From Roseibium sp. MMSF_3544 (lineage in GTDB: Bacteria > Pseudomonadota > Alphaproteobacteria > Rhizobiales > Stappiaceae), in assembly GCF_030732845.1 (NCBI RefSeq), contig NZ_JASHKA010000025.1, forward strand, positions 1 through 64,000: 64,000 nt of DNA, given 5' to 3'. Under the pieces are notes generated by a model that searched no databases, was not told the DNA's origin, and saw nothing but the letters and a program-made list of their open reading frames with translations. The translations under genes and the position numbers were made by a program. Positions 1 through 64,000 of the stretch are shown piece after piece. Each line of letters starts with the position of its first letter. Within the stretch, counting starts at the first letter, position 1.

Positions 1-2495
1 CCACGCTCGACGCCGATCTGGATAAGCTCACCGACTCCCTCGGGATCGAGAGATACAAAGGGGTCCTGCTCCAGGATGCCGCGGCTCTGGTAAGTGCCCA
101 GGAACGACGCCGCATCATCGCGCGAGATGCCGAATGTCGTCTGCGTCAGATCGTTTGTGCCGAAGGAGAAGAATTCAGCCGACTCGGCGATCTCTGCCGC
201 CTTCAGGGCAGCACGCGGCAATTCCACCATGGTTCCGATCTGGTAGTGCAGTTCGGTGCCGGTCTCCTCGGCAACGGCTTTCGCCATTGCCTCGATGCTC
301 CGGCGGACCAGATCCAGTTCGCCTTTCAGACCGACCAGCGGCACCATGATTTCCGGCACCACCGGCGCTCCGGTATCCTGGGCAGCTTGAACAGCCGCTT
401 CGAAGATGGCCCTTGCCTGCATTTCCGCGATTTCTGGATAGGACACCAGCAAACGGCACCCGCGATGACCAAGCATCGGGTTGAATTCTTCCAGCGCCAG
501 GGCGCGATCTCTCAGACGCTCCGGATCAGCTCCCATTGCCTTTGCGACTTCGGCAAGCTCGTCTTCGGACTTCGGCAGGAATTCATGCAGCGGCGGATCC
601 AGCAGGCGAATGGTGACCGGCAAGCCATGCATGATTTCGAATAGATCGGTGAAATCCTTGCGCTGCATGGGCAGCAGTTTGGCAAGTGCGGCTCTGCGGC
701 CCTCTTCCGTTTCTGCCAGGATCATTTCGCGAACCGCCACAATCCGCTCACCTTCAAAGAACATGTGCTCGGTGCGGCAAAGGCCGATGCCTTCGGCACC
801 GAATTCCCGGGCGACTTTCGCGTCCTGGGGCGTTTCCGCATTTGTCCTGACAGTCATGCGCCGGACATTGTCCGCCCATCCCATCAGGGTGCCAAAATCC
901 CCGGAAAGCGTCGGTTGCAGCATCTGCACCTCACCGGACAGAACCTGTCCAGTCGCGCCGTCGATGGTGATGACGTCCCCTTCTTTCAATTGGCGGCCCG
1001 CCGCATTGATCACGCCGTTCCTGTAGTCGATCCGAAGCATTCCGGCACCTGCCACGCAGGGTTTGCCCATGCCGCGTGCAACCACGGCCGCGTGGCTGGT
1101 CATGCCACCGCGGCTGGTCAGGATACCTTCAGCGGCATGCATGCCATGAATGTCTTCCGGACTTGTTTCGACACGCACCAATATGACTTTGCGCCCCTCG
1201 GCTTTCGCCTTCTCCGCCTCGTCGGACGTGAAAACGATCGCTCCAGAAGCAGCACCCGGTGAAGCAGGCAGGCCCGTTGTAACGATGTCTCGTTCGGCAT
1301 TCGGATCGATCGTTGGATGGAGCAGTTGATCCAGAGCGCCCGGCTCAACCCGCCCGATCGCCTCTTCTTCGCTCAGAAGCCCCTCTTCAACCATATCGAC
1401 CGCGATCTTCAGGGCAGCCTTCGCCGTCCTTTTGCCGGATCGGGTCTGAAGCATCCAGAGCTTGCCCTTTTCAATGGTGAACTCCAGGTCCTGCATGTTC
1501 TTGTAATGCGCTTCCAGCTTGGCGCAGTAGCCCTTGAATTCCGCGAACGCCTCCGGCATCAGCGCTTCGAGCGACGGGCTGCTGGACCCGGCTTCGATGC
1601 GGGCCTTTTCCGTGATGTCCTGCGGTGTGCGGATGCCGGCCACAACATCCTCGCCCTGTGCGTTGACCAGAAACTCGCCGTAAAGGGCGTTTTCGCCCGT
1701 GGATGGATTGCGGGTGAAGGCAACGCCTGTCGCTGAGCTTTCGCCCATATTGCCGAAAACCATCGCCTGGACGTTGACCGCCGTTCCCCAGCTCGTTGGG
1801 ATGTCGTGCAGACGCCGGTATGTCACCGCGCGGGGGACCATCCAGGAACTGAACACCGCCCCGACTGCGCCCCAGAGTTGCTCACGGGGATCCTGAGGGA
1901 ACGGCTTTTCCATCTCCTCCTCGACCAACGCCTTGAACTTGCCGATGATTTCCAGCCAGCCATCCGCGTCTATGTCGGTGTCGAGCGTCAGGTCGTTCCG
2001 TTCCTTGTGATCCTCGAGTATTTCCTCGAATTCGTGGTGATCGAGGCCCAGGACAACGTCCGAGTACATCTGGATGAAACGGCGGTAGCTGTCATAGGCA
2101 AACCTGCGATCACCCGCTTCCGTCGCAATCGCTTCAACGGTCTGGTCGTTGAGGCCGAGATTGAGCACTGTATCCATCATGCCCGGCATCGATACTCGAG
2201 CGCCGGAGCGCACGGACAAGAGCAGCGGACGTTCCGCATCGCCGAAGGCACGACCGGTGATCACACGAATTTTCTCAAGAGCTTCAAGGACTTCAGCTTC
2301 AAGCGCATCCGGATAGGATTTGTCGTGCTCGTAATACCAGGTGCAGACTTCGGTGGTGATCGTGAACCCTGGCGGGACAGGAAGACCCAGGCTGCTCATT
2401 TCCGCAAGGTTGGCGCCTTTTCCTCCGAGTAAGTTGCGCATCTCGGCTGCACCTTCTGCAGCACCGTTGCCGAAACTGTAGACCCATTTGGCCAT
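1..2495 (-). CDS. ppdK: Pyruvate, phosphate dikinase (3' end beyond window)
   Basis: Interconverts pyruvate + ATP + Pi and PEP + AMP + PPi in the cytoplasm, feeding gluconeogenesis. About 831 of an expected ~890 residues are present. The start is the ATG at 2495-2493, which has GGAGAG a few bases upstream and gives the family N-terminus (MAKWVYSFG). The ATP-grasp region comes first. The phosphohistidine swivelling domain shows GGMTSHAAVVARGMGKPC, with the catalytic His near residue 468. The C-terminal PEP/pyruvate barrel shows GLCRTEHMFF, RLLDPPLHEFLP and FGTNDLTQ. The window ends before the expected CGEHGGDP catalytic Cys motif, so the missing C-terminus reflects the window edge and not a broken gene. 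It is transcribed divergently from the TPR gene. The family call is secure. Confidence 0.97.
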   Translation of the reverse strand, partial: MAKWVYSFGNGAAEGAAEMRNLLGGKGANLAEMSSLGLPVPPGFTITTEVCTWYYEHDKSYPDALEAEVLEALEKIRVITGRAFGDAERPLLLSVRSGARVSMPGMMDTVLNLGLNDQTVEAIATEAGDRRFAYDSYRRFIQMYSDVVLGLDHHEFEEILEDHKERNDLTLDTDIDADGWLEIIGKFKALVEEEMEKPFPQDPREQLWGAVGAVFSSWMVPRAVTYRRLHDIPTSWGTAVNVQAMVFGNMGESSATGVAFTRNPSTGENALYGEFLVNAQGEDVVAGIRTPQDITEKARIEAGSSSPSLEALMPEAFAEFKGYCAKLEAHYKNMQDLEFTIEKGKLWMLQTRSGKRTAKAALKIAVDMVEEGLLSEEEAIGRVEPGALDQLLHPTIDPNAERDIVTTGLPASPGAASGAIVFTSDEAEKAKAEGRKVILVRVETSPEDIHGMHAAEGILTSRGGMTSHAAVVARGMGKPCVAGAGMLRIDYRNGVINAAGRQLKEGDVITIDGATGQVLSGEVQMLQPTLSGDFGTLMGWADNVRRMTVRTNAETPQDAKVAREFGAEGIGLCRTEHMFFEGERIVAVREMILAETEEGRRAALAKLLPMQRKDFTDLFEIMHGLPVTIRLLDPPLHEFLPKSEDELAEVAKAMGADPERLRDRALALEEFNPMLGHRGCRLLVSYPEIAEMQARAIFEAAVQAAQDTGAPVVPEIMVPLVGLKGELDLVRRSIEAMAKAVAEETGTELHYQIGTMVELPRAALKAAEIAESAEFFSFGTNDLTQTTFGISRDDAASFLGTYQSRGILEQDPFVSLDPEGVGELIQIGVER

Positions 2496-2769
2496 TTTTT
2501 ACTCTCCTCGCCAGGCGCGGAAGGCTTTTCGCCTCCATAAATTTTGCACTGCACATTCCTGCTACGGCAGACGAATGTCTTCAAGCCCTTTTTGGCAGAA
2601 AGCCGTTTTGAATACGAATAACGCGCAAGATTTCCCGCAACGGGCAAAATCAAAAGGATTTAAACCCTCAGAAAGTTTTGCCATCGCCTTGCCGCAGGGC
2701 CTTAAAGACGCCATTCTCAAGAACAATAAGCAACGAACTGATTTGCCCATCGACCGATTAGTGCGAGGA

Positions 2770-4557
2770 ATGATGACACACCTAACCAGCGCCGTTTCCC
2801 GGATGGACCGCAGGTTTTCAAAGTTGAAGGTTCTTGCGCTGGTCAGTGCCATCGCCCTTGTCCCGACTGCCGCGGTTGCCGAAACCGACGCGACAGCGCA
2901 ATCTTTCGGTACACCGTCAAACCTGCCATTCACCTTGTCTGGGAGCTATCTGTCGGGCCGTCTGGCGGGCTTTCAGAAGGACTACGGTCACGCAGCCGCC
3001 TTTTATGAGGAAACGCTCGCAGCCGATCCGACGAACACGATGCTGCTGGAGCGTACCTTTCTTCTGAAACTCGCCAATGGAGATGTTGACCAGGCTGTTC
3101 ATTATGCCGGTGAACTCGAAAAGGCCGGATTGGAGAATTTCCTCGCCCAACTCGCGCTCGGCGGTCAAATGATCGTTGATGGAAGCTACACTGATGCCGA
3201 CCAGGCCTTGGCCAAGGGTCGAAACGGCCCGCTTGCCCAACTGTCCATCGGAATCTCGCGTGCCTGGGCACTATACGGCAGCGGAAAGGTTGACGAGGCC
3301 CTTGAAGCAATTGACAGGCTGAACGGCCCGGACTGGTTCGAAGTCTTCAAAGCGACCCACAAGGCCCATCTGCAGTTTGCCGCTGGTCGGAACGAAGAAG
3401 CTTTGGAAACGATCGAAGGCGCCTACGCCCTCGACCAGGCGGCACTTCGTGTCGTCGATGCGTACTCCAGAATTCTTGCCGCCAATGGCCGTCAGCAGGA
3501 CGCAATCCGCGTCCTCGACCAGTATGATGAACAGTTTCGTGGTCACCCGAAGATCCTGCAGACAAGAGAGCTTCTGGAAAGCGGCGATGTCATCCCGCCG
3601 ATGGTCACGGACCCCGCGCAGGGCATGGCAGAGATCCTTTACGGACTGGGTGCCGTGATCGGACGCGACGGCGGCGAGGAATTGTCGACATCCTATCTAC
3701 AGCTGGCGTTGCATCTGGACCCAAAGGCAGAATTCGCCGCAATCGCTCTTGGAAGTGTTTTTGAGCGGATGGACCAGCCGGACCGGGCTATCGACGCTTT
3801 CATGCGCGTTCCGGAAGACAGCGTCCTCAAACGCGAGGCCGAAATCCAGGTTGGATTGAATTTCAACGCACTGGACCAAATCGACGAGGCCCGAGAGCAT
3901 CTTGAAGCACTGATTGCAGCAGACCCCGCGGACCTGGAAGCTGTAATCGCGCTCGGAAACATCCTTCGTTCGCATGAGATCTATGACGAAGCCGAGGTCA
4001 TTTATTCGCAAGGGATCGACACGATCACCGAACTTGAGCGCCAGCATTGGCTGCTCCTCTACTTCCGCGGCATCAGCCGGGAACGGCTCGACAAATGGGA
4101 TCTGGCGGAAACCGACTTCCGCAAAGCGCTGGAATTGAACGAAAACCAGCCGCTTGTCCTCAATTATCTCGGCTACTCTCTGGTCGATCAGGGCCTCAAG
4201 CTCGACGAAGCGCTTGAAATGATCAAGACCGCTGTCGAGATGCGTCCGACGGACGGATACATCGTCGACAGTCTCGGCTGGGTCTATTTCCGCCTCGGCC
4301 GGTACGAAGAAGCCGTCAGAGAGCTGGAACGCGCCATAGAACTTCGCCCTGCCGATCCGGTCATCAACGATCATCTCGGTGATGCCTACTGGATGGTCGG
4401 CCGCCGCAATGAAGCCCGTTTCCAGTGGAATCATGCGCGCGATCTCGGCCCTGATGAAAAGGAACTTCCCAAGATCCTCGACAAGATCGCCAACGGATTG
4501 CAGGACGCTCCCAAGACCGATGCCGCCAATGCCGAGAGCGACAAGAACGGCGGCTGA
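2770..4557 (+). CDS. Exported tetratricopeptide repeat protein
   Basis: About 595 residues. The frame is open far upstream, but I chose the ATG at 2770 (tandem ATG at 2773) because GAGGA immediately precedes it and it is followed by an N-terminal hydrophobic export segment (LKVLALVSAIALVPTAAVA). MDRRF at 2803 is an alternative but has no ribosome site. The mature protein is made almost entirely of helical TPR-type repeats. The clearest are in the C-terminal third (LNYLGYSLVDQGLKLDEAL, DSLGWVYFRLGRYEEAV, NDHLGDAYWMVGRRNEA). Such proteins scaffold protein-protein contacts in the periplasm or outer membrane; the partner is unknown. It lies 12 bp upstream of ispE, so the two are probably co-transcribed, but the function need not be linked. 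Confidence 0.88.
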   Translation: MMTHLTSAVSRMDRRFSKLKVLALVSAIALVPTAAVAETDATAQSFGTPSNLPFTLSGSYLSGRLAGFQKDYGHAAAFYEETLAADPTNTMLLERTFLLKLANGDVDQAVHYAGELEKAGLENFLAQLALGGQMIVDGSYTDADQALAKGRNGPLAQLSIGISRAWALYGSGKVDEALEAIDRLNGPDWFEVFKATHKAHLQFAAGRNEEALETIEGAYALDQAALRVVDAYSRILAANGRQQDAIRVLDQYDEQFRGHPKILQTRELLESGDVIPPMVTDPAQGMAEILYGLGAVIGRDGGEELSTSYLQLALHLDPKAEFAAIALGSVFERMDQPDRAIDAFMRVPEDSVLKREAEIQVGLNFNALDQIDEAREHLEALIAADPADLEAVIALGNILRSHEIYDEAEVIYSQGIDTITELERQHWLLLYFRGISRERLDKWDLAETDFRKALELNENQPLVLNYLGYSLVDQGLKLDEALEMIKTAVEMRPTDGYIVDSLGWVYFRLGRYEEAVRELERAIELRPADPVINDHLGDAYWMVGRRNEARFQWNHARDLGPDEKELPKILDKIANGLQDAPKTDAANAESDKNGG

Positions 4558-4569
4558 CCGGACTGGGCA

Positions 4570-5451
4570 ATGGTTCGAAACGTTACGACGGAGCTCCGGG
4601 CCGAACTGGCCCGGGCCAAGGTCAATCTGGCGCTTCACATCACCGGACAGCGCGCGGATGGCTACCATCTTCTCGATTCTCTAGTCGCCTTTCCGCAGAT
4701 CGGCGACCGGCTCGCTCTGGAACCGGCTGAAAAACTCGAAATCCGGCTGGAAGGCCCGTTTGCAAGAGATCTCGAGGGCCCGCCGGAGGCAAACCTCATC
4801 CTGAAGGCGGTCAATTCGTTTATAGATGCTGCGGGTCTACCGAGCCCGGAAATACGTCTCACTCTCAGCAAACGCCTGCCGGTTGCCTCCGGCATTGGAG
4901 GCGGCTCGAGCGATGCGGCAACCACGCTGCGCCTGTTGCAAGACTACACCGGAACGTCGCTGACTGAGGAAACCCTCAACACGCTCGCACTCTCGCTTGG
5001 AGCCGACGTCCCCGTTTGCCTTCGCGCCGAACCGCAACGCATGTGTGGCATCGGCGACGAGATTTACCCGGGCCCGCAACTCCCCAAATGCGGCATCGTG
5101 CTGGTCAATCCGAGGATCGGCGTTTCAACGCCCGAAGTCTTCAAGTCTCTGACAAGGCGGGACAATCCTGTCCTGCCCGAGTTCCCGGATGCCTTTGAGA
5201 CACTGGACGCACTGGTTCGATATATCGCAACTTGCCGCAACGATCTGCAGGCACCGGCGATAAAGCTCTGTTCCGAAATTGGCGAAATCATCGCGGCGCT
5301 TGAATCCGATCACAGGATCGCTCTTGCCAGAATGTCAGGATCCGGTGCGACAGTGTTCGGGCTCTGCGAGACAGGTGACGCGTTGGATATCGAACGTTCG
5401 CTGAGAGAGCATTTCCCGGCTTGGTGGATTGCGTCCGGCCTCTTGTCTTGA
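4570..5451 (+). CDS. ispE: 4-diphosphocytidyl-2-C-methyl-D-erythritol kinase
   Basis: GHMP-kinase that phosphorylates CDP-methylerythritol at the 2-hydroxyl in the MEP pathway to IPP and DMAPP. At 293 residues it has the usual length. The N-terminus (ARAKVNLALHITGQRADGYH) is the family's substrate-binding start. The glycine-rich GHMP ATP loop is PVASGIGGGSSDAATT near residues 98-113. A C-terminal GHMP motif (ARMSGSGATVFGL) is also present. It follows the TPR gene closely and converges on the long-chain polyprenyl diphosphate synthase, so two isoprenoid enzymes are neighbours here. A separate isoprenoid locus lies near 56-60 kb. Confidence 0.97.
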   Translation: MVRNVTTELRAELARAKVNLALHITGQRADGYHLLDSLVAFPQIGDRLALEPAEKLEIRLEGPFARDLEGPPEANLILKAVNSFIDAAGLPSPEIRLTLSKRLPVASGIGGGSSDAATTLRLLQDYTGTSLTEETLNTLALSLGADVPVCLRAEPQRMCGIGDEIYPGPQLPKCGIVLVNPRIGVSTPEVFKSLTRRDNPVLPEFPDAFETLDALVRYIATCRNDLQAPAIKLCSEIGEIIAALESDHRIALARMSGSGATVFGLCETGDALDIERSLREHFPAWWIASGLLS

Positions 5452-5455
5452 TCCT

Positions 5456-5476
5456 GGGCGGCCAGCAAGGCCGCCC
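5456..5476. terminator. Hairpin between convergent ispE and polyprenyl synthase genes
   Basis: Perfect 8-bp inverted repeat GGGCGGCC / GGCCGCCC around a 5-base loop, located in the 41 bp between two convergent stop codons. There is no strong T tract on either side, so its termination strength is uncertain. The placement suggests a bidirectional terminator. Confidence 0.6.
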
Positions 5477-5492
5477 TATCAATCGGGAGGCT

Positions 5493-6509
5493 CTAGCTAA
5501 CGCGTGAGATGCAGAACGCGACCGCATCTCCCAACGCGTCATTGTGGCTGCCGGCGGGCAATACCTCCAGCGCCTTCAACGCCTTGTCGCCGTAGTCCCT
5601 TGCACGGGCGACGGTTTCACTCAGCGCATCATATTTCTTGAGCAATTCGATCGCCTGCTCCAGGTCACCGTCTTCGATGTCATCACCTTCAAGGCAACGT
5701 TTCCAGAATGCACGATCTGCGTCCGTGCCGCGCGATACCGCGAGGACCACTGGCAGCGTAATTTTGCCTTCCCGGAAATCATCGCCAATGTCTTTTCCGA
5801 GATCGGCTGAAGATCCGCCATAATCGAGCGCATCGTCGACAAGCTGGAAGGCGTAGCCAAGCTCCATGCCATAGGTACGCGCCGCCTGTTTCATATCAGC
5901 GCCCTGCCCGGCAATAACCGGCCCGACTTCTGCCGCTGCAGCGAACAGGGCCGCAGTCTTCGCTTCGATCACACGCAAGTAGTCCGCCTCGGTGGTCGCA
6001 ATGTTCTTGGCGGCGCCCAGCTGAAGCACCTCACCTTCTGCAATCACCGCGGACGCCGTGGACAGGATCCGGAGCGCTTCCAGCGACCCGACATCGACCA
6101 TCATCTTGAACGCTTGGCCCAGCAGATAGTCGCCGACGAGCACGCTCGCCTGGTTGCCCCACAGCTTTCGCGCTGCAAGCTTGCCCCGGCGCATGTCGCT
6201 CTCGTCGACAACGTCATCATGCAGCAACGTGGCTGTGTGCATGAATTCCACGCTTGCTGCCAGCGTCACGTGGCCGGTGCCCTGATAGTTGAAGATATCG
6301 GCAAGGGCGAGTGTCAGCATCGGGCGCAGCCGTTTGCCGCCGGAAGAGATCAGGTGTTTTGCGATCTCAGGGATCAGCTCCACATTGGATCCCGCCTTGG
6401 ACAGGATCAGTTCATTCACGTCGGCCATGCCCGGGGACACAAGGTCAACAAGTGACTGTATGCTCGGACGACGCGATTGAGTGTCAGAATATGTTGCGAC
6501 AACGGCCAC
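5493..6509 (-). CDS. ispB: Long-chain all-trans polyprenyl diphosphate synthase (quinone side chain)
   Basis: Extends FPP with IPP to a long prenyl chain used for the ubiquinone tail. It has 338 residues starting at a GTG (6509) with GGGGAG upstream. The first aspartate-rich motif is LLHDDVVDESDMRRG and the second is LVDDALDYGGSSADLGKDIG. Both are of the DDxxD type with no two-residue insert, typical of long-chain trans-prenyl synthases (octa- or decaprenyl). Chain length cannot be decided from sequence alone; alphaproteobacteria commonly make the decaprenyl tail. It is clearly distinct from the GGPP-synthase-like enzyme at 58 kb, whose first motif carries the insert. Confidence 0.93.
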   Translation of the reverse strand: MAVVATYSDTQSRRPSIQSLVDLVSPGMADVNELILSKAGSNVELIPEIAKHLISSGGKRLRPMLTLALADIFNYQGTGHVTLAASVEFMHTATLLHDDVVDESDMRRGKLAARKLWGNQASVLVGDYLLGQAFKMMVDVGSLEALRILSTASAVIAEGEVLQLGAAKNIATTEADYLRVIEAKTAALFAAAAEVGPVIAGQGADMKQAARTYGMELGYAFQLVDDALDYGGSSADLGKDIGDDFREGKITLPVVLAVSRGTDADRAFWKRCLEGDDIEDGDLEQAIELLKKYDALSETVARARDYGDKALKALEVLPAGSHNDALGDAVAFCISRVS

Positions 6510-6685
6510 TTACGGCACTCCCCTGAATATTTGTGCGGACAATATGGCGCGAACGCTCCCGGGGCAAGACGCCAATCCATTGACAAACTGTTGAAATGCC
6601 ACAAACAGCTGGTTTTGCTGTACACCAAAGAAATGTGGCGTTTGTTGTAAGCGCCGTCGAAGAAGGCGTTAAGCTCGGATAACTT

Positions 6686-6922
6686 ATGGAAGAACTCGTC
6701 AGAACGAATGATCCGGTCCTGATTTCCTTTCTGGAATCAATTCTTGGGGAGGCAGGCATCAAGCATTTTGTCGCAGATGGCAATATGAGCATCATGGAGG
6801 GATCTCTGGCCATGATCCCGCGGCGTATCCTGGTAGATGCCGATCAGATCCAAAAAGCACGCAGCCTCGTCCGGGACGCAGGACTTGAGCACGAGTTGCG
6901 GCCTGACAGAAACGAGTCCTGA
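6686..6922 (+). CDS. DUF2007 family small protein
   Basis: 78 residues, recognised as the DUF2007 (putative signal-transducing) fold. It begins with MEELVRTNDPVLISFLESIL, contains a central hydrophobic strand ending in PRRILVDADQI, and finishes with a short helix (ARSLVRDAG). Its stop overlaps the start of the following methyltransferase by one base, so the two are probably translationally coupled. No biochemical role is established for this family; in related bacteria I would expect it beside the same methyltransferase. Confidence 0.85.
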   Translation: MEELVRTNDPVLISFLESILGEAGIKHFVADGNMSIMEGSLAMIPRRILVDADQIQKARSLVRDAGLEHELRPDRNES

Positions 6923-7722
6923 TGGTCGGCTCAAAGGGCGATGCGTCTCAGGACATCACTCATGACGCGTTTCTGGGCGGCCAGGTCTATGTCTACCAGC
7001 CCAAAAGGGGGCGGCATCGCGCGGGTCTGGATGCGGTCTATCTCGCGGCGGCTTTGCCTGACGAAACGATTGGACATGTCGTCGACCTCGGCGCCGGTGT
7101 CGGTACGGCCGGGTTTTGTGCTGCCGCCCGACTGAGCGCTATTCAAGTCACGCTGGTTGAGATTGACGCGACCGTATTGTCACTCGCTGGCCGGGCTCTC
7201 CAAGACCGCGAAAACGCGCATTTCGCTGGCAGGGTCAAGCTGCTGGAAGCCGATATCACTGCCAAGGGCAGTTTGCGGCATGCGGCCGGTCTCACACCCT
7301 CGATCGCCGATCATGTGATCATGAACCCGCCCTACTACGAAGTGGATCGCTTTCGCGCCTCCCCCAATTCGGCACGCGCGGAAGCGCACATGCTTGATGA
7401 ACGCGGACTGGAGCCATGGGCGAAAACCGCCACCGATATTGTGAAAGAAGGCGGCAGCCTGACCGTGATTTATCGCGCTGACGGCCTGCAGGATCTGCTC
7501 AATGTTTTGCGCGGCCGTTTTGGCTCAATTGACGTGATACCGCTTCGGCCGAGACCAGATGCGCCGGCGACACGAGTGCTGATCCGTGCAATCCGGGCCA
7601 GCAAGGCTCCCCTGCGGCTGATGCCGGGATTCGTCCTGCACGAAGGCGATGGCTCGGACTTCACCAGCCAGTCACAAGGCATCATGCGCGACGGAATGGG
7701 ATTGGGGTTGGTTCCCCGTTGA
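6922..7722 (+). CDS. TrmN6-like tRNA1(Val) (adenine-N6)-methyltransferase
   Basis: Class I SAM-dependent methyltransferase, 266 residues. The N-terminus (DAFLGGQVYVYQPKRGRHRAGLDAV) resembles the TrmN6/YfiC family. The SAM-binding loop is VVDLGAGVGTAGFCAA near residue 55. The NPPYYE motif near residue 134 is the catalytic N/D-P-P-Y signature of N6-adenine and N5-glutamine methyltransferases. It is coupled to the DUF2007 gene by a TGATG overlap. The likely substrate is A37 of tRNA1(Val). A protein or other RNA target cannot be excluded. Confidence 0.85.
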   Translation: MVGSKGDASQDITHDAFLGGQVYVYQPKRGRHRAGLDAVYLAAALPDETIGHVVDLGAGVGTAGFCAAARLSAIQVTLVEIDATVLSLAGRALQDRENAHFAGRVKLLEADITAKGSLRHAAGLTPSIADHVIMNPPYYEVDRFRASPNSARAEAHMLDERGLEPWAKTATDIVKEGGSLTVIYRADGLQDLLNVLRGRFGSIDVIPLRPRPDAPATRVLIRAIRASKAPLRLMPGFVLHEGDGSDFTSQSQGIMRDGMGLGLVPR

Positions 7723-7735
7723 TCCGCTTAGTCCT

Positions 7736-8008
7736 CTAGTGAACCCGTATTTCTCCATCCGCAAAGCGGAAGTCGACCGGCTCGATCAGGCCCTGATGAG
7801 CAACGCGCACCGAGTGTATGCGCCCTTCGATTTCCCTCTCCCAGAATTCCAGAAATCTTGTCAGCTCTGGAAATTGTGGCGCCCGATCTTCGGTTTGCCA
7901 GAGAAAACTCTGCAGGAATTTGGGATGGTCGGGCAGTCTGTAGAGAATCTCGGCAGTCAGCAGACCATATCCAAGAAAGCGTTTTTCAAAGTCTGAGCTG
8001 GGTGTCAT
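7736..8008 (-). CDS. usg: Usg family protein
   Basis: 90 residues. I recognise the alphaproteobacterial Usg family from LLTAEILYRLPDHPKFLQSF followed by LTRFLEFWEREIEGRIHSV and VAHQGLI. The start ATG (8008) is preceded by AAAGGAT. It is a small, soluble, tryptophan-rich protein with no known activity. It converges on the methyltransferase gene with only 13 bp between the stops. Confidence 0.88.
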   Translation of the reverse strand: MTPSSDFEKRFLGYGLLTAEILYRLPDHPKFLQSFLWQTEDRAPQFPELTRFLEFWEREIEGRIHSVRVAHQGLIEPVDFRFADGEIRVH

Positions 8009-8157
8009 GCCAATCCTTTCTTTGTTGCCAAGAAAAGAGTGTCACGGAAAGTCAGTAAACCAAATCCAACTTTTTGCGAATATCTGTTTATAAACAGCAC
8101 TTTAGCAGCAGGATCCCATGTCTGCTAACAATCCGCATCTTGTCGCACGGCAGAACT

Positions 8158-8427
8158 CTAGGGTACGGACCCATAAATGAAGCCGATTTGGCGGCATAAA
8201 TGGCGAAATCACGCAAGGAAGCGTGCGAAGAGCGGGCTTTGTGCCCGGTCAAGCACGGTGACGCTGCGAGGTAAGGTCATTTTGCCGTCCTTCGGATTTG
8301 GCCGTTTTGGCCATCTGCTGCGTCGCGAAAGGCTTGAAAATGAACCACATTTCCTGCGCTTTCGCTCCTTGCAGCTGGTCAAAACGATCCAAACCAAATT
8401 GACTTCATTTATGAGTCCGTACCCTAG
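8158..8427. mobile_element. Short non-autonomous insertion element (MITE-like), intact copy
   Basis: A 270-bp segment with terminal inverted repeats. The first 34 bases starting CTAGGGTACGGAC and the reverse complement of the last 34 differ at only three positions. Both ends carry CTAG, consistent with a 4-bp CTAG target duplication; a TA duplication inside it is also possible. No transposase frame fits inside, so it would have to be mobilised in trans, plausibly by an IS with matching ends (IS5-like target preference is my inference). The left 149 bases recur at 58963-59112 at roughly 90% identity. The right CTAG supplies the stop codon of the cytochrome c gene. Confidence 0.85.
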
Positions 8428-8771
8428 CGGGTCTGGATGGAGCTCAGATACCCCAAGAAGGCGTCGATATCGTTTGGCTCAAATGCGATTTCGGGCATGT
8501 TTTCATGCGCGGTGACGATCCCTTCGGCCAAGGGTTCCTCAAGACTTTCAAGAGGGTAGAGTTTTGACAAATCTCGAAAGGCCGGCGCACCAGGCTGCGC
8601 ACTGGTATCGTCGGTTCCGACCGCATGACACGTCGCGCAGTGAATTTCTGCCAATTCCTGTCCGGTTGCCAGGCTTACGGGATCGGAGGGATAGGACCCG
8701 TCGGACCCAAGGGCGCTGCCACCCATTGCAAAGAAAACCACGGACACCCAGATTGGATTGCAGTTCACCAC
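8424..8771 (-). CDS. Small periplasmic cytochrome c
   Basis: 115 residues starting at GTG 8771. A signal peptide (VSVVFFAMGGSALGS) precedes a single class I c-type haem site, CATCH. A methionine in ENMPEI near the C-terminus is a candidate sixth ligand. The mature protein of about 90 residues is typical of small soluble electron carriers. The last codon and stop lie in the CTAG at the edge of the insertion element, so the element joined the gene without truncating it, or at most replaced its last residues. It is divergent from the MoxR gene. The partner oxidase or dehydrogenase is not in the window. Confidence 0.87.
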   Translation of the reverse strand: MVNCNPIWVSVVFFAMGGSALGSDGSYPSDPVSLATGQELAEIHCATCHAVGTDDTSAQPGAPAFRDLSKLYPLESLEEPLAEGIVTAHENMPEIAFEPNDIDAFLGYLSSIQTR

Positions 8772-8961
8772 GAGACCCTCTCTCCCTTGAATCGCCTGTC
8801 CGTTTTATAGATTGTTCTCGTGCCCATGCCCATTAGGTCATACCCTGATACAGAGGTCGCAATGGTTGTTCTTCGTTCCGACCGGCCTACTTTGGTCCGG
8901 GCTGACCTGTCCGCGATCGCCCCTATAATAAGAGCGAATAACCAGACAAACCGGAGGATCC

Positions 8962-9900
8962 ATGAGCCCGACACCCGTTCCCGCGTCCATTGACGATACG
9001 CTTCATCTGATGGATCAGGCCGGATATGTCGCGGACAGATCTCTGGCGACCGTCCTTCATCTTGCCCTCAAACTGAAACGGCCCCTTTTTCTGGAAGGTG
9101 AAGCTGGTGTCGGCAAAACGGAGATTGCCAAGGTCTTGTCGACGACGCTCGGCCGCGATCTGATCCGGCTGCAATGCTACGAGGGTCTGGACGTCGCGTC
9201 TGCGGTCTATGAATGGAACTACCAGGCACAGATGGTGGAAATCCGGGTAGCGGAGGCAAGTGGCGATACCGACCATCAGGAATTGTCGAAGTCGATCTTC
9301 GATGAACGCTTTCTGATCAAACGCCCTGTCCTACAGGCGCTCGAACCTGCGCTTGGCGGCCCACCGGTGTTTCTGATCGACGAGCTGGACCGGGCAGACG
9401 AAGCCTTCGAAGCCTTTCTTCTTGAGGTGCTTGCCGACAGCCAGGTTACGATCCCCGAGCTCGGCACAGTCAAGGCGGAAGAACCTCCCATCGTTATCAT
9501 CACGACCAACCGCACCCGTGAAATTCATGACGCGCTGAAACGCCGCTGCCTCTATCACTGGGTTGACTATCCGGACGCGGAACGGGAGCTGGAGATTGTG
9601 CGCCGGAAAGTTCCGGGCGCGGCGGAACGTCTGGCGCTGGAGGTTGTCGCCTTTGTTCAGAAGCTGCGTGCAGACGAAGATCTTTTCAAACAGCCCGGCG
9701 TTGCCGAAACGCTGGATTGGGCGACCGCCCTTTCGGAGCTCAATGAAATCGCACTCGATCCGGATTTGGCTTCCGACACGCTGGGAGTCCTGCTGAAGTA
9801 CCAGGACGACATCGAACGTGTACGCGGTTCGAAACTGCGCCACATGATTGACGAGATCCGCAAGGACGCTTCGCGGCAACAACCGATGCCGGCGGTTTGA
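8962..9900 (+). CDS. MoxR-family AAA+ ATPase
   Basis: 312 residues. The start is set by GGAGG five bases upstream of ATG 8962. Walker A is GEAGVGKTE near residue 48 and Walker B is VFLIDELDRAD near residue 138; sensor 1 follows at VIITTNRTREIHDALKRRC. MoxR ATPases act with VWA proteins as chaperones that insert cofactors or mature enzyme complexes. The next gene is such a VWA protein, forming the CoxD/CoxE-like arrangement. No molybdenum hydroxylase or CO dehydrogenase structural genes are adjacent, so the client is unknown. Confidence 0.93.
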   Translation: MSPTPVPASIDDTLHLMDQAGYVADRSLATVLHLALKLKRPLFLEGEAGVGKTEIAKVLSTTLGRDLIRLQCYEGLDVASAVYEWNYQAQMVEIRVAEASGDTDHQELSKSIFDERFLIKRPVLQALEPALGGPPVFLIDELDRADEAFEAFLLEVLADSQVTIPELGTVKAEEPPIVIITTNRTREIHDALKRRCLYHWVDYPDAERELEIVRRKVPGAAERLALEVVAFVQKLRADEDLFKQPGVAETLDWATALSELNEIALDPDLASDTLGVLLKYQDDIERVRGSKLRHMIDEIRKDASRQQPMPAV

Positions 9901-10058
9901 ATTGGAAATCATTACCATCCAAATACCCCCGCCCTTAGCGCCTGCCCGCAAGGAGGATAGGAATTCCGATGGCGCGGCAGAGTATTCCCTGCCCCTTTGT
10001 GGAGAAGGGCCAGGGAGGAGCTTGGTCCGCCGTTTGCGCCGTCAACCCGGAGGTGCTC

Positions 10059-11267
10059 ATGCAGGCCTCTCCTGAACTGCGTTCGCGCATTACCGACAAC
10101 ATCGTCTATTTTGCCCGCACGTTGCGAAAAGCGGGCGTTCCCGTAGGACCGGCCTCTGTTGTTGACGCGGTGAGTGCAGTCGAAGTCTCAGGGATAGAAA
10201 ACCGGGACGATCTTTACTGGACGCTGCACGCTGTTTTTGTGCGCAAGCACGAACACAAGGTGCTGTTTGACGAAGCCTTCCGCATTTATTGGCAAAGCCG
10301 CGGCCTGATTGAAAAGATGCTGTCCATTCTCTCGCCCGTCGCACCACCGCGCGGTGCGCCGGAAAAGCCCAAGGCCGGCCAGACCCGCGTGTCACAGGCC
10401 TTTCAGGCGGCAAAAGAGAGGATCGCCGAGGAAACTGTTCCGGAAGTCGAGGTTGACGCGAAATTCACCGTGTCGGGCAGAGAGCTTTTGCAGAAGAAGG
10501 ACTTCGCCCAGATGACGGCCGAAGAAGTCGCCGCCGCGAAACTGGCGCTTCGGTCGATGGCGCTGCCAATGGACAAGATCCGTTTGCGGCGCCTCACCTC
10601 TGCACCAAGGGGGCGGATAGATCCAAGACGGACACTGCGCGCTTCAATGCGCGCCGGTGGCCAGATCATCGACCTGAAATACCGAAAGCCGGCTGAAAAA
10701 CGACCGCCGCTTGTGGTGTTGTGCGACATATCGGGCTCCATGAGCCAGTACTCGCGCCTCCTGCTCCACTTTCTCCACAGTGCGACGGCAGAGCGCCGCG
10801 ACGTGCACACATTCCTGTTCGGAACGCGGCTGACAAATGTCACCCGGCAACTGCGAATGAAGGATCCGGATGAGGCCCTAGAAGCCTGTTCCGCAGGTGT
10901 TGAGGACTGGTCAGGCGGGACCCGGATCGCAACGGCGCTGCGCAACTTCAATATGCACTGGTCACGTAGGGTGCTGTCCGGTCAACCGACAGTTTTGCTG
11001 ATTACAGATGGTCTTGAGAGAGACACGGACGAGGATCTGGAACGGGAAATGGACCGGCTGCACCGCTCCTGCCGTCACCTGATATGGCTGAATCCCCTTT
11101 TGCGGTTCGAAGGTTTTGAAGCCAAGGCAAAGGGGATCCGTGCCATGCTGCCGCATGTCGACGAGTTTCGCGCGGCGCATTCCCTGGACGCCGTCGCGGA
11201 CCTGGCCGCGGCGCTGGCCGGCAAGCAGACCAAGTCGACAGCGAACGATCCGAGAAACTGGCTTTGA
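10059..11267 (+). CDS. CoxE-like VWA-domain protein
   Basis: About 402 residues. I placed the start at ATG 10059, which has GGAGG at ideal spacing. An upstream in-frame ATG at 9969 with AAGGAGG would add 30 residues of atypical sequence. The N-terminal half is helical. The C-terminal half is a VWA domain with an intact MIDAS: CDISGSMSQYS, then a threonine in WSGGTRIATAL, then LLITDGLERD. This matches the VWA/CoxE family that partners MoxR ATPases. It is probably cytoplasmic, since I see no signal peptide or membrane segment. The pair likely matures an enzyme encoded elsewhere. Confidence 0.9.
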   Translation: MQASPELRSRITDNIVYFARTLRKAGVPVGPASVVDAVSAVEVSGIENRDDLYWTLHAVFVRKHEHKVLFDEAFRIYWQSRGLIEKMLSILSPVAPPRGAPEKPKAGQTRVSQAFQAAKERIAEETVPEVEVDAKFTVSGRELLQKKDFAQMTAEEVAAAKLALRSMALPMDKIRLRRLTSAPRGRIDPRRTLRASMRAGGQIIDLKYRKPAEKRPPLVVLCDISGSMSQYSRLLLHFLHSATAERRDVHTFLFGTRLTNVTRQLRMKDPDEALEACSAGVEDWSGGTRIATALRNFNMHWSRRVLSGQPTVLLITDGLERDTDEDLEREMDRLHRSCRHLIWLNPLLRFEGFEAKAKGIRAMLPHVDEFRAAHSLDAVADLAAALAGKQTKSTANDPRNWL

Positions 11268-11273
11268 ACGCGA

Positions 11274-11579
11274 TTACCCTTCCTTGCGGTAAAGGATTGT
11301 CCCCCGCTGGTTGATCAGCAGCACCTCGCCGGATACCGGGTGGACGTAAACTTCAACGCGCTGACCTTCCGGCGTTGTTCCATAGACTTCCCAGCATCCG
11401 CCGTCTTCCTTCATTCTTCGCACTTGCCAGCCGTCCGAGGTCAGTTTCTCCGTGACCTGGGTCTCCGTCAGCCAGGCAGATTTTTCTGTTGCCTCGCATT
11501 CGAACATTCCGGTTGCGCAGGCAGGCAAAGCAAAGAAACAGCTCAACAGTGATGTTGCCGTGTGGAGTGTGTAATTCAT
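11274..11579 (-). CDS. Exported PepSY-domain protein
   Basis: 101 residues with an N-terminal signal peptide (LLSCFFALPACATG). A single PepSY-like domain follows: LTETQVTEKLTSDGWQVRRM, CWEVYGTTPEGQRVEVYVHP and GEVLL. Two or three cysteines remain in the mature part (FECEAT, GGCWEV) and could form a disulfide. PepSY domains are often found with membrane haem proteins, and this gene lies 30 bp downstream of the ferric-reductase-like gene in the same direction. A small redox unit in the inner membrane and periplasm is plausible. Confidence 0.82.
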   Translation of the reverse strand: MNYTLHTATSLLSCFFALPACATGMFECEATEKSAWLTETQVTEKLTSDGWQVRRMKEDGGCWEVYGTTPEGQRVEVYVHPVSGEVLLINQRGTILYRKEG

Positions 11580-11609
11580 GACAAGATCCTTTCGAGTTGA
11601 AAAAACTGA

Positions 11610-12236
11610 TCAAGCAGCGGCTTGGGTAGAACCGGACAAAAACGTCTTGTGGATCCGGTAAGCTTCCAAAAGGGCCAGTGGAACAAAATGGACCAGCGCC
11701 GGTCCGAACTCGTTGTGGACGAACATCCAGTGCAAAAGAGTTGCGATGGCTGCCAGGTAGACCGTTCGCTGCAACGGCTTCCAGCGGCGGCCAAGCAACC
11801 TGACAGACGCATCGTTGGAGGTGATCGCCATCGGCAGGAAGATGAAAAACGCGAGCCAGCCGGTCCAGATCCCAAATGCCCAAAACTCACCAAGCACCGC
11901 CTGCAACGATCCCATATCGATGAGATAGAGGACGGTGTGAAACGCCGCATAGGCGAAGGCAGCAACACCGAAATACCGCCGTCGCCGCAGCATCCAGATC
12001 CAAAACCCGTTCTTGGGAAACATGATCCGGAAGGGTGAGATGATCATGGAAATGATCATGAACCGGGCGGCAAACTCACCAGTCGGGTGCAACAAAAACT
12101 CCGTCACCGGCCGGCCATCTTCTGCAGCTGCGCCATTCACGAGTGCCAGCACCATCGGCACAGACGGCAAGGCAAGCAAGGTCCAGAGAAAAGCTCTGGA
12201 ATCCAGGATGTTTCTGATACGCACTGCCCGCTCCAC
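11610..12236 (-). CDS. Ferric-reductase-like b-haem membrane protein
   Basis: 208 residues starting at GTG 12236, with five or six predicted membrane helices. Histidines in the second half of the helices (AAFHTVLY, LLHWMFVHN) are at positions expected for b-haem ligation in the ferric reductase/YedZ superfamily. No FAD/NAD domain is fused, so it is a membrane-only electron-transfer module. It differs from canonical MsrQ in its N-terminus, and no MsrP partner is adjacent. Its neighbour encodes a PepSY protein instead. The electron donor and acceptor are unknown. Confidence 0.8.
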   Translation of the reverse strand: MERAVRIRNILDSRAFLWTLLALPSVPMVLALVNGAAAEDGRPVTEFLLHPTGEFAARFMIISMIISPFRIMFPKNGFWIWMLRRRRYFGVAAFAYAAFHTVLYLIDMGSLQAVLGEFWAFGIWTGWLAFFIFLPMAITSNDASVRLLGRRWKPLQRTVYLAAIATLLHWMFVHNEFGPALVHFVPLALLEAYRIHKTFLSGSTQAAA

Positions 12237-12510
12237 CTATTTGCGTTTGCAACCCGACAATGGGATGACCATAACGCGGTTCTGTCGCAAAGCTGTGCCG
12301 GAACAGGGGGGACTTTGTCGCAAGATGTAACGGCAAGGCCTCCAGACACAAAAAACCCCACCGGTTCCGTGTTGGGGCACTGGAAACCGGTAGGGTCTTG
12401 TCTTGGGCCGGAGAGGACCCGGCACTCACTATACTTTCATATATTCGAAACTAAATGCGGCAAGCTGTCCCTGTGACAGCCTGGCAATTTCCTGATGAAG
12501 ATGGGACGAC

Positions 12511-13032
12511 CTAAGGCAGCGCCACCACCGGCGTTCTGATGCCCACCCGCTGAAACAGGTCCTGGATGTCGTGGTTGGCCATTCGAATACAACCATAGGA
12601 AACCGCTCGTCCGATCGATCCCGGCCTGTTGGTCCCGTGGATGGCATAATTGCCGTTGGACAAGGTCATCGCGGCAACACCCATCGGGTTATTGGGCGCA
12701 CCGCCTGCGATCACCGCTGGAAGATGCGGAAAGTCGCGCCGCACTTCTGCCGAGGGCGACCAGTCCGGTTTCACATATTTCGCCGTGATCTGTGCCTGCC
12801 CGGTCCAGGCCTTGCGGGGCTTTCCGACCGCGACCTTGTATCGGATCGCCCTCTTGCCCCGCAAAACCAGATACAGCCGTTTTTCGGAATTGCGGATCAC
12901 GATCGTCCCCGGGCGGAACCTGTGATCGGAAAACCCGACCAATTCGGCCGCCATCGCAGGCATTTGACTATTGCTCAACAAACTGAGTGCGACCGCAAAC
13001 AGCCCAATCCGGTAACAGGAATTGAAACCCAT
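12511..13032 (-). CDS. Exported L,D-transpeptidase (YkuD)
   Basis: 173 residues. A signal peptide (IGLFAVALSLLSNSQMPAMA) precedes a single YkuD domain with the catalytic signature HGTNRPGSIGRAVSYGCIRM, containing the conserved His and the Cys nucleophile (SYGC) near residue 147. Such enzymes form 3-3 peptidoglycan cross-links or anchor lipoproteins to peptidoglycan, as described in rhizobia. The start ATG at 13032 has GGGAAG upstream. It is divergent from the YceI-like gene. Confidence 0.93.
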   Translation of the reverse strand: MGFNSCYRIGLFAVALSLLSNSQMPAMAAELVGFSDHRFRPGTIVIRNSEKRLYLVLRGKRAIRYKVAVGKPRKAWTGQAQITAKYVKPDWSPSAEVRRDFPHLPAVIAGGAPNNPMGVAAMTLSNGNYAIHGTNRPGSIGRAVSYGCIRMANHDIQDLFQRVGIRTPVVALP

Positions 13033-13350
13033 GATACTTCCCTGATTTCAGGGAAAAATAGCGCTTCGAACCGTCCCTTTGAACCTGCGGTCTTCAATTT
13101 CTTAACAAAAGGTTAACGCTCAAATCTCGGCAATTTGACCGTTTCGGGGTCGGCCGCAGCCAGATCCGGGTCAGCACACAAGGCGTAACCTGAACGTGTA
13201 TGGGTTTTGGGTGTGTCGCGCATCACTATGCCCTGGGCGCTGGGAAAACCATTCTTCGAAGGGTCAACAGCAAGCAAAGCTGACACTTCACCCCTGGTGA
13301 AAATGCCGATGCAAGCCGCGCATACCCTGCTTCAAGGAAGGAACCCTGAA
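13033..13350. other. Divergent promoter region, no gene seen
   Basis: 318 bp between the L,D-transpeptidase and YceI-like starts. The YceI reading frame is open through the right half, but those codons encode no recognisable sequence and lack the ribosome site seen at 13351. I see no convincing palindrome or RNA element. Confidence 0.6.
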
Positions 13351-13944
13351 ATGCCGCCCATTCGTTCTAAATTCTCCGCTTTGCCCAAGGCCGCTGCCGG
13401 CCTCAGCATGCTCGTAACGCTCGCGCTACCTGCCACTGCGGGCACGATCACCGGCTCCTACAACCTCACCCCTGCGAACATTGCCACCGGCTTTTCCGTC
13501 CGAGTTCTCGGTGGCCGCCCGGTGCAGGGCGAATTCGGGAACGTTTCCGGAAAGATGATCCTTGACCAGAACCGGCCTGAAAAGAGCCGTGTCAACGTGA
13601 CGATCGACATGACCAGCGTTCAGACCAACAACGACAAGGTCACAGGTTTCCTCAAAAGCTCTGCCATGTTTGACGTCGCCAAATATCCGGTCGCCAAGTT
13701 CCAGAGCACGCGAATTCGCATCACGGGCAAGTACTCAGCCGAGGTCGAGGGTGTCTTGTCCATGCGCGGCAAACGGAAAAACACGAAACTTGCCGTGAAG
13801 ATTTCCGACACCAGAAGCAATGGCAACGTCGGCTTTGAAGTTTCAGGCGGCTTTTTCCGCAGCCTTTTCGGTATGGAAGCGGGGCTTCCGATCTACGCCG
13901 ACAAGGTGAACCTGAAAATAAGCGGAACGGGCCGCCGCGGCTGA
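13351..13944 (+). CDS. YceI-family periplasmic protein
   Basis: 197 residues from ATG 13351, chosen for the AAGGAAGG upstream and because it places a signal peptide (GLSMLVTLALPATAG) at the N-terminus. The rest is a YceI-like lipocalin barrel: SYNLTPANIATGFSVRVLGG, NVTIDMTSVQTNN, FLKSSAMFDVAKYPVAKFQS and a final immunity-like strand set. YceI proteins bind polyisoprenoid or other amphiphilic ligands in the periplasm. The substrate is unknown here. A strong hairpin follows the gene. Confidence 0.9.
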   Translation: MPPIRSKFSALPKAAAGLSMLVTLALPATAGTITGSYNLTPANIATGFSVRVLGGRPVQGEFGNVSGKMILDQNRPEKSRVNVTIDMTSVQTNNDKVTGFLKSSAMFDVAKYPVAKFQSTRIRITGKYSAEVEGVLSMRGKRKNTKLAVKISDTRSNGNVGFEVSGGFFRSLFGMEAGLPIYADKVNLKISGTGRRG

Positions 13945-13966
13945 TCGCCCTTCACCCCTGTTTTCA

Positions 13967-14001
13967 AAGAAAGCACGCATGCAAAAGTTGCGTGCTTTCT
14001 T
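13967..14001. terminator. Bidirectional terminator hairpin
   Basis: Perfect 13-bp inverted repeat AAGAAAGCACGCA / TGCGTGCTTTCTT with a 9-base loop, lying between the convergent YceI and binding-protein genes. The stem ends in short A and T runs on both sides, as expected for a bidirectional rho-independent terminator. Confidence 0.88.
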
Positions 14002-14016
14002 GATTCCATGGACCTC

Positions 14017-15120
14017 TTACTGCACGCGAGGTGCCCCGTCGCGCCATTCGTAAATGACAAACGCCGGCAGGTTGCTGTCCCCTTTGCCGTCGAATTGGAC
14101 CCGTCCGAGGATCGTGTCGAACTCTGCATCGCCAAGGACCGCGGCGACGTCCTCCAGGCCGGTGCTCCCGGCCTGTTCTGCCGCCTGCGCCCAGGCCTGG
14201 ATTGCAGCGTATGTGGTCAAGACATAGCGATCCGCGGACTTGCCGTCTCCTTCCAAAGCACTGACTACAGAAGCTGCTTCAGGAACATCGCGCGGATCCA
14301 TGGGATAAGTCAGAAGCGTCCCGTTGCCCGCCGGACCGGAAACCGCCCAGAATTCATCGGTCATCAGGGCATCGCCCGAAACCAGCAAGGTATCCAATCC
14401 CTGCCGCTCCAGTTCCAGCTTGATCAGTCCGGCTTCCGGATGATAGCCGCCCAGGAAAACGACGCCGACATTTTCAAGCCCGAGCTGTGAAACCAGATAT
14501 CGATAGTCGTCTTCGCCTGCGTCAAACCCAAGCGACAGGCTTTCATTGACACCCAGCGCGTTCATCTTGGCCTTGACCGCGTCGACCAATCCCTTTCCGT
14601 ACGCGGTCTTGTCGTGCAGAAATGCAATGCGATCAACGGAGTGATTGTCGGCAAGGTACTGCCCCGCAACTTGCGCCTGCTGGTCATCGCGCGGCGCGAG
14701 CCGGAATGTACCCTTGCCGGGCCGATCATCGGTGAATTTCGGCAGGGTCGTCGCAGGCGAAATCTGGACGATACCCGCTTCCGAATAGACTTCGCTGGCC
14801 GGAATGGAAGCCCCGAAACAGAAATGCCCCGCGACAAAGACGACGCCTTTCCCGATCAACTGATTGGCAACCGCAACCGCCTTGTCCGCATCGCAACCAT
14901 CGTCGGCAATTTCCAGAACCAGCATTTCACCGTTGACACCCCCCACTGCATTGATGTCAGCGACCGCCTGCTCGGCGCCGGTTCGCATCTGAAGCCCGAG
15001 ATCGCGGAACTGCCCCTCCATCGGACCGGCGATGGCGATCGCAATGTCGGCATGCGTTGTTGTGGACACAACGGTGCCGGCAACAAGCGCAGCGCAGGCC
15101 GCAATCTGGCGATAGGTCAT
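14017..15120 (-). CDS. Branched-chain amino acid-type ABC periplasmic binding protein
   Basis: 367 residues with an N-terminal signal peptide (IAACAALVAGTVVSTTTHA). It is a type I periplasmic binding fold of the LivK class: ADIAIAIAGPMEGQFRDLG, GAEQAVADINAVGGVNG, then the second-lobe IAFLHDKTAYGKGLVDAV. The start ATG has TGGAGA upstream. No permease or ATPase genes of the Liv type are adjacent, so this is an orphan receptor that would dock to a transporter encoded elsewhere. The ligand could be branched-chain amino acids or another small molecule such as an amide or aromatic acid. Confidence 0.92.
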   Translation of the reverse strand: MTYRQIAACAALVAGTVVSTTTHADIAIAIAGPMEGQFRDLGLQMRTGAEQAVADINAVGGVNGEMLVLEIADDGCDADKAVAVANQLIGKGVVFVAGHFCFGASIPASEVYSEAGIVQISPATTLPKFTDDRPGKGTFRLAPRDDQQAQVAGQYLADNHSVDRIAFLHDKTAYGKGLVDAVKAKMNALGVNESLSLGFDAGEDDYRYLVSQLGLENVGVVFLGGYHPEAGLIKLELERQGLDTLLVSGDALMTDEFWAVSGPAGNGTLLTYPMDPRDVPEAASVVSALEGDGKSADRYVLTTYAAIQAWAQAAEQAGSTGLEDVAAVLGDAEFDTILGRVQFDGKGDSNLPAFVIYEWRDGAPRVQ

Positions 15121-15335
15121 CCGGTTCTCCAGAGCTTTGCAAAAACGTTCAACAATCCCTATCGCCGGTCGGCGTGAATCTCAATGAGCAGACCGTAAAA
15201 GAGGCACGAAAGACGGGTCCCGTGGCAACGCGGTTTGCTGCCTCTTTTTCCTAGGCACGGGATGAGCGTGTGTCTAAACTCCCGTCATGAACCGGAAAGG
15301 CGATGATTCCGCCGTCGGCTCCAGGAGCAGTTTAA

Positions 15336-15854
15336 ATGTCCACACCGACCTCAGAGCAGGCCCGGCTTCCCCTTGATACACAGAGCTTTCGCGAGGCGAT
15401 GAGCCGCATTGCTGCCGCCGTTCATGTGGTAACGACGGACGGCGACGGTGGCAGGCTCGGGGCAACGGTGTCCGCCGCCTGCTCCGTGAGCGACGATCCG
15501 GCAAGCATACTGGTTTGCCTGAACCGGCAGACACGCATGCACGAGGCTGTTCTCAAGAACCGGTGCTTTTGCCTGAATACACTTGGCGACGACCACCAGG
15601 AAATCTCGGATGCGTTTGCGGGCCGCAAGAATTTGGACATGGCGGAACGGTTTGAAAAAGGTGAATGGACCAATCTTGCCACGGGTTGTCCGGCTCTCGA
15701 CAGCGCAAGGCTCAGCGTCGATTGCGAGATTTTCTCCGTATCAGAGATGGGCACGCATTCCATCATTGTCGGAACGGTGGTCGACCTGCGCATGACCGAC
15801 CCCGGGCGGTCCCTTCTTTATGTCCGGCGTGGCTACAAAAGCCTCGACACCTGA
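15336..15854 (+). CDS. Flavin reductase family protein (HpaC/RutF-like)
   Basis: 172 residues of the FMN-binding split-barrel flavin reductase family: FREAMSRIAAAVHVVTTDGD, GATVSAACSVSDDPASILVC, the LGDDHQEISDAFAGR region, and a C-terminal strand (HSIIVGTVVDLRM). These enzymes use NAD(P)H to supply reduced flavin to a monooxygenase. No flavin-dependent monooxygenase lies nearby, so the partner is elsewhere. The 51-bp gap to the following peptidase gene suggests a possible operon. Confidence 0.9.
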   Translation: MSTPTSEQARLPLDTQSFREAMSRIAAAVHVVTTDGDGGRLGATVSAACSVSDDPASILVCLNRQTRMHEAVLKNRCFCLNTLGDDHQEISDAFAGRKNLDMAERFEKGEWTNLATGCPALDSARLSVDCEIFSVSEMGTHSIIVGTVVDLRMTDPGRSLLYVRRGYKSLDT

Positions 15855-15907
15855 GCCTGTTCGGCTCAAACTGAGCTTCTCTTCCCGCAATTTCGGAAAG
15901 GCGTTTC

Positions 15908-16912
15908 ATGCCCGGCCCCCGAAATCTCATTACCGACGTTCCAGGCCTCAAGGTCGGAAATGCCTCCGATCAGGAGCTGAAATCCGGTGCGACGGTGCTC
16001 GTGCCGGACGAGCCTGCCGTTGCGTCCGTCGCCATCCATGGCGGTGCTCCCGGAACCAGGGAAATTGCGCTTCTGGAACCAGAACAGACGGTCGAAAAGA
16101 TCGATGCGATCGTTCTGGCTGGCGGCTCGGCATTCGGCCTTGATGCCGGCGCTGGTGTTCAAGGCCGGCTCGCAGACTTGGGCTACGGGTTCGAGGTTGG
16201 TCCTGTCCGCGTGCCGATTGTTCCGACCGCCATCTTATTCGACCTCTTGAACGGCGGCGACAAGAGCTGGGGACAGGCTGCCCCTTACCGGGACCTTGGC
16301 CGTTCGGCACTGGATGCGATTTCGGATGACTTTGTTCTCGGCTCCGTCGGTGCCGGCACAGGCGCAACCACTGCCAACCTGAAGGGCGGGCTGGGGTCAG
16401 CGTCGCAGGTACTCGATAACGGCGTCACCGTCGGCGCGATTGTTGCCGTCAATGCGCTTGGCCGCGCGACGATCGGTGACAGCCCCCATTTCTGGGCCGC
16501 TCCGTTCGAAATCGGCGACGAATTCGGCGGGCACGGGATGGCGCATCCCTTCCCTCTCGACGCCGTGGATGTGCGGACAAAACTCGATGCTTTGAAAGCC
16601 GGCGCAAACACGACGATTGCCGCCGTGGCCACCGACGCGGTGCTCACAAAGAGTGAGGCCAAACGCCTTTCGGTCATGGCGCATGACGGCCTTGCGCGGG
16701 CCCTTTGGCCGGCACACACACCGCTCGACGGTGATCTCGTCTTTGCACTTTCAACGGGCCAGAAAAAGCTGGAAAGCGGGCTGGAAGACATGGTGCGTCT
16801 TGGCGCGGCTGCAGCGTCCTGCCTCGCAAGGGCGATTGCACGCGGCATATACAATGCCACGCCAGCCGTGGGAGATCCGGTACCGACCTGGCAGGAGAAA
16901 TTCGGGGCCTGA
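15908..16912 (+). CDS. P1/S58-family peptidase (DmpA-like)
   Basis: 334 residues. The sequence matches the P1 family of Ntn-type autoprocessing aminopeptidases: ITDVPGLKVGNASDQELKSG at the N-terminus, VLAGGSAFGLDAGAGVQG, then GSVGAGTGATTANLKGGLGS around the processing region (about residue 145). The family includes D- and beta-aminopeptidases. Active-site assignment here is by family analogy, and I did not identify the cleavage residue with certainty. There is no signal peptide, so it is cytoplasmic. Confidence 0.9.
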   Translation: MPGPRNLITDVPGLKVGNASDQELKSGATVLVPDEPAVASVAIHGGAPGTREIALLEPEQTVEKIDAIVLAGGSAFGLDAGAGVQGRLADLGYGFEVGPVRVPIVPTAILFDLLNGGDKSWGQAAPYRDLGRSALDAISDDFVLGSVGAGTGATTANLKGGLGSASQVLDNGVTVGAIVAVNALGRATIGDSPHFWAAPFEIGDEFGGHGMAHPFPLDAVDVRTKLDALKAGANTTIAAVATDAVLTKSEAKRLSVMAHDGLARALWPAHTPLDGDLVFALSTGQKKLESGLEDMVRLGAAAASCLARAIARGIYNATPAVGDPVPTWQEKFGA

Positions 16913-16979
16913 TCCAATCTGAACACCGGCAGGAACCGTATCCCTGAGCAAAGCATCAGCTCAAAAGGTCTCTTGCCAA

Positions 16980-17495
16980 ATGAAACGGTTCCGCACTGCC
17001 CTCCTCTTCGCCCTCTGCCTGTCCGTCATTCCGGCGGCACCTTCTTTAGCGGAACAACTGGTTCTGGAATCTTTCTTCCGCGGCAAGACCGTCGGCAAGG
17101 GTGTGTTTGAAAGCAAGCTGGCGGGCGTCTACCGGCCGTTCACGGTCTACCTAAACGGCACCTGGAACCAGCGAACCTTCACCCTGCGTCTGCGCGAGGA
17201 CTTTGTCTATGAAGATGGCGAAAGAGACACCAAGACCTGGTTCTTCCAGAAGGTGGCTGACGGACGCTACGTCGGGCAACGGGCAGATGTGATCGCACCC
17301 ACCAACGTGACAACCGATGACAGCGGCGCATTGAGGTTCTCCTACATCGCAGAGATTGAAACCGAAAACGGGCCCCTCTTGCTGCGCTTCGACGACACGC
17401 TTACGAAGGTCGACCGCCGAACTGTCAAGAACACCGCAAAGGTGACGAAGGGCGGATTTACGGTAGGCACTGTCGAGCTGATCTTCAAAAAGTGA
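16980..17495 (+). CDS. Exported DUF3833 protein
   Basis: 171 residues with a clear signal peptide (ALLFALCLSVIPAAPSLA). It is a DUF3833-type beta-rich domain: LVLESFFRGKTVGKGVFESK, LRLREDFVYEDGERDTKTWF, then LLLRFDDTLTKVDRRTVKN. No activity is known for the family. It precedes the lytic transglycosylase by about 90 bp in the same direction. Confidence 0.83.
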   Translation: MKRFRTALLFALCLSVIPAAPSLAEQLVLESFFRGKTVGKGVFESKLAGVYRPFTVYLNGTWNQRTFTLRLREDFVYEDGERDTKTWFFQKVADGRYVGQRADVIAPTNVTTDDSGALRFSYIAEIETENGPLLLRFDDTLTKVDRRTVKNTAKVTKGGFTVGTVELIFKK

Positions 17496-17586
17496 CTTAA
17501 AGGAACCTGATTGCCAGCTCTTCAAGCTTGATCAAAGACATGTCTTACGATTAGCTTTCTGAAGGAGTTATTCTTTTGGGGGCGGT

Positions 17587-19077
17587 ATGTTTATAAAATT
17601 TCGCGCGATTTATTTCGCGAACACATTCTTGATACTTGCGCTGTTTTTGTTTGGTGAAGTCACAATCAGCAAGAGCGGAGCTCGGGCTGCCGATACCAAA
17701 CTTGCCGACACGCTCGAAGAGACGCTCCGGCGTCCCTTCAAGGGCGATTTCGATGCGATACTCGAGCGCGGATTTCTCAGGGTTCTCATTCCCTTCTCAA
17801 AAACCGGGTTTTTCATCGACAAGGGCGTTCAACGAGGTGTTTCTGCCGAACTGATGATGGAGTTCGAGAAATACCTGGAGAAGACCTACGGCAAGAAAAC
17901 CCGCGACTTCGAGATCGTGCTTATCCCCACACCGAGGGACAAGTTGTTTTCCGAGTTGGCCGAATTCCGAGGTGACATCGCCATCGGGAATCTCACGATC
18001 ACCGACGAACGCAAGAAACTGGCGACGTTTTCAAGGCCGCTCTTGAAAGACGTGCACGAGGTTCCCGTGACGACGAGCGACGTGCCCGAAATGACGTCAC
18101 CGGCAGACCTTTCCGGCCGCTCTGTCTATGTCCGCAAATCCGCGTCTTACTACCAGAGCCTGGAAGCGCTGAACCGAAAGCTGGCGCGGGACGGCAAGAA
18201 AACCGTCGATGTTGAATTGGCCGACGAGCGCCTGGAAGACGAAGATATCCTGGAGATGGTTGCGGCTGGCACATTCCCGACGACAATTGTGGACCAGCAC
18301 AAGGCAGAGCTTTGGCTGGAGGTCCTTGACGGTCTCAAGCTGCACCCCGAGGCCGCCGTTCGCACAGACGGCGAAATCGCGATTGCCGTCCGCAGCGATG
18401 CTCCTGATCTCCTGAAGGTCATCAACGGATTTGTCGACACGGTGAAAAAAGGCACGCTGGTCGGGAACCTGCTGTTCAAGCGGTACCTGAAGGAAGCCGA
18501 ATACCTCAGAAACATGCGTGACGAGACTTACGAGGCCAGCCTTGAAAAGTTCACCAAGCTTTTTCGGAAGTACGGCGAGGAATACGACTTCGACTGGTTG
18601 CTGATTGCCGCACAAAGCTTTCAGGAATCGAAATTCGATCCGAAGGCCCACAGCCGCGCCGGGGCTGTTGGCCTCATGCAGATCAAACCTTCGACCGCCG
18701 AAGGAAATCCGATAAACATCAACGGGATTGCAACGGACGAGGACAAAAACGTCCACGCGGGTGTGAAGTATCTGCGCTATATCGCCGACCAGTACTTTCC
18801 TGATTTGGCCCATGTCCCGGCAGACCAGACATTCTTTGCGCTTGCTGCCTACAATGCGGGACCAAGCCGCTTCGGAAAATTCCGTGATCAGGCCAGCAAA
18901 GAAGGCTACGACCCCAACAAGTGGTTCGGCAACGTGGAGTGGATTGTCGCTGCCCGTGTCGGGCGCCAGCCGGTCGAATATGTCGGCAACATCTATCAGT
19001 ACTACGTTGTCTTCCATAACGACCGGAAGCAGCGCCAGGCCGGCACTGCCGCTGAAAAGGCGGACACCGCCAAATAG
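17587..19077 (+). CDS. MltF-like lytic transglycosylase with solute-binding domain
   Basis: 496 residues. An N-terminal hydrophobic segment (TFLILALFLFGEVTI) exports or anchors the protein. A family 3 solute-binding domain (about residues 55-300) carries GVSAELMMEFEKYLEK and FRGDIAIGNLTITDERKKL. A C-terminal SLT domain (about 330-460) carries the catalytic glutamate in AAQSFQESKFDPKAHSRAG and GLMQIKPSTA. This is the MltF architecture, in which the binding domain senses muropeptides and regulates cleavage. It cleaves glycan strands to 1,6-anhydro ends. The neighbouring class A PBP also acts on peptidoglycan. Confidence 0.92.
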   Translation: MFIKFRAIYFANTFLILALFLFGEVTISKSGARAADTKLADTLEETLRRPFKGDFDAILERGFLRVLIPFSKTGFFIDKGVQRGVSAELMMEFEKYLEKTYGKKTRDFEIVLIPTPRDKLFSELAEFRGDIAIGNLTITDERKKLATFSRPLLKDVHEVPVTTSDVPEMTSPADLSGRSVYVRKSASYYQSLEALNRKLARDGKKTVDVELADERLEDEDILEMVAAGTFPTTIVDQHKAELWLEVLDGLKLHPEAAVRTDGEIAIAVRSDAPDLLKVINGFVDTVKKGTLVGNLLFKRYLKEAEYLRNMRDETYEASLEKFTKLFRKYGEEYDFDWLLIAAQSFQESKFDPKAHSRAGAVGLMQIKPSTAEGNPININGIATDEDKNVHAGVKYLRYIADQYFPDLAHVPADQTFFALAAYNAGPSRFGKFRDQASKEGYDPNKWFGNVEWIVAARVGRQPVEYVGNIYQYYVVFHNDRKQRQAGTAAEKADTAK

Positions 19078-19082
19078 CCGGA

Positions 19083-19562
19083 TTAATCGCCCGACGGCAA
19101 TTCGCCGGGCCACATCACAACGTGATTTTCATAGTCTTCGATTTCGATGCCGTCTTCCGGTACGGTTTTTCCGCGCACCGATACTCCCGCAAGGTGAACG
19201 GTCTCCCTGTCGCCCGACACCAGCGGGTGCCACCAGTAGAGATCCTTGCCTTCTTCGACCAGCCTGTAGGCACACGTGGGCGGCAGCCACGTCAGTGTTC
19301 GGACTTCACCAGGTGTAAGCTGAATGCAGTCCGGAACTGTCGCAGCCCGGTTGTCGTAGTCCTTGCAGCGGCAGCTCTCGCCATCCAAAAGTGTGCAGGC
19401 AACATTCGTCCAGACGATCTCGCCGGTATCCCAGTCCTCAAGCTTGTTCAGGCAGCAACGCGCGCAGCCGTCACACAACGCCTCCCATTCGGCAGGCGTC
19501 ATCTGCTCGAGGGATTTGCTTTTCCAGTAAGGAGTGTCTTCTTCGCTGCTGTGAATGTCCAT
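19083..19562 (-). CDS. YcgN/UPF0260 cysteine-cluster protein
   Basis: 159 residues of the YcgN family. The cysteine cluster is visible as [14 protein letters not shown], then [16 protein letters not shown], then VPDCIQLTP and PTCAYRL. The pattern suggests bound metal, but the function is unknown. The C-terminus ends in the usual HPLVSG...[11 protein letters not shown] region. It converges on the lytic transglycosylase gene with only 5 bp between the stops. Confidence 0.92.
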
Positions 19563-19828
19563 TGGCCGGGTCAGTTCCCTGTGTCTGGATTTGAGCGCCT
19601 ATCACGCAACATCTCCTGCGGCAACAGCAATGGAAAATCACCCTGCGTTAGCCTTTGCGTTCAAGAAGCAGGATCAATAAACTGGGAGCAATAGTTAAAG
19701 CCTTTGAAGACCAGTTTTCTCTTCCGCCAAAAAGCGTTAGGGTGCGATGCTTAGACGATGTTGATTTGGCGGCAGAATTGGGTCCTAACCCTGGTTTGAG
19801 AGAAGATTGATCCGGAGAGACTGCTCGC

Positions 19829-22030
19829 GTGACAGAACAGCCGCAATCGAATGATTCCGCAGATAATGCGCGCCCTCGACTTGGGCAGCGTATCCGCCGG
19901 TTTTTTCTATCGATCGACGCCTTGGTCGACACGGCCCTTTGGAAGACCGGTTCAGGCTTCCGCCGGCTGTTCGAAGGCTACGATGCGTTCTTGCGGCGGT
20001 TCCGGGCGAAGGGGATCTGGCGCGGGCTCGCGGAATTGTCTTCGGAAGGCCTGACCCTGGGCGTTGCCGGCTTCGTGGTTGTCCTTGCCTTTGCCCAACC
20101 GGCCTTTGAAGCAACCCGATACGCCGACTGGAAAACCACGGACGACTTTGCGGTCACATTCCAGGACAGGTTCGGCCAGGAAATCGGCCGCCGGGGCATC
20201 GTTCTCAACGACAGTGTGCCTTTGGAGGAAATTCCCGATTCACTCGTCAAGGCGACACTCGCCACCGAAGACCGCCGGTTCTTCTTCCATTTCGGCATTG
20301 ATGCCGTCGGCACGTTCCGGGCAATGGTGGAAAACGCACGGGCCGGCGGAGTGGTCCAGGGCGGTTCCTCGATCACGCAGCAGCTTGCAAAGAACCTGTT
20401 TCTGACGAACGAACGCAGCCTCAGCCGAAAGATCAAGGAAGCCTATCTGGCGCTGTGGCTGGAAGCCAATCTCACCAAGCAGGAAATTCTGAAGCTTTAT
20501 CTGGACCGGGCCTATATGGGCGGCGGCGTGTTTGGTGTGACCGCGGCCGCGGAATTTTACTTCAACAAGAATGTTCGCGAACTGACACTGGCCGAGAGCG
20601 CCATGCTTGCAGGTCTTTACAAGGCGCCCGGAAAATATGCGCCTCACATCAACCTGCCGGCTGCGCGCGCCAGGGCCAACGAAGTGCTGACCAACATGGT
20701 TCAGGCCGAACTTCTGACCGAGGGACAGGTCATCGGCGCACGCCGAAATCCCGCGCTTGCTGTCGACCGGTCCCAGGACCAGCTCCCCGAATATTTCCTC
20801 GACTGGGCCCTGGAGGAAGTCAAGAAACTTGCCCGCCGAAACCCGGCGCTCGCGCGTGACCGCATCGTGACCGTACGCACGACACTTGATCCCGCGTTGC
20901 AGCGTCAGGCAGACCTCGCGGTGGAGACAATCCTGCGCGAAAACGGCAAACTGCGCGATGCCAAGGAAGCGGCCCTGGTCTCCATGATCCCGGACGGCGC
21001 CGTCGTCGCGATGGTCGGCGGCCGGTCTTATGGCGAGAGCCAGTTCAACCGCGCCGTCAACGCCCTGCGTCAGCCGGGTTCTTCCTTCAAGCCGTTCGTT
21101 TACATGACGGCCTTCCTGAATGGGTACACACCGGAGAGTATCGTTCCCGACCGGCCGATCTGGATCGGAAACTGGTCTCCGAAAAACTACAACCGCAGCT
21201 ATCGCGGTCCGGTAACACTCAGGACCGCCCTGACAAGATCCATCAACACCATTCCGGTCCGCCTCTCGCTTGATTTCGGACGGGATAAAATCATCGAGAC
21301 GGGTTATGCGATGGGTTTGACCCATGAGCTGGAGAACTCGATATCACTGCCCATCGGGTCATCGGAAGTGACCGCGATCGACATGGCCTCGTCTTATTCA
21401 ACCTTCGCCAACGGAGGGTACGCCGCACCCGCTTACGCGATCTTGGAAGTCAGGAACAGCGATGGCAAGTTGCTGTACCGGCGTGAGCGCGATGAATCGA
21501 TCGAGCCGAAGCGCGTCCTGCCCGAGGAGCAGGTCCATATGATGAACAGTATCCTGGTCAACGTGGTCGAGGCAGGTACGGCGCGCCGCGCTCAGATCGA
21601 CGGTGTCGTTGCGGCCGGCAAAACCGGAACGACCAACGCCTACCGGGATGCCTGGTTCGTCGGCTACACCGGAAACTTCTCAACCGCGGTCTGGGTCGGG
21701 AACGACGACTTCACGTCGACGCGGCGCGTTACGGGCGGCAGCCTTCCGGCCATGACTTGGCAGCTCTATATGGCCTATGCGCATAACGGTATCGAGCTTG
21801 CCGGGATGCCGGGTGTCGACCCAGAGTCCCTGCCCCGCCTTTCCAGACCAGCCAGCACGAATGTCGCAGAAAAGAAAACGGTGTTCTCGCAGCCCCGTGT
21901 CCTCAAGCGAAGCACGCAGGGGCTGCTGCTTGGGATCGGCCGTGATCTCAGGCGCCTGATCGAGCAGGAAAGTGCCGAAGCAGAAACCGGATCCGGCACC
22001 GAAACAACCGATTTCGCGGCGGCGCAATGA
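19829..22030 (+). CDS. Class A penicillin-binding protein (glycosyltransferase/transpeptidase)
   Basis: 733 residues starting at GTG 19829 with GGAGAG upstream. One membrane anchor near residues 75-95 is followed by the GT51 domain, with TEDRRFFFHFGIDAVGT, GGSSITQQLAKNLFL and KIKEAYLALWLE. The transpeptidase domain has QPGSSFKPF (nucleophile Ser near 418), TRSINTIP and KTGTTN (Lys near 598), so both active sites look intact. It polymerises and cross-links peptidoglycan. The first residues of the next gene overlap the stop (ATGA), coupling it to the DUF1214/DUF1254 pair. Confidence 0.95.
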   Translation: MTEQPQSNDSADNARPRLGQRIRRFFLSIDALVDTALWKTGSGFRRLFEGYDAFLRRFRAKGIWRGLAELSSEGLTLGVAGFVVVLAFAQPAFEATRYADWKTTDDFAVTFQDRFGQEIGRRGIVLNDSVPLEEIPDSLVKATLATEDRRFFFHFGIDAVGTFRAMVENARAGGVVQGGSSITQQLAKNLFLTNERSLSRKIKEAYLALWLEANLTKQEILKLYLDRAYMGGGVFGVTAAAEFYFNKNVRELTLAESAMLAGLYKAPGKYAPHINLPAARARANEVLTNMVQAELLTEGQVIGARRNPALAVDRSQDQLPEYFLDWALEEVKKLARRNPALARDRIVTVRTTLDPALQRQADLAVETILRENGKLRDAKEAALVSMIPDGAVVAMVGGRSYGESQFNRAVNALRQPGSSFKPFVYMTAFLNGYTPESIVPDRPIWIGNWSPKNYNRSYRGPVTLRTALTRSINTIPVRLSLDFGRDKIIETGYAMGLTHELENSISLPIGSSEVTAIDMASSYSTFANGGYAAPAYAILEVRNSDGKLLYRRERDESIEPKRVLPEEQVHMMNSILVNVVEAGTARRAQIDGVVAAGKTGTTNAYRDAWFVGYTGNFSTAVWVGNDDFTSTRRVTGGSLPAMTWQLYMAYAHNGIELAGMPGVDPESLPRLSRPASTNVAEKKTVFSQPRVLKRSTQGLLLGIGRDLRRLIEQESAEAETGSGTETTDFAAAQ

Positions 22031-22716
22031 CCGACACGGCATCGGGCACGAACGGCACGCGATACGGCGAAGCGGACTGGTACGAGCAGGAGCTGCCGCG
22101 CGCGATCCGGCCTCACCGAAGTCATCCAATTCGGACGCTGGTGCTCCTTTCCATAATTCTCGTTTCTGCAGCCCTCATCGGCATCAGCTCCGCTTATTTG
22201 ATGATCGAGCGGGAGCAACCCTTGAATGCGGTCACCATAGGATCGTGGCGGGCCTATCCAAAAGCCGGCACGTCAGAAGCCGACCCGTATTCGGTCGCCA
22301 TCTATACGCGCGGCGCCGTGATTCCGCTGGCGTCGGGTGAAGGACTGGCGATGGTCGCCCGCGAGGACGACCGGGGGCATCTTCTCGATCCTACCTGCAT
22401 CTATCGGATTTCGGGCCAGACCCCGGCGGCAAGGCTGTGGACGCTGACGGTTACGGACGGCAACGGCCGACTTGTCGAGACACTGCCCGGCCGGGTTCAC
22501 CTGGACAGCCAGAACCTGCTGCGTGAGACCGACGGCACATTCGTTATCAACGCCGCCAGCCGGCCACATTCGGGAAACTGGCTGCCACTGGCTGCAAGCG
22601 CAAATGCGAGCGATGGATTGCGTTTCGTCTTGCGCCTTTATGATGCCCCGGTCACGACGGGCGCCGCACTGGACGGGGTCAGCCTGCCGGTAATCGAAAG
22701 GCAGGGCTGTCCATGA
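22027..22716 (+). CDS. DUF1214-type membrane-anchored protein
   Basis: 229 residues. One N-terminal membrane helix (LVLLSIILVSAALIGISSAY) is followed by a periplasmic beta-rich domain of the DUF1214 type: GSWRAYPKAGTSEADPYSVA, CIYRISGQTPAARLWTLTV, SRPHSGNWLPLA and LRFVLRLYDAP. It overlaps the PBP stop and the next start by 4 bp each. The function is unknown. The coupling suggests a stoichiometric partner for the class A PBP or the following protein. Confidence 0.85.
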   Translation: MTDTASGTNGTRYGEADWYEQELPRAIRPHRSHPIRTLVLLSIILVSAALIGISSAYLMIEREQPLNAVTIGSWRAYPKAGTSEADPYSVAIYTRGAVIPLASGEGLAMVAREDDRGHLLDPTCIYRISGQTPAARLWTLTVTDGNGRLVETLPGRVHLDSQNLLRETDGTFVINAASRPHSGNWLPLAASANASDGLRFVLRLYDAPVTTGAALDGVSLPVIERQGCP

Positions 22717-23273
22717 CCTTGTCACCGCGCTTCACGCTCACGCTCACGATTGTGGCAATCCTGTTCCTGGCGACCATCATTCACATTCTCGTGGTGCTGA
22801 GCATTCCGCTGAATGTCCGGCACAGCGCCTATGACAACGTGGCAACCCACGGCCCGGACCGCCAGTTCAACCTGCTTCCGGATGTGCACCCGGGCGAAGA
22901 GGCTTTGCCGGATCTCGATCCGGCCATGAAACATGCGGCCTGCAGGTTTCAGCTGTCTGATGGACCGGTGCTGTTTGACGCCAGCATCCCCACGTCATTC
23001 TGGTCAATCGGCCTCTTCAATTCCGCCGGAGAAGCCATTTACAGCCTCAACAACCGCACAGCGGGTGCCGAACGCCTGTCAATGCTGGTGCTCACATCCC
23101 CGCAATTGTCGATCCTGCGCGAGAACCCGCCGGAAAATCTCGAAGACCTGATCGTGATCGAAACCGGCGAGATCAGCGGCTTTGCGTTGCTCAGGGCCTA
23201 CACGCCGGATGAGGCCAGAGCCGACGTTGTCGACCGGGCCCTTCAGAACGCGAGTTGCGGCACAATCGGCTGA
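22713..23273 (+). CDS. DUF1254-type membrane-anchored protein
   Basis: 186 residues. An N-terminal membrane helix (TLTIVAILFLATIIHILVVL) is followed by a periplasmic DUF1254-like domain with HSAYDNVATHGPDRQFNLLP, PTSFWSIGLFNSAGEAIYSL and LVLTSPQLSILRE. It overlaps the DUF1214 gene by 4 bp. In larger homologues DUF1254 and DUF1214 occur in one polypeptide; here they are split into two membrane-tethered proteins encoded as a coupled pair behind a PBP. No activity is known. Confidence 0.82.
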   Translation: MTLSPRFTLTLTIVAILFLATIIHILVVLSIPLNVRHSAYDNVATHGPDRQFNLLPDVHPGEEALPDLDPAMKHAACRFQLSDGPVLFDASIPTSFWSIGLFNSAGEAIYSLNNRTAGAERLSMLVLTSPQLSILRENPPENLEDLIVIETGEISGFALLRAYTPDEARADVVDRALQNASCGTIG

Positions 23274-23307
23274 ACAGGAACTTTGGCGCCGGTTATTGAG
23301 GCTGCAG

Positions 23308-24879
23308 TTATTGCTGTGGCGCCAGCGGACCGAGGGCGTCGAACAGCTCCTTGTAGTGCGCTTCCTTGCCATGCCAGCGGCCGACCGAAGACCGGAAGAT
23401 CGGCCTGCGCACCTGGGTGTTGGAAAAGGTCGTAACCGGACCTTCGTTCTTGTAAAACTCCAGGCACGCGTCTTCCCAATCCAGTCCGGACTTCGCCAAC
23501 AGGACTTCGCTTTCGCTCCGCTGGTTGTCGACTAGGGTCTCGTAGGTGAGCGTGTGCATTTCAACGGGCACCACCTTTTCCCAATGGTCCATCAAGGACA
23601 TGTAGGTACGGTAGTAGTTGCCGACAGTCTCTTGTGTCAGCGCATAATTGTGCGCCGGAGACAGGGGATGCGAGAGCAGCGAAATGCAGGTATCGGCGGG
23701 TGAACGGTAGCAATGTATGAAGGCTGCCTTGGGATAAAGCAGGCTCATCAGCCAGATCATTTCGTAATTGTGGGGCATCTTGTCCGTAACACGGTCGGCC
23801 CGGCGGTTCACGCCATCCAGCACGGCAAGGTATTTTCGGGCGATCCGCTTGAATTCCTTGGGTTCCATGTTCTTCAAACGGGTTTCCAGCGCCGCGCTTG
23901 GTTTGCCCTTGAGACCCATATCCTCCTGCAGGTGCCGGAAAAAGGAAATCTCGCCGCCGCTCGCAGCCCGCGAATGACGGCTGATGATCTGTTCCACAAG
24001 CGTGGTGCCCGATCTCGGGAGACCAAAGATAAAGACCGGTTTCTCGGACCCCTCCGCAACGTCTGCGCGGCTGGCAAAATAGTCTTCGTCAAAAACGTCT
24101 TTCATGAAATCGATGCGGGCTTTGTAAGCCCCTGCATCAAACGGAGGGTAATGGAGCTGCCGCGCCTTCTGATAGTGCTCAAGGCCACGGGGGGTCTCAC
24201 CAATGTCCTGGTAAATCTTGCCCGCTGCCCAGTGCAGATTGGCCTGGTCAGGTCCCGGACGCGGCACGCCATCGGCAATAAGAGCTTCGATCTGATCGAG
24301 TTCTTTCGGCTTTTCCTTGAAGGAACAGGCCAGACTGAGACACTGAAAAGCCGTGGGCAATTCCTTCTTGCAAGCAATGGCCTTTTCGAAGCAGACGATG
24401 GCGGCGTCGATATTGCCGACCGAGATCTCCAGCTGTCCCATGCCGACAAGACCGTAGCCGTTTTCCGGATCGAGCTTCAGCGCGCGGTCATAGCTTTGGC
24501 GCGACAGCACGGGCATCCGCTTGATCCGATAAACGTCCCCAAGCTGGGCGTGCATGTCCGCTTCCTTGGGGGCGAGCGACACCGCTTTTTTCAGGGACGC
24601 CATGGCTCCGTCGAGGTCACCCGAATTCATCAGCGCAATTCCGAGCAGCTGATGCACTTGCGGGTGTTTCCCGGCCTTTTTGGCCGCGAGTTGAAACCGT
24701 TCAATCGCCAGGCCGATCCTGCCTTCCTGATAGGCTGCAATACCGAGCGAGAAATTGGCCTGTGGGTTGCGCGGATCAAGGCGCAAAACTTCTTCGAACA
24801 AGGTCATCGCGAGCGGAATCCGCCCGGCATGCTGATGGCTCAGCGCTTCCTGCACTAGCTGTGTCACACCCTGATTCAT
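23308..24879 (-). CDS. TPR-domain sulfotransferase
   Basis: About 523 residues from ATG 24879, chosen for CAGGAGAC upstream; the frame extends 28 codons further without a ribosome site. The N-terminal half has TPR-like repeats (NFSLGIAAYQEGRIGLAIER, HQLLGIALMNSGDLDGAMAS, VGMGQLEISVGNIDAAI). The C-terminal half is a sulfotransferase domain with the 5'-phosphosulfate loop PVFIFGLPRSGTTLVEQIIS and a catalytic-type H in ISRHSRAASGGE. The later AAFIHCYRSPADTCIS matches the 3'-phosphate binding region. It would transfer sulfate from PAPS to a peptide or glycan acceptor; the acceptor is unknown. Confidence 0.88.
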   Translation of the reverse strand: MNQGVTQLVQEALSHQHAGRIPLAMTLFEEVLRLDPRNPQANFSLGIAAYQEGRIGLAIERFQLAAKKAGKHPQVHQLLGIALMNSGDLDGAMASLKKAVSLAPKEADMHAQLGDVYRIKRMPVLSRQSYDRALKLDPENGYGLVGMGQLEISVGNIDAAIVCFEKAIACKKELPTAFQCLSLACSFKEKPKELDQIEALIADGVPRPGPDQANLHWAAGKIYQDIGETPRGLEHYQKARQLHYPPFDAGAYKARIDFMKDVFDEDYFASRADVAEGSEKPVFIFGLPRSGTTLVEQIISRHSRAASGGEISFFRHLQEDMGLKGKPSAALETRLKNMEPKEFKRIARKYLAVLDGVNRRADRVTDKMPHNYEMIWLMSLLYPKAAFIHCYRSPADTCISLLSHPLSPAHNYALTQETVGNYYRTYMSLMDHWEKVVPVEMHTLTYETLVDNQRSESEVLLAKSGLDWEDACLEFYKNEGPVTTFSNTQVRRPIFRSSVGRWHGKEAHYKELFDALGPLAPQQ

Positions 24880-25063
24880 GAAGTCTCCTGAAAAACTGTG
24901 GTCCGCCGGCAATCGCGGCGGTTTGCCCGGCATCGGATTTCGCGACTGACCCGGCCGCTTCATCTAACCCATGCAATAATGCTGTGCCCGGAAAAGTGCA
25001 ATCTGCTAGAGGCGCATTATTAATCTGACCAGGGCTGCCTGGCGACGGGTACGGATCGACGAC

Positions 25064-25888
25064 TTACTTGGTCACGGGAGGCCGTTCCGTGCTCCAGCCA
25101 GTATAAATGCGTGAGCGTTTGGCCGGTTGCTCCTGCGCGTAGAGACTGCCCGCCTCGCAGCTGGCCTCGGCAAGACGCACCTGCCCTTCCAGTTCCCGGA
25201 TGGCATTGTTGACCTTCCAGACGCGGTTCTCGCTCGGGGTTTCGATCTCCAGCCCCTTCAGAGCTTTTTTGTAGGCGATGATACGGTAGCGCAGCGCCTG
25301 TCCGACCCATTTGGTCATGACCCGGTTTTCCCAAACCCTGGCTTTCGCACCGTCATAGGTTTCCTGAGTGGTCACCGGCTGGTTGCGCAATACTCTCAGG
25401 CGTTCATCGTCCGCCTTCTGTACCCGAAGCGCCACCTCGCAAAAGGGCATGACCAGTTCTGCGTCGCCGGACGCGTCGGAAGCGATTTTGTCGTAACGTG
25501 CATCCGAGGACCGGAATTTGTCTGAGCGCAGATAGATGAGATAGAGATCTGGGGGAACCCGGCCTTCGGTCTCAGGCAGCACGCGCGTGCGCGACAGCTC
25601 CACCATCGTTCCGCCTATCCAGTCCTTGGTCCAGGGCGGACGGATCAGCGTCCAGCCGCGATCACGGAGCAGTTTTTCGTCGTTGGTGTAGTTGAACTTG
25701 GAGACAGGGTCGCCGCGCAGACGCGCCGCGTTTTCTCCAACCGCCGGCATAAGATCATCATGAATGACCGATGGTTCTGCCCGGTCAAAGTCTCCGGTCG
25801 GGCGCGTGCACGCGGACAGACAAAGACAAATGGCAACAAGAGCGATTGACAGGATGCCCTGTCTGACGCTGAGCGCCCCTCCTCTCAT
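25064..25888 (-). CDS. Putative lipoprotein, uncharacterised
   Basis: About 274 residues if started at MRGGAL (25888); the frame is open 16 codons further up. A signal sequence with a lipobox, ALVAICLCLSAC, predicts lipidation at Cys near residue 27. The mature part is charged and helical, with RGWTLIRPPWTKDWIGGTMV and a likely coiled coil near the C-terminus (VWKVNNAIRELEGQVRLAE). I do not recognise a family. It is monocistronic between the sulfotransferase and a small conserved gene. Confidence 0.72.
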   Translation of the reverse strand: MRGGALSVRQGILSIALVAICLCLSACTRPTGDFDRAEPSVIHDDLMPAVGENAARLRGDPVSKFNYTNDEKLLRDRGWTLIRPPWTKDWIGGTMVELSRTRVLPETEGRVPPDLYLIYLRSDKFRSSDARYDKIASDASGDAELVMPFCEVALRVQKADDERLRVLRNQPVTTQETYDGAKARVWENRVMTKWVGQALRYRIIAYKKALKGLEIETPSENRVWKVNNAIRELEGQVRLAEASCEAGSLYAQEQPAKRSRIYTGWSTERPPVTK

Positions 25889-26007
25889 CGAGGCGGCGCA
25901 ATGTAATGCCGCATTGCCATTGCCCATCGGGCACATCTCCGAACCGCATGTTCTTGTCTTTGCCCGGGCGATGTTCCGCCCAAACGCGGCTGGAGAGGCT
26001 TGGACCG

Positions 26008-26217
26008 TCAGTCCTTGTCGGAACCAGCAGGTCCAGCTGCCTTTCCGATGGTGTTGATTCGTGCGGCAAGATCAAGGTCGTGACGCTCATATCGGACACC
26101 TGGGAAGAGGATAACTTCGCCGAAGCTCTCCCGTCCCACCGACTGTTCCTGTCTGGAACGATGGCCCACACGCGCAGCGGGCCGTTGAGCGGATGCAAAA
26201 TCCAACAAAGTGCCCAT
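26008..26217 (-). CDS. Small conserved protein with ILFPGVRYERH motif
   Basis: 69 residues from ATG 26217, which is preceded by AAGGAGGAGACG, an excellent ribosome site. The only recognisable motif is EVILFPGVRYERH. Short alphaproteobacterial proteins with a V/I-I-x-F-P-G-x-R-x-E-R-H segment are common, but no function is known. The protein is soluble and basic in its first half (ARVGHRSRQEQS). Confidence 0.68.
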   Translation of the reverse strand: MGTLLDFASAQRPAARVGHRSRQEQSVGRESFGEVILFPGVRYERHDLDLAARINTIGKAAGPAGSDKD

Positions 26218-26409
26218 CGTCTCCTCCTTCGGTTCCGGTCTCCTCAACGGCGTATTACCGAGCGGAAACGGTCAAACGGGCGACGCATTACTTCCTGCGA
26301 GTTCATTAAGAAGCTGTCAGGGTTAACAGCATGCTAACGCTTTTGCTGCAATTTGAAGGAAACAAGTTTCGACGGTCGATCGGTCTTTTGTATTTCGTAG
26401 ACGGGTGTC

Positions 26410-27573
26410 ATGCGGCAGAGCCAACGTTTCAATCCCAATGAGCCTCCTTCAAAAAAGGTCTCCAGCACCAGGCCCACGGCAGCGCCCGCCCGGCAGGTCT
26501 TGCTTCCGGCGACAGAATTCTTTGTTGGACGGCAGCCGCATGACATTGAAGAAAAAAGGATTTTTCTGGAGCTCGCCCGAAATCTGCTTCCGTCCACACC
26601 GGTCGAGGACCGCCGGCGGATCTCCAGCCTACTTGCTGGCCACCCGGAAATTCCGGACGATTTGCAAGAGCGCCTGGCACGGGACGAAGACCCCGAAACT
26701 GCCGCGCCGGCACTTCGCAAGAGCCCGAGGCTTTCTGTGGATCTCCTTGCCTCGATCGCACAGAACGGTCCTGAAATCTCCAGGCAGGCCATTGCCACCC
26801 GCCCCTCATTGCGCGAATCGATCATCTCGGTCCTTTGCGATCATGCTGAAGCGAGCGTCATCGCGATTCTGCTTGAGCGGGACGACATCACCCTTAGCAA
26901 AACCCATCAGGCCAAACTGTGCCGAAGAAGCGAAATCATCGCGACTCTCGGCCTCGAACTTGCCGGTCAGGACGCTCTCAATCCCGACGGCCTCATGGGT
27001 CAGTTCCTACACTTGCCGGCACCTTTGAAGAAGCAGGCGATTGCCGCTGCTGAAATGACCAGCCTCGTCAAACAGGCACAGACACCAGGTGGAAACATGT
27101 CTCAGCGACCCGACAAGAACCGTCTCCGGATCCAGGAAGCCCTGGTTCAGGAAGCGCTCAATCAGAACAGATCCCGGTTTGCCGATCTTCTCGGCCAGGG
27201 CCTTGGCCTGTCGCGATCAACCTGCGACCTTCTTCTGCGCAGCGATCAGGGCGAAGGCCTGACGATTGCCTTGAAAGCGCTCGGCCTTCCGGAGTTTCAG
27301 ACAACCACAATTCTGGTCCGGCTGCTCGGTGACGAAACGCAGCTCTCGGACCTTCGTGGCCTGTTGCGCATGCACAGGACACTCACCCACGGAGCGGCGG
27401 AAGCCCTCGTGAGCCAGTGGCTGCTGCACGACCAGGGCGTTCAGAAAACGAATGCGCATTACTCCTCGCAGTACCAGGAGGCAGGCGGCCGCAAAGCATC
27501 GGCCAAACCGGTCTTTGGCCGCAGCAAAAACGCCGACAAGAAAATCCGGTTCACGAATTCGGCTGAAAATTAG
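26410..27573 (+). CDS. DUF2336 domain protein
   Basis: 387 residues of the helical DUF2336 family common in alphaproteobacteria. The HEAT-like helices appear in ERLARDEDPETAAPALRKSP and SVDLLASIAQNGPEISRQAI, where D/P-rich turns separate helices. The C-terminus (SLLLRSDQGEGLTIALKAL pattern) completes the family profile. The tail is basic and rich in Ser, Lys and Asn. It probably serves as a protein-interaction scaffold; the target is unknown. It converges with the DUF1491 gene 12 bp away. Confidence 0.82.
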   Translation: MRQSQRFNPNEPPSKKVSSTRPTAAPARQVLLPATEFFVGRQPHDIEEKRIFLELARNLLPSTPVEDRRRISSLLAGHPEIPDDLQERLARDEDPETAAPALRKSPRLSVDLLASIAQNGPEISRQAIATRPSLRESIISVLCDHAEASVIAILLERDDITLSKTHQAKLCRRSEIIATLGLELAGQDALNPDGLMGQFLHLPAPLKKQAIAAAEMTSLVKQAQTPGGNMSQRPDKNRLRIQEALVQEALNQNRSRFADLLGQGLGLSRSTCDLLLRSDQGEGLTIALKALGLPEFQTTTILVRLLGDETQLSDLRGLLRMHRTLTHGAAEALVSQWLLHDQGVQKTNAHYSSQYQEAGGRKASAKPVFGRSKNADKKIRFTNSAEN

Positions 27574-27585
27574 GCCGTTCTGGCG

Positions 27586-27966
27586 TCATGTCTTGAAGAA
27601 GCCAGCGCCCGGATCATCCGACTTTTCGTCTTCCTGTGCGAGCGGCAGATCTACTTTGCCGTCGCGCGCCTCGATTTCAACGAGCCAAAAGTCGGGGTCC
27701 ATGCGGGCTTCGCGCTTCAAGCGCTCGTCGATGGTCGGCTGGTCGGTCTGCGAGAACACCGCTTCAAACAAACGCCCCTGCGGCTGGTCGCTGAACATGG
27801 CTTGAGGCGCTGGCCCATAAAGGTCGAAAGTACCGTCCAGGCGGTCGACGCTGACGAAAACTGCGCCGGCTTCCTCCGCACCGCGCCTTGAGACAGCCGC
27901 AAACCCTCCTTCGCCGAATATCCGGCGGACAAGTGCGCTGACAAAAAACTCTGACGTAACCCGCAT
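27586..27966 (-). CDS. DUF1491 family protein
   Basis: 126 residues, recognised as DUF1491 by MRVTSEFFVSALVRRIFGEG, AGAVFVSVDRLDGTFDLYGP, and RMDPDFWLVEIEARDG. The family is short, soluble, alphaproteobacterial and uncharacterised. The start is the ATG at 27966. It lies 85 bp downstream of the peptidoglycan-binding gene and may be in the same transcript. Confidence 0.88.
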   Translation of the reverse strand: MRVTSEFFVSALVRRIFGEGGFAAVSRRGAEEAGAVFVSVDRLDGTFDLYGPAPQAMFSDQPQGRLFEAVFSQTDQPTIDERLKREARMDPDFWLVEIEARDGKVDLPLAQEDEKSDDPGAGFFKT

Positions 27967-28051
27967 CTACCTACCCGCGCCACCCGCGCCGGGCAGCACA
28001 TTCCAAGTCTTATCTGATTTGGGATTTACGCCAGAACCGGCGCCGCCGCAA

Positions 28052-28801
28052 TTACCCGGACAGGGACCGGCCGCTGATCATCTCAAGGTTTTCGATCGTT
28101 TTCGGCCCCGGTTCCCCGGTCAATGGCAAGCCGCGGTCCAGTTCGAAACGTTTGATGGCGGCCGTCGTGTTGGCCCCCATGACCCCGTCTGCCTTCAGTG
28201 GTCCGTAACCGAGTTCGGAAAGAGCTTTCTGAATTCTCATCAGCATCGGATCCGTGTCCACGTCCGCAGACGCAACGCGGTCTTCGACTTGCATAACAGT
28301 ACCTGAAGATCCGGGTTTGGCACGCGGTACCGGTACGAAGGAGGCCTGAGGTGCATCGCCATGCAAAAGGATCAGAGCAAGCAAAGCTTCGCTGGCTTCG
28401 CCGGTTTCCGCCTGTCCGGACCGGCGTTCAAAGGCCCGTATCGCGCGCTCGGTGGCCGGACCGCTGAGCCCATCCAGCGGACCTTCATAGAGCCCGATCT
28501 TGCGCAGCGAGATTTGAAGATCGAGGACCAGAGTGGAAATTTCCTGAACCTGCAAGCCGCTCCGCCGATCGTCCGGTTCCGGCAGCCGCGGTGCTTCGGG
28601 TCGGTCGCGCGTTGCAAAAATGGGAGCCGGATGGCGGCCAGGCTGCAAGCCGATCGCATTGGCGATGATCAGGCAGGCTGTCAGGCCCATGACGACCGCC
28701 CCTCCTGCCGCGACCGGATTGTCCAGCGCGATATGTCCGGCCCTTGCCATGATGGTTTCAGATGTCTTCTGAGTTTCGTTCTTTTTCTTTGCTCTTGCCA
28801 T
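28052..28801 (-). CDS. Membrane-anchored protein with two peptidoglycan-binding domains
   Basis: 249 residues. A basic cytoplasmic N-terminus (MARAKKKNETQ) precedes one membrane helix (VAAGGAVVMGLTACLIIANAI). Two PG_binding_1 domains follow: LQISLRKIGLYEGPLDGLSG with ATERAIRAFERRSG, and IQKALSELGYGPLKADGVMG with TTAAIKRFELDRG. It should tether the inner membrane to peptidoglycan. It begins 8 bp after the sensor-kinase-like gene, so both are likely from one transcript. This suggests that the kinase-like protein and the wall-binding protein work together. Confidence 0.88.
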   Translation of the reverse strand: MARAKKKNETQKTSETIMARAGHIALDNPVAAGGAVVMGLTACLIIANAIGLQPGRHPAPIFATRDRPEAPRLPEPDDRRSGLQVQEISTLVLDLQISLRKIGLYEGPLDGLSGPATERAIRAFERRSGQAETGEASEALLALILLHGDAPQASFVPVPRAKPGSSGTVMQVEDRVASADVDTDPMLMRIQKALSELGYGPLKADGVMGANTTAAIKRFELDRGLPLTGEPGPKTIENLEMISGRSLSG

Positions 28802-28809
28802 ATCGTCGC

Positions 28810-30549
28810 CTATGCCGTTTTCGCCAAAGGCTTGTTTGTTTCATTCGGCACGGGCGGATGCTCCGGTCTGCTCGCGCGAACGGGCACCTGAATGATAATG
28901 CTTTCCCCACTCCCCGGTTCGGATCGGGTTTCGAGATGCGCGCTCGTCTCAGCAAGCAGCGTGGCAGCCCGTTCCAGGACGAGGTTCAAGCCTTCCGCGT
29001 TCCGGCCCGGGTTGGACATCCGATTTGAGACCGTCACTTTCACCTGCAGCCCCTGCGACTGCTGAGAGGCCCTGACATGAACGACGGCTCCGGCACCGAC
29101 GGATTCAACCAGATCGGACAACAGGAGATGCACGGATTGCCTAAACTTTTTCCGGTCCAAAAGCGCTTCCGGGAGATCTGCGCTTGCTTCCAGCTCAATA
29201 CCAACGCCGAGGCGGTCGGCAAGTGGACGCATCAGATTGCAGCTATGATCCAGACAGGCTGCGATATCGACCCGGCCATAATCCGTTTCCGTGCCGGTAC
29301 GCGCGTCAGGCACCAGGTCCAATATGGCATTGAGTGAGTCGGCACCGGTTTGCCCCACTTCCTCGAGCTGCCTCGCCATCCGGTCGAAGCAACCTTCAGA
29401 AAGCACATCGTCCCGGCTTTCTACCCTGGCCGTCAGATCGACGACGTCCGAAGCTTCTGAACGGACTGTATCAACCGCCTCTTCAAGGGCACTGCCGTAA
29501 GCGTTGCTCAGGGCATCCTGCAGGTTGGCCAGCGTTGGCGCAACAGTCTGGATGCCATTATCTTCACGCTCGCTGAGCGTAAGCACGATCGTTCCTGAAT
29601 GCGCACGCTGCTCATTGCCGGCCACCGGCTTGAGCCGCATCTCGAACCGCTGGAACCGAGCGCGCCCGGCTTCACCGGGCTCTGCGGCACCAACGCGAAG
29701 GCGCACAGGAAACGACGGGACGTTTTCTCCAACCCGTACGAACGCAAGCTGCGTAAGATAAAGCGGGCGGTCGGCGACATGGAGGCGATGGAACAGCCAG
29801 TCTTCATCGCTCTCCTTGGGCACGACCCCGAAATATTTGCCGATGGGCCCGCCGATCGTAGAAAGGCGGCCTGTTTGCGAAAGTTCAAACAGCGCATCGG
29901 AGACACTGCCACAGGCCGTCTCCTGCCTTTGCACCGAAGATTTGATCACTCGCAGCGCATGACCGCGGTCCGACGATATCCGGACGGCGAGCAGTCCGAC
30001 ATAGATGAGAGCCCCAAGCGTCATCAAAACCTGAGCTTCAGGTGGCAGAACGCCGCCATATTGTACATTGGCAGAGAACAGGAACAAGCCGCCCAGAAGT
30101 GTAAGGCACAAGACCGAGACCCCGGCAGCTATTTTCCGGTTTGTTGAAAGAGCCGCCTCTATCGGTGGCACGAGGAGCCACAGAAGTGCGAAAGAATTGC
30201 TTCCACCTGTCACCAGACAAAAGGCCGCGACAAAGCTTGCAAACAATGTCGACGAAATTCCGATTGCCCGGTTAAGCGCGCCGGAGCGTGAAAGATAGTT
30301 TGCAAGCGGCCACTGACTTAGCATCCAAGCCAGCACCAGCGTCGTTGCGGCATGCGGAGCGCCGGCAAACGCCAGGTGCAAGGGCAGAATTACGAGTGCG
30401 GTGGAGCCGCTTATGAGGCATCCGATCAGGAAAGAACGGTGCAGCGGCGCCTGAAATGTATCGGCCGCAGCAAGCGGATGAATCATTCCATCAACGCGAA
30501 CGGACCAGAGCTTCCAGAATTTCCCAATACTATTCAGAAGGTTACGCAC
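28810..30549 (-). CDS. Degenerate membrane histidine-kinase-like protein
   Basis: 579 residues starting at GTG 30549. It has four to six membrane helices (about residues 40-200), a PAS-like middle region, and a C-terminus with the layout of a HisKA-HATPase module. The expected H-box (usually a HELRTPLN-type motif) reads GADSLNAILDLVPDA, with no histidine at the phosphoacceptor position. The ATPase lobe keeps a recognisable end (TRSEPGSGESIIIQVPV), but the N-box region LLLSDLVESVGAGA lacks the catalytic Asn. It is therefore likely to be a pseudokinase or a regulator of another kinase. It is co-transcribed with the peptidoglycan-binding protein. Confidence 0.78.
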   Translation of the reverse strand: MRNLLNSIGKFWKLWSVRVDGMIHPLAAADTFQAPLHRSFLIGCLISGSTALVILPLHLAFAGAPHAATTLVLAWMLSQWPLANYLSRSGALNRAIGISSTLFASFVAAFCLVTGGSNSFALLWLLVPPIEAALSTNRKIAAGVSVLCLTLLGGLFLFSANVQYGGVLPPEAQVLMTLGALIYVGLLAVRISSDRGHALRVIKSSVQRQETACGSVSDALFELSQTGRLSTIGGPIGKYFGVVPKESDEDWLFHRLHVADRPLYLTQLAFVRVGENVPSFPVRLRVGAAEPGEAGRARFQRFEMRLKPVAGNEQRAHSGTIVLTLSEREDNGIQTVAPTLANLQDALSNAYGSALEEAVDTVRSEASDVVDLTARVESRDDVLSEGCFDRMARQLEEVGQTGADSLNAILDLVPDARTGTETDYGRVDIAACLDHSCNLMRPLADRLGVGIELEASADLPEALLDRKKFRQSVHLLLSDLVESVGAGAVVHVRASQQSQGLQVKVTVSNRMSNPGRNAEGLNLVLERAATLLAETSAHLETRSEPGSGESIIIQVPVRASRPEHPPVPNETNKPLAKTA

Positions 30550-30872
30550 TCTATACTACCACACGACACTAGCGGATTCTTCCGCTTACAACTCCTGTGT
30601 GGTCATTGTCGGCTGGAGCGCTTAATGAACGATAAAGGATGAATCCAAAGGCGCGAAAAAACTGAAAAACCCTCATGATCCAGTGCGTTGCGCCCAATTA
30701 GATAAAATTTGAATCAATCTTTCAGAAAACTCTATTCAAATACCTGATTTATTTTATGAAAATTGCTCTGACGCACTCAACCGGACATTCTTATGTCTCT
30801 GCTAGGGTCTGATCATAACAAGCGTGCCGGCAAAAAAAGGTACGCAACTCTGAACAGACTATGGGTAGCGAT
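30550..30872. other. Intergenic, AT-rich, no gene seen
   Basis: About 320 bp of divergent upstream DNA between the kinase-like gene and the DUF5330 gene. The centre (about 30650-30780) is noticeably AT-rich compared with flanking genes and likely holds promoters for both. I see no palindrome strong enough to name. Confidence 0.55.
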
Positions 30873-31325
30873 ATGTTGTTTCTTCTAAGGACGGCCTTTT
30901 GGCTCACCTTGGTGCTCGTTCTGATTCCGCTCGGTTCGGAACAAGAGCGCCCGGCAGAACAGACCGCGGCTGTGGACCCGGTGTCCGCCTTTATAGCCGC
31001 GCAGGCAACGGTTTCAGACATTGGCGGTTTTTGTAGCCGCAATCCGCAAGCTTGTGAAACCGGAGGCAATGCACTGACCGTCATCGGCAGCCGCGCCAAG
31101 GACGGTGCCCGCATTGTCTTTGACTTCCTGGACACGCAGATCACTGACGATCCGGCTGGTGACGTGCTGGTGACCGGTTCAACCGCAACGGAACGTCCGC
31201 TTGCCGTCCAAACCGGAACGCAAGCATTCCTGCCTCCGGTTCCAGTTCAAAAAACACTGTCAAAGGTGGAGACGGCTCAAGGGCCCGTCCCCAGACCCAA
31301 GCCGCGCTCAGGCCGCAACTCCTGA
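30873..31325 (+). CDS. DUF5330 family membrane-anchored protein
   Basis: 150 residues from ATG 30873 (an ATG at 30861 would add four residues). It starts with the family's membrane helix (MLFLLRTAFWLTLVLVLIPL). The periplasmic part has AFIAAQATVSDIGGFCSRNP and QACETGGNALTVIGSRAKDG, where two cysteines flank a short turn. The C-terminus is Pro-rich and basic (PVPRPKPRSGRNS). The family is restricted to Hyphomicrobiales, and no activity is known. Confidence 0.83.
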   Translation: MLFLLRTAFWLTLVLVLIPLGSEQERPAEQTAAVDPVSAFIAAQATVSDIGGFCSRNPQACETGGNALTVIGSRAKDGARIVFDFLDTQITDDPAGDVLVTGSTATERPLAVQTGTQAFLPPVPVQKTLSKVETAQGPVPRPKPRSGRNS

Positions 31326-31598
31326 GCGGCAAGGCCACAGTTCCAGCTGTTGCCTTGTCCGGAATGCCAAAGATTTCACTTCGCTAGTGCGATGCTGTGA
31401 GACCGCAGCAGCGACGGCTAAACTTCAGCGGCTCGTTCCGCTGCGCCGCAGATGGATAGCTGCCCATTTCATCTGCGGCGTATTTTTCTTTTCAAACAGA
31501 CTTCTTTCCAAACAGCAGAACCTGCACCGGATCCAATATTTGCACTTTCAGTGATGCGAGTTATATGAAGGCGAAACAGACCTTCAAAGACCGGTGAC

Positions 31599-32030
31599 AT
31601 GACAACAAGCATCAGCGAAATTCTTGAGACGTTCGATTTTCTCGACGATTGGGAAGACCGTTACAAATATCTGATCGATTTGGGCAAGGAGTTGCCCGAA
31701 TTGAGCGCCGCTGAGCGCACGGATGCGAACAAGGTGCGCGGATGTGTGTCGCAGGTCTGGTTGATTACCACGGTCACGCCTGGACAGGACGGAAAACCGG
31801 TGCTGAGTTTCAAAGGCGACAGCGATGCGTTGATCGTTCAAGGTCTCGTTGCGATTGTTACATCCCTGTTCAACGACAAAACGGCGCAGGATATTCTCGA
31901 TACGGATGTTGAGAGCATTTTTGCCAAGCTTGGCCTTCAGGATCACCTGACGCCCCAGAGGTCCAACGGGCTCCGGTCTATGGTCGGACGCATTCGTACA
32001 GATGCGCAGGGAGCACTGGCAGCTGCCTGA
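31599..32030 (+). CDS. sufE: SufE family cysteine desulfuration protein
   Basis: 143 residues. SufE accepts persulfide sulfur from the SufS cysteine desulfurase and passes it on for Fe-S cluster assembly in the cytoplasm. The acceptor cysteine is in NKVRGCVSQVWL near residue 51. LSFKGDSDALIVQGLVAIV and a final helical region (QRSNGLRSMVGRI) match the family. It is not with the other suf genes, as is common for sufE in this group. Confidence 0.93.
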   Translation: MTTSISEILETFDFLDDWEDRYKYLIDLGKELPELSAAERTDANKVRGCVSQVWLITTVTPGQDGKPVLSFKGDSDALIVQGLVAIVTSLFNDKTAQDILDTDVESIFAKLGLQDHLTPQRSNGLRSMVGRIRTDAQGALAAA

Positions 32031-32126
32031 TCCCCAGGTCCGGGACATAAGCCTCGCGGTCACAGGATCGGGCGAACGAAAAAGGACCTCTCACCTCATC
32101 GCGCATCCCTGCTCCAACGCACAAAA

Positions 32127-32146
32127 AAGCCGCCCGAAGGCGGCTT
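32127..32146 (-). terminator. Rho-independent terminator of mucR
   Basis: On the minus strand an 8-bp stem AAGCCGCC with a TTCG tetraloop and GGCGGCTT is followed directly by a T run. It lies about 25 bases after the mucR stop codon. This is a textbook intrinsic terminator. Confidence 0.92.
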
Positions 32147-32172
32147 GTCTGTCTTTTCAGAAAGTCTGAATC

Positions 32173-32589
32173 TTATTTCGAGCGCTTGCGCTGCTGTCCG
32201 AGGCCCATCTTCTTGGCAAGCTCGGAGCGCGCTGCGGCGTAGTTCGGCGCAACCATCGGGTAATCTGCGCCCAGATCCCACTTCTCGCGGTACTCTTCCG
32301 GCGTCATGTTGTAATGAGTCCGCAGGTGGCGCTTGAGCGACTTGAACTTCTTTCCGTCTTCCAGGCAGATGATGTAGTCCGGCATAACAGACTTCTTGAC
32401 CGGCACGGCGGGCTTCAGCGGCTCCGGCTCCGGCTCGCTGGAAGCGGATGCTGTTTTCTGCAATGCACCATGCACTTCATTGATCAGGCTCGGCAGGTCG
32501 GTCGAAGCAACCGTATTGTTGCTCACATACGCAGAGACAATGTCCGCCGTAAGATCAATCAGATTAGCATCCACCGGATTGTCAGTCAT
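32173..32589 (-). CDS. mucR: MucR/Ros family transcriptional regulator
   Basis: 138 residues of the Ros/MucR family, H-NS-like regulators that bind AT-rich DNA and control surface polysaccharide, motility and cell-cycle genes. The DNA-binding finger reads [20 protein letters not shown] followed by [14 protein letters not shown]. The second zinc-type Cys is replaced (CLEDG instead of CLECG), a variant known in some MucR proteins. The C-terminus ([20 protein letters not shown]) is typical. The N-terminal 60 residues should mediate oligomerisation. It has its own terminator and an AT-rich upstream region. Confidence 0.95.
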
Positions 32590-32908
32590 ATTTCACCTGT
32601 TCTCTTCCAAATTCGAATTGTGCTTCGGTATAACCCTGCAAATAATTTGTCCCGAAAACGCCTAGAAATCTACGTTACTTGCGGAATTAGAAATCAAAAA
32701 CGATTCTACTTTGCAGGTGATTGTCACAGCCTTATATCGCTGCTTTCCTTTTCACACAACCCCGAAAATCAAATAAAACCCTCTCATTGCCAATATAAAT
32801 CAAATTCTATAGATACCGACTATTTCCGACAATTCGGTATTGACAATGATCCTATAGTATTCCCTTACGCCAGTCTTCTAGTTTCGCATGGCTGCTATGC
32901 GCGCGAAT
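32590..32908. other. AT-rich intergenic region upstream of mucR
   Basis: 319 bp without a supported gene between the mucR start and the 3' end of mnhG. The part around 32680-32870 is strikingly AT-rich for this genome, with runs such as AATATAAATCAAATTC. It probably contains the mucR promoter. MucR-family proteins bind AT-rich DNA and are often autoregulated, so this is a plausible self-binding region. Confidence 0.6.
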
Positions 32909-33256
32909 TCATTCGTTTGGCCGAACAGTTTCGGCCAAAGCATCCACTTTTGTGTCCGCGCAAGGACGATATCCTGCCGCATAAGCAGCTTTTGCCAACA
33001 AATGGGCCGAAATTGGGGCTGTCAGCAAGAAGAAGACGACACCTGCAACCGCGCGGGTCATGACCGAAAGGTCCCCTGCCTCAACGGCAAGCGCCAGAAG
33101 CATGAGGCCGGAGCCGAGAGTACCCGCCTTGGAAGCGGCATGCGTGCGCATGTAGACGTCTTTCAGCCGGACCAGCCCAAGCGATGCGACAAAGGCAAAA
33201 GACGCACCAATGACAAGCATGCAGCCGGTGACGATGTCGACGACGGCACCGATCAT
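32909..33256 (-). CDS. mnhG: Mrp antiporter subunit G
   Basis: 115 residues with three membrane helices ([40 protein letters not shown]). The conserved segment [20 protein letters not shown] is diagnostic of MrpG/MnhG. It is the last gene of the mnhABCDEFG operon, overlapping mnhF by 4 bp. It is a required small subunit of the seven-protein Na+/H+ antiporter in the inner membrane. Confidence 0.95.
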
Positions 33257-33609
33257 TGTCCCGCCTCCCTGCGTTTGATGCTCTCCTCAACCTCCTGCAT
33301 GATGGTTTCGTCACCCGCCGTGCCTCTGCTGAGAATAAACCGGGCAAAGGCGACGGTTGCCAGGAAACCGACGAGACCGAGCGTGATGGCAATGTCGATA
33401 TAGAGGTAGATCCCTGTCGAAACGCCGATTGCGGCAATAAACCCGATCCCGACGGCGACCAGCATGTCCAGCGCGATCACGCGATCCGGCAGACTTGGGC
33501 CCCGCACCGTCCGATAGACAATGACAATGAAAGACACGGTCAGGATACCGAGCGAAATCTTCACGGCGCCCGCCAGAAACTCTGCCGCAAATGACTCAAA
33601 TCCCGTCAT
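33253..33609 (-). CDS. mnhF: Mrp antiporter subunit F
   Basis: 118 residues, three membrane helices. The MnhF signature is in [20 protein letters not shown], followed by [20 protein letters not shown] and VAFARFIL. Start and stop overlap the neighbouring mnhE and mnhG genes by 4 bp each, indicating translational coupling. The longer charged tail (SIKRREAGQ) is unremarkable. Confidence 0.95.
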
Positions 33610-34082
33610 CTGAACGCCTCCATGATCTTGCGCTCAAATCCGTTTTTGATGTCGTCGATCGTTGCTTGCGGATCCGGAACGTCAATACAGTGAATGTAAA
33701 GCGTCTTCCGGTCCTCCGACACGTCGACGGACAGTGTACCCGGTGTGAGCGTGATGAGGTTTGCCAGCATCGTGATCTCGAAATCGCTGTCGACACTGAG
33801 GGGAAGCGCAATGATACCCGGCTCCAATTCAATCTTCGGCCGCAACACGATCATCGCGACACGCCAGGCAGACAAAACCAGCTCGTAAACGAACATGGCG
33901 GCCAGCCCGATCGATTTACCGAACCGGCGAAAATAGACCGACGTGCCGACCTGTTCGCGGATCAGGTAAAGCGCGCCGGAGCCAAGCACAAAGCCGAAGG
34001 CAAGATTGATCTCCGAGAAGTTGCCCGTGACCGCGCCCCAGGCAAGCGCCATGAGAATGTTGATCAGAAAGAGACTGGTCAT
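33606..34082 (-). CDS. mnhE: Mrp antiporter subunit E
   Basis: 158 residues. Two N-terminal membrane helices ([35 protein letters not shown]), a third at [20 protein letters not shown], and the cytoplasmic MnhE domain ([20 protein letters not shown] followed by LYIHCIDV) identify it. It overlaps mnhD and mnhF by 4 bp. It is an accessory subunit needed for complex assembly. Confidence 0.95.
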
Positions 34083-35668
34083 CCCTGCTCTCCCAAGACT
34101 GAGCGCAGGTATCCGAGCGGGTCAACGACACCGCTCGCCCCTCGCGTTGAAAGTTCAATCATCCATTCCGGCTGGATACCGAAATAGACGACCAGAGCTG
34201 TAAGAACGCCAAGCGGCAACCAAACGGCTCCACCTGCCAGTTCCGGCGGCGAAGACGCTGTCACGGCGACACTTTGGCCATCTGCTGTGCCTTCCGGTCC
34301 CCCGCGCCAGAAAGCATAGATCCAGACGCGTCCCATCGCCATGGTGGTCAGGAAACCACTGACGAGAATGGCTGCCCCCAGCCAGAAACGCTCGTCGCCG
34401 AATGCCGCATCGACAAGGATCACCTTCGGCCAGAAACCGGAAAACGGCGGCAAGCCCGATACGGCAAACGCCAATACGAGAAACACGCCGGCAAAGGCCA
34501 CGTTTCTCTGGTAAAGCCCGCCGAGCTGCCTGAGATTGTAAGACCCTTCCATCATGTTCATGATGCCTGCAGCCAGATAGAGCGCGGTCATGACGATGAT
34601 CGAATGGACCGCGTAGAAAATCGCTCCGGAGATCGCAAGCGTCGATCCGACTGCAAGTCCGGCAAGCATCGAACCGATACCTGCGATCACAAGAAACCCG
34701 AGCAGCCGGCGCAATTCGGTTTGCGCCAGCGCGCCGAGTGCGCCAGTCATCAGCGTCAGGATCGCCACAAGTCCGATGACATCGGCCATGTATTCACGCG
34801 ATGCAGGAAGAATGAGCACGAAGATGCGGATCAGGGCATAAACCCCGACCTTGGTCAGCAATCCGGCAAAGACGGCCGAGACCACGATGTTTGGCGTGTG
34901 GTAGGAAGCCGGAAGCCAGAAATTGACCGGAAAAGCTGCCGCTTTCATCGCAAAGGCAAGAAAGTAGAGCGCTGCAACGGTCGCCAGCGTACCGGAGGCC
35001 GGGTTGTCCAACGCAGCGACCTTCGTGGCGATGTCGGCCATGTTGAGTGTTCCGAAAATGCCGTAAAGCAGACCCGTTGCAATCAGGAACAGGTTGGTCC
35101 CGACCAGATTGAGCACACCGTATTTCACCGCACCATCAAGCTGAATACGGTCATTGCCGAGCACAAGCAGTCCGTAAGAAGAGATCAGCAGCACTTCGAA
35201 CCAGACATAGAGATTGAAGACGTCAGCTGTCAGAAACGACCCGCAAACACCCGTCATGAGCAACAGCAGGAACGGATAGAAGCCGTACCGCCTGCCGGAA
35301 CTGTTGACGGTCTTCATACCGAAGAGGCCGGCGCAAAAGGCCACCACCGAGCCGATGAACGTCAGCGTCGCGCCGAGCGCGTCCGCCGTTACGGCAATAC
35401 CGAAGGGTGGCAACCAGTTGCCCATGACCATGGTGATGACACCATGATCCAGAACCCGTATCAGCAGCGCCAGGCTTGCAAGCACCAGTGCGCCAAGAAG
35501 CGCAATTCCGAGTTTCGGCTGCAGGTCGGTATTCTTGCGCAGCATCAGGCACAGCGCGCCACCGATCATGGTAATCAGCGATGGCGCCACAATGAGCCAG
35601 TCACCCGCCGCAATCGGCGCGGTGATCATTGCATCGGCATAATCAACGGAAACAGAGGGACCGGCCAT
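34079..35668 (-). CDS. mnhD: Mrp antiporter subunit D
   Basis: 529 residues, about 14 membrane helices, homologous to the proton-pumping antiporter-like subunits (NuoL/M/N) of complex I. Characteristic segments are FNLYVWFEVLLISSYGLLVL with the key helix-5 Glu (WFEV), and the channel Lys in MKAAAFPVNFWLPASYHTPN. It is the second large subunit that carries ion translocation with MnhA. It overlaps mnhE by 4 bp and lies 5 bp from mnhC. Confidence 0.96.
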   Translation of the reverse strand: MAGPSVSVDYADAMITAPIAAGDWLIVAPSLITMIGGALCLMLRKNTDLQPKLGIALLGALVLASLALLIRVLDHGVITMVMGNWLPPFGIAVTADALGATLTFIGSVVAFCAGLFGMKTVNSSGRRYGFYPFLLLLMTGVCGSFLTADVFNLYVWFEVLLISSYGLLVLGNDRIQLDGAVKYGVLNLVGTNLFLIATGLLYGIFGTLNMADIATKVAALDNPASGTLATVAALYFLAFAMKAAAFPVNFWLPASYHTPNIVVSAVFAGLLTKVGVYALIRIFVLILPASREYMADVIGLVAILTLMTGALGALAQTELRRLLGFLVIAGIGSMLAGLAVGSTLAISGAIFYAVHSIIVMTALYLAAGIMNMMEGSYNLRQLGGLYQRNVAFAGVFLVLAFAVSGLPPFSGFWPKVILVDAAFGDERFWLGAAILVSGFLTTMAMGRVWIYAFWRGGPEGTADGQSVAVTASSPPELAGGAVWLPLGVLTALVVYFGIQPEWMIELSTRGASGVVDPLGYLRSVLGEQG

Positions 35669-35673
35669 TCAGT

Positions 35674-36051
35674 CTAATACCCTTGAGGCGGAGTTTGTTC
35701 GTTTTCAGGCTCTGCGACGCGCATCTTGTTGATCTCGTCGGTTCCAAGTTCCTGATAGGCGCGGAAAGCCAGCACCAGCAAGAACGCAAAAAATGAAAAC
35801 GAGATCACGATGGCGGTCAGAACGAGCGCCTGCGGCAGCGGGTTGGCCGTCGCTGTCTCCGGCACGTAGAGATGGGCGGGGATGAGCGGCGGAATTTCGC
35901 GTGTCAGTCTTCCATTGGTGAAGATGAGCATGTTCACCGAGTTGCCCAGAATGGCGATACCCAGCAGGATCCGCACAAGCTGCTTGGAAAGCATCAGGTA
36001 GACGGCGACCGTGAAAAACAGTCCAATCAGGATAGCAACGCCTGTTTCCAT
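35674..36051 (-). CDS. mnhC: Mrp antiporter subunit C
   Basis: 125 residues with three membrane helices, homologous to NuoK. Family features are VAILIGLFFTVAVYLMLSKQ, then GIAILGNSVNMLIFTNGRLT and the third helix (ALVLTAIVISFSFFAFLLVL). The start overlaps the mnhB stop by one base. The C-terminal tail (EPENEQTPPQGY) is short and acidic. Confidence 0.95.
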   Translation of the reverse strand: METGVAILIGLFFTVAVYLMLSKQLVRILLGIAILGNSVNMLIFTNGRLTREIPPLIPAHLYVPETATANPLPQALVLTAIVISFSFFAFLLVLAFRAYQELGTDEINKMRVAEPENEQTPPQGY

Positions 36052-36470
36052 CAGTCGGCCTCCCTTTCTTCAAGCGCAAGGGCAATTGACCCGATGGCTC
36101 CGACAACCACGAGATAGACGCCGATGTCGAAAACCAAGGGCGTGGACAATGGGACTTCGACGCCGAAGAAATCAAAGATCAGCCACTGGCTGGTCATGAA
36201 AGCCTGGTTGTTGAAGAAGGACAGCACGCCTGCCAGCGCTCCGATGAACAATCCGAAACCGGAAATGCCCATCGGATGAAACACGATGGCCCGCCGGACG
36301 GACGCCACACCGCAGGCAATCCCGAAGATGGCAAGCGCGGAAGCTGCAATGAGCCCTCCGATGAAGCCACCACCCGGTTCGTTATGCCCGCGCAACAGGA
36401 CAAAGATGGAAAAGAGGACCATCAGTGCGGCCAGGTAAGGCGCGATGGTGCGGAAAATGACCGTGCGCAT
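36051..36470 (-). CDS. mnhB: Mrp antiporter subunit B
   Basis: 139 residues with four membrane helices: [20 protein letters not shown], then [20 protein letters not shown], which is diagnostic of MnhB, and a C-terminal [20 protein letters not shown]. It is a separate gene and not fused to subunit A. It overlaps the mnhA stop by one base. Confidence 0.95.
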
Positions 36471-38863
36471 CAGCGTGCCTCCACTGATTGAGTCTGGTTC
36501 GGTTCGTCAGGCGAAGCGTCCTCGTCCGGTTCCGGTCTGGTCCTGATCCGGATAAGCGCCAGCACGCACAGCCCCGCCAGCACGACGACCGCGATTTCAC
36601 CGAGCGTATCAAAGCCACGGAAGTCGACGAGGATCACGTTGACGATGTTGCGGCCGTGAGCGATCGAACGGCTGAATTCCGTAAAGAACTCCGAAAGCCT
36701 GCTGTCGAAAGGCTGCTGTGTGATGGCAAGCATCGTGAGGGTGAGTCCAAGCCCGACCGTGGCTGCAACAACGCCTGTCAAAACGCGCGCCGGTACTGAC
36801 CGGTGATCGCGCGGTGACAAGTTGAGACGCGTCATGACGAGCGCGAGGATAACAACGGACAGTGTTTCCACCATGAACTGCGTGAATGCGAGGTCCGGTG
36901 CGCCGAACATCATGAAGATCAACGCAACGGCAAAGCCCTGAATGCCGAGTGAAACAATCGCCGTCAGGCGCGTTTTGGCAATAAGAACCGCAATAAGACC
37001 GAGTACAGCAATCAGGAAGATGCCCCACTCATAGAAGCGGTATTCAGGCATTTTCGGCATCGCCGGGAAACTGTCTGTCAGGTAGCCTGGAAGCAGGACT
37101 GCGAGCGCGGTGAACACGAATGTAAGAAGCATGTAGGTCTGCATCTTGCCGGTCTGCAACGCCCGCGTCAGCACCGTGGCAATACGGACGGTCCCGCTGA
37201 TGAACTGATCGAAGCCCTTGTCCGGTCCCCAGCCGATCGCCTGAAGCACCGACGCGGTGATGCTCCGCAGTTTGTCCAGCTGGGTATAAAGCGCGATGCC
37301 GAGGCCTACCGTGACAAAGGACAGGATCACCGGGGCGTTGATCTTTGTCGGCACGAGGTGCAGATCGATCTGCGTGAATTCACCAAGAAGGGACGAAAGG
37401 GTCGGGCCGATGAACAGCACGCCGGTCGTGTGCGCAATCAGTGCGAGGATGATGCCGGTGACCGAAAGGACAACCGGTCCGGCATAAAGCAGGATCGGGC
37501 CTTCATGAGCATGTTTGGGCGTTTCCACCTGGGCGCCCAGGAATGGTCTGATTGCCACGGCAGCGGCAATCACCAGCATCAGCGCATTACCGACGACGGC
37601 AACGATCGTGACCATCACGCCAAGCTGACCCAAGGCATCAATGTCGGAGGTACCGTAGTAAAGGATTTCCTTTGCGATAAACCCGATGAATGGCGGAAGA
37701 CCGGCCATGGAGAGAGAGGCAAGACAGGCCGCTGCAAACGTGATCGGCATTGCGCCCCTGAGACCGCCAAGCTTGGTGATGTCTCTCGTTCCTGCTTCGT
37801 GGTCGATTGTGCCAGCGACCATGAAGAGCGCGCCCTTGAAGAGCGAATGCGCCAGAAGGTAGAGCACAGCCCCCTCGAGCGCCTTTTCATAACTTGTACC
37901 CGTCAGCATGACGAGAAGCCCGAGAGACGCAACGGTCGTATAGGCCAGCATCAGCTTGAGGTCTGTCTGACGGATGGCCAGGATAGTCCCAACGAGGAGC
38001 GTCGCACCGCCGAACAATGGCAGCACGGTCGTCCAGAGAACGGTGTCGCCAAGGAGCGGATGCATGCGCATGAGCAAATAGACACCGGCCTTGACCATGG
38101 TTGCGGAGTGCAGATACGCCGAAACAGGTGTCGGCGCTTCCATCGCGTTGGGCAACCAGAAGTGAAACGGGAACTGCGCCGATTTTGTAAAGGCGCCACC
38201 AAGCACCAGCAGGAAGATCGGCAGGTAGAGACCCGTATCCTTGATAATGTCCGGCGAGGCGAGCAGGACGGACATTTCAATCTCGCCTGTCGCAGCGATG
38301 ATCAGGATGAACCCGGCCAGCAGAATGAGCCCGCCGCCGCCGGTAACGACAAGCGCCTGAATGGCAGCTCTTCTGGAGGCGGCGCGAAGATGGTCGAACC
38401 CGATCAGCAGGAATGATGTGATCGAGGTAAGCTCCCAGAAAACAAACAGCGAAATCAGGTTGTTGCCGAGCACCAACCCGAGCATCGCGCCCATGAACAG
38501 GAACAGAAACGAAAAGAAACGGCCCTGTTGCGGATGTCCTTTCAGGTAACCTCCGGCGTACAGAATAATAAAGGTGCCGATGCCCGAGATCAGAAGGCCG
38601 AACAACGTCGACAGCCCGTCGACATAGACGGAGAAATTAATGCCGTAGCTGGGTGCCCAGGCTTTCGCGGCCACAAAGGTTTCCCCTTGTGAAACCGGCC
38701 CGATGAAGCCGACGAAATGCAGGAAGATGAGCCCCGGAACAAGCGCGAGAGGCCACGCCGCATTGTGTTTGAACCAGCGAGTCAGAACAGGCGCAACGAG
38801 AGCTGCGGCGAACGGTGCAAGTACGGCGTATAAAGTAGTGTCGTCGATCACTGCTGGCGTCAT
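36470..38863 (-). CDS. mnhA: Mrp antiporter subunit A
   Basis: 797 residues, about 20 membrane helices. The NuoL-like core has [40 protein letters not shown] (key Glu in WELTS), and [20 protein letters not shown] with the channel Lys/His region. The C-terminal extension has the MrpA-specific DUF4040-like part ([20 protein letters not shown]) and a subunit-B-like segment ([20 protein letters not shown]). It is the main translocating subunit of the seven-gene group 1 Mrp complex exchanging Na+ (or K+) for protons, important for salt and alkaline tolerance. Confidence 0.97.
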
Positions 38864-39290
38864 ACTGAGCTTTCGTCACGTTTTTCATAAAACGACCGGT
38901 GTCAAACCTGTTCGAATCAACACCTTTTCGCCAGATCATAGCGGGCCGGAAGACTTATGACATGTCTTAGGGACATGGATAGGCGTCTTCAAGCACTTCC
39001 GGAACGATTTTTCGACGAACCGAACGATCTATGCTGGTCTAGTGGGTCAAGCGTGGGATTTTGTCGCATGCGTTGACGGAGAGTTCGGCAGTATCACCAA
39101 GCATGCATAAATCTGCCGGGGCCGAACTCTAGTTAAATTGTGCAAATTAACCAAAAGAGGAAGTAAAATCAGGCAATCAGCCAATTGACCAGGGCCCAAG
39201 CCACTTGATTTCACAGCGTAAATACCGTTCAGTTTGAGACAGCGAAGCCAAGAACGTAGCATTGTCGCAGCAATGCTGAGCGAGGCAGTT
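38864..39290. other. Intergenic region upstream of the Mrp operon, no gene seen
   Basis: About 430 bp between the divergent starts of mnhA and the PAS-GGDEF gene. It should hold both promoters. I saw no recognised riboswitch, palindrome or small gene with a ribosome site. Confidence 0.55.
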
Positions 39291-40268
39291 ATGGCGTTGG
39301 AAACCAACAAGAACAGTTCTGTGGGAACAGATCTGCTCCGGACGCCGCACATAGATTTTGAAACGATCGTGGAACTGAGCAAGGACGCCGTTATCCTGCT
39401 CTCGCTTGACGGTGCACCAACCTATATATCCCCGGCGACGGAAAAACTGTTTGGATGGAATGCGGGCGCGCTCGCCGAGCAACTGAGCGACCTGGTTTAC
39501 GTTGAGGAACTGAACACGGACGCTGAGACGTTACACCGGATCCTGTCTGGTAGCGGCGATCCTGCCGGTCCCCTTCCCCATGCAGACCTTCAGGTGAGAT
39601 CAGCCTTCGGCCCCCTAGTCTGGGCGGAGGTCACCACACATCTGCTGGCCGACAAAAACGCAGAACCATATGCGTTCGCGATCTTCTTCCGGAGCATCGC
39701 GCGACTGCGCGAACTGGAAAGCCAGCTTGAGGCGGCGTCGCAAACAGATCCCCTCACCGGTCTTCACAACAGACGGTCGTTTGAAGACAGCCTGAAACGG
39801 GAATGGGCGATCGCGCTTCGCGAAAAGACCCATACAAGCCTGATCAAAGTCACGCTGGATCGCTTTGAATCGCTTGCAGAAAACTACGGACCTGGAGCTG
39901 CGGAAGACTGTCTGGCAAAGGTCGCTGAACTGTTGAACGAAACCGCAAGGCGGCCGGCCGACATCGCTGCGCGCACCGCCTCCTCGGAGTTTTCACTTCT
40001 TCTGCCCAGGACCCACGAAATGGGTGCAGAGACGATCAGCGCGTATATTCAGGTTGCCATCGAGGATCTGGGAATTCCCAATCCGGGCAACACTGCCGGC
40101 AACGGCGTCATGACCGCGTCCGTCGGTGCCGCATGTGCTGTGGCGGAACAGACCGGCATCTCGGAAAGCCCGGAATTCATCCTTGCTGCGGCGGAAAACT
40201 GTGTTTTTCAGGCTCGTCAGGAAGGTGGAAACAGAGTCAAGACAGTCATGCACAAACTAACCCGCTGA
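39291..40268 (+). CDS. PAS domain protein with degenerate GGDEF domain
   Basis: 325 residues from ATG 39291, chosen for GAGG upstream; the frame is open a little further. The N-terminal PAS domain shows IVELSKDAVILLSLDGAPTY and SPATEKLFGWNAGALAEQL. The C-terminal GGDEF fold begins at QTDPLTGLHNRRSFEDSLKR. Its active-site loop reads AARTASSEFSLLLP instead of the usual RxGGDEF, so both glycines and the first Asp are lost. The helix-one D-x-D/F metal region is also altered (VTLDRFESLAENYG). Cyclic-di-GMP synthesis is therefore unlikely; it may bind a ligand or partner instead. Confidence 0.85.
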   Translation: MALETNKNSSVGTDLLRTPHIDFETIVELSKDAVILLSLDGAPTYISPATEKLFGWNAGALAEQLSDLVYVEELNTDAETLHRILSGSGDPAGPLPHADLQVRSAFGPLVWAEVTTHLLADKNAEPYAFAIFFRSIARLRELESQLEAASQTDPLTGLHNRRSFEDSLKREWAIALREKTHTSLIKVTLDRFESLAENYGPGAAEDCLAKVAELLNETARRPADIAARTASSEFSLLLPRTHEMGAETISAYIQVAIEDLGIPNPGNTAGNGVMTASVGAACAVAEQTGISESPEFILAAAENCVFQARQEGGNRVKTVMHKLTR

Positions 40269-40352
40269 CAGACTGGTGATCGGCCTGTTCTTGCCTAGTC
40301 TTGCTCTTTTTCCTATGTCCATTGCAAAACGCTAAAAATCGGGAAGATCAGA

Positions 40353-40811
40353 ATGAGTGATAACGTCACCCAAATGGACGAAAAGCCTCCCAAAGTGAGA
40401 AAGACCACTGCCGAGTGGATGGAACAGCTTACGCCTGAGCAGTTCTACATAACGCGTCAGTCTGGAACCGAACGACCTTTCACCGGTCCCCATTGGGACA
40501 ACAAGCTGGTCGGCCGGTACGACTGTGTGTGCTGCGATGCCCCGTTGTTCATGTCCGATAGCAAGTTCGATGCCGGCTGCGGGTGGCCGAGTTTCTTTGA
40601 ATCCGTCCACGAAGACGCCATCAGGGAACTTGAAGACAAGTCGCATGGCATGGTCCGAACGGAAATCCGCTGCAATCAGTGCGATGCCCATCTGGGCCAT
40701 GTTTTTCCGGATGGCCCGGCCCCGACCGGTTTGCGCTATTGCCTCAACGGGCATGCGATGAATTTCGTCCATGGCGGGCGCCCACCGGCAAAGTCTGAAG
40801 ACAAGACCTAA
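40353..40811 (+). CDS. msrB: Peptide-methionine (R)-S-oxide reductase
   Basis: 152 residues. It reduces methionine-R-sulfoxide in oxidised proteins. Two CxxC pairs for structural zinc are visible ([10 protein letters not shown] and [13 protein letters not shown]). The family motifs [10 protein letters not shown] and the catalytic-Cys region [13 protein letters not shown] near residue 128 are intact. No signal peptide, so cytoplasmic. It is followed by a strong hairpin shared with the convergent MAPEG gene. Confidence 0.95.
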
Positions 40812-40826
40812 ACGTCTCCAAACGAA

Positions 40827-40854
40827 ACCGCCTGACCGAACTGGGTCAGGCGGT
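40827..40854. terminator. Hairpin between convergent msrB and MAPEG genes
   Basis: Perfect 11-bp inverted repeat ACCGCCTGACC / GGTCAGGCGGT with a 6-base loop between two convergent stop codons. T runs are weak on both sides, but the position supports bidirectional termination. Confidence 0.8.
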
Positions 40855-40886
40855 CACTTCAACCAGCGCAGTGCGCCCCCTCTCGA

Positions 40887-41273
40887 TCATCCACCAAGAA
40901 GCGACAAGGCGATCAGAATATTGCCGATCAGCGCAATCCCGTAGCCAATGGATCGCGGTCCGGGAATACCGGAAAGATAAAGAGGAATGTAAATCAGCCG
41001 GCCAAAGAAGAACATTTGTGCTCCCAGCACCGCCAAGCCGAGATTGGCGTTCGGCACGACATAGATCAGTAAGGCCGGGACGAGAAAGAACGGCAGATTT
41101 TCCTTCATGTTGACAAGCGCCTTGTCTGCGCGCCCGGCGAACTTGCCCTTGTCCGGCAACGCGTCCCGTCCCCCCGCGAGACGCACGAATCCAGCCGTCG
41201 GCAGATACATGAGGGCAGTCAGATAGATCTGGCAGAAATAAAGCACCAGAACGGCAAGGATCCACGTTGTCAT
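40887..41273 (-). CDS. MAPEG family membrane protein
   Basis: 128 residues from ATG 41273 (GGAGCAACC upstream); the frame extends further but without a ribosome site and over the neighbouring promoter. Four membrane helices (ILAVLVLYFCQIYLTALMYL, FFLVPALLIYVVPNANLG, and two more) and NMKENLPFFLVPALLIYV with LGAQMFFFGRLIYIPLYLSG match MAPEG proteins, relatives of membrane glutathione transferases. The enzyme activity is not established for bacterial members of this subgroup. It is divergent from the XRE regulator. Confidence 0.88.
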   Translation of the reverse strand: MTTWILAVLVLYFCQIYLTALMYLPTAGFVRLAGGRDALPDKGKFAGRADKALVNMKENLPFFLVPALLIYVVPNANLGLAVLGAQMFFFGRLIYIPLYLSGIPGPRSIGYGIALIGNILIALSLLGG

Positions 41274-41383
41274 TGGTTGCTCCAGCGTTCGTGTGTTGAA
41301 TGATTTCGGCCGCAAGCCTAGATTTTTCTGCAGTCGCAGCAATTCCCTTGCAGGGAATAGAACGCAAGGTCACGGATCTGAAC

Positions 41384-42190
41384 ATGAACGTGCACAGCCA
41401 GGCATTCGGAAACTCCCTTAAATCATTGCGCGCCGAACGCGGTCTCAGCCAGACCGCCCTCGCCGACCGGCTCGGGTCAACCCAGCGCCATATCTCTTTT
41501 TTGGAAACCGGCCGTGCGCAGCCGTCGCGCTACATGATCCAGCGGATTGAACGCGAGCTCGCCCTGCCCGTCAGCCGCAGCCAAGTGCTTTACGAGACGG
41601 CGGGGCTTGCCGGCCCTTACAAGTGCCGGGCGGAAGATGCGCCGGACATCCAGGACGCGCTCAACCTGATCGAAACACGGATCCTTGCAAACTGGCCCTT
41701 CGCGGCATTTGTGCTCGACAAGCGCTGGACGATCCTGCGGAGTAATACACCCGGCAAGCAGTTTCTGGCGGGCTTTGTCGGCGATCAGAACGAACCGCCC
41801 AACCTCTTCCGGATTTTCCTGTCACCCGCGTTCCGGCAGCGGATTTTGAACTGGAATGAAGCAGCGCCGGTCTTTGCCTCCCGGCTTTATCGGGAGGCGG
41901 CGGAAGATCCCGACCTTGCCGACCTTCTGGAACAGGCCCACGCAAGCGGTCTGCTCGATGGCCTCGACGAGACCTTTCGGGAGGACGTACCCGTTTTTGT
42001 ACCGATTGAGGTGCTCGGTCCGGATGGATCGAAGCTCCGGGTGACATCTATGCTCGGACAACTCGTGTCCGTGCAAGATGCCGTTATCGAAGGCATGACG
42101 ATCGAAATGATGGTGCCGATGGATGTGGAGACGGAGAGTTGCCTGTTGAAGTCGGCAGGCCAGTCCGCAGACCTTACTGCAGCCGAATAG
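41384..42190 (+). CDS. XRE-family regulator with MmyB-like ligand domain
   Basis: 268 residues from ATG 41384. An N-terminal helix-turn-helix (about residues 10-65: GLSQTALADRLGSTQRHISF, LETGRAQPSR) is followed by an MmyB-like ligand-binding domain (VLDKRWTILRSNTPGKQFLA) that in related regulators can bind fatty acyl ligands. The MAPEG gene is divergent, with about 110 bp between the starts. That makes it a candidate target, though this is inference from position. The following gene starts 9 bp after the stop. Confidence 0.87.
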   Translation: MNVHSQAFGNSLKSLRAERGLSQTALADRLGSTQRHISFLETGRAQPSRYMIQRIERELALPVSRSQVLYETAGLAGPYKCRAEDAPDIQDALNLIETRILANWPFAAFVLDKRWTILRSNTPGKQFLAGFVGDQNEPPNLFRIFLSPAFRQRILNWNEAAPVFASRLYREAAEDPDLADLLEQAHASGLLDGLDETFREDVPVFVPIEVLGPDGSKLRVTSMLGQLVSVQDAVIEGMTIEMMVPMDVETESCLLKSAGQSADLTAAE

Positions 42191-42199
42191 GAGGGAGCC

Positions 42200-43090
42200 T
42201 TGAGACTGTTCGCCGGATTGTTCGCTTTCTTATTCCTTGCAATCACAATTCCTCCTGGCGAGGCGGCTTCGTCCTCCTTACCCGTCAACGTCTGGTCAGG
42301 TGAGCCGACAAAACCGCAAAACGGTCTGCCGGACGGACACTATGCGCTGTATCGGGACGACGGCCAGACAGTCGCGGCCTGGTATGGATCGCCCACACGC
42401 CGCTATCGTCACGGCATCCTGGGTGATGCCATCGAGGCCGGCTCCCTGCATGTCGCCGTCAAGAACGGCAGCACTTACGAGCTTACGCTTCCTGAAAACG
42501 AAGTCTTCGAAGACCGGACCCCAAGGATCATGGATCTCGACGGTGACGGCGCGGTAGAGATCATCACGATCCGGGCCTACCTTGACGCGGGCGCGAGCGT
42601 CGCGATCTTCGGTTTGCGAGACGGCAGGCTCGTGGAACTGGCAGCGACGGCTCCGATCGGCATTCCGAACAGATGGTTGAACATTGCCGGGATTGCCGAC
42701 TACGCGGGCCGCGGCAAGCCGCAGATAGCCTACGTTGAAACACCGCATATCGGCGGGACGCTTTACTTCGTTGAATGGCAGGGTCGATCACTGGCGCCGA
42801 TAGCCTCCGTTGCCGGCTTTTCGAACCACAAGATCGGGGCCCGGGAGCAAGCCCTTTCCGCAGATCTCGACTTTAACGGCGACGGCAAGACCGACATCGT
42901 TGTCCCCTCCAACGACCGGCGGACGCTGCGCGTGATCGGCTTGCGCAATGGCCGTGCTGAAGAACTCCATCGGGCAACATTCCGGTCGCCGGTCAAGTCT
43001 GCAAAACGGTCCGGTAATTCTTCCTCGACCGGTTGCGTCCAGATGCTTCTGGAAGACCGTAAAGTCGCGGAGGTCTGCCCATCCGGGTAA
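42200..43090 (+). CDS. Exported FG-GAP/VCBS-like repeat protein
   Basis: 296 residues from TTG 42200, supported by GGAGGGAG upstream. A signal peptide (FAGLFAFLFLAITIPPGEAA) precedes a beta-propeller-like domain. Two calcium-binding-like repeats are visible: PRIMDLDGDGAVEIITIRAY and SADLDFNGDGKTDIVVPSND. These match FG-GAP/VCBS repeats. A C-terminal pair of Cys (TGCVQM, AEVCPSG) could form a disulfide. It is 9 bp after the regulator gene. The function is unknown; it may act as a periplasmic binding or adhesion protein. Confidence 0.78.
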   Translation: MRLFAGLFAFLFLAITIPPGEAASSSLPVNVWSGEPTKPQNGLPDGHYALYRDDGQTVAAWYGSPTRRYRHGILGDAIEAGSLHVAVKNGSTYELTLPENEVFEDRTPRIMDLDGDGAVEIITIRAYLDAGASVAIFGLRDGRLVELAATAPIGIPNRWLNIAGIADYAGRGKPQIAYVETPHIGGTLYFVEWQGRSLAPIASVAGFSNHKIGAREQALSADLDFNGDGKTDIVVPSNDRRTLRVIGLRNGRAEELHRATFRSPVKSAKRSGNSSSTGCVQMLLEDRKVAEVCPSG

Positions 43091-43109
43091 CTCTGCCTTG
43101 CCGCCAGTC

Positions 43110-43565
43110 CTACCCGGTTTGCTCGGGGCTTCGCTCAAGCTGCGTTGCCAGAATCCGGTTGATGTTCACTTCGATCCAGTCGGCAAAGTCTCTGACCTTG
43201 AGCGCAACTTCGCGCCCGATGGGCGTCAAGCTGTAGTCGACATGAGGTGGAACAACGGGATGCGAAAACCGGTCGACAAACCCGTCGGCTTCCAGCGTCT
43301 GGAGCGTTTGCGCCAGCATTTTTTCACTCACCCCTCCGACAGTCCGCCTGAGATCTGAAAATCGATGGTCTCGCTCAAGGAGCGCAATCAGCACCAGAAC
43401 GCCCCATCGGCTGGTCAGATGCTTCAGGATTTCTCTGGAGGGACAGTTCTGGTTGAACAGCTCTCCGCGCCGCAGCATGTCGGACAGTCTGTGGCCGTCC
43501 GGCTCTTGCAGCATGGCCCCTGAAGGCGGGCTTTCCGGCGATTTGTGATGCTTTGAAGAGGTCAT
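43110..43565 (-). CDS. HxlR-family transcriptional regulator
   Basis: 151 residues of the HxlR winged-helix family. The diagnostic core is NCPSREILKHLTSRWGVLVL and RFSDLRRTVGGVSEKMLAQT, with the wing in DYSLTPIGREVALKV. A Cys at NCPSR near the usual HxlR sensing position suggests redox or electrophile sensing. It is divergent from an NmrA-type oxidoreductase gene, the typical arrangement for a quinone or electrophile detoxification switch. A palindromic operator lies between them. Confidence 0.92.
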   Translation of the reverse strand: MTSSKHHKSPESPPSGAMLQEPDGHRLSDMLRRGELFNQNCPSREILKHLTSRWGVLVLIALLERDHRFSDLRRTVGGVSEKMLAQTLQTLEADGFVDRFSHPVVPPHVDYSLTPIGREVALKVRDFADWIEVNINRILATQLERSPEQTG

Positions 43566-43580
43566 AAACTCAGATCTTCC

Positions 43581-43621
43581 AAAACTAACCTTTTTGTACG
43601 TACTAACAAAAAGTAAGTTTT
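43581..43621. promoter_or_regulatory. Palindromic operator between hxlR and nmrA-like genes
   Basis: The inverted repeat CTTTTTGT-N8-ACAAAAAG (43590-43613) is perfect, and outer arms AAAACT and AGTTTT continue it with spacers of 3 and 2 bases. It sits 16 bp from the hxlR start and about 55 bp from the oxidoreductase start, ideal for HxlR autoregulation and control of the divergent gene. Confidence 0.82.
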
Positions 43622-43677
43622 GAGTCTACATCAGCCGCATCGGATCAAATCCATCACCGACAACGAGGAGAATTGCC

Positions 43678-44544
43678 ATGATTGCGGTCACCGGTGCGAA
43701 CGGACAATTGGGCCGGCTCGTATTGAAACATCTCGCAGGCCTTACAAACACACCGGTTCGTGCGCTGGTTCGCTCACCTGAAAAAGCGCTGGACCTTTCG
43801 TCCGATCAGGTCAGCATCGCACAGTTCGACTATAACTACCCTGCGGGGCTTCCGAAGGCTCTTGAGGGTGTCGAGCGTTTGCTGCTGATTTCCGGTTCTG
43901 AAGTCGGTCAACGTGTCGGTCAGCACAAGGCAGTCATCGATGCGGCAAAGGCCGCCGGGGTCAAGTTCATCGCATACACCAGTCTGCTCAATGTGCCGTC
44001 TTCCAGCCTCATCCTCGGCGCTGAGCACATCGAAACGGAACAACTGCTAATCGACAGCGGAATTCCTCATGCCGTGCTTCGCAACGGTTGGTACTTGGAA
44101 AACTATGCCGGAACGGTTGCCGCAGCCCTTGAACACGGCGCTGTTGTTGGCGCAAGCGCAAGTGGCCGGATTTCCGTTGCAGGCCGGGAAGATTACGCCG
44201 AGGCCGCCGCCCGGATCATTGCCGGTGATGACCTTTCGACGCGTTCAATCGAGCTTGCCGGGGATGGGGCAATCACCTTGACCGATCTTGCGGAAGAGAT
44301 CTCGCTGCAGAGTGGCAGGACCATCCCGTTTCAGAACCTGTCTGAAGCAGATTACGCGGGCATGCTGACCGGCGCCGGGTTGCCCGAGGGCTTCGCAAAA
44401 GCACTTGCTGATGCCGATCGCGGGGCGGCAAACGGCGAACTCTTCAACGCATCGACAGCGCTGCGGGGCATCCTTGGCCATCCGACGAAAAGCTTAAGTT
44501 CTTTTGTCGCCGAAGCGCTCACACCAACGAAGACCAGCGCCTGA
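43678..44544 (+). CDS. NmrA-like NAD(P)-dependent oxidoreductase (QOR2 type)
   Basis: 288 residues. An extended SDR/NmrA fold with the nucleotide-binding loop TGANGQLGRLVLKHLAG at the N-terminus, RLLLISGSEVGQRVGQHKAV and FIAYTSLLNVPSSSLILGAE match the QOR2/YtfG type, which reduces quinones with NADPH. Ser/Tyr catalysis is not of classic SDR type. Its position next to HxlR indicates inducible quinone or electrophile detoxification. Confidence 0.9.
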   Translation: MIAVTGANGQLGRLVLKHLAGLTNTPVRALVRSPEKALDLSSDQVSIAQFDYNYPAGLPKALEGVERLLLISGSEVGQRVGQHKAVIDAAKAAGVKFIAYTSLLNVPSSSLILGAEHIETEQLLIDSGIPHAVLRNGWYLENYAGTVAAALEHGAVVGASASGRISVAGREDYAEAAARIIAGDDLSTRSIELAGDGAITLTDLAEEISLQSGRTIPFQNLSEADYAGMLTGAGLPEGFAKALADADRGAANGELFNASTALRGILGHPTKSLSSFVAEALTPTKTSA

Positions 44545-44573
44545 CTTTTCGACATCCATGTTCCGTAAAAAAG

Positions 44574-44599
44574 GGCGGAGGCTTTCGCGAGCCTCCGCC
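44574..44599. terminator. Hairpin after the nmrA-like gene
   Basis: Perfect 10-bp inverted repeat GGCGGAGGCT / AGCCTCCGCC with a 6-base loop, 30 bp past the stop. The A run on its left would be a T run on the minus strand; plus-strand T content after it is low. It probably isolates this gene from the MFS gene downstream. Confidence 0.7.
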
Positions 44600-44700
44600 G
44601 ATTCATTCAAAACGTGAGTGATACACTTCAAGGATATTTGTTGGTCCCGTTGCACGTGAGCTGATAGGCAGAGATTGGCAGCCAGTTTGAAAGCCTTGAA

Positions 44701-45942
44701 ATGCCTCCTAAGCCCGCGTCAGATCCATTCACACAAGACGGCCCTTATGCCTGGTTCCGGCTGGCGATCTCGATTTTGCTAAGCACAATCGGCGGTGCGG
44801 GCATGTGGGTGGTTGTCATTGTGCTGCCGGACGTCCAGGCCGACTTCGGCGTCGACCGCGCGGGAGCGTCCATACCGTATACAGCGACCATGGCCGGGTT
44901 CGCGGTCGGCAACTACATTCTCGGGCGCTTCGTTGACAGGTACGGGATCGTGCCGCCCGTGATCGCATCTGCATTGTTTCTGGCAGCCGGGTTTTCGCTG
45001 GCGGCGGTCAGCCGCGACATCTGGCTGTTTACACTTGCTCAGGGCGTGTTGATCGGCCTTGGAACAGCGGCAACATTCGGCCCGCTGGTGGCCGATGTAT
45101 CGCACTGGTTCTTGAAACGCCGCGGTCTCGCGGTCGCCTGTGCCGCATCCGGCAACTATCTTGCCGGTGTCCTCTGGCCCTCTTTCGTGAAGTGGAGCCT
45201 GTTGACCAATGACTGGCGCGAAACCTACCTGTTGATCGCGGCAATATGCGTGATCACTATGGTTCCGCTGGCGCTGATCCTGAGACGTCCTCCACCGGAG
45301 GCAGCTCTTGCCGCGCAGCCTGCAGCTCTGGCCTTCGGGCAACAATCTACCGGACTGTCACCGACAGCGCTGCAAATCCTTCTGGTGATCGCCGGGCTCG
45401 GATGCTGTGTGGCCATGTCGATGCCGCAGGTCCACATCGTCGCTTATTGCGTTGATCTCGGCTACGGAATTGCGCCCGGAGCAGACATGATCGCGTTGAT
45501 GACGGGCGCGGGCGTGGTCAGCCGTCTTGTGTCCGGTTTCCTGGCCGACAAGATCGGCGGCGTCAGGACGCTCCTGATCGGGTCGGTTCTCCAGTGCGCA
45601 GCGCTGTTCTTGTACATACCCTTCAATGGCCTGGCATCGCTCTATCTGGTTTCTCTGATCTTCGGCCTTTCGCAAGGCGGTATCGTGCCGAGCTATGCCG
45701 TGATCGTGCGGGAATACCTGCCCGCAAAAGAAGCCGGCCAGCGGGTCGGACTGGTCATGATGTCGACAATCCTCGGCATGGCGCTCGGCGGCTGGCTGTC
45801 GGGTCTGATTTACGATCTGACAGGGTCCTATCAGGCAGCGTTCCTGAACGGCATTGCCTGGAACTTCCTGAACATGGCCGTCATGATTTTCATTCTGTTC
45901 AGCGGCCGCCGCGCTCGGCCCGCGACCGCAGCAGGAAGATGA
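44701..45942 (+). CDS. Major facilitator superfamily transporter
   Basis: 413 residues with 12 predicted helices. MFS loop 2-3 signature GRFVDRYGIVPPVIASALFL and the helix-4 region GLGTAATFGPLVADVSHWFL are visible, with the second half repeating the pattern (GFLADKIGGVRTLLIGSVLQ). It resembles the OFA/NarK-distant anion or organic-acid porter group. The substrate is unknown. Its last 44 bp overlap the 3' end of the convergent FecCD-type permease gene on the opposite strand. Confidence 0.9.
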   Translation: MPPKPASDPFTQDGPYAWFRLAISILLSTIGGAGMWVVVIVLPDVQADFGVDRAGASIPYTATMAGFAVGNYILGRFVDRYGIVPPVIASALFLAAGFSLAAVSRDIWLFTLAQGVLIGLGTAATFGPLVADVSHWFLKRRGLAVACAASGNYLAGVLWPSFVKWSLLTNDWRETYLLIAAICVITMVPLALILRRPPPEAALAAQPAALAFGQQSTGLSPTALQILLVIAGLGCCVAMSMPQVHIVAYCVDLGYGIAPGADMIALMTGAGVVSRLVSGFLADKIGGVRTLLIGSVLQCAALFLYIPFNGLASLYLVSLIFGLSQGGIVPSYAVIVREYLPAKEAGQRVGLVMMSTILGMALGGWLSGLIYDLTGSYQAAFLNGIAWNFLNMAVMIFILFSGRRARPATAAGR

Positions 45943-46990
45943 AGAAGACGCCGCCGATCAGGCCGGTCACGATGCCGATCGGCATGTCTTCCGGAGCCAT
46001 AAGCGTCCGCGCCAAAATGTCCGCCCAGATCAGGAAGATCGCCCCCAGTAGCAGACTGGCGGGCAGCACACGCGTGTAGTTGCCTCCGACCAGAAATCTG
46101 GCGATATGCGGGATCATGAGACCGACGAACCCGATGATCCCGGAAAAAGCCACCATGACCCCGGTGATCAGCGCGCCGACCACAAATACGGCCAGCCGGA
46201 AGCGCGCGACAGGAATGCCAAGCGTGGACGCTGTTTCATCACCGATCGTCATGGCATTGAGATCGGCCGCCTTGGCCAACAGATAAGGCACGGTCAGGAC
46301 GAGGATGCCCAGAGGAAACAAGAGATGGTTCCACTGCGCCAGACCGAGCCCGCCCAACATCCAGAAGACAACTGTATGGGTCGCACGCGGGTCGCCGAGG
46401 AAAATCAGAATGTTCGCAAAGGACATGATGATGAAGGAGACTGCGACACCTGCCAGCACCAGCCTGTCAGCGCTGGTTGCCGAGGCGAAATGGGTGATGC
46501 CGAGAACCACAAGCGTTGCCACGAGTGCTCCTGCAAAAGCCATCAATGGGACTGTCAGCAGTCCGAGGAAAAGACCGGTGTGCAAAAGAGCCAGAATGGC
46601 ACCCGCAGCACCACCGGACGAAATCCCCAACAGATGAGGATCGGCCAGCGGGTTGCGTGTCACCGACTGCAGCGCCGCCCCGACGATAGCGAGACCTGCG
46701 CCGACAAATCCGGCGAGCAAAGTGCGCGGAAGGCGAATGTCCCAGACAATCGCCTCCCTGCCCTTGGACCAGTTAACTTCAACAGCTCCTGGGACAATCT
46801 TGTTTGCAACGACCCCGAAAACCGTGCCGGCGGGAACGGAAATCGCACCGACGGACACGGCCACCACGACAGACACGATGAGAACCAGACCACCTGTCAG
46901 CAACATGAAGCCGAAGCCCCAGTTCGACGAACGGTTGCCAATTCCACGAACGCTGACTTGCGTGCTCTTTTCGTGCGGCCGTTGCAACAA
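45899..46990 (-). CDS. FecCD/BtuC-type ABC permease
   Basis: 363 residues from TTG 46990, close behind the binding-protein gene (stop 46994). It has about ten membrane helices typical of the FecCD/BtuC family: VNWSKGREAIVWDIRLPRTL, LAGFVGAGLAIVGAALQSVT, RNPLADPHLLGISSGGAAGA, and GIIGFVGLMIPHIARFLVGG. This is the transmembrane half of a cobalamin/siderophore importer. The upstream cobalamin riboswitch argues for B12 or a corrinoid. It overlaps the convergent MFS gene by 44 bp. Confidence 0.93.
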   Translation of the reverse strand: MLQRPHEKSTQVSVRGIGNRSSNWGFGFMLLTGGLVLIVSVVVAVSVGAISVPAGTVFGVVANKIVPGAVEVNWSKGREAIVWDIRLPRTLLAGFVGAGLAIVGAALQSVTRNPLADPHLLGISSGGAAGAILALLHTGLFLGLLTVPLMAFAGALVATLVVLGITHFASATSADRLVLAGVAVSFIIMSFANILIFLGDPRATHTVVFWMLGGLGLAQWNHLLFPLGILVLTVPYLLAKAADLNAMTIGDETASTLGIPVARFRLAVFVVGALITGVMVAFSGIIGFVGLMIPHIARFLVGGNYTRVLPASLLLGAIFLIWADILARTLMAPEDMPIGIVTGLIGGVFFIFLLRSRAERGGR

Positions 46991-46993
46991 GGT

Positions 46994-47929
46994 TCACTCT
47001 CCCCAGAAGGCTTCTGCGAGCTTCTTGACAGCCTTGATGTTGCGCGGTCCCGGTGTTGCTTCCACGTATTCAAGAGTGACGAACCTGTCGTTCTTGACCG
47101 CGTCGATCTCCGCCAGCGCCGGATTTTGCCTCATGAAATCGCGCTTCTGTTCCGCGGTAACGTTGCCGTAGTTCACGATCACCACGAATTCCGGGTCTTT
47201 TTCGACGACGGTTTCCCAGTCAATCTTGGCCCAGCTCTTGTCGAAATCATCGAGAACGTTGACGCCACCTGCTGCCTCGATCAGAGCTGTCGGCATCGCG
47301 TAGCGACCTGCTGTGAAGGGCTTGTCCTCACCACTGTCATAGACAAACACACGCAGTGGGTCGTCACCGGTTTTCAAAGCGGATTTGTAGCTTTCAAGGT
47401 CAGCCTTATAGCCTTCAACCAGGTCCTTCGCCCGGTCCTCAACCTCGAAGATCCTACCGAGGTTGAGCAGGTCGTTGTACATGTCCGCCATGGAAACCTT
47501 CGGCTTTTCGCCGATGTGAATGCAGGACTCGGTCAGCTCATAGACCTTGATGCCGAAGGGTTCCAGGGTTTCCGGCGTCACTTCGCCGCCCACCTTCATG
47601 CCGTAGTTCCAGCCGGCAAAGTAAAAGTCCGCATCGGCTCCGATCAGAACTTCCTTGGTGGGATATTTCGCGGACAGCTCGGGCAGCTCGGCAACGCCGT
47701 CGCGCATTTCCTCATCCAATGTCTTCCAGCCTGAAATCCCGGTATAGCCAACCATGTGATCCCGCAGGCCAAGAACAAGCATCATTTCTGTCAGATTGAC
47801 GTCGTTGGATATGGCCGCCTTGGGCGGTGCGTCGAACGACACTTCTCGGTCGCAACTTTGAACGGTCGTTTCTGCAAGAGCGGATCCTGCAAAAAGTGAG
47901 GCCGCAAGGCCAAGGGCGATGTGTTTCAT
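46994..47929 (-). CDS. BtuF/FecB-type periplasmic binding protein
   Basis: 311 residues with a signal peptide (ALGLAASLFAGSALA). A type III (helical backbone) binding protein of the BtuF/FecB/FhuD class: AISNDVNLTEMMLVLGLRDH, ASADADFY-like lobes around VLIGADADFYFAGWNYGMKV and a second lobe with PTALIEAAGGVNVLDDFDKS. The start ATG has GGAGAG upstream. It delivers the ligand to the adjacent permease. Ligand is uncertain, but corrinoid fits the riboswitch. Confidence 0.92.
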   Translation of the reverse strand: MKHIALGLAASLFAGSALAETTVQSCDREVSFDAPPKAAISNDVNLTEMMLVLGLRDHMVGYTGISGWKTLDEEMRDGVAELPELSAKYPTKEVLIGADADFYFAGWNYGMKVGGEVTPETLEPFGIKVYELTESCIHIGEKPKVSMADMYNDLLNLGRIFEVEDRAKDLVEGYKADLESYKSALKTGDDPLRVFVYDSGEDKPFTAGRYAMPTALIEAAGGVNVLDDFDKSWAKIDWETVVEKDPEFVVIVNYGNVTAEQKRDFMRQNPALAEIDAVKNDRFVTLEYVEATPGPRNIKAVKKLAEAFWGE

Positions 47930-47944
47930 GAAACTCTCCAGTGT

Positions 47945-48718
47945 CTAAAGATGGAAGGTAAGGTGCGGTTGTTCGCTCGGCGCGAGCTGTTCAAGATGCG
48001 CCTGGACGGAGTAGGCCTTCTCGATATGCGACGGTGTCAGCACGTCTTCAGGTTCCCCGAAGGCGACCATTGCGCCCCGGTGGAGCAGCAGCACACGATC
48101 GCAGACGCGGCCCGCGAGATTAAGGTCATGCAGGCTCGTGACGATGGTGATGTTGAGGCTGCTGATCAGAGCAACAATCTCCAATTGATGCCGGATATCG
48201 AGATGATTGGTCGGCTCATCCAGAACGAGCAGTTGCGGCTCCTGTGCCAGGGCGCGTGCCACCATGACCCGCTGGCGCTCACCTCCTGACAACGTTCCAA
48301 AGGATCGCGCAGCAAGCGGCAACAGTCCCATTCGGTCCAGTGCACCTTCCGTGATTTCCAGGTCACGGTTGCCGTTACCGGCAAAGCCGGACCCGTGCGG
48401 GCGCCGTCCGAGTGCGACGATCTCCCAAACGGTCAGAGCAAAATCAGTCGGCTGCTCCTGCAAAACGGCAGCAACTTTTCTCGCCGCTGATCTTGCAGAC
48501 ATTTTCCAGATATCCTCACCGTCCAGGAGGATCGAACCGGTGCTTGGTTTGTGGAACCGGTAGAGAAGACGCAGCAGCGTGGACTTGCCGGCACCATTTG
48601 CCCCGGCCAATCCCAGAACCTGTCCGGCCGGAAGGTCAAAGCTTGCCGGATGCAGGATCGTTTCGCCCTGCCCGGCTTTCCAGCTGGCCTGCCTGACCGA
48701 AAGCGTCGCGCCGCTCAT
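47945..48718 (-). CDS. BtuD/FecE-type ABC ATP-binding protein
   Basis: 257 residues from ATG 48718, which overlaps the DUF1636 stop (ATGA); the frame is open further up but without need. Walker A GLAGANGAGKSTLLRLL, signature LSGGERQRVMVARALAQEP and Walker B QLLVLDEPTNHLDIRHQLEI are intact. It powers the adjacent BtuCF-like components. All four genes of this cluster run in one direction with short gaps or overlaps. Confidence 0.95.
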   Translation of the reverse strand: MSGATLSVRQASWKAGQGETILHPASFDLPAGQVLGLAGANGAGKSTLLRLLYRFHKPSTGSILLDGEDIWKMSARSAARKVAAVLQEQPTDFALTVWEIVALGRRPHGSGFAGNGNRDLEITEGALDRMGLLPLAARSFGTLSGGERQRVMVARALAQEPQLLVLDEPTNHLDIRHQLEIVALISSLNITIVTSLHDLNLAGRVCDRVLLLHRGAMVAFGEPEDVLTPSHIEKAYSVQAHLEQLAPSEQPHLTFHL

Positions 48719-49119
48719 GAGACGGCTGCCTCGTTCGCTTCCGCGACGATAATCGCCGCGGGAATGCGAGCCAAAGCTGTCCGGCTGAGCTTGCCGGGTC
48801 GATCGCCGGAGTTGCACCAGCCGTCATCGAGTTCCCTGTATTGCAGGGCAAACGCGACCAGATCGTCTATGTCCGCTTCCGGATCAATATCACCGAAGAG
48901 ATATGTCGCCTTCGCATTCGCACGATAGGCGACCGTGCAAGGACGGGAACAGCCAGCCATACATGCGATGCCCGAAACTTCGAAGTCGTCCCCTGTCAAT
49001 GGCAAGGCGGTTTTCAAGGCTTCCTGCAAGGTTTTGATCAGCTGGTAACCCGGCCGGCAATTCGTGCCTTTGTGGCGGCATGAAGTGCAGACAAAGATCT
49101 TGTGTGTTTCAGCGCTCAT
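48715..49119 (-). CDS. DUF1636 family metal-binding-type protein
   Basis: About 134 residues from ATG 49119; the frame is open 24 codons further up, but those codons encode no conserved sequence. The cysteine pattern is VCTSCRHKGTNC, then SGIACMAGCSRPCTVAYRA, resembling a thioredoxin-like [2Fe-2S] ferredoxin or metallochaperone fold, and YLFGDIDPEADIDDLVAFAL. DUF1636 genes are often found with cobalamin-related ABC importers. It overlaps the ATPase gene by 4 bp. A role in corrinoid or metal handling is plausible but unproven. Confidence 0.87.
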   Translation of the reverse strand: MSAETHKIFVCTSCRHKGTNCRPGYQLIKTLQEALKTALPLTGDDFEVSGIACMAGCSRPCTVAYRANAKATYLFGDIDPEADIDDLVAFALQYRELDDGWCNSGDRPGKLSRTALARIPAAIIVAEANEAAVS

Positions 49120-49242
49120 CCGGCAGCCCCCGGCGTTTGCGTTCCAATCCACCCATATGGTTCGCTTCGCCCCTCGAAATTGGTCCGGCACTTAGGTCCG
49201 GACTTTCTGCAGCCCCCGACAGATTGGAGGAATTCGATTTTT

Positions 49243-49260
49243 GTAATGTTATTACATTAC
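49243..49260. promoter_or_regulatory. Zur-like palindrome upstream of the DUF1636 gene
   Basis: GTAATGTTATTACATTAC, whose outer arms GTAATG/CATTAC are perfectly inverted (TGTAATG/CATTACA with one more base each side). It differs at a single central base from an ideal GTAATGTTATAACATTAC palindrome, which resembles alphaproteobacterial Zur sites as I know them. It lies about 125 bp upstream of the DUF1636 start. The assignment to Zur is inference. Confidence 0.45.
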
Positions 49261-49364
49261 ATTTCTTGTTCGATGCAACACCCGGCATGGTGCCGTTCGG
49301 GCACATCGCTCGCGCAGCACGCTCGCTAAGGCTCCTGGCTTTGGCTAAAAAAAGAGGAGTAAAT

Positions 49365-49466
49365 TCAGTCTGTTCGTCTTGTATCCGGTTCATATCGCCC
49401 TCCGCGATTGCGCGGGGCGTTGAAGAACCGAATGTCGAACTGTGTCAGCTTATGCCGATTTGCCAT
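49365..49466 (-). CDS. Possible 33-codon leader ORF behind the riboswitch
   Basis: A 33-residue frame starting at ATG 49466 (MANRHKLTQFDIRFF...). It has GGAGGAG eight bases upstream, one of the best ribosome sites in the area, and starts about 45 bases after the riboswitch core. The sequence CCGGA...TCCGG just before it could form a hairpin covering that ribosome site. The peptide is basic with no recognised family. It may be a leader peptide, a real small protein or chance. Confidence 0.3.
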   Translation of the reverse strand: MANRHKLTQFDIRFFNAPRNRGGRYEPDTRRTD

Positions 49467-49509
49467 CTCATCCGCTCCTCCGGAACACCCCGTCCGGGTT
49501 GAAGTTGAA

Positions 49510-49695
49510 AGTGCAATGGCAGGTCTCCTGACTTGCGGGTCATCGCTAGCCTGATCCTTCCCGGGGGCATTCCCAGTGGCGCTTTCAGGTTCGCTTACCG
49601 CTCACAGTTGCGGGGGCAGTCACGGATTTGGTGCCTTCTGGCTACGCCTCACCGTGTTCCCTTTTAATCTCGATCCGGCTCCGGATTCGAGAACC
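49510..49695 (-). ncRNA. Cobalamin (B12) riboswitch
   Basis: Read on the minus strand, the core landmarks occur in order: AAAAGGGAACACGGTG, GACTGCCCCCGCAACTGT, GCCACTGGGAATGCCCCCGG, GGGAAGG and the B12 box GTCAGGAGACCTGCC (49518-49532). This is the conserved AdoCbl aptamer. A TTGACA -35-like element lies upstream at 49728-49733. It faces the DUF1636-ABC genes about 390 bases away. Such switches repress B12 import or synthesis genes when cobalamin is abundant. Confidence 0.93.
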
Positions 49696-49824
49696 ATCTC
49701 ATCTTGTGTGACGAAATCGAGGTCGATTGTCAACGGAGTTTCAGTCACCCCTTTCGTTGGAGCGCGGACCGGGCCCTTAACGCACCGGCAGGCATATACC
49801 TGTCGCAGCGCTCACTCTTCGCCG

Positions 49825-51456
49825 TTATGCAGTGACCCTTCCGGATCTGCGCTGCTCCTCAAGAAATGGAGCGAGAAGTTCCACCTGAGCGCGGCCCAAA
49901 GAACCGTATGCCTTGCCCGTTTCGCCAAAGAGCCAGATCAAACGCTCACACACATTCATCGCATTGAGCAGATGCTCCCTGTCTTGCGGCTTCAGGAGAT
50001 GTTCACCCTGGAGATAGGCAAGCCTGATCGTGTTGATGCCGTTCCCTTCCTTGGACGTCAGTCTCAACAGAACCTCAATGTCATGTTCATCGCGCCGCCG
50101 TGCCACCGAAATCAGGACAGCAAGAATGGCGTCCAACCCTTCGACCACCGAATCCGAAAAAGAGAGGTCCGGCCTTTTCCGGCGCAAACAGGCGAGCTCG
50201 GCACCAAGTTCTTCAAGGGCATCGCGCATTGCCCCGATGGCGTAGTGAACCCGCATGAGCATGTCGATACGCTCGTAGTCCTCGATGCTCAGTGAGCGCC
50301 GGGAGGCAGCGTCGTTCAGCGCCTCAAGAATGACTTTTCTCAACAATTCAGCTGCGTCGAGATGTTCTCGCAATTTCTTGACGTCGCGACTTTGTCGCAA
50401 CGCTTCAAATCCGGTCGAGATCAGGTCGAGCAATCGTTTGGTTTCAAGGTCCACCAGCCGAAGCGCAATGGCAGGCTGGTCAGGTGCTGAAGAAGCGAGA
50501 TACTTGGCTTTTGCTCCGAGTTCCGAGCGCGTCTCGGGACTGATCTTTCTGAGAAGACTGGCAGTCGGTCCGAGCAGAACCAGGAACAAGGGAACGGGAA
50601 ATGCGTTAAAGAACGCGTAGGCCAATGCTGCTTGCGTGCCAGCATTTTCGCTCAGCGCCGATACGAAGGCGATCACCAACGGCGCCCCGGTGAACAGCTC
50701 TACGTAAAACAGCGGCACCAATATCAGTGCGGCAACCAGATTGAATCCGAACTTGTAAAGTGCCACCTGCCGCTGCACCCCGGACAGGTTTGCCGAGAGC
50801 ACCATCATCAGCAGCGACCCGCCGATATTCGCGCCATAAACGAACATGACGCCGTCTTGAAGCCCCATCAGCCCTGACTGAAGAAACACAATCATGACAG
50901 CCGTTACGGCGACCGAAGATTGCGCAAAGAAGGTTAGAGCTGCACCGGCGAAAAACGCCAACAAGGGAGATCCTGCGGACGATTCCACGAAACGCGCGAA
51001 CCAGTCGGTCGCCTCCAGCTGCGACGCTCCGTCCCGCATGATCTGCATGCCGAGAAAAAGCAGTCCCACGCTGATTGCAGCCCCGGTGACACGCTCCCGG
51101 TTTTGTGCACTGAAGGCATAGAGCAAACCTGCCACGCCGATCAGCAGCAAGACGGCAATGCGAATATCCATGGTCAGAAAGAGAACGACCAGCCCTGCCC
51201 CGACATTTGCACCCAGAACGACGGGTTGCGCCTGCTTCAGTGTCATCATGCCTGCACGCACAAGACCGACAAGCAGGAAAACAAGCGCGGATCCGCTCTG
51301 TGTCATGACAATCATGACCGCGCCGACGAGCATTGCAGCCGGCGTGGTCGAAGTGAGCTTTGCGATGCGCTGCCTCAGCCGTTGATCGGCCAGGCGCTTG
51401 AGATTGACGCAAAGAAAATGCATGGCGAAGAAAAACAGGCCAAGCCCCGCAAACAT
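49825..51456 (-). CDS. Na/Pi cotransporter family protein with PhoU-like C-terminus
   Basis: 543 residues. The N-terminal half is an NptA/PiT-like Na/phosphate symporter with two repeated halves, each with a QSGSA/QSS motif (AVMIVMTQSGSALVFLLVGL and AALTFFAQSSVAVTAVMIVF). The C-terminal 210 residues are helical and PhoU-like (LVDLETKRLLDLISTGFEAL, IDMLMRVHYAIGAMRDALEE). I start at ATG 51456; a CTG at 51489 would overlap the STAS gene. The upstream STAS gene ends 29 bp before. Phosphate uptake regulated through the PhoU part is likely. Confidence 0.9.
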   Translation of the reverse strand: MFAGLGLFFFAMHFLCVNLKRLADQRLRQRIAKLTSTTPAAMLVGAVMIVMTQSGSALVFLLVGLVRAGMMTLKQAQPVVLGANVGAGLVVLFLTMDIRIAVLLLIGVAGLLYAFSAQNRERVTGAAISVGLLFLGMQIMRDGASQLEATDWFARFVESSAGSPLLAFFAGAALTFFAQSSVAVTAVMIVFLQSGLMGLQDGVMFVYGANIGGSLLMMVLSANLSGVQRQVALYKFGFNLVAALILVPLFYVELFTGAPLVIAFVSALSENAGTQAALAYAFFNAFPVPLFLVLLGPTASLLRKISPETRSELGAKAKYLASSAPDQPAIALRLVDLETKRLLDLISTGFEALRQSRDVKKLREHLDAAELLRKVILEALNDAASRRSLSIEDYERIDMLMRVHYAIGAMRDALEELGAELACLRRKRPDLSFSDSVVEGLDAILAVLISVARRRDEHDIEVLLRLTSKEGNGINTIRLAYLQGEHLLKPQDREHLLNAMNVCERLIWLFGETGKAYGSLGRAQVELLAPFLEEQRRSGRVTA

Positions 51457-51485
51457 CGTTGCGGCGATCTGAAAACCATCCTGTG

Positions 51486-51821
51486 TCAGCGGACTTCTCC
51501 GCGTGCACTAATTTCGTCGCTGTGGATTTCCAGGATCGAAACGAACCCGGACACTTCAAAAACTTCCCGGGTCCGGCCCGACAGTCCGAAAAGGCAGAGT
51601 CTGTCAGCACCACCGCTCAGCCGCTTGGCGACAGCAAGCAGTACACCAAGTGCTGCTCCTGCAAGAAAGGTCACTCTTTGCATGTCGATCAGGAGTTTGA
51701 CCGGCGTGCTGTCGATCAGGCTGAAAAGAAGTTCTTCAAACTCTGGAATTGTTTCTTTATCCATTCGGCCAGTGGGCCTGAGTATGCAAATGTCATTTTC
51801 CTTATAAATTTCAAAATTCAT
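51486..51821 (-). CDS. STAS domain protein without the usual phospho-serine
   Basis: 111 residues forming a single STAS domain: ICILRPTGRMDKETIPEFEE, VKLLIDMQRVTFLAGAALGV, LCLFGLSGRTREVFEVSGFV. In SpoIIAA-type anti-sigma antagonists the helix after DMQRVTF has a D-S-S/T-G-L sequence with a phosphorylated serine; here it reads LAGAALG, so no acceptor is present. It is thus more likely a constitutive or structural STAS. It lies 29 bp upstream of the Na/Pi gene in the same direction. Confidence 0.87.
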   Translation of the reverse strand: MNFEIYKENDICILRPTGRMDKETIPEFEELLFSLIDSTPVKLLIDMQRVTFLAGAALGVLLAVAKRLSGGADRLCLFGLSGRTREVFEVSGFVSILEIHSDEISARGEVR

Positions 51822-52154
51822 TCCGGATCTCCAAAAGGACAGCTGAATAGCCGGGAGAGTCGTCTTTATAGTTATAAATTCAGGATCGCTTCATCAGACC
51901 GGAAAAAACAATTGGCTCGATTTCAGCGACGGTTTTTGTTGCTATTCAATAATCAATAAGTATCTGGTTATTCGAGGGTCTCCTAAAATTGAGATCCTCG
52001 ATTCACGTAGCGTAATCTATTCAATTTCCGTTGTCATCCATTATCTCCACCAGACCTTCAGAGGTCAAAAAGTGACACCTGTCGGACTTGTTCTGGGTTC
52101 GAACCGGCCATGCTGGTAAACTGTCTGCGGAGAAGGAACGTGGAGTAAAGACAA
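51822..52154. other. Intergenic region with a hairpin, no gene seen
   Basis: 333 bp, somewhat AT-rich, between divergent genes. It contains a 10-bp stem CGAGGGTCTC / GAGATCCTCG (51973-52000) with one G-T wobble and an 8-base loop. No T run follows, so termination is not implied. Two promoters should be located here. Confidence 0.55.
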
Positions 52155-52580
52155 ATGTCGGGACAGCAAAACAGAGGCGGTTTTTCAGGACCGCTCCAGA
52201 CGGTCTTTCAGGATTTCATGTTCGACTGGGTGTTTGAACCGAAGAAAAGCCCGCAGGAAGTCATGGACACCTATTTCACGCCTGACTTTTCAGCGGAAAT
52301 CGACGGGCACCGCCTGTCGCGCGATGTGTTTCAAAGCCGCATCAACCGGATGCGGGAAGACGCGGACGTCGAGGAACAGGACTTCGTGGAGATGATGGAG
52401 GATGGCGACAGGCTCTTCAGTATGCATTACACGCGCGGCAAGTCGCTGGTCACCGGCCAGAAGTTCGAAACGCGTGCCATTGCTTTCTTTAATTTCGAAG
52501 GCAAACGGATCAAGAAAGCGTACTTGAACAGCGTCACGCATGGCGATCCGCGCGATGCGGATTTCGCGTCACGAAGCTAA
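52155..52580 (+). CDS. NTF2/SnoaL-like fold protein
   Basis: 141 residues with the layout of a small NTF2-like alpha+beta barrel: SPQEVMDTYFTPDFSAEIDG, LSRDVFQSRINRMREDADVE, LFSMHYTRGKSL, then AIAFFNFEGKRIKKAYLNSV. Such folds include small isomerases and orphan binding proteins. I see no active-site signature. It is alone on this strand and converges with the alpha/beta hydrolase gene. Confidence 0.75.
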   Translation: MSGQQNRGGFSGPLQTVFQDFMFDWVFEPKKSPQEVMDTYFTPDFSAEIDGHRLSRDVFQSRINRMREDADVEEQDFVEMMEDGDRLFSMHYTRGKSLVTGQKFETRAIAFFNFEGKRIKKAYLNSVTHGDPRDADFASRS

Positions 52581-52589
52581 GGCGAATTC

Positions 52590-53396
52590 TCAGCCGCTAT
52601 TGGCAGCCAGAAAGCCGGATAGAAGCTCGGCGCATTCGCTTGGATGCGTGCTGATCAGAAAGTGGCTTGCGCCTTCGACCACTTCCTGACGTGACTTTGG
52701 CAGGCCCTCGTCGAGCACGCCGCTGATCACCACCATTGCCGGGTTGGCAAGTCCACCACGCACGATCAGGACAGGTATGCCCAAGCGCGAGAGATCTTGT
52801 CGCGTGAGCGTAAATCCGAAGCAGGTGTGCCAGTCCAACACGTTTGCAGCCGCCGTTTGCCTGCAATAGTCCTGAACACTCTCAGGAAGCGCTGCAAACG
52901 AGCCGGTGCCACCCCAGAAGTCGATAATGCGCGCAGCCGCATCCCGCTCGCCTGCGTCATGTGCCTCTTCAAAGTCGGCCGCCATGCGCTGAACGCTTTC
53001 ATACAGGTCGATGTCACCATGCTCGCGCATGAGATTGAGTGGATTGGCCTCGAAGGTCGCGAGACTGCGCACATCGATCCGGCCGCTTAATGCCGCCGCC
53101 AGCGCAACCGTCCCGCCGAAGGAATGCCCGACGAGATGAATTGGCGAACCGATCCTTTGAGCAGCCATTTCGATCACGGCCACTTCGTGCGCGATATCAA
53201 AATCGTCGCCACTTCGCGTTTCTGAAGTTTCCCCATACCCGCAAATACTGGTGCCGATGCAGCGATACCCATCGGGCAGACATTTCTGCATGGACCGCCA
53301 GGCAACGGACGTGCTGAAAGAACCCGGCACGAAGAGAACCGGGGCTCCGGATCCAGTTTCGTAATACTCAATTTTCCGGTCAGGACTGTCGGTCAC
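52590..53396 (-). CDS. Alpha/beta-fold hydrolase
   Basis: 268 residues starting at GTG 53396. The oxyanion/HG-type strand GSGAPVLFVPGSFSTSVAWR, the nucleophile elbow LVGHSFGGTVALAAAL with Ser near residue 91, the acid region PVLIVRGGLANPAMVVISGV, and a histidine in VEGASHFLISTHPSE near residue 245 complete the triad. No signal peptide. The substrate is unknown; short-chain esters or lactones are typical. Confidence 0.9.
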   Translation of the reverse strand: MTDSPDRKIEYYETGSGAPVLFVPGSFSTSVAWRSMQKCLPDGYRCIGTSICGYGETSETRSGDDFDIAHEVAVIEMAAQRIGSPIHLVGHSFGGTVALAAALSGRIDVRSLATFEANPLNLMREHGDIDLYESVQRMAADFEEAHDAGERDAAARIIDFWGGTGSFAALPESVQDYCRQTAAANVLDWHTCFGFTLTRQDLSRLGIPVLIVRGGLANPAMVVISGVLDEGLPKSRQEVVEGASHFLISTHPSECAELLSGFLAANSG

Positions 53397-53520
53397 ATGG
53401 GCACCGCTAACTTATGAAAAAAACTACCGAAAACTCCGGGATACGGTTGATTTTCAAGCGCCGTCATATGCTTGGCGCTGTTCTCAGGTTTCGTTTCAAG
53501 CCTACCACAATCTCATTTGG

Positions 53521-55746
53521 CTAGCTGTTCCGTGAACCGGGCCCCACGCGCTCAGCGCCGCTCCGCTCCTGCTTGGCGATCAGGCTCGGCAGCAGCAAGA
53601 GGTCGCCGAGAAGAGCCGCCAGGAAGGTTACGATGAGCAACATGCCGAACAGCTTCACCGTGAAAAATGCGCTCGCAAGCGTGACCGCGAGCCCGGAGCA
53701 GATCAGGACGGTTGTGATGATCATCGCCTGGCCGGTTTCGGCGATCGTCGCTTCCAGAGCCTGTTGCTGTGTGTCCTGTTTCTTCTTTTCCAACGAATAC
53801 CGATTGATGAAATGAATTGAGTTATCGACCGCTATTCCAAAGGCGATCGTCACTGCCAGCAGCGCTGCCGGTGTCAACTGACCTTCATTGATGATGTGAA
53901 GGGCCGCGATCGCAATGGCGACCGGCAGGAGATTGGGCAACAGCAATATGCGAACAAGACCGAAGGAACGGTAGTAGGCGGCAATGACCAGCACCGTTGC
54001 CAGACAGGCCGCAGCAAGACCGAATGCATGTTGCCTGACAAGATCCAGCGTGTCGTAGCGCATGATCATCGGCTGCCCGACAATGGCGGCATTCGATGCA
54101 CCCCTCACAGCCTCTTCCAGCGTGTCCTGCGCTGCGAGCATCCGCCTGTCAAACATCGGCTCCGGAACGAGCGTCATGACCCGCGCGATCTTCCCGTCAG
54201 GAGACAGGAAAACGTCTTTTGTATCCGACGGCCAGTTCTCGATGTCCTCGCGCGAAGGCAGGCGATCCGGGCGATCGAGCCACTTGGCCAGCGACACAAG
54301 CGACAGGTTGGTGGCGTGAGGCGACGCCGTTTCGATGACGCTGACCAAGTTAACCAAACGCTGCCAGTCGTCGGGTGCTTCAAACCCCTGTTCATTTTGC
54401 GCCTCGAGCTCGAACCACAGCGGGTAAAAACCTCCGAAATCCTTTGTGATCACCTCGTTGACGTTCCTCATCGCACTGGTCGCGGGCAAGTTGTCGTCCA
54501 TCTTGAACCAGGGTTCGACCGTGATCAGTCCAATGACAGCGGCGACGGAAATCAGGTAGCTGAGTAACCTGATGGCGCGGGATTTCGTCGCAATCAGAGA
54601 GATAAGGCTTGGCGGCAAGGCAAATCGGATAGAAATGCGTTGTCCAGCTTCAAGTGGCCAAAGTCTGGGCGCCAGCAGACAGAAAACGGCCATGGCGACA
54701 ACATACCCGACAAGCACCGACGCAGCCCCGAGCAGTGCCATTTCTCTTGTTTGCGCATTGTCGGTCATTGCGATCATGAAAAAGGCAATCGATGTCGTGA
54801 CGCCCGTCAGCGCACAGGCAGGTCCGACTTCCAGGTAGGTCTTTCGGACGCGTTCCATCGTCCCGCTGACACCCGTCCTGTTTTGCATGTTCAAGATCAG
54901 ATGGACAGCATCTGCGAGCGCCAACACCATCACCAACAGCGGAATTGCGTTGTTCAAAACAGTGATTTTCAATCCGAGGAGAAAGAACAATGCCAGCGAG
55001 AAATAGGCAGCGCAAAACGCCGGAACAACAGTCAAGGCTACCAGCCGCAGATTGCCGAGCACCAGCCAGGCAACAACCAGGGCAACAACCGCAGCAGCGG
55101 AGTTGAACACAAGCAAATCCGTCTGAAGCGCCCGGACCATTTCCGGGCCGATCGTCTGGGCACCTGTCACGTCGATGCTGTAACCGCCCAATGATGCCCG
55201 GTCAGCGACTTGCCTGAATTCAGACAGGAGACCATCCGTAAAGCCACCCCGAAGTCCGATGGCAAAGAGCGCCGTTCTCCTGTCGGGCGAGAGTGCGAGC
55301 CGGGGCTGAAGTCCAAGGTTTTCATAGGCGGCTGCCCTCTCCTCAATCGCATCCAGGTCCAGTTCAAAAGGCAAAACCGGTTCGTCCGGGTAGATCTGAT
55401 GCCAAGAAGGAAACCTGGCAGATGCAACAGAAACGACGGTAGCGACCTCTTCGATAAGCGCGAAGTCAAACTGCATTTCCTGAAGCGCACCGTAGCCGTC
55501 CGCATCAAAGGGCTCGGGTGAACGGACAACGACAAGAATTGGGGGCGAGACCCCTTCATTGGATTGCAAGAAGTCGAAATAAGCCTCGGCATGTCCGCTG
55601 CCTGACGAAAAGCTCGCCGTGATATCGTCTTCAAATCGAAGCTGCAGGACGGAAACAAACATCAGCCCGGACAGGACCAGAAGCACGAAAAGAGACAGGA
55701 GCGGCCGCGACAGAGTAAAAAGTCCTGGCCACAACAAAACCCGCAC
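53521..55746 (-). CDS. MMPL/RND-family export permease
   Basis: 741 residues from GTG 55746 (AAGGAGGGGGC upstream) with about 12 helices in two RND-like halves, each followed by a periplasmic loop. Typical segments are VMVLALADAVHLILNMQNRT, and in the second half VTIAFGIAVDNSIHFINRYS. This subgroup includes lipid, hopanoid and polyketide exporters. No MFP or outer-membrane gene is adjacent. It precedes the isoprenoid-like locus but is transcribed away from it. Confidence 0.9.
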   Translation of the reverse strand: MRVLLWPGLFTLSRPLLSLFVLLVLSGLMFVSVLQLRFEDDITASFSSGSGHAEAYFDFLQSNEGVSPPILVVVRSPEPFDADGYGALQEMQFDFALIEEVATVVSVASARFPSWHQIYPDEPVLPFELDLDAIEERAAAYENLGLQPRLALSPDRRTALFAIGLRGGFTDGLLSEFRQVADRASLGGYSIDVTGAQTIGPEMVRALQTDLLVFNSAAAVVALVVAWLVLGNLRLVALTVVPAFCAAYFSLALFFLLGLKITVLNNAIPLLVMVLALADAVHLILNMQNRTGVSGTMERVRKTYLEVGPACALTGVTTSIAFFMIAMTDNAQTREMALLGAASVLVGYVVAMAVFCLLAPRLWPLEAGQRISIRFALPPSLISLIATKSRAIRLLSYLISVAAVIGLITVEPWFKMDDNLPATSAMRNVNEVITKDFGGFYPLWFELEAQNEQGFEAPDDWQRLVNLVSVIETASPHATNLSLVSLAKWLDRPDRLPSREDIENWPSDTKDVFLSPDGKIARVMTLVPEPMFDRRMLAAQDTLEEAVRGASNAAIVGQPMIMRYDTLDLVRQHAFGLAAACLATVLVIAAYYRSFGLVRILLLPNLLPVAIAIAALHIINEGQLTPAALLAVTIAFGIAVDNSIHFINRYSLEKKKQDTQQQALEATIAETGQAMIITTVLICSGLAVTLASAFFTVKLFGMLLIVTFLAALLGDLLLLPSLIAKQERSGAERVGPGSRNS

Positions 55747-55958
55747 TGCCCCCTCCTTTATCGCCTAAAACAGCCCGCACCCATGATGCTATGTTTCAAA
55801 ATTCGCCAAGTATATGCACGCCTCACGTAAAGTGATGCTACAGTTTGTCAGAATTCATGGAGTATAAAAGGCTATCTGCATGACATTTCTGCCATAGCCA
55901 CGCTTTTCTTGAACGGTTTTTAACAGAGGCGCTGGTTCGCCGATCGGAGGTTATACAG

Positions 55959-56465
55959 TTGCTGGCAAGAATTTTTATCGCAGCAGTTGCTCTCCCCCTA
56001 GTCCTGTTGCCGGCCCAAGCGGACACGTTGCTTGCCGACCTTTCGGGAAACTGGACCGGCCGCGGATGGGCGAAACAAAGCCTGGAAGCACCGAAGGAAG
56101 CTGTCTTCTGCCGTATTCGCAATGCGCTTTCGAAAGACAAGAGCGAACTTAAGACGACCGGCAGATGCGCTGTTGCGAACAAGACATTCACGCTGGACGG
56201 TCTTATTGCTGTTTCAGCTTCATCGAACCGTGTCACGGGACGTTGGCGGGTCCCTCGCGGTGGAGGCGATGCGGCTATTTCCGGCCGAAAGGATGCAAAC
56301 CAGATTAGTTTCACCTTTGAGGCAAAGGAAACAAGCACGAAACAGAAGCTGGAGCACAGAGCAAAGTGGTCGCTTCGCGGTGCTGCGTTGACCTTGACGG
56401 CAAGTGCCAGACCCCCTTCGAACGGCTCTTTCGTTGAATTGAGCTCCGTTCAGTTCAAGAAATGA
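55959..56465 (+). CDS. Small exported protein, uncharacterised
   Basis: 168 residues from TTG 55959 with GGAGG eight bases upstream. A signal peptide (IFIAAVALPLVLLPAQA) precedes a beta-rich domain (DTLLADLSGNWTGRGWAKQS, then SVTASSNRVTGRWR-like strands), weakly lipocalin-like. I do not recognise the family. It lies about 200 bp before the FAD enzyme on the same strand. Confidence 0.72.
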   Translation: MLARIFIAAVALPLVLLPAQADTLLADLSGNWTGRGWAKQSLEAPKEAVFCRIRNALSKDKSELKTTGRCAVANKTFTLDGLIAVSASSNRVTGRWRVPRGGGDAAISGRKDANQISFTFEAKETSTKQKLEHRAKWSLRGAALTLTASARPPSNGSFVELSSVQFKK

Positions 56466-56661
56466 GTATTTGAAGCAATTGTTTCAGCATAACTAGAAGT
56501 CGTAAAGTTGCCTGAGTACTATTTCTAGAAGATGCCCCAGCTGAAAAACTCCAATTAGGGTTCACTTTGACATTCTAATGATCGTTTTTAATGGACTGAT
56601 CTCGGTATATTTGATCAAATAATTGCCAAGCATTGTTTTTTGTTTTCATCGGACTTCCCTA

Positions 56662-58092
56662 ATGAGGACGCCGGCAAATAATTCCGCATCAGTATTTCCA
56701 ACGTCATGCGCGACCGTTATTGGCGGAGGCATAGCTGGTTTGCTTGCAGCCAGGGTGCTTGCCGACGTCTTTGACCAAGTCACGATTTTCGACCGCGACA
56801 GTTTTCCGCAAAGCCCAAAGGGCCGGCCGGGCACGCCGCAGTCCGCCCATGGGCACATTCTGCTCGTCGGCGGTGTCAGGGCAATTGTTGATCTGTTTCC
56901 CGGCATCATGGAACAACTCATTGAAGCTGGAGCGATACCGGGCGATGCGTGCCGCGACGCAATCGTCAATGTTCGCGGAAGACGTTTGCCCAGATTTTCG
57001 TCTGACCTGAAGGGTCTGCTCCTGAGCCGTAACCTGCTTGAGTGGCAAATCCGCCGACGTGTTGCGGCACTCGGCAATGTAACCTTCCGCGAACGCAGCA
57101 GGGTGACCGGCTTCTTGTATGACGAAGCCGGCTCAAGGGTTTCCGGAATTTCCATTTCCGGCCCGGAAAACAGACCTGAGGAAATCCATTCAGATCTTGT
57201 CGTGGACACCAGCGGCCAGCGATCGGTGGCCTCGCATTGGCTAAGAGACCGGCAGATCAAGGTTCCCGAATTGGTCGTCGACGCCCATGTCGGATACGCC
57301 TCTCGCCGTTTTGAACGCCCTGCGGTCTGGAAAGAAGACTGGAAAGTTGCCGCGATCTCCTGGTTTCCGCCGAAAAACCGCTGTGCTGGTGGAATCTACC
57401 CTGAGGAAAACGGCATTTGGATTGCGAGCCTGGTTGGTGCTTTGGACGGCCGGCCCTCCACGGACGAAAACGGGTTTCTGGAGCACGTCCGGAAACTGGA
57501 AGACCCGGCACTGCTTGAGCACATCCGGCAAAGCAAGCCGGTTTCCAACATTGTCGGATACCGGATGCAAGGGAGCCGCAAGAGGTCCTTCAGCAATCTG
57601 TCGCGCAAGCTGGATGGTCTGCTCGTTCTGGGCGATGCACTTTGCACGGTGAACCCCTTCTACGGTCAAGGCATGACGATCGCGGCCCTGCAGGCTCAGA
57701 AGATCAAACAGGAACTCGCCGGCAGAAATTTAAGGGACCGACAGTCGTTGCGGCGGGCAATCCGTTCTGCACAAAAGGCGTGCGAACGCATGCTGACGGT
57801 GCCTTGGCTCTTCTCAACGACCGAAGACCTTAGGCACGGACACCGCGTAGACGGACGCCGCACGATCCTGCACCGGATCACCAGCTGGTATGTCGATCGG
57901 GCGATCAGGGTGCAGAGCCAACGTACGATCACCGCACTTTATCGAACGATGGGGATGGTCGACAACTATGCCCTGCTTCGCCTGCCGGTCTTGCTGGACG
58001 TATTGACGAAGCCCGTTTCCATTCGACTCAAAACACTTTTCAACAAGGGAAGGCAGCGGGAATCCACCGCTGCCGGAGCACACAATGATTGA
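56662..58092 (+). CDS. FAD-dependent epoxidase/monooxygenase-like enzyme
   Basis: About 476 residues from ATG 56662; the frame opens 13 codons earlier at a TTG. Rossmann FAD loop ATVIGGGIAGLLAARVLADV is at the N-terminus; GHILLVGGVRAIVDLFPGIM and the substrate-side strand GIYPEENGIWIASLVGALDG follow; the second FAD motif is LVLGDALCTVNPFYGQGMTI near residue 325. It resembles group A flavin monooxygenases including prenyl epoxidases. It overlaps the GGPP-synthase-like gene by 8 bp, so the two are coupled. Substrate is inferred to be a prenyl compound. Confidence 0.82.
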   Translation: MRTPANNSASVFPTSCATVIGGGIAGLLAARVLADVFDQVTIFDRDSFPQSPKGRPGTPQSAHGHILLVGGVRAIVDLFPGIMEQLIEAGAIPGDACRDAIVNVRGRRLPRFSSDLKGLLLSRNLLEWQIRRRVAALGNVTFRERSRVTGFLYDEAGSRVSGISISGPENRPEEIHSDLVVDTSGQRSVASHWLRDRQIKVPELVVDAHVGYASRRFERPAVWKEDWKVAAISWFPPKNRCAGGIYPEENGIWIASLVGALDGRPSTDENGFLEHVRKLEDPALLEHIRQSKPVSNIVGYRMQGSRKRSFSNLSRKLDGLLVLGDALCTVNPFYGQGMTIAALQAQKIKQELAGRNLRDRQSLRRAIRSAQKACERMLTVPWLFSTTEDLRHGHRVDGRRTILHRITSWYVDRAIRVQSQRTITALYRTMGMVDNYALLRLPVLLDVLTKPVSIRLKTLFNKGRQRESTAAGAHND

Positions 58093-58966
58093 CGAGGAAA
58101 TTGATTACAAATCGGAAAAAGCGGAGGTCAGAGACTCGGTCGAACACTATCTTGAGCAACGGTTTCTCCGCTATCCGGACACGGAAGTTCGGCAGGTTGC
58201 ACAATATGTCGCGTTGGGAGGCGGTCATCGCTGGAGGCCGATCGTCGCCGTTGCCTCCGGACGGATTTTCCATCGGGACGCCCTCAAGATCGGATTGCCC
58301 GGCGCATGCGGCGTGGAACTCGCGCACGCCGCCTCGCTGATACTCGACGACCTGCCCTCGATGGACGACGCGGCCCTGCGTCGCGGCAAACCCTGCGCCC
58401 ACCTTGTTTTTCCGCGATGGGCGGTCGACATGGCTCCGGTGTTTCTGGTGACCATGGCCTATGACATCAGCTTGAACAACGAACGTGTACCGGAGGAACG
58501 ACGCGTCCGGGCAGCCCTCAGCCTCAGCAGCGCAGGCCTAGCCATGATCGAAGGCCAGTGCCTCGATCTCGCCAGCGATGTCCTGGATGGCTCCTCGGAT
58601 GGATTGCTGGACTGCTACACACTGAAAAGCGCTGCGCTTTACGGTGCCGCAGCGCGCGCCGGTGCGATCATCTGCGGCGCAGATCACGAGGACGCCGACC
58701 GGCTGGAGAGGACCGGCCATTATCTCGGATTGTCATACCAGTTCATGGACGATGTTGCCGACGTCACCGCAACCGCCGACCAAGTCGGCAAGGAAGTGGG
58801 CAAGGATCTGGGCAAATTTACATCGACGGACTGGCTCGGCGTAAACGGCGCGGTGGAAAAAAGCCGGACCTACCAGACGCTTGCGCTGAAGGAACTGAAG
58901 AAATTCGGACCGGAAGCCGACTGGCTGCGAAGCATCGTTTGCGAGGCGAGCTGGGCCACACACTAG
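58085..58966 (+). CDS. Geranylgeranyl/farnesyl diphosphate synthase-like enzyme
   Basis: 293 residues. Short-chain trans-prenyl synthase: ALGGGHRWRPIVAVASGRIF, the first Asp-rich motif ELAHAASLILDDLPSMDDAA (DDxxxxD type with the two-residue insert of bacterial FPP/GGPP synthases), and the second LSYQFMDDVADVTATADQVG with KDLGK. The AASLILDD context is closer to CrtE-type GGPP synthases. No carotenoid genes are near. The stop codon TAG lies inside the CTAG at the left end of the insertion element remnant. Confidence 0.9.
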   Translation: MIDEEIDYKSEKAEVRDSVEHYLEQRFLRYPDTEVRQVAQYVALGGGHRWRPIVAVASGRIFHRDALKIGLPGACGVELAHAASLILDDLPSMDDAALRRGKPCAHLVFPRWAVDMAPVFLVTMAYDISLNNERVPEERRVRAALSLSSAGLAMIEGQCLDLASDVLDGSSDGLLDCYTLKSAALYGAAARAGAIICGADHEDADRLERTGHYLGLSYQFMDDVADVTATADQVGKEVGKDLGKFTSTDWLGVNGAVEKSRTYQTLALKELKKFGPEADWLRSIVCEASWATH

Positions 58967-59112
58967 GGTTCGGACCCATAAATGAAGCCGATTTGGCGGC
59001 AGAAATGGCAAAATCTCGGGAGGAAGCGTGTGCAGAGCGGGCTTTATGCCCGGTCAAGCACGGTGACTCTGCGAGGTACAGCCATTTTGCCGTCCTTCGG
59101 ATTTGGCCGTTT
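58963..59112. mobile_element. Truncated copy of the short insertion element
   Basis: Left end (about 150 bp) of the same element as at 8158-8427, in the same orientation, about 90% identical with one indel. Similarity begins exactly at CTAGGGTTCGGACCC and stops abruptly after GGATTTGGCCGTTT; the right terminal repeat is absent. The CTAG includes the stop codon of the prenyl synthase gene. It separates that gene from the convergent P450 gene. Confidence 0.85.
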
Positions 59113-59159
59113 AAGAGCCCTTTTGAAGACTACGGAGCCACTTGATGGAGCCAATACGG

Positions 59160-60446
59160 CTATCTGGCTTGCACGCCCTTGAACGGCATCAGGTTCGCAC
59201 CGCGCAGCAGCAGCGATTTGCGCCATGTTGTGCTTTTCTGGTCAATCTCGAACGCTGAAAACCTTTCCAGCAGAGCGGTGAGCCCAACGCGCAAAACCAG
59301 CCGTGTCAGCGCAGCGCCGAGGCAGAAATGCATGCCATATCCGAATGTCAGAGGCTGCGGATCCTTGCGATCAAGTTGAAGCCGGTCAGGGTCCGCGTAG
59401 CGTCGTGGATCCCGGTTTGCGGCAACGATCTGAATCATGAGATTTGAGCCACTTGGGATCGTCTTGCCGCCAATCTTTAGGTCACTGACAGTGGTGCGCG
59501 GCGCAAATTTTACAGATGTGTCGAAGCGGCAGAACTCTTCGATCGCATTTGGCCAAAGACCGGACTGTTTGCGCAGCAATTCCTGCTGATCCGGAAACCG
59601 CGACAGCGCAAAAACGGAATTGGCGAGCAATCCTCCTGTCGTTTGCGAGCCCGCGCCCAGCATCATGATCGCCATGGTGATGATTTCCTTGCGGTTCAGC
59701 TTTTGGTCTTCCACCTGCAGCATTGCGCTGAGGAGATCCTGTTGCGGGTGCTGTTTGCGCCTGTCACAGAGAGTTTCGAAATACGCGAATAATTCATCGA
59801 TTGCGCCGCTGACAATCTCCGGATCGAACCGCAGGAGTGGATCAAGCAACTGCACGATCACATTCGTCATTTCCTGCGACCAACCCCAATCTTCCTTTGG
59901 AATTCCAATCAGGCTGGCAACTGCTGCATTGGCGAGGGGCGTCGCATAATCGCGCACCAGATCGGCATTCGGGTTCTGTGCCAAATGTGCCAGGCGATCC
60001 TCGGCGACCTCTTTGATGCGCGCTTCAAGCCGCTCTGTCCTGCTGGGTGTGAACTCTCTTTGGACTGCACGGCGCAAGCGGGTGTGGCTCGGTGGGTCGC
60101 TTACAAGGATGAGGTTCTGGAACGTCCACTTTGCCAGCGCAGAAAGCTCTTTGTAGGGCTTAACGCCCAGCAGAACACCAATTGGATCGCCAACAAGCAG
60201 ATCGTCGCGGGAAAAGATCTCCAGCGCTTCTTCGTACCCGGTCACAATCCAGTGGCGGTAAAGGGCGCGGTAGGTGACCGGCCCTTCCCGATGCATTGCC
60301 GCAACCGCATCAGAGGGGTCGCGGGCAAAGGTTTCGCCCAAAGGATTTCCCCACGGATCGAAAAAGAAGACGAGCTCGGCCAAAGCCGGCCGTGCGGCTA
60401 TCTTTTGAAACAGGGGATAAAGAATTTTCTCCGGAATGAGCATCAC
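59160..60446 (-). CDS. Cytochrome P450
   Basis: 428 residues (GTG 60446 or the adjacent ATG 60443). A soluble bacterial class I P450. The I-helix oxygen motif is MMLGAGSQTTGGLL, the K-helix ExxR is IEEFCRFD, and the haem-binding loop is LTFGYGMHFCLGAALTRL with the proximal Cys near residue 370. No fused reductase; electrons would come from a ferredoxin pair encoded elsewhere. It converges on the prenyl synthase/FAD enzyme genes and could oxidise their product. That link is inference from position. Confidence 0.93.
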   Translation of the reverse strand: MMLIPEKILYPLFQKIAARPALAELVFFFDPWGNPLGETFARDPSDAVAAMHREGPVTYRALYRHWIVTGYEEALEIFSRDDLLVGDPIGVLLGVKPYKELSALAKWTFQNLILVSDPPSHTRLRRAVQREFTPSRTERLEARIKEVAEDRLAHLAQNPNADLVRDYATPLANAAVASLIGIPKEDWGWSQEMTNVIVQLLDPLLRFDPEIVSGAIDELFAYFETLCDRRKQHPQQDLLSAMLQVEDQKLNRKEIITMAIMMLGAGSQTTGGLLANSVFALSRFPDQQELLRKQSGLWPNAIEEFCRFDTSVKFAPRTTVSDLKIGGKTIPSGSNLMIQIVAANRDPRRYADPDRLQLDRKDPQPLTFGYGMHFCLGAALTRLVLRVGLTALLERFSAFEIDQKSTTWRKSLLLRGANLMPFKGVQAR

Positions 60447-60654
60447 AACCTGTGCCGCATCTGGGCGTAGAAACCACCCGGAAGCCTACCAGCCAATGAC
60501 CGGAAATGGCAGCCTTCCCCACTCTTCAGCTCCCCAAGACAAACTCATGGCAATTGAGCAGCACCGGCGTGTGCATGTGCACGAGCTGGTGATGAACTCG
60601 ATCCGACTGCGAGCGCCCACTATCTCTCTTTCCTTCACATTGTCGTCAGGTGGT

Positions 60655-60683
60655 TTGACAAACTTAATCGATTAAGTTAAAAA
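60655..60683 (+). promoter_or_regulatory. lacI promoter with operator in the spacer
   Basis: A TTGACA -35 box (60655-60660) is followed by the perfect 18-bp palindrome AACTTAATCGATTAAGTT (60661-60678, central CG as in LacI-type sites), then a TAAAAA -10-like hexamer (60678-60683). Binding would block RNA polymerase. A weaker related sequence (AAATCGATGAAG) overlaps the lacI start codon. The regulator is most likely the adjacent LacI protein. Confidence 0.82.
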
Positions 60684-60735
60684 TTAAAAACCGTTAAAAA
60701 AACTGACGATAAATCTGGGGAAAAAAGATAAATCG

Positions 60736-61767
60736 ATGAAGCAATCTTCGGAACAGGCGCGACGTGTCACTTTGGGAGACATTGCCCAGAGACTGGGGAT
60801 TTCGACCGCGTCCGTCTCCATGGCCTTGCGCGGCAACTCCGGTGTATCGCTCGCGACCAGGCAGCGCGTCGAAGAGGTGGCTGAGGAACTCGGTTACGTA
60901 TACGACCGCGGTGCCGCGCTGCTTCGCACCGGCCAGTCCAACACGGTTGGCATTGTTGTTGGAACGCTCTCGAACAGCTTCTTCGGCGAACTGGTAAGCG
61001 GTGTCGACGAGGTCATCGGTGAGGCGCGCAAGATATCGTTTCTTCTGAACACGCGCGAAGACCCTGATCGCCAGAGAGAACTCCTGACCCGGATGCGCGA
61101 ACAATCCGTCGACGGGCTCATCGTCTGCCCCGCCCCCGGAACAAGCAAGAACCTGCTCGAAACGGTTCGAAACTGGGGCATTCCCGTTATCCAGATGCTG
61201 CGCTCCATTTCCGACACCGAGGGCGATTTCGTCAGCGCGGATTACGAGAGCGGCATTGAAACGCTTTGCTCGCACCTCGTCCGGTTGGGACATCGCCGGA
61301 TCGCATTTCTGGGCGGTGATCTTGAACACTCTGCAACGCGTCAGCGCCTGAAAGGCTTCCGGGCCGCGCTTACCCGCGCAGATCTGCCTGCCGACACCAT
61401 CATCAAGACAGCAAATACGAGCCGCGGAGGCCGCGAAGGCGCGGCGCGCTTGCTTGCAGCCGATGATCCGCCAACGGCAATCGTCTGCTTCAACGACAGG
61501 GTCGCGCTTGGTGCCATGGCGAGCATACGGGCCGCCGGTCTTGTCCCCGGACGTGACGTCGCCGTGACCGGGTTCGACAACATCGATGCCAGCTCGGAAG
61601 CCTATCCGCCGCTCACAACGGTTGAAACGCATGGCCACGACATCGGGCGCGAGGCAGGAAATCTGTTGTTGCGGCGGATCGCCAACCCGAACATGGCCAG
61701 CGAAAGGATCATCATTCCAACACGGCTCATCATCAGGCAGTCGTGCGGAGCAACACTCACCGATTAA
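60736..61767 (+). CDS. LacI-family transcriptional regulator
   Basis: 343 residues. The N-terminal helix-turn-helix is VTLGDIAQRLGISTASVSMA with the hinge helix GVSLATRQRVEEVAEELGYV. The C-terminal part is a periplasmic-binding-like ligand domain (GIVVGTLSNSFFGELVSGVD, RIAFLGGDLEHSATRQRLKG, AIVCFNDRVALGAMASIRAA). It likely controls the TRAP operon downstream and possibly the P450. The inducer is unknown; LacI-TRAP sets usually serve sugar acids. Confidence 0.94.
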   Translation: MKQSSEQARRVTLGDIAQRLGISTASVSMALRGNSGVSLATRQRVEEVAEELGYVYDRGAALLRTGQSNTVGIVVGTLSNSFFGELVSGVDEVIGEARKISFLLNTREDPDRQRELLTRMREQSVDGLIVCPAPGTSKNLLETVRNWGIPVIQMLRSISDTEGDFVSADYESGIETLCSHLVRLGHRRIAFLGGDLEHSATRQRLKGFRAALTRADLPADTIIKTANTSRGGREGAARLLAADDPPTAIVCFNDRVALGAMASIRAAGLVPGRDVAVTGFDNIDASSEAYPPLTTVETHGHDIGREAGNLLLRRIANPNMASERIIIPTRLIIRQSCGATLTD

Positions 61768-61779
61768 GACTTCGAAGGA

Positions 61780-61819
61780 GCGGCACCGCGCCAGGCCTGA
61801 CAACCAAAGGCGGTGCCGC
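61780..61819 (+). terminator. Hairpin between lacI and dctP-like gene
   Basis: Perfect 10-bp inverted repeat GCGGCACCGC / GCGGTGCCGC with a 20-base loop, just after lacI. There is no T run, so it may act as an attenuator, processing site or weak terminator that sets different levels for regulator and transporter. Confidence 0.5.
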
Positions 61820-61869
61820 GCTTACGTACCGGGCGAAGAAGCCCGTCCACAAGCAAGGGAGGACCTAGC

Positions 61870-62874
61870 ATGAAACTCACCAAGATAGCCACATTTGCAA
61901 TTGCAGGCGCTGCACTCGCCTATGCCGCAGGCACTGCTGCGGCGGCCGACCTGACACTGCGTTTCGGTCATCTGGGCGCTGAAGACACGGCCTATCAGGC
62001 CGGTGCCGAGGAATTCAAGAAGCTCGCCGAGGAGTACTCGGACGGCGCGATCGAAGTGCAGATCTTCCCCAACGGCGTGCTGGGTGACGAAGGCCAGCTC
62101 TTCGAGCAGCAAATGGCCGGCGCCCTCGACATTTCGATCGTAAACCCGGGCAAGATCACCGATTTCGCACCAACTGCCAATATATTCACCTTCCCGTTCC
62201 TTTATCGCGATGAAGATCATTGGAACGCGGTGCTGTCCGGTGATGTCGGCCGGGACATTGCAGAGCTGATCGCCGGCGAAAGCGGTGTGAACATCATCGG
62301 TTATTTCGGCGGCGGCAAGCGTCAGGTCGTTTCCAACCGCCCGCTGAACTCGCTGGATGATCTGGCCGACATGAAGCTGCGCACAAACCCGACCGATCCG
62401 CTCATCGCGTCCTGGAGTGCGCTGGGAACGCGGCCGACCAACTTTGCCTGGAACGAGATCTACACCGGTCTCCAGCTCGGTGCGATCGACGGCCTGCTGA
62501 ACGAGGCCGAATGGATCCACCGCATGCGCTTCCACGAGGTCGCTCCGCATATCGGTCTGTCCGAACACGACATCACCGTTAGGCTGGTGACCTTCTCAGG
62601 CGCGACCTGGGACCGGATGACCGACGAACAGCGTGAAATCGTGCTGCGTGCCGGTGCCGAGGCGTCAGAACTCGCGCGTCAGGTCCAGCTTCGTCAGGAT
62701 GCCGAGGCCATGGAACTTCTGAAGAAAGAAGGCGCGACGCTCTACGAAATGGATCGCGAAAAAATGCAGGAACTCGTTCGTCCCGCCGTTCTGGAAGTGG
62801 CTGGCCGCATGGGACTGGCTGATCTTTACAGCCGCATCCAGTCAAGCGCCGGCGACGTGAGCACTGGCAACTAA
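61870..62874 (+). CDS. dctP: TRAP transporter solute-binding protein
   Basis: 334 residues from ATG 61870, with GGGAGG upstream. A signal peptide (IAGAALAYAAGTAAA) precedes a DctP-type fold: LTLRFGHLGAEDTAYQAGAE, then NGVLGDEGQLFEQQMAGALD, and the ligand-carboxylate region MKLRTNPTDPLIASWSALGT containing the conserved Arg, with NEIYTGLQLGAIDGL. It binds an organic acid, probably a sugar acid, in the periplasm and delivers it to the DctQM permease. Confidence 0.96.
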   Translation: MKLTKIATFAIAGAALAYAAGTAAAADLTLRFGHLGAEDTAYQAGAEEFKKLAEEYSDGAIEVQIFPNGVLGDEGQLFEQQMAGALDISIVNPGKITDFAPTANIFTFPFLYRDEDHWNAVLSGDVGRDIAELIAGESGVNIIGYFGGGKRQVVSNRPLNSLDDLADMKLRTNPTDPLIASWSALGTRPTNFAWNEIYTGLQLGAIDGLLNEAEWIHRMRFHEVAPHIGLSEHDITVRLVTFSGATWDRMTDEQREIVLRAGAEASELARQVQLRQDAEAMELLKKEGATLYEMDREKMQELVRPAVLEVAGRMGLADLYSRIQSSAGDVSTGN

Positions 62875-62886
62875 GCCAAAACACCT

Positions 62887-62913
62887 GGACCCGTCCTGAC
62901 AACGGGCGGGTCC
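62887..62913 (+). promoter_or_regulatory. Hairpin between dctP and dctQ
   Basis: 10-bp stem GGACCCGTCC / GGGCGGGTCC with one G-T wobble and a 7-base loop. Such stems after binding-protein genes commonly stabilise the upstream mRNA or partly terminate, giving more binding protein than permease. Confidence 0.5.
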
Positions 62914-62978
62914 GGACCATCTCAAGAACAAACGAATTCGCACGGTTCTGCCACCGCAGACCGAAGGGAGGATGCGTC

Positions 62979-63560
62979 ATGCTGCGCGGTCTCGACACCT
63001 TCAATCGCGGCCTCGAAAAGGTGCTGGAATGGGTGCTGCTGGCACTTCTGGCCTTTTTCCTGAGCCTTATTCTCTACCAGATCGTCAGCCGCAACCTGCC
63101 TGTTCTGCCCCCGATCTACTGGACGGAAGAGTTCTCACGGTTCGCCTTCCAGTGGACGATCATGCTCGGCACGGCACTCGGTGTTTATCATTCCGATCAC
63201 TTCGTCCTGGACGCCTTTCCGAAGAACTCCCGGATGGACCGGTTCACAAGGTACCTGCGCGAAATCGTGCTGGTGCTCATCGCGATCTTTTTCATCTGGT
63301 CCGGTTGGGAATTCGCCGAAACCGGCTGGCGGCGGCGTTCCACGGCTGCCCAGCTTCCGATGTTCTGGATCTATGTGTGCTTCTTCACGGCCGGTGTCGT
63401 CATGGCGCTGTTCATGCTCCAGCGCGTCCTGACCCTTCTGACCAAGGGGCTCGACAAGATGGAACTGGAGCTGAATTCGCTTCCTCCCGAAGAAATCGCG
63501 CTGCGCGAAGGCGATCTGGACCCCGACGGTCCGCTCCGCCACAAGGACGAGGATCGCTGA
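62979..63560 (+). CDS. dctQ: TRAP transporter small permease
   Basis: 193 residues with four membrane helices (VLEWVLLALLAFFLSLILYQ, TIMLGTALGVYHSDHFVLDA, LREIVLVLIAIFFIWSGWEF, VCFFTAGVVMALFMLQRVLT). The W-T-E-E-F-S-R-F-A-F-Q-W segment is typical of DctQ. A hydrophilic charged C-terminus follows. It ends one base before the dctM start. Confidence 0.93.
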   Translation: MLRGLDTFNRGLEKVLEWVLLALLAFFLSLILYQIVSRNLPVLPPIYWTEEFSRFAFQWTIMLGTALGVYHSDHFVLDAFPKNSRMDRFTRYLREIVLVLIAIFFIWSGWEFAETGWRRRSTAAQLPMFWIYVCFFTAGVVMALFMLQRVLTLLTKGLDKMELELNSLPPEEIALREGDLDPDGPLRHKDEDR

Positions 63561-63561
63561 C

Positions 63562-64000
63562 ATGCTGGGCTCTGATTTCTATTTCCTCTTCCCCTGGCTG
63601 TTGTTCGGCCTGCTGTTTCTCTACATCGCTCTCGGCATCCCGATCGCGTTCAGCCTCGTGCTGACGGCCATCACCATGGTCGTTCTCGACGATCGCGTCA
63701 CAGCCTGGGTCGTGTTCCAGCGCATGTACAACGGCATGGACAGTTTCGTGCTTCTTGCGGTTCCGATCTTCCTTCTCGCCGGCAACCTCATCAACAAGGC
63801 GGAGGTAACCGACAAACTCATAAGGTTCGCCTTGAACATTTTCGGACGTTTCAGAGGCGCGCTTGCCAATGTGAACGTTGCCGTATCGATCATGTTTGCA
63901 GGTGTCTCGGGATCGTCGACCGCCGATTCCGCAGGTGTCGGTGCCATCTTGATCCCGTCGATGAAGCGTGAGGGATATCCGACCCCGTTTGCGGTAGCCG
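63562..64000 (+). CDS. dctM: TRAP transporter large permease (partial)
   Basis: First 146 codons of the large permease; the gene runs off the window. The start ATG 63562 follows the dctQ stop directly. Helices FLFPWLLFGLLFLYIALGIP and SFVLLAVPIFLLAGNLINKA, and the family motif VAVSIMFAGVSGSSTADSAG, identify DctM. It forms the Na+-coupled transport channel. Confidence 0.95.
   Translation, partial: MLGSDFYFLFPWLLFGLLFLYIALGIPIAFSLVLTAITMVVLDDRVTAWVVFQRMYNGMDSFVLLAVPIFLLAGNLINKAEVTDKLIRFALNIFGRFRGALANVNVAVSIMFAGVSGSSTADSAGVGAILIPSMKREGYPTPFAVA

Follow-up and report, generated by a model that had tools for sequence, protein, structure and literature searches.

Bacterial meroterpenoid clusters with prenyl-chain epoxidation include those of zigralone (zig) and xiamycin. 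According to PMC13307353, flavin monooxygenases are the typical catalysts of the prenyl-chain epoxidation that primes cyclisation, and MonCI was found to epoxidise farnesyl 4-hydroxybenzoate in vitro (PMC10560226). In BstA/BstB/BstC, a system for bacterial sterols, an RND protein and a periplasmic carrier are encoded beside isoprenoid genes, as PMC10942540 describes.

It is useful to compare these systems to a locus in the window analysed here, i.e. a stretch of 64,000 nucleotides from Roseibium sp. MMSF_3544. We see an even chance that five genes of the window (positions 53521-60446, Table 1) form a single cassette that makes and exports an oxygenated isoprenoid; the product would most likely be an oxidised, probably epoxidised, isoprenoid that is pumped from the cell. 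The likeness to zig lies in the prenyl synthase, the prenyl-chain epoxidation and the P450s, but the zig epoxidase is itself a P450 and the cassette adds an exporter pair. No cyclase or prenyltransferase was recognised in the five-gene block, and the lack of a UbiA-like enzyme and of a recognised cyclase sets it apart from bacterial meroterpenoid clusters; nor do the five genes include a diphosphate-removing enzyme, which counts against the cassette reading. As in the Bst system, an RND inner-membrane protein and a periplasmic partner are encoded beside isoprenoid-modifying enzymes; here, however, the secreted partner is a small, probable calycin barrel, and the block has no outer-membrane component. 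Among solved structures, MonCI and Lsd18 come nearest to the FAD enzyme, but no polyketide synthase was found among the genes scanned at 52155-60446.

Table 1. Genes of the candidate cassette, with positions in the window.
Gene product	Position	Strand	Remarks
MMPL/RND (HAE3-like) inner-membrane transporter	53521..55746	-	741 aa; divergent from the other four genes
Small secreted protein (SEC)	55959..56465	+	168 aa; N-terminal signal-like segment; probably calycin-type beta-barrel
Class A flavin monooxygenase related to MonCI/Lsd18, probably a prenyl-chain epoxidase	56662..58092	+	476 aa
Prenyl diphosphate synthase of short-chain type (type II), predicted to make GGPP	58085..58966	+	293 aa
Cytochrome P450, bacterial type	59160..60446	-	428 aa; convergent

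The sequence-only reading had placed a candidate isoprenoid tailoring locus at 56662-60446. The coordinates, overlap and orientation given for its three genes were confirmed, while the MMPL transporter and the secreted protein had been missed. The FAD gene starts with the ATG at 56662, its stop codon ends at 58092, and it overlaps the synthase gene (58085-58966) by the 8 bp noted earlier; the P450 gene, put convergently about 200 bp further on, lies 193 bp beyond the end of the synthase gene. The arrangement of the trio is more than chance, since it recurs as a single block in a second genome. The G+C content of the cassette genes (0.55-0.60, as against 0.57 for the window) gives no sign of a foreign origin, and a scan for promoters and terminators returned counts equal to those in shuffled sequences.

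The FAD enzyme contains a GGGIAG motif and matches the Pfam DAO/FAD_binding_3 models at about 28 bits. The matches to MonCI (E 3e-55) and Lsd18 (E 7e-50) reach 171-191 bits and cover most of the protein; that to MonCI, at about 190 bits, spans residues 15-392 of 476, with 32% identity over the stretch compared, and the residues H65, R45, G335 and M338 keep the FAD contacts of MonCI, namely His57, which stacks on the isoalloxazine, Arg37, Gly333 and Met336. By homology and by its FAD-binding residues the protein would thus qualify as a MonCI-type flavin epoxidase, in agreement with the epoxidase-like character first ascribed to it. The signature of polyether epoxidases, however, consists of two motifs, RKGxPQxRHxHxLWSxGA and AFNPxxGHGMSxxA, and neither is matched in full, as the enzyme has RPGTPQSAHGHILLVGGV and TVNPFYGQGMTIAA; Trp60 and His334 of these motifs are replaced, as they are in all 21 compared sequences except MonCI.

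The synthase is a clear member of its family (Pfam polyprenyl_synt, E 2e-38, 132.5 bits). Its FARM (DDLPSMD) and SARM (QFMDDVAD) conform to the DDxxxxD and DDxxD patterns of type II GGPP synthases, and a small residue, Ala, stands at position -5 from the FARM, as in two carotenoid-type synthases (one on contig C11 of the same genome, the other L064 of G059). Four IspA-type synthases compared have Tyr at this place, two of them (L062, L063) being counted as IspA types by likeness alone. The residue at FARM -5 governs chain length. GGPP (C20) is therefore the likely product, as predicted from this one residue; FPP is possible, because the GGPP assignment hangs on a single position and because the nearest outside relative lies behind xseB, in pieces. 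The top solved match was a geranyltranstransferase (7lbj) with the single sequence as query and a GGPP synthase (7mxz) with a profile. Against the model NF045685 the synthase scored 154.3 bits, under the cut-off of 460, but this cut-off does not discriminate here, since the synthase from the genome's carotenoid cluster fails it too (156.1 bits). The enzyme shares the FARM type, the Ala and the best profile match with CrtE-type GGPP synthases, but it differs from them in belonging to a rare lineage, in lacking the GD that normally follows the FARM and in the motif GGHRWRP, which reads GGKRLRP in the IspA and long-chain types compared and GGARIRP in the C11 enzyme. Given the GGHRWRP variant and the missing GD, activity of the synthase is not assured.

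The P450 (Pfam p450, E 7e-26, 91.4 bits) has all the expected motifs, i.e. AGSQTT in the I-helix, EFCR as ExxR and the heme-binding FGYGMHFCLG. The transporter matches Pfam MMPL at 85.6 bits (cut-off 20.5) and has 13 hydrophobic windows, two of them overlapping, that indicate about 12 segments; with this domain and an RND-like membrane pattern it can be classed as a putative MMPL/RND lipid exporter. The secreted protein has a hydrophobic segment at residues 1-19, and a GxWxGxG motif and two Cys are invariant in 6 out of 6 members of its family. No Pfam family scored above cut-off, but a structural model, with a pLDDT of just 49.8, is barrel-like and resembles nitrobindin and OssO. Calycins are marked by a GxW motif in the first strand and a closed antiparallel barrel, and the protein is a candidate member of this superfamily.

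All five genes occur in the same order and orientation, with 53-74% identity, in a second genome of the genus (G071), where the synthase is 74% identical and the transporter, in the equivalent place, 57%; the flanks of the block differ between the two genomes. Linkage thus rests on one comparison, as the full block was found in two genomes only. In the sole relative found to carry them the genes are linked, whereas scattered genes would have spoken against the sequence-only reading; conservation across the family, in which that reading had proposed to search, does not extend beyond 2 of 87 genomes. The FAD enzyme (E <= 1e-20) and the P450 (E <= 1e-100) were found in the same pair out of the 87 family genomes, the P450 inside the cassette in both, and the regulator adjoining the P450 on the right flank in 1 of 45 genus genomes (E <= 1e-100). 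The transporter and the secreted protein also occur without the three enzymes, as an overlapping pair in three other family genomes (G001, G047 and G059; overlaps measured on the longest ORFs). Two genes neighbouring the block, a SnoaL-like gene (52155-52580) and an alpha/beta-hydrolase gene (52590-53396), were left out of the cassette because neither had a match in the 44 kb around the G071 block (E 1e-8 and 1e-3).

Wider profile searches of the class, order and phylum scored, in each genome, the top 4 candidates of a first look for the FAD enzyme and the top 6 for the synthase. The synthase (E <= 1e-50 or 1e-45) was found in its own genome only among 385 class and 398 phylum genomes and in 2 of 397 order genomes, and its nearest outside relative, adjoining xseB and in pieces, has no epoxidase beside it, a point against the cassette reading. 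The family of the FAD enzyme is large, with members in 14 other class genomes. Around each of these 14 loci (4 covered over 10-13 kb, 10 over 20 kb) neither the synthase nor the transporter nor the secreted protein had a match (E <= 1e-4), so the flavoenzyme can do without an adjoining prenyl synthase; its substrate need not be the product of the synthase, which again counts against the cassette. Two of the loci (L032, L037) have a P450 of weak similarity (6e-9, 2.5e-5) within 10 kb; neighbours were listed for 8 of the 14, and 4 neighbouring proteins from two loci were scanned. Two of the 14 hits have one stop within the match, and the tree of FAD enzymes took the open frame found; a plasmid FAD sequence split in its record (L046) was excluded. 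The deeper forks of this tree are weak, and MonCI sits on a long branch. Plasmid records contained FAD-like matches in 137 cases (E <= 1e-15), every one below 60% identity, and no match to the synthase (E <= 1e-25) or the secreted protein (E <= 1e-3). Six of the 137 were inspected, and product names pointed to no terpenoid cluster on the five annotated ones; the sixth lacks annotated features. Contig scans with just 6 and 2 short peptide patterns found no relatives of the FAD enzyme.

The remaining isoprenoid genes leave the cassette as a linked unit apart from the other synthases of the genome, as had been proposed. The separate housekeeping polyprenyl synthase announced for the window is indeed present at 5493-6509; it is of long-chain type, with an octaprenyl model, under its cut-off, as best match, and a quinone role of the cassette synthase was accordingly set aside. 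Besides that of the cassette, three prenyl synthases were counted in the genome: the long-chain type, one of FPP type (above model cut-off) and one in a carotenoid/photosynthesis cluster. The last lies on contig C11 together with crtD, CrtB-like and CrtI-family genes beside bchX; the earlier remark that carotenoid genes are absent concerned the window. As the C11 cluster has its own synthase, a carotenoid role of the cassette is unlikely. A search for class I terpene synthases (PF19086) gave no hit in either genome carrying the block, and its positive control gave none either. A non-canonical cyclase may be encoded elsewhere, which the sequence-only reading had offered as one of two options.

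For the chemistry, with its chain length and substrate, and for the direction in which the product is transported and its destination, we propose the following course. The synthase would supply a prenyl diphosphate of short chain length, with GGPP as the likeliest, and the flavoenzyme would add at least one epoxide to the prenyl chain via a C4a-hydroperoxyflavin, acting on a free prenyl alcohol or acid, or on a small aromatic prenylated by the cell's ordinary UbiA. The P450 may then hydroxylate the product, the transporter may lift the hydrophobic molecule out of the inner membrane, and the secreted protein may receive it there for transit or release.

One could also suppose a meroterpenoid, in which housekeeping UbiA turns GGPP into geranylgeranyl-4-hydroxybenzoate, to be epoxidised, oxidised by the P450 and exported as a quinone- or benzoate-type product. 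The in vitro use of farnesyl 4-hydroxybenzoate by MonCI and the typical role of flavin monooxygenases in epoxidation priming cyclisation (PMC10560226 and PMC13307353) agree with this, as does a UbiA above model cut-off in G071, to which L072 of our genome is near-identical at its start. Yet the block has no aromatic-acid gene or dedicated prenyltransferase, and the UbiA family of G071 consists of UbiA and heme O synthase only, i.e. housekeeping enzymes; of the five UbiA-family matches in our genome (L069, L072, BchG and one each on C11 and C4), the last two are assigned by no model and lie on contigs other than that of the cassette. We regard this product as rather unlikely. Equally doubtful to us is a structural isoprenoid lipid that is carried to the outer membrane, like hopanoids or sterols, instead of being released. 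The transporter matches Patched and sterol-sensing domain models above cut-off and the HAE3 and HpnN subfamily models under theirs, and BstA provides a precedent (PMC10942540), but occurrence in 2 of 87 genomes is unusually patchy for a structural lipid, and the block has no cyclase or head-to-head condensing enzyme.

A saturated isoprenoid would result if the FAD enzyme reduced prenyl chains in the manner of geranylgeranyl reductases, a grouping that the first reading had named among the findings that would refute it. TIGR02032 is in fact the best NCBIfam match, but a weak one, and 39.3 bits are far under the cut-off of 158.8, as compared to 171-191 bits for MonCI/Lsd18; we reject this identity on the scores and regard such a product as very improbable. 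The secreted protein might itself be a cyclase that acts on the exported epoxide and opens it to a cyclic ether, as OssO/OlmO would do with a calycin fold, which we consider very improbable. We may speculate, as a long shot, that a polyether-style epoxidase was recruited to an isoprenoid, that it epoxidises several double bonds of a C20 prenyl chain and that the barrel helps to open the exported poly-epoxide, beyond the inner membrane, to a polyether terpenoid, which would be a bacterial route to such compounds without a cyclase.

If the make-and-export cassette is right, it would be a very small, self-contained pathway of three enzymes and an export pair, in which a MonCI-like epoxidase is joined to a prenyl synthase and no terpene cyclase is recognised. 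The reach of this flavoenzyme family would then go beyond polyketides to include isoprenoids, and the cassette would be an easy target for heterologous expression. It would also suggest that the MMPL transporter works in export together with the small secreted barrel protein, a pair worth seeking beside other lipid pathways. In G059, an ORF matching the alpha/beta-hydrolase (E 2e-10; L053) lies 2 kb ahead of this pair.

The FAD enzyme, the prenyl synthase and the P450 lie exactly where the sequence-only reading had placed them, i.e. coordinates, overlap and the opposite strand of the P450 all hold. That reading had proposed a linked isoprenoid unit of three genes; the linkage recurs in another genome of the same genus (G071), but the unit consists of five genes, an MMPL transporter and a small secreted GxW-motif protein included, in the same order and orientation as in the window. 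As for conservation of the neighbourhood across the Stappiaceae, the genes are linked in G071, but the FAD enzyme was detected in only 2 of 87 family genomes (protein search, E <= 1e-20), MMSF_3544 itself and G071, and the P450 in the same two (E <= 1e-100). Our best reading, to which we would give an even chance, is a dedicated cassette that makes and exports an oxidised isoprenoid. Every part of it belongs to a known kind, and the cassette unites a MonCI-like enzyme with a prenyl synthase and with an export pair formed by the MMPL transporter and the probable barrel protein.

Cassette genes, flanking genes and related loci (identity: MMSF_3544 versus G071)
Feature	Location	Strand	Identity	Remark
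SnoaL-like gene, alpha/beta-hydrolase	window 52155-53396			immediately left of MMPL transporter
MMPL transporter	window 53521-55746	-	57%	
Secreted protein	window 55959-56465	+	53%	
FAD enzyme	window 56662-58092	+	56%	expected domain and motifs
Prenyl synthase	window 58085-58966	+	74%	8-bp overlap with FAD gene; expected domain and motifs
P450	window 59160-60446	-	67%	193 bp beyond prenyl synthase; expected domain and motifs
LacI-like regulator, TRAP-like transporter genes	window 60736-63999			right of cassette; by eye
MMPL and secreted GxW protein pair	L051:9427-12242			G001
MMPL and secreted GxW protein pair	L052:9576-12271			G047
MMPL and secreted GxW protein pair	L053:6923-9813			G059
Long-chain-type prenyl synthase	C17:5643			MMSF_3544
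Photosynthesis gene cluster	L056:6089-15549			MMSF_3544, contig C11; bchX, crtD, CrtB-like, CrtI-family gene, synthase; BchG on same contig
Prenyl synthase pieces	L078:8-756			G1152, contig C182
HAD-UbiA fusion-like ORF	L079:354-1811			MMSF_3544, contig C11; by eye, HAD domain fused to UbiA-family membrane domain

The 44 kb around the G071 block were searched for similarity to the window (E <= 1e-8), leaving aside ORFs that overlap the cassette genes in another frame. Besides the five shared genes, three ORFs resemble a single ABC-ATPase-like ORF in the window, and the G071 cassette synthase also matches the window's long-chain-type synthase at 27%; no further similarity was found at this threshold, and neither the SnoaL-like gene nor the alpha/beta-hydrolase was matched. 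The long-chain, housekeeping-type synthase of MMSF_3544 is 83% identical to that of G071 and 91% to that of G047, a family genome in which neither the FAD enzyme (E <= 1e-20) nor the P450 (E <= 1e-100) was found, therefore the block is more divergent than this one protein, and patchy. Either transfer or repeated loss would explain the patchiness. The right flank looks accessory too, because its regulator was found in 1 of 45 genus genomes (E <= 1e-100). The MMPL transporter and the secreted GxW protein occur as overlapping ORFs, without the three enzymes, in three other family genomes.

Among all solved structures the FAD enzyme best matches the polyether epoxidases MonCI (3e-55) and Lsd18 (7e-50). 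Residues described as holding FAD in MonCI (His57, Arg37, Gly333, Met336; PMC10560226) correspond to H65, R45, G335 and M338, and the two polyether signature motifs are kept only in part. Of the 22 sequences compared, MonCI alone has Trp60 and His334 (Leu and Gln in the cassette pair), and the cassette pair alone has RPG instead of RKG; a tree of 22 rows groups the two together with full support, on a long stem, while its deeper forks are weak. MonCI is described as epoxidising farnesyl 4-hydroxybenzoate in vitro (PMC10560226), so by analogy members of this family could plausibly act on a prenyl chain, and we go no further than that. The wider family is present in 15 of 385 class genomes, MMSF_3544 included (profile search, E <= 1e-30). 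At the other 14 loci, over a stretch of 10-20 kb each, nothing matched the cassette's synthase, transporter or secreted protein; a weakly similar P450 lies within 10 kb at two. At two loci from one genus of the class (L028, L030) the FAD gene adjoins an apparent ATP synthase operon (by eye), an odd place for an enzyme of specialised metabolism.

MMSF_3544 has four prenyl synthase matches: the cassette enzyme, an FPP type (contig C27), one in the carotenoid/bacteriochlorophyll cluster (C11) and the long-chain type, which confirms that the housekeeping polyprenyl synthase is a separate gene. Position -5 from the FARM (DDxxxxD), which restricts chain length, is Ala in both cassette synthases, the C11 enzyme and a similar enzyme of G059 (L064); it is Tyr in four IspA-type enzymes (C27; L061 of G071; L062 of G047; L063 of G059). 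The cassette synthase also departs from the usual form in GGHRWRP for GGKRLRP and in the loss of GD after the FARM. Close relatives are rare: at E <= 1e-50 or 1e-45, MMSF_3544 itself was the only match among 385 class genomes and likewise among 398 phylum genomes, whereas 397 order genomes yielded 2. The second order match, in G1152 (draft, 84% complete), lies at a contig end 78 bp behind xseB, the usual place of ispA, in two pieces in different frames (70% identity over 114 aa, 51% over 119 aa), reflecting either true decay or an assembly fault; the other cassette genes had no match on this 16-kb contig. These findings suggest that the cassette synthase descended from a divergent short-chain lineage, and its product may be FPP.

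No cyclase, prenyltransferase or diphosphatase was recognised in the five-gene block. The product may be a free linear epoxy-diterpenoid, a meroterpenoid made through UbiA, or a membrane lipid. The UbiA family of G071 consists of UbiA and heme O synthase only, so that a dedicated UbiA-type enzyme would not be needed, provided the cassette has the same role in MMSF_3544 as in G071. MMSF_3544 has five UbiA-family matches: two whose sequences begin like G071's heme O synthase and UbiA, BchG, one ORF on C11 and an unassigned one on C4. The HAD-UbiA fusion-like ORF on C11 is adjoined by a FAD-linked-oxidase-like ORF.
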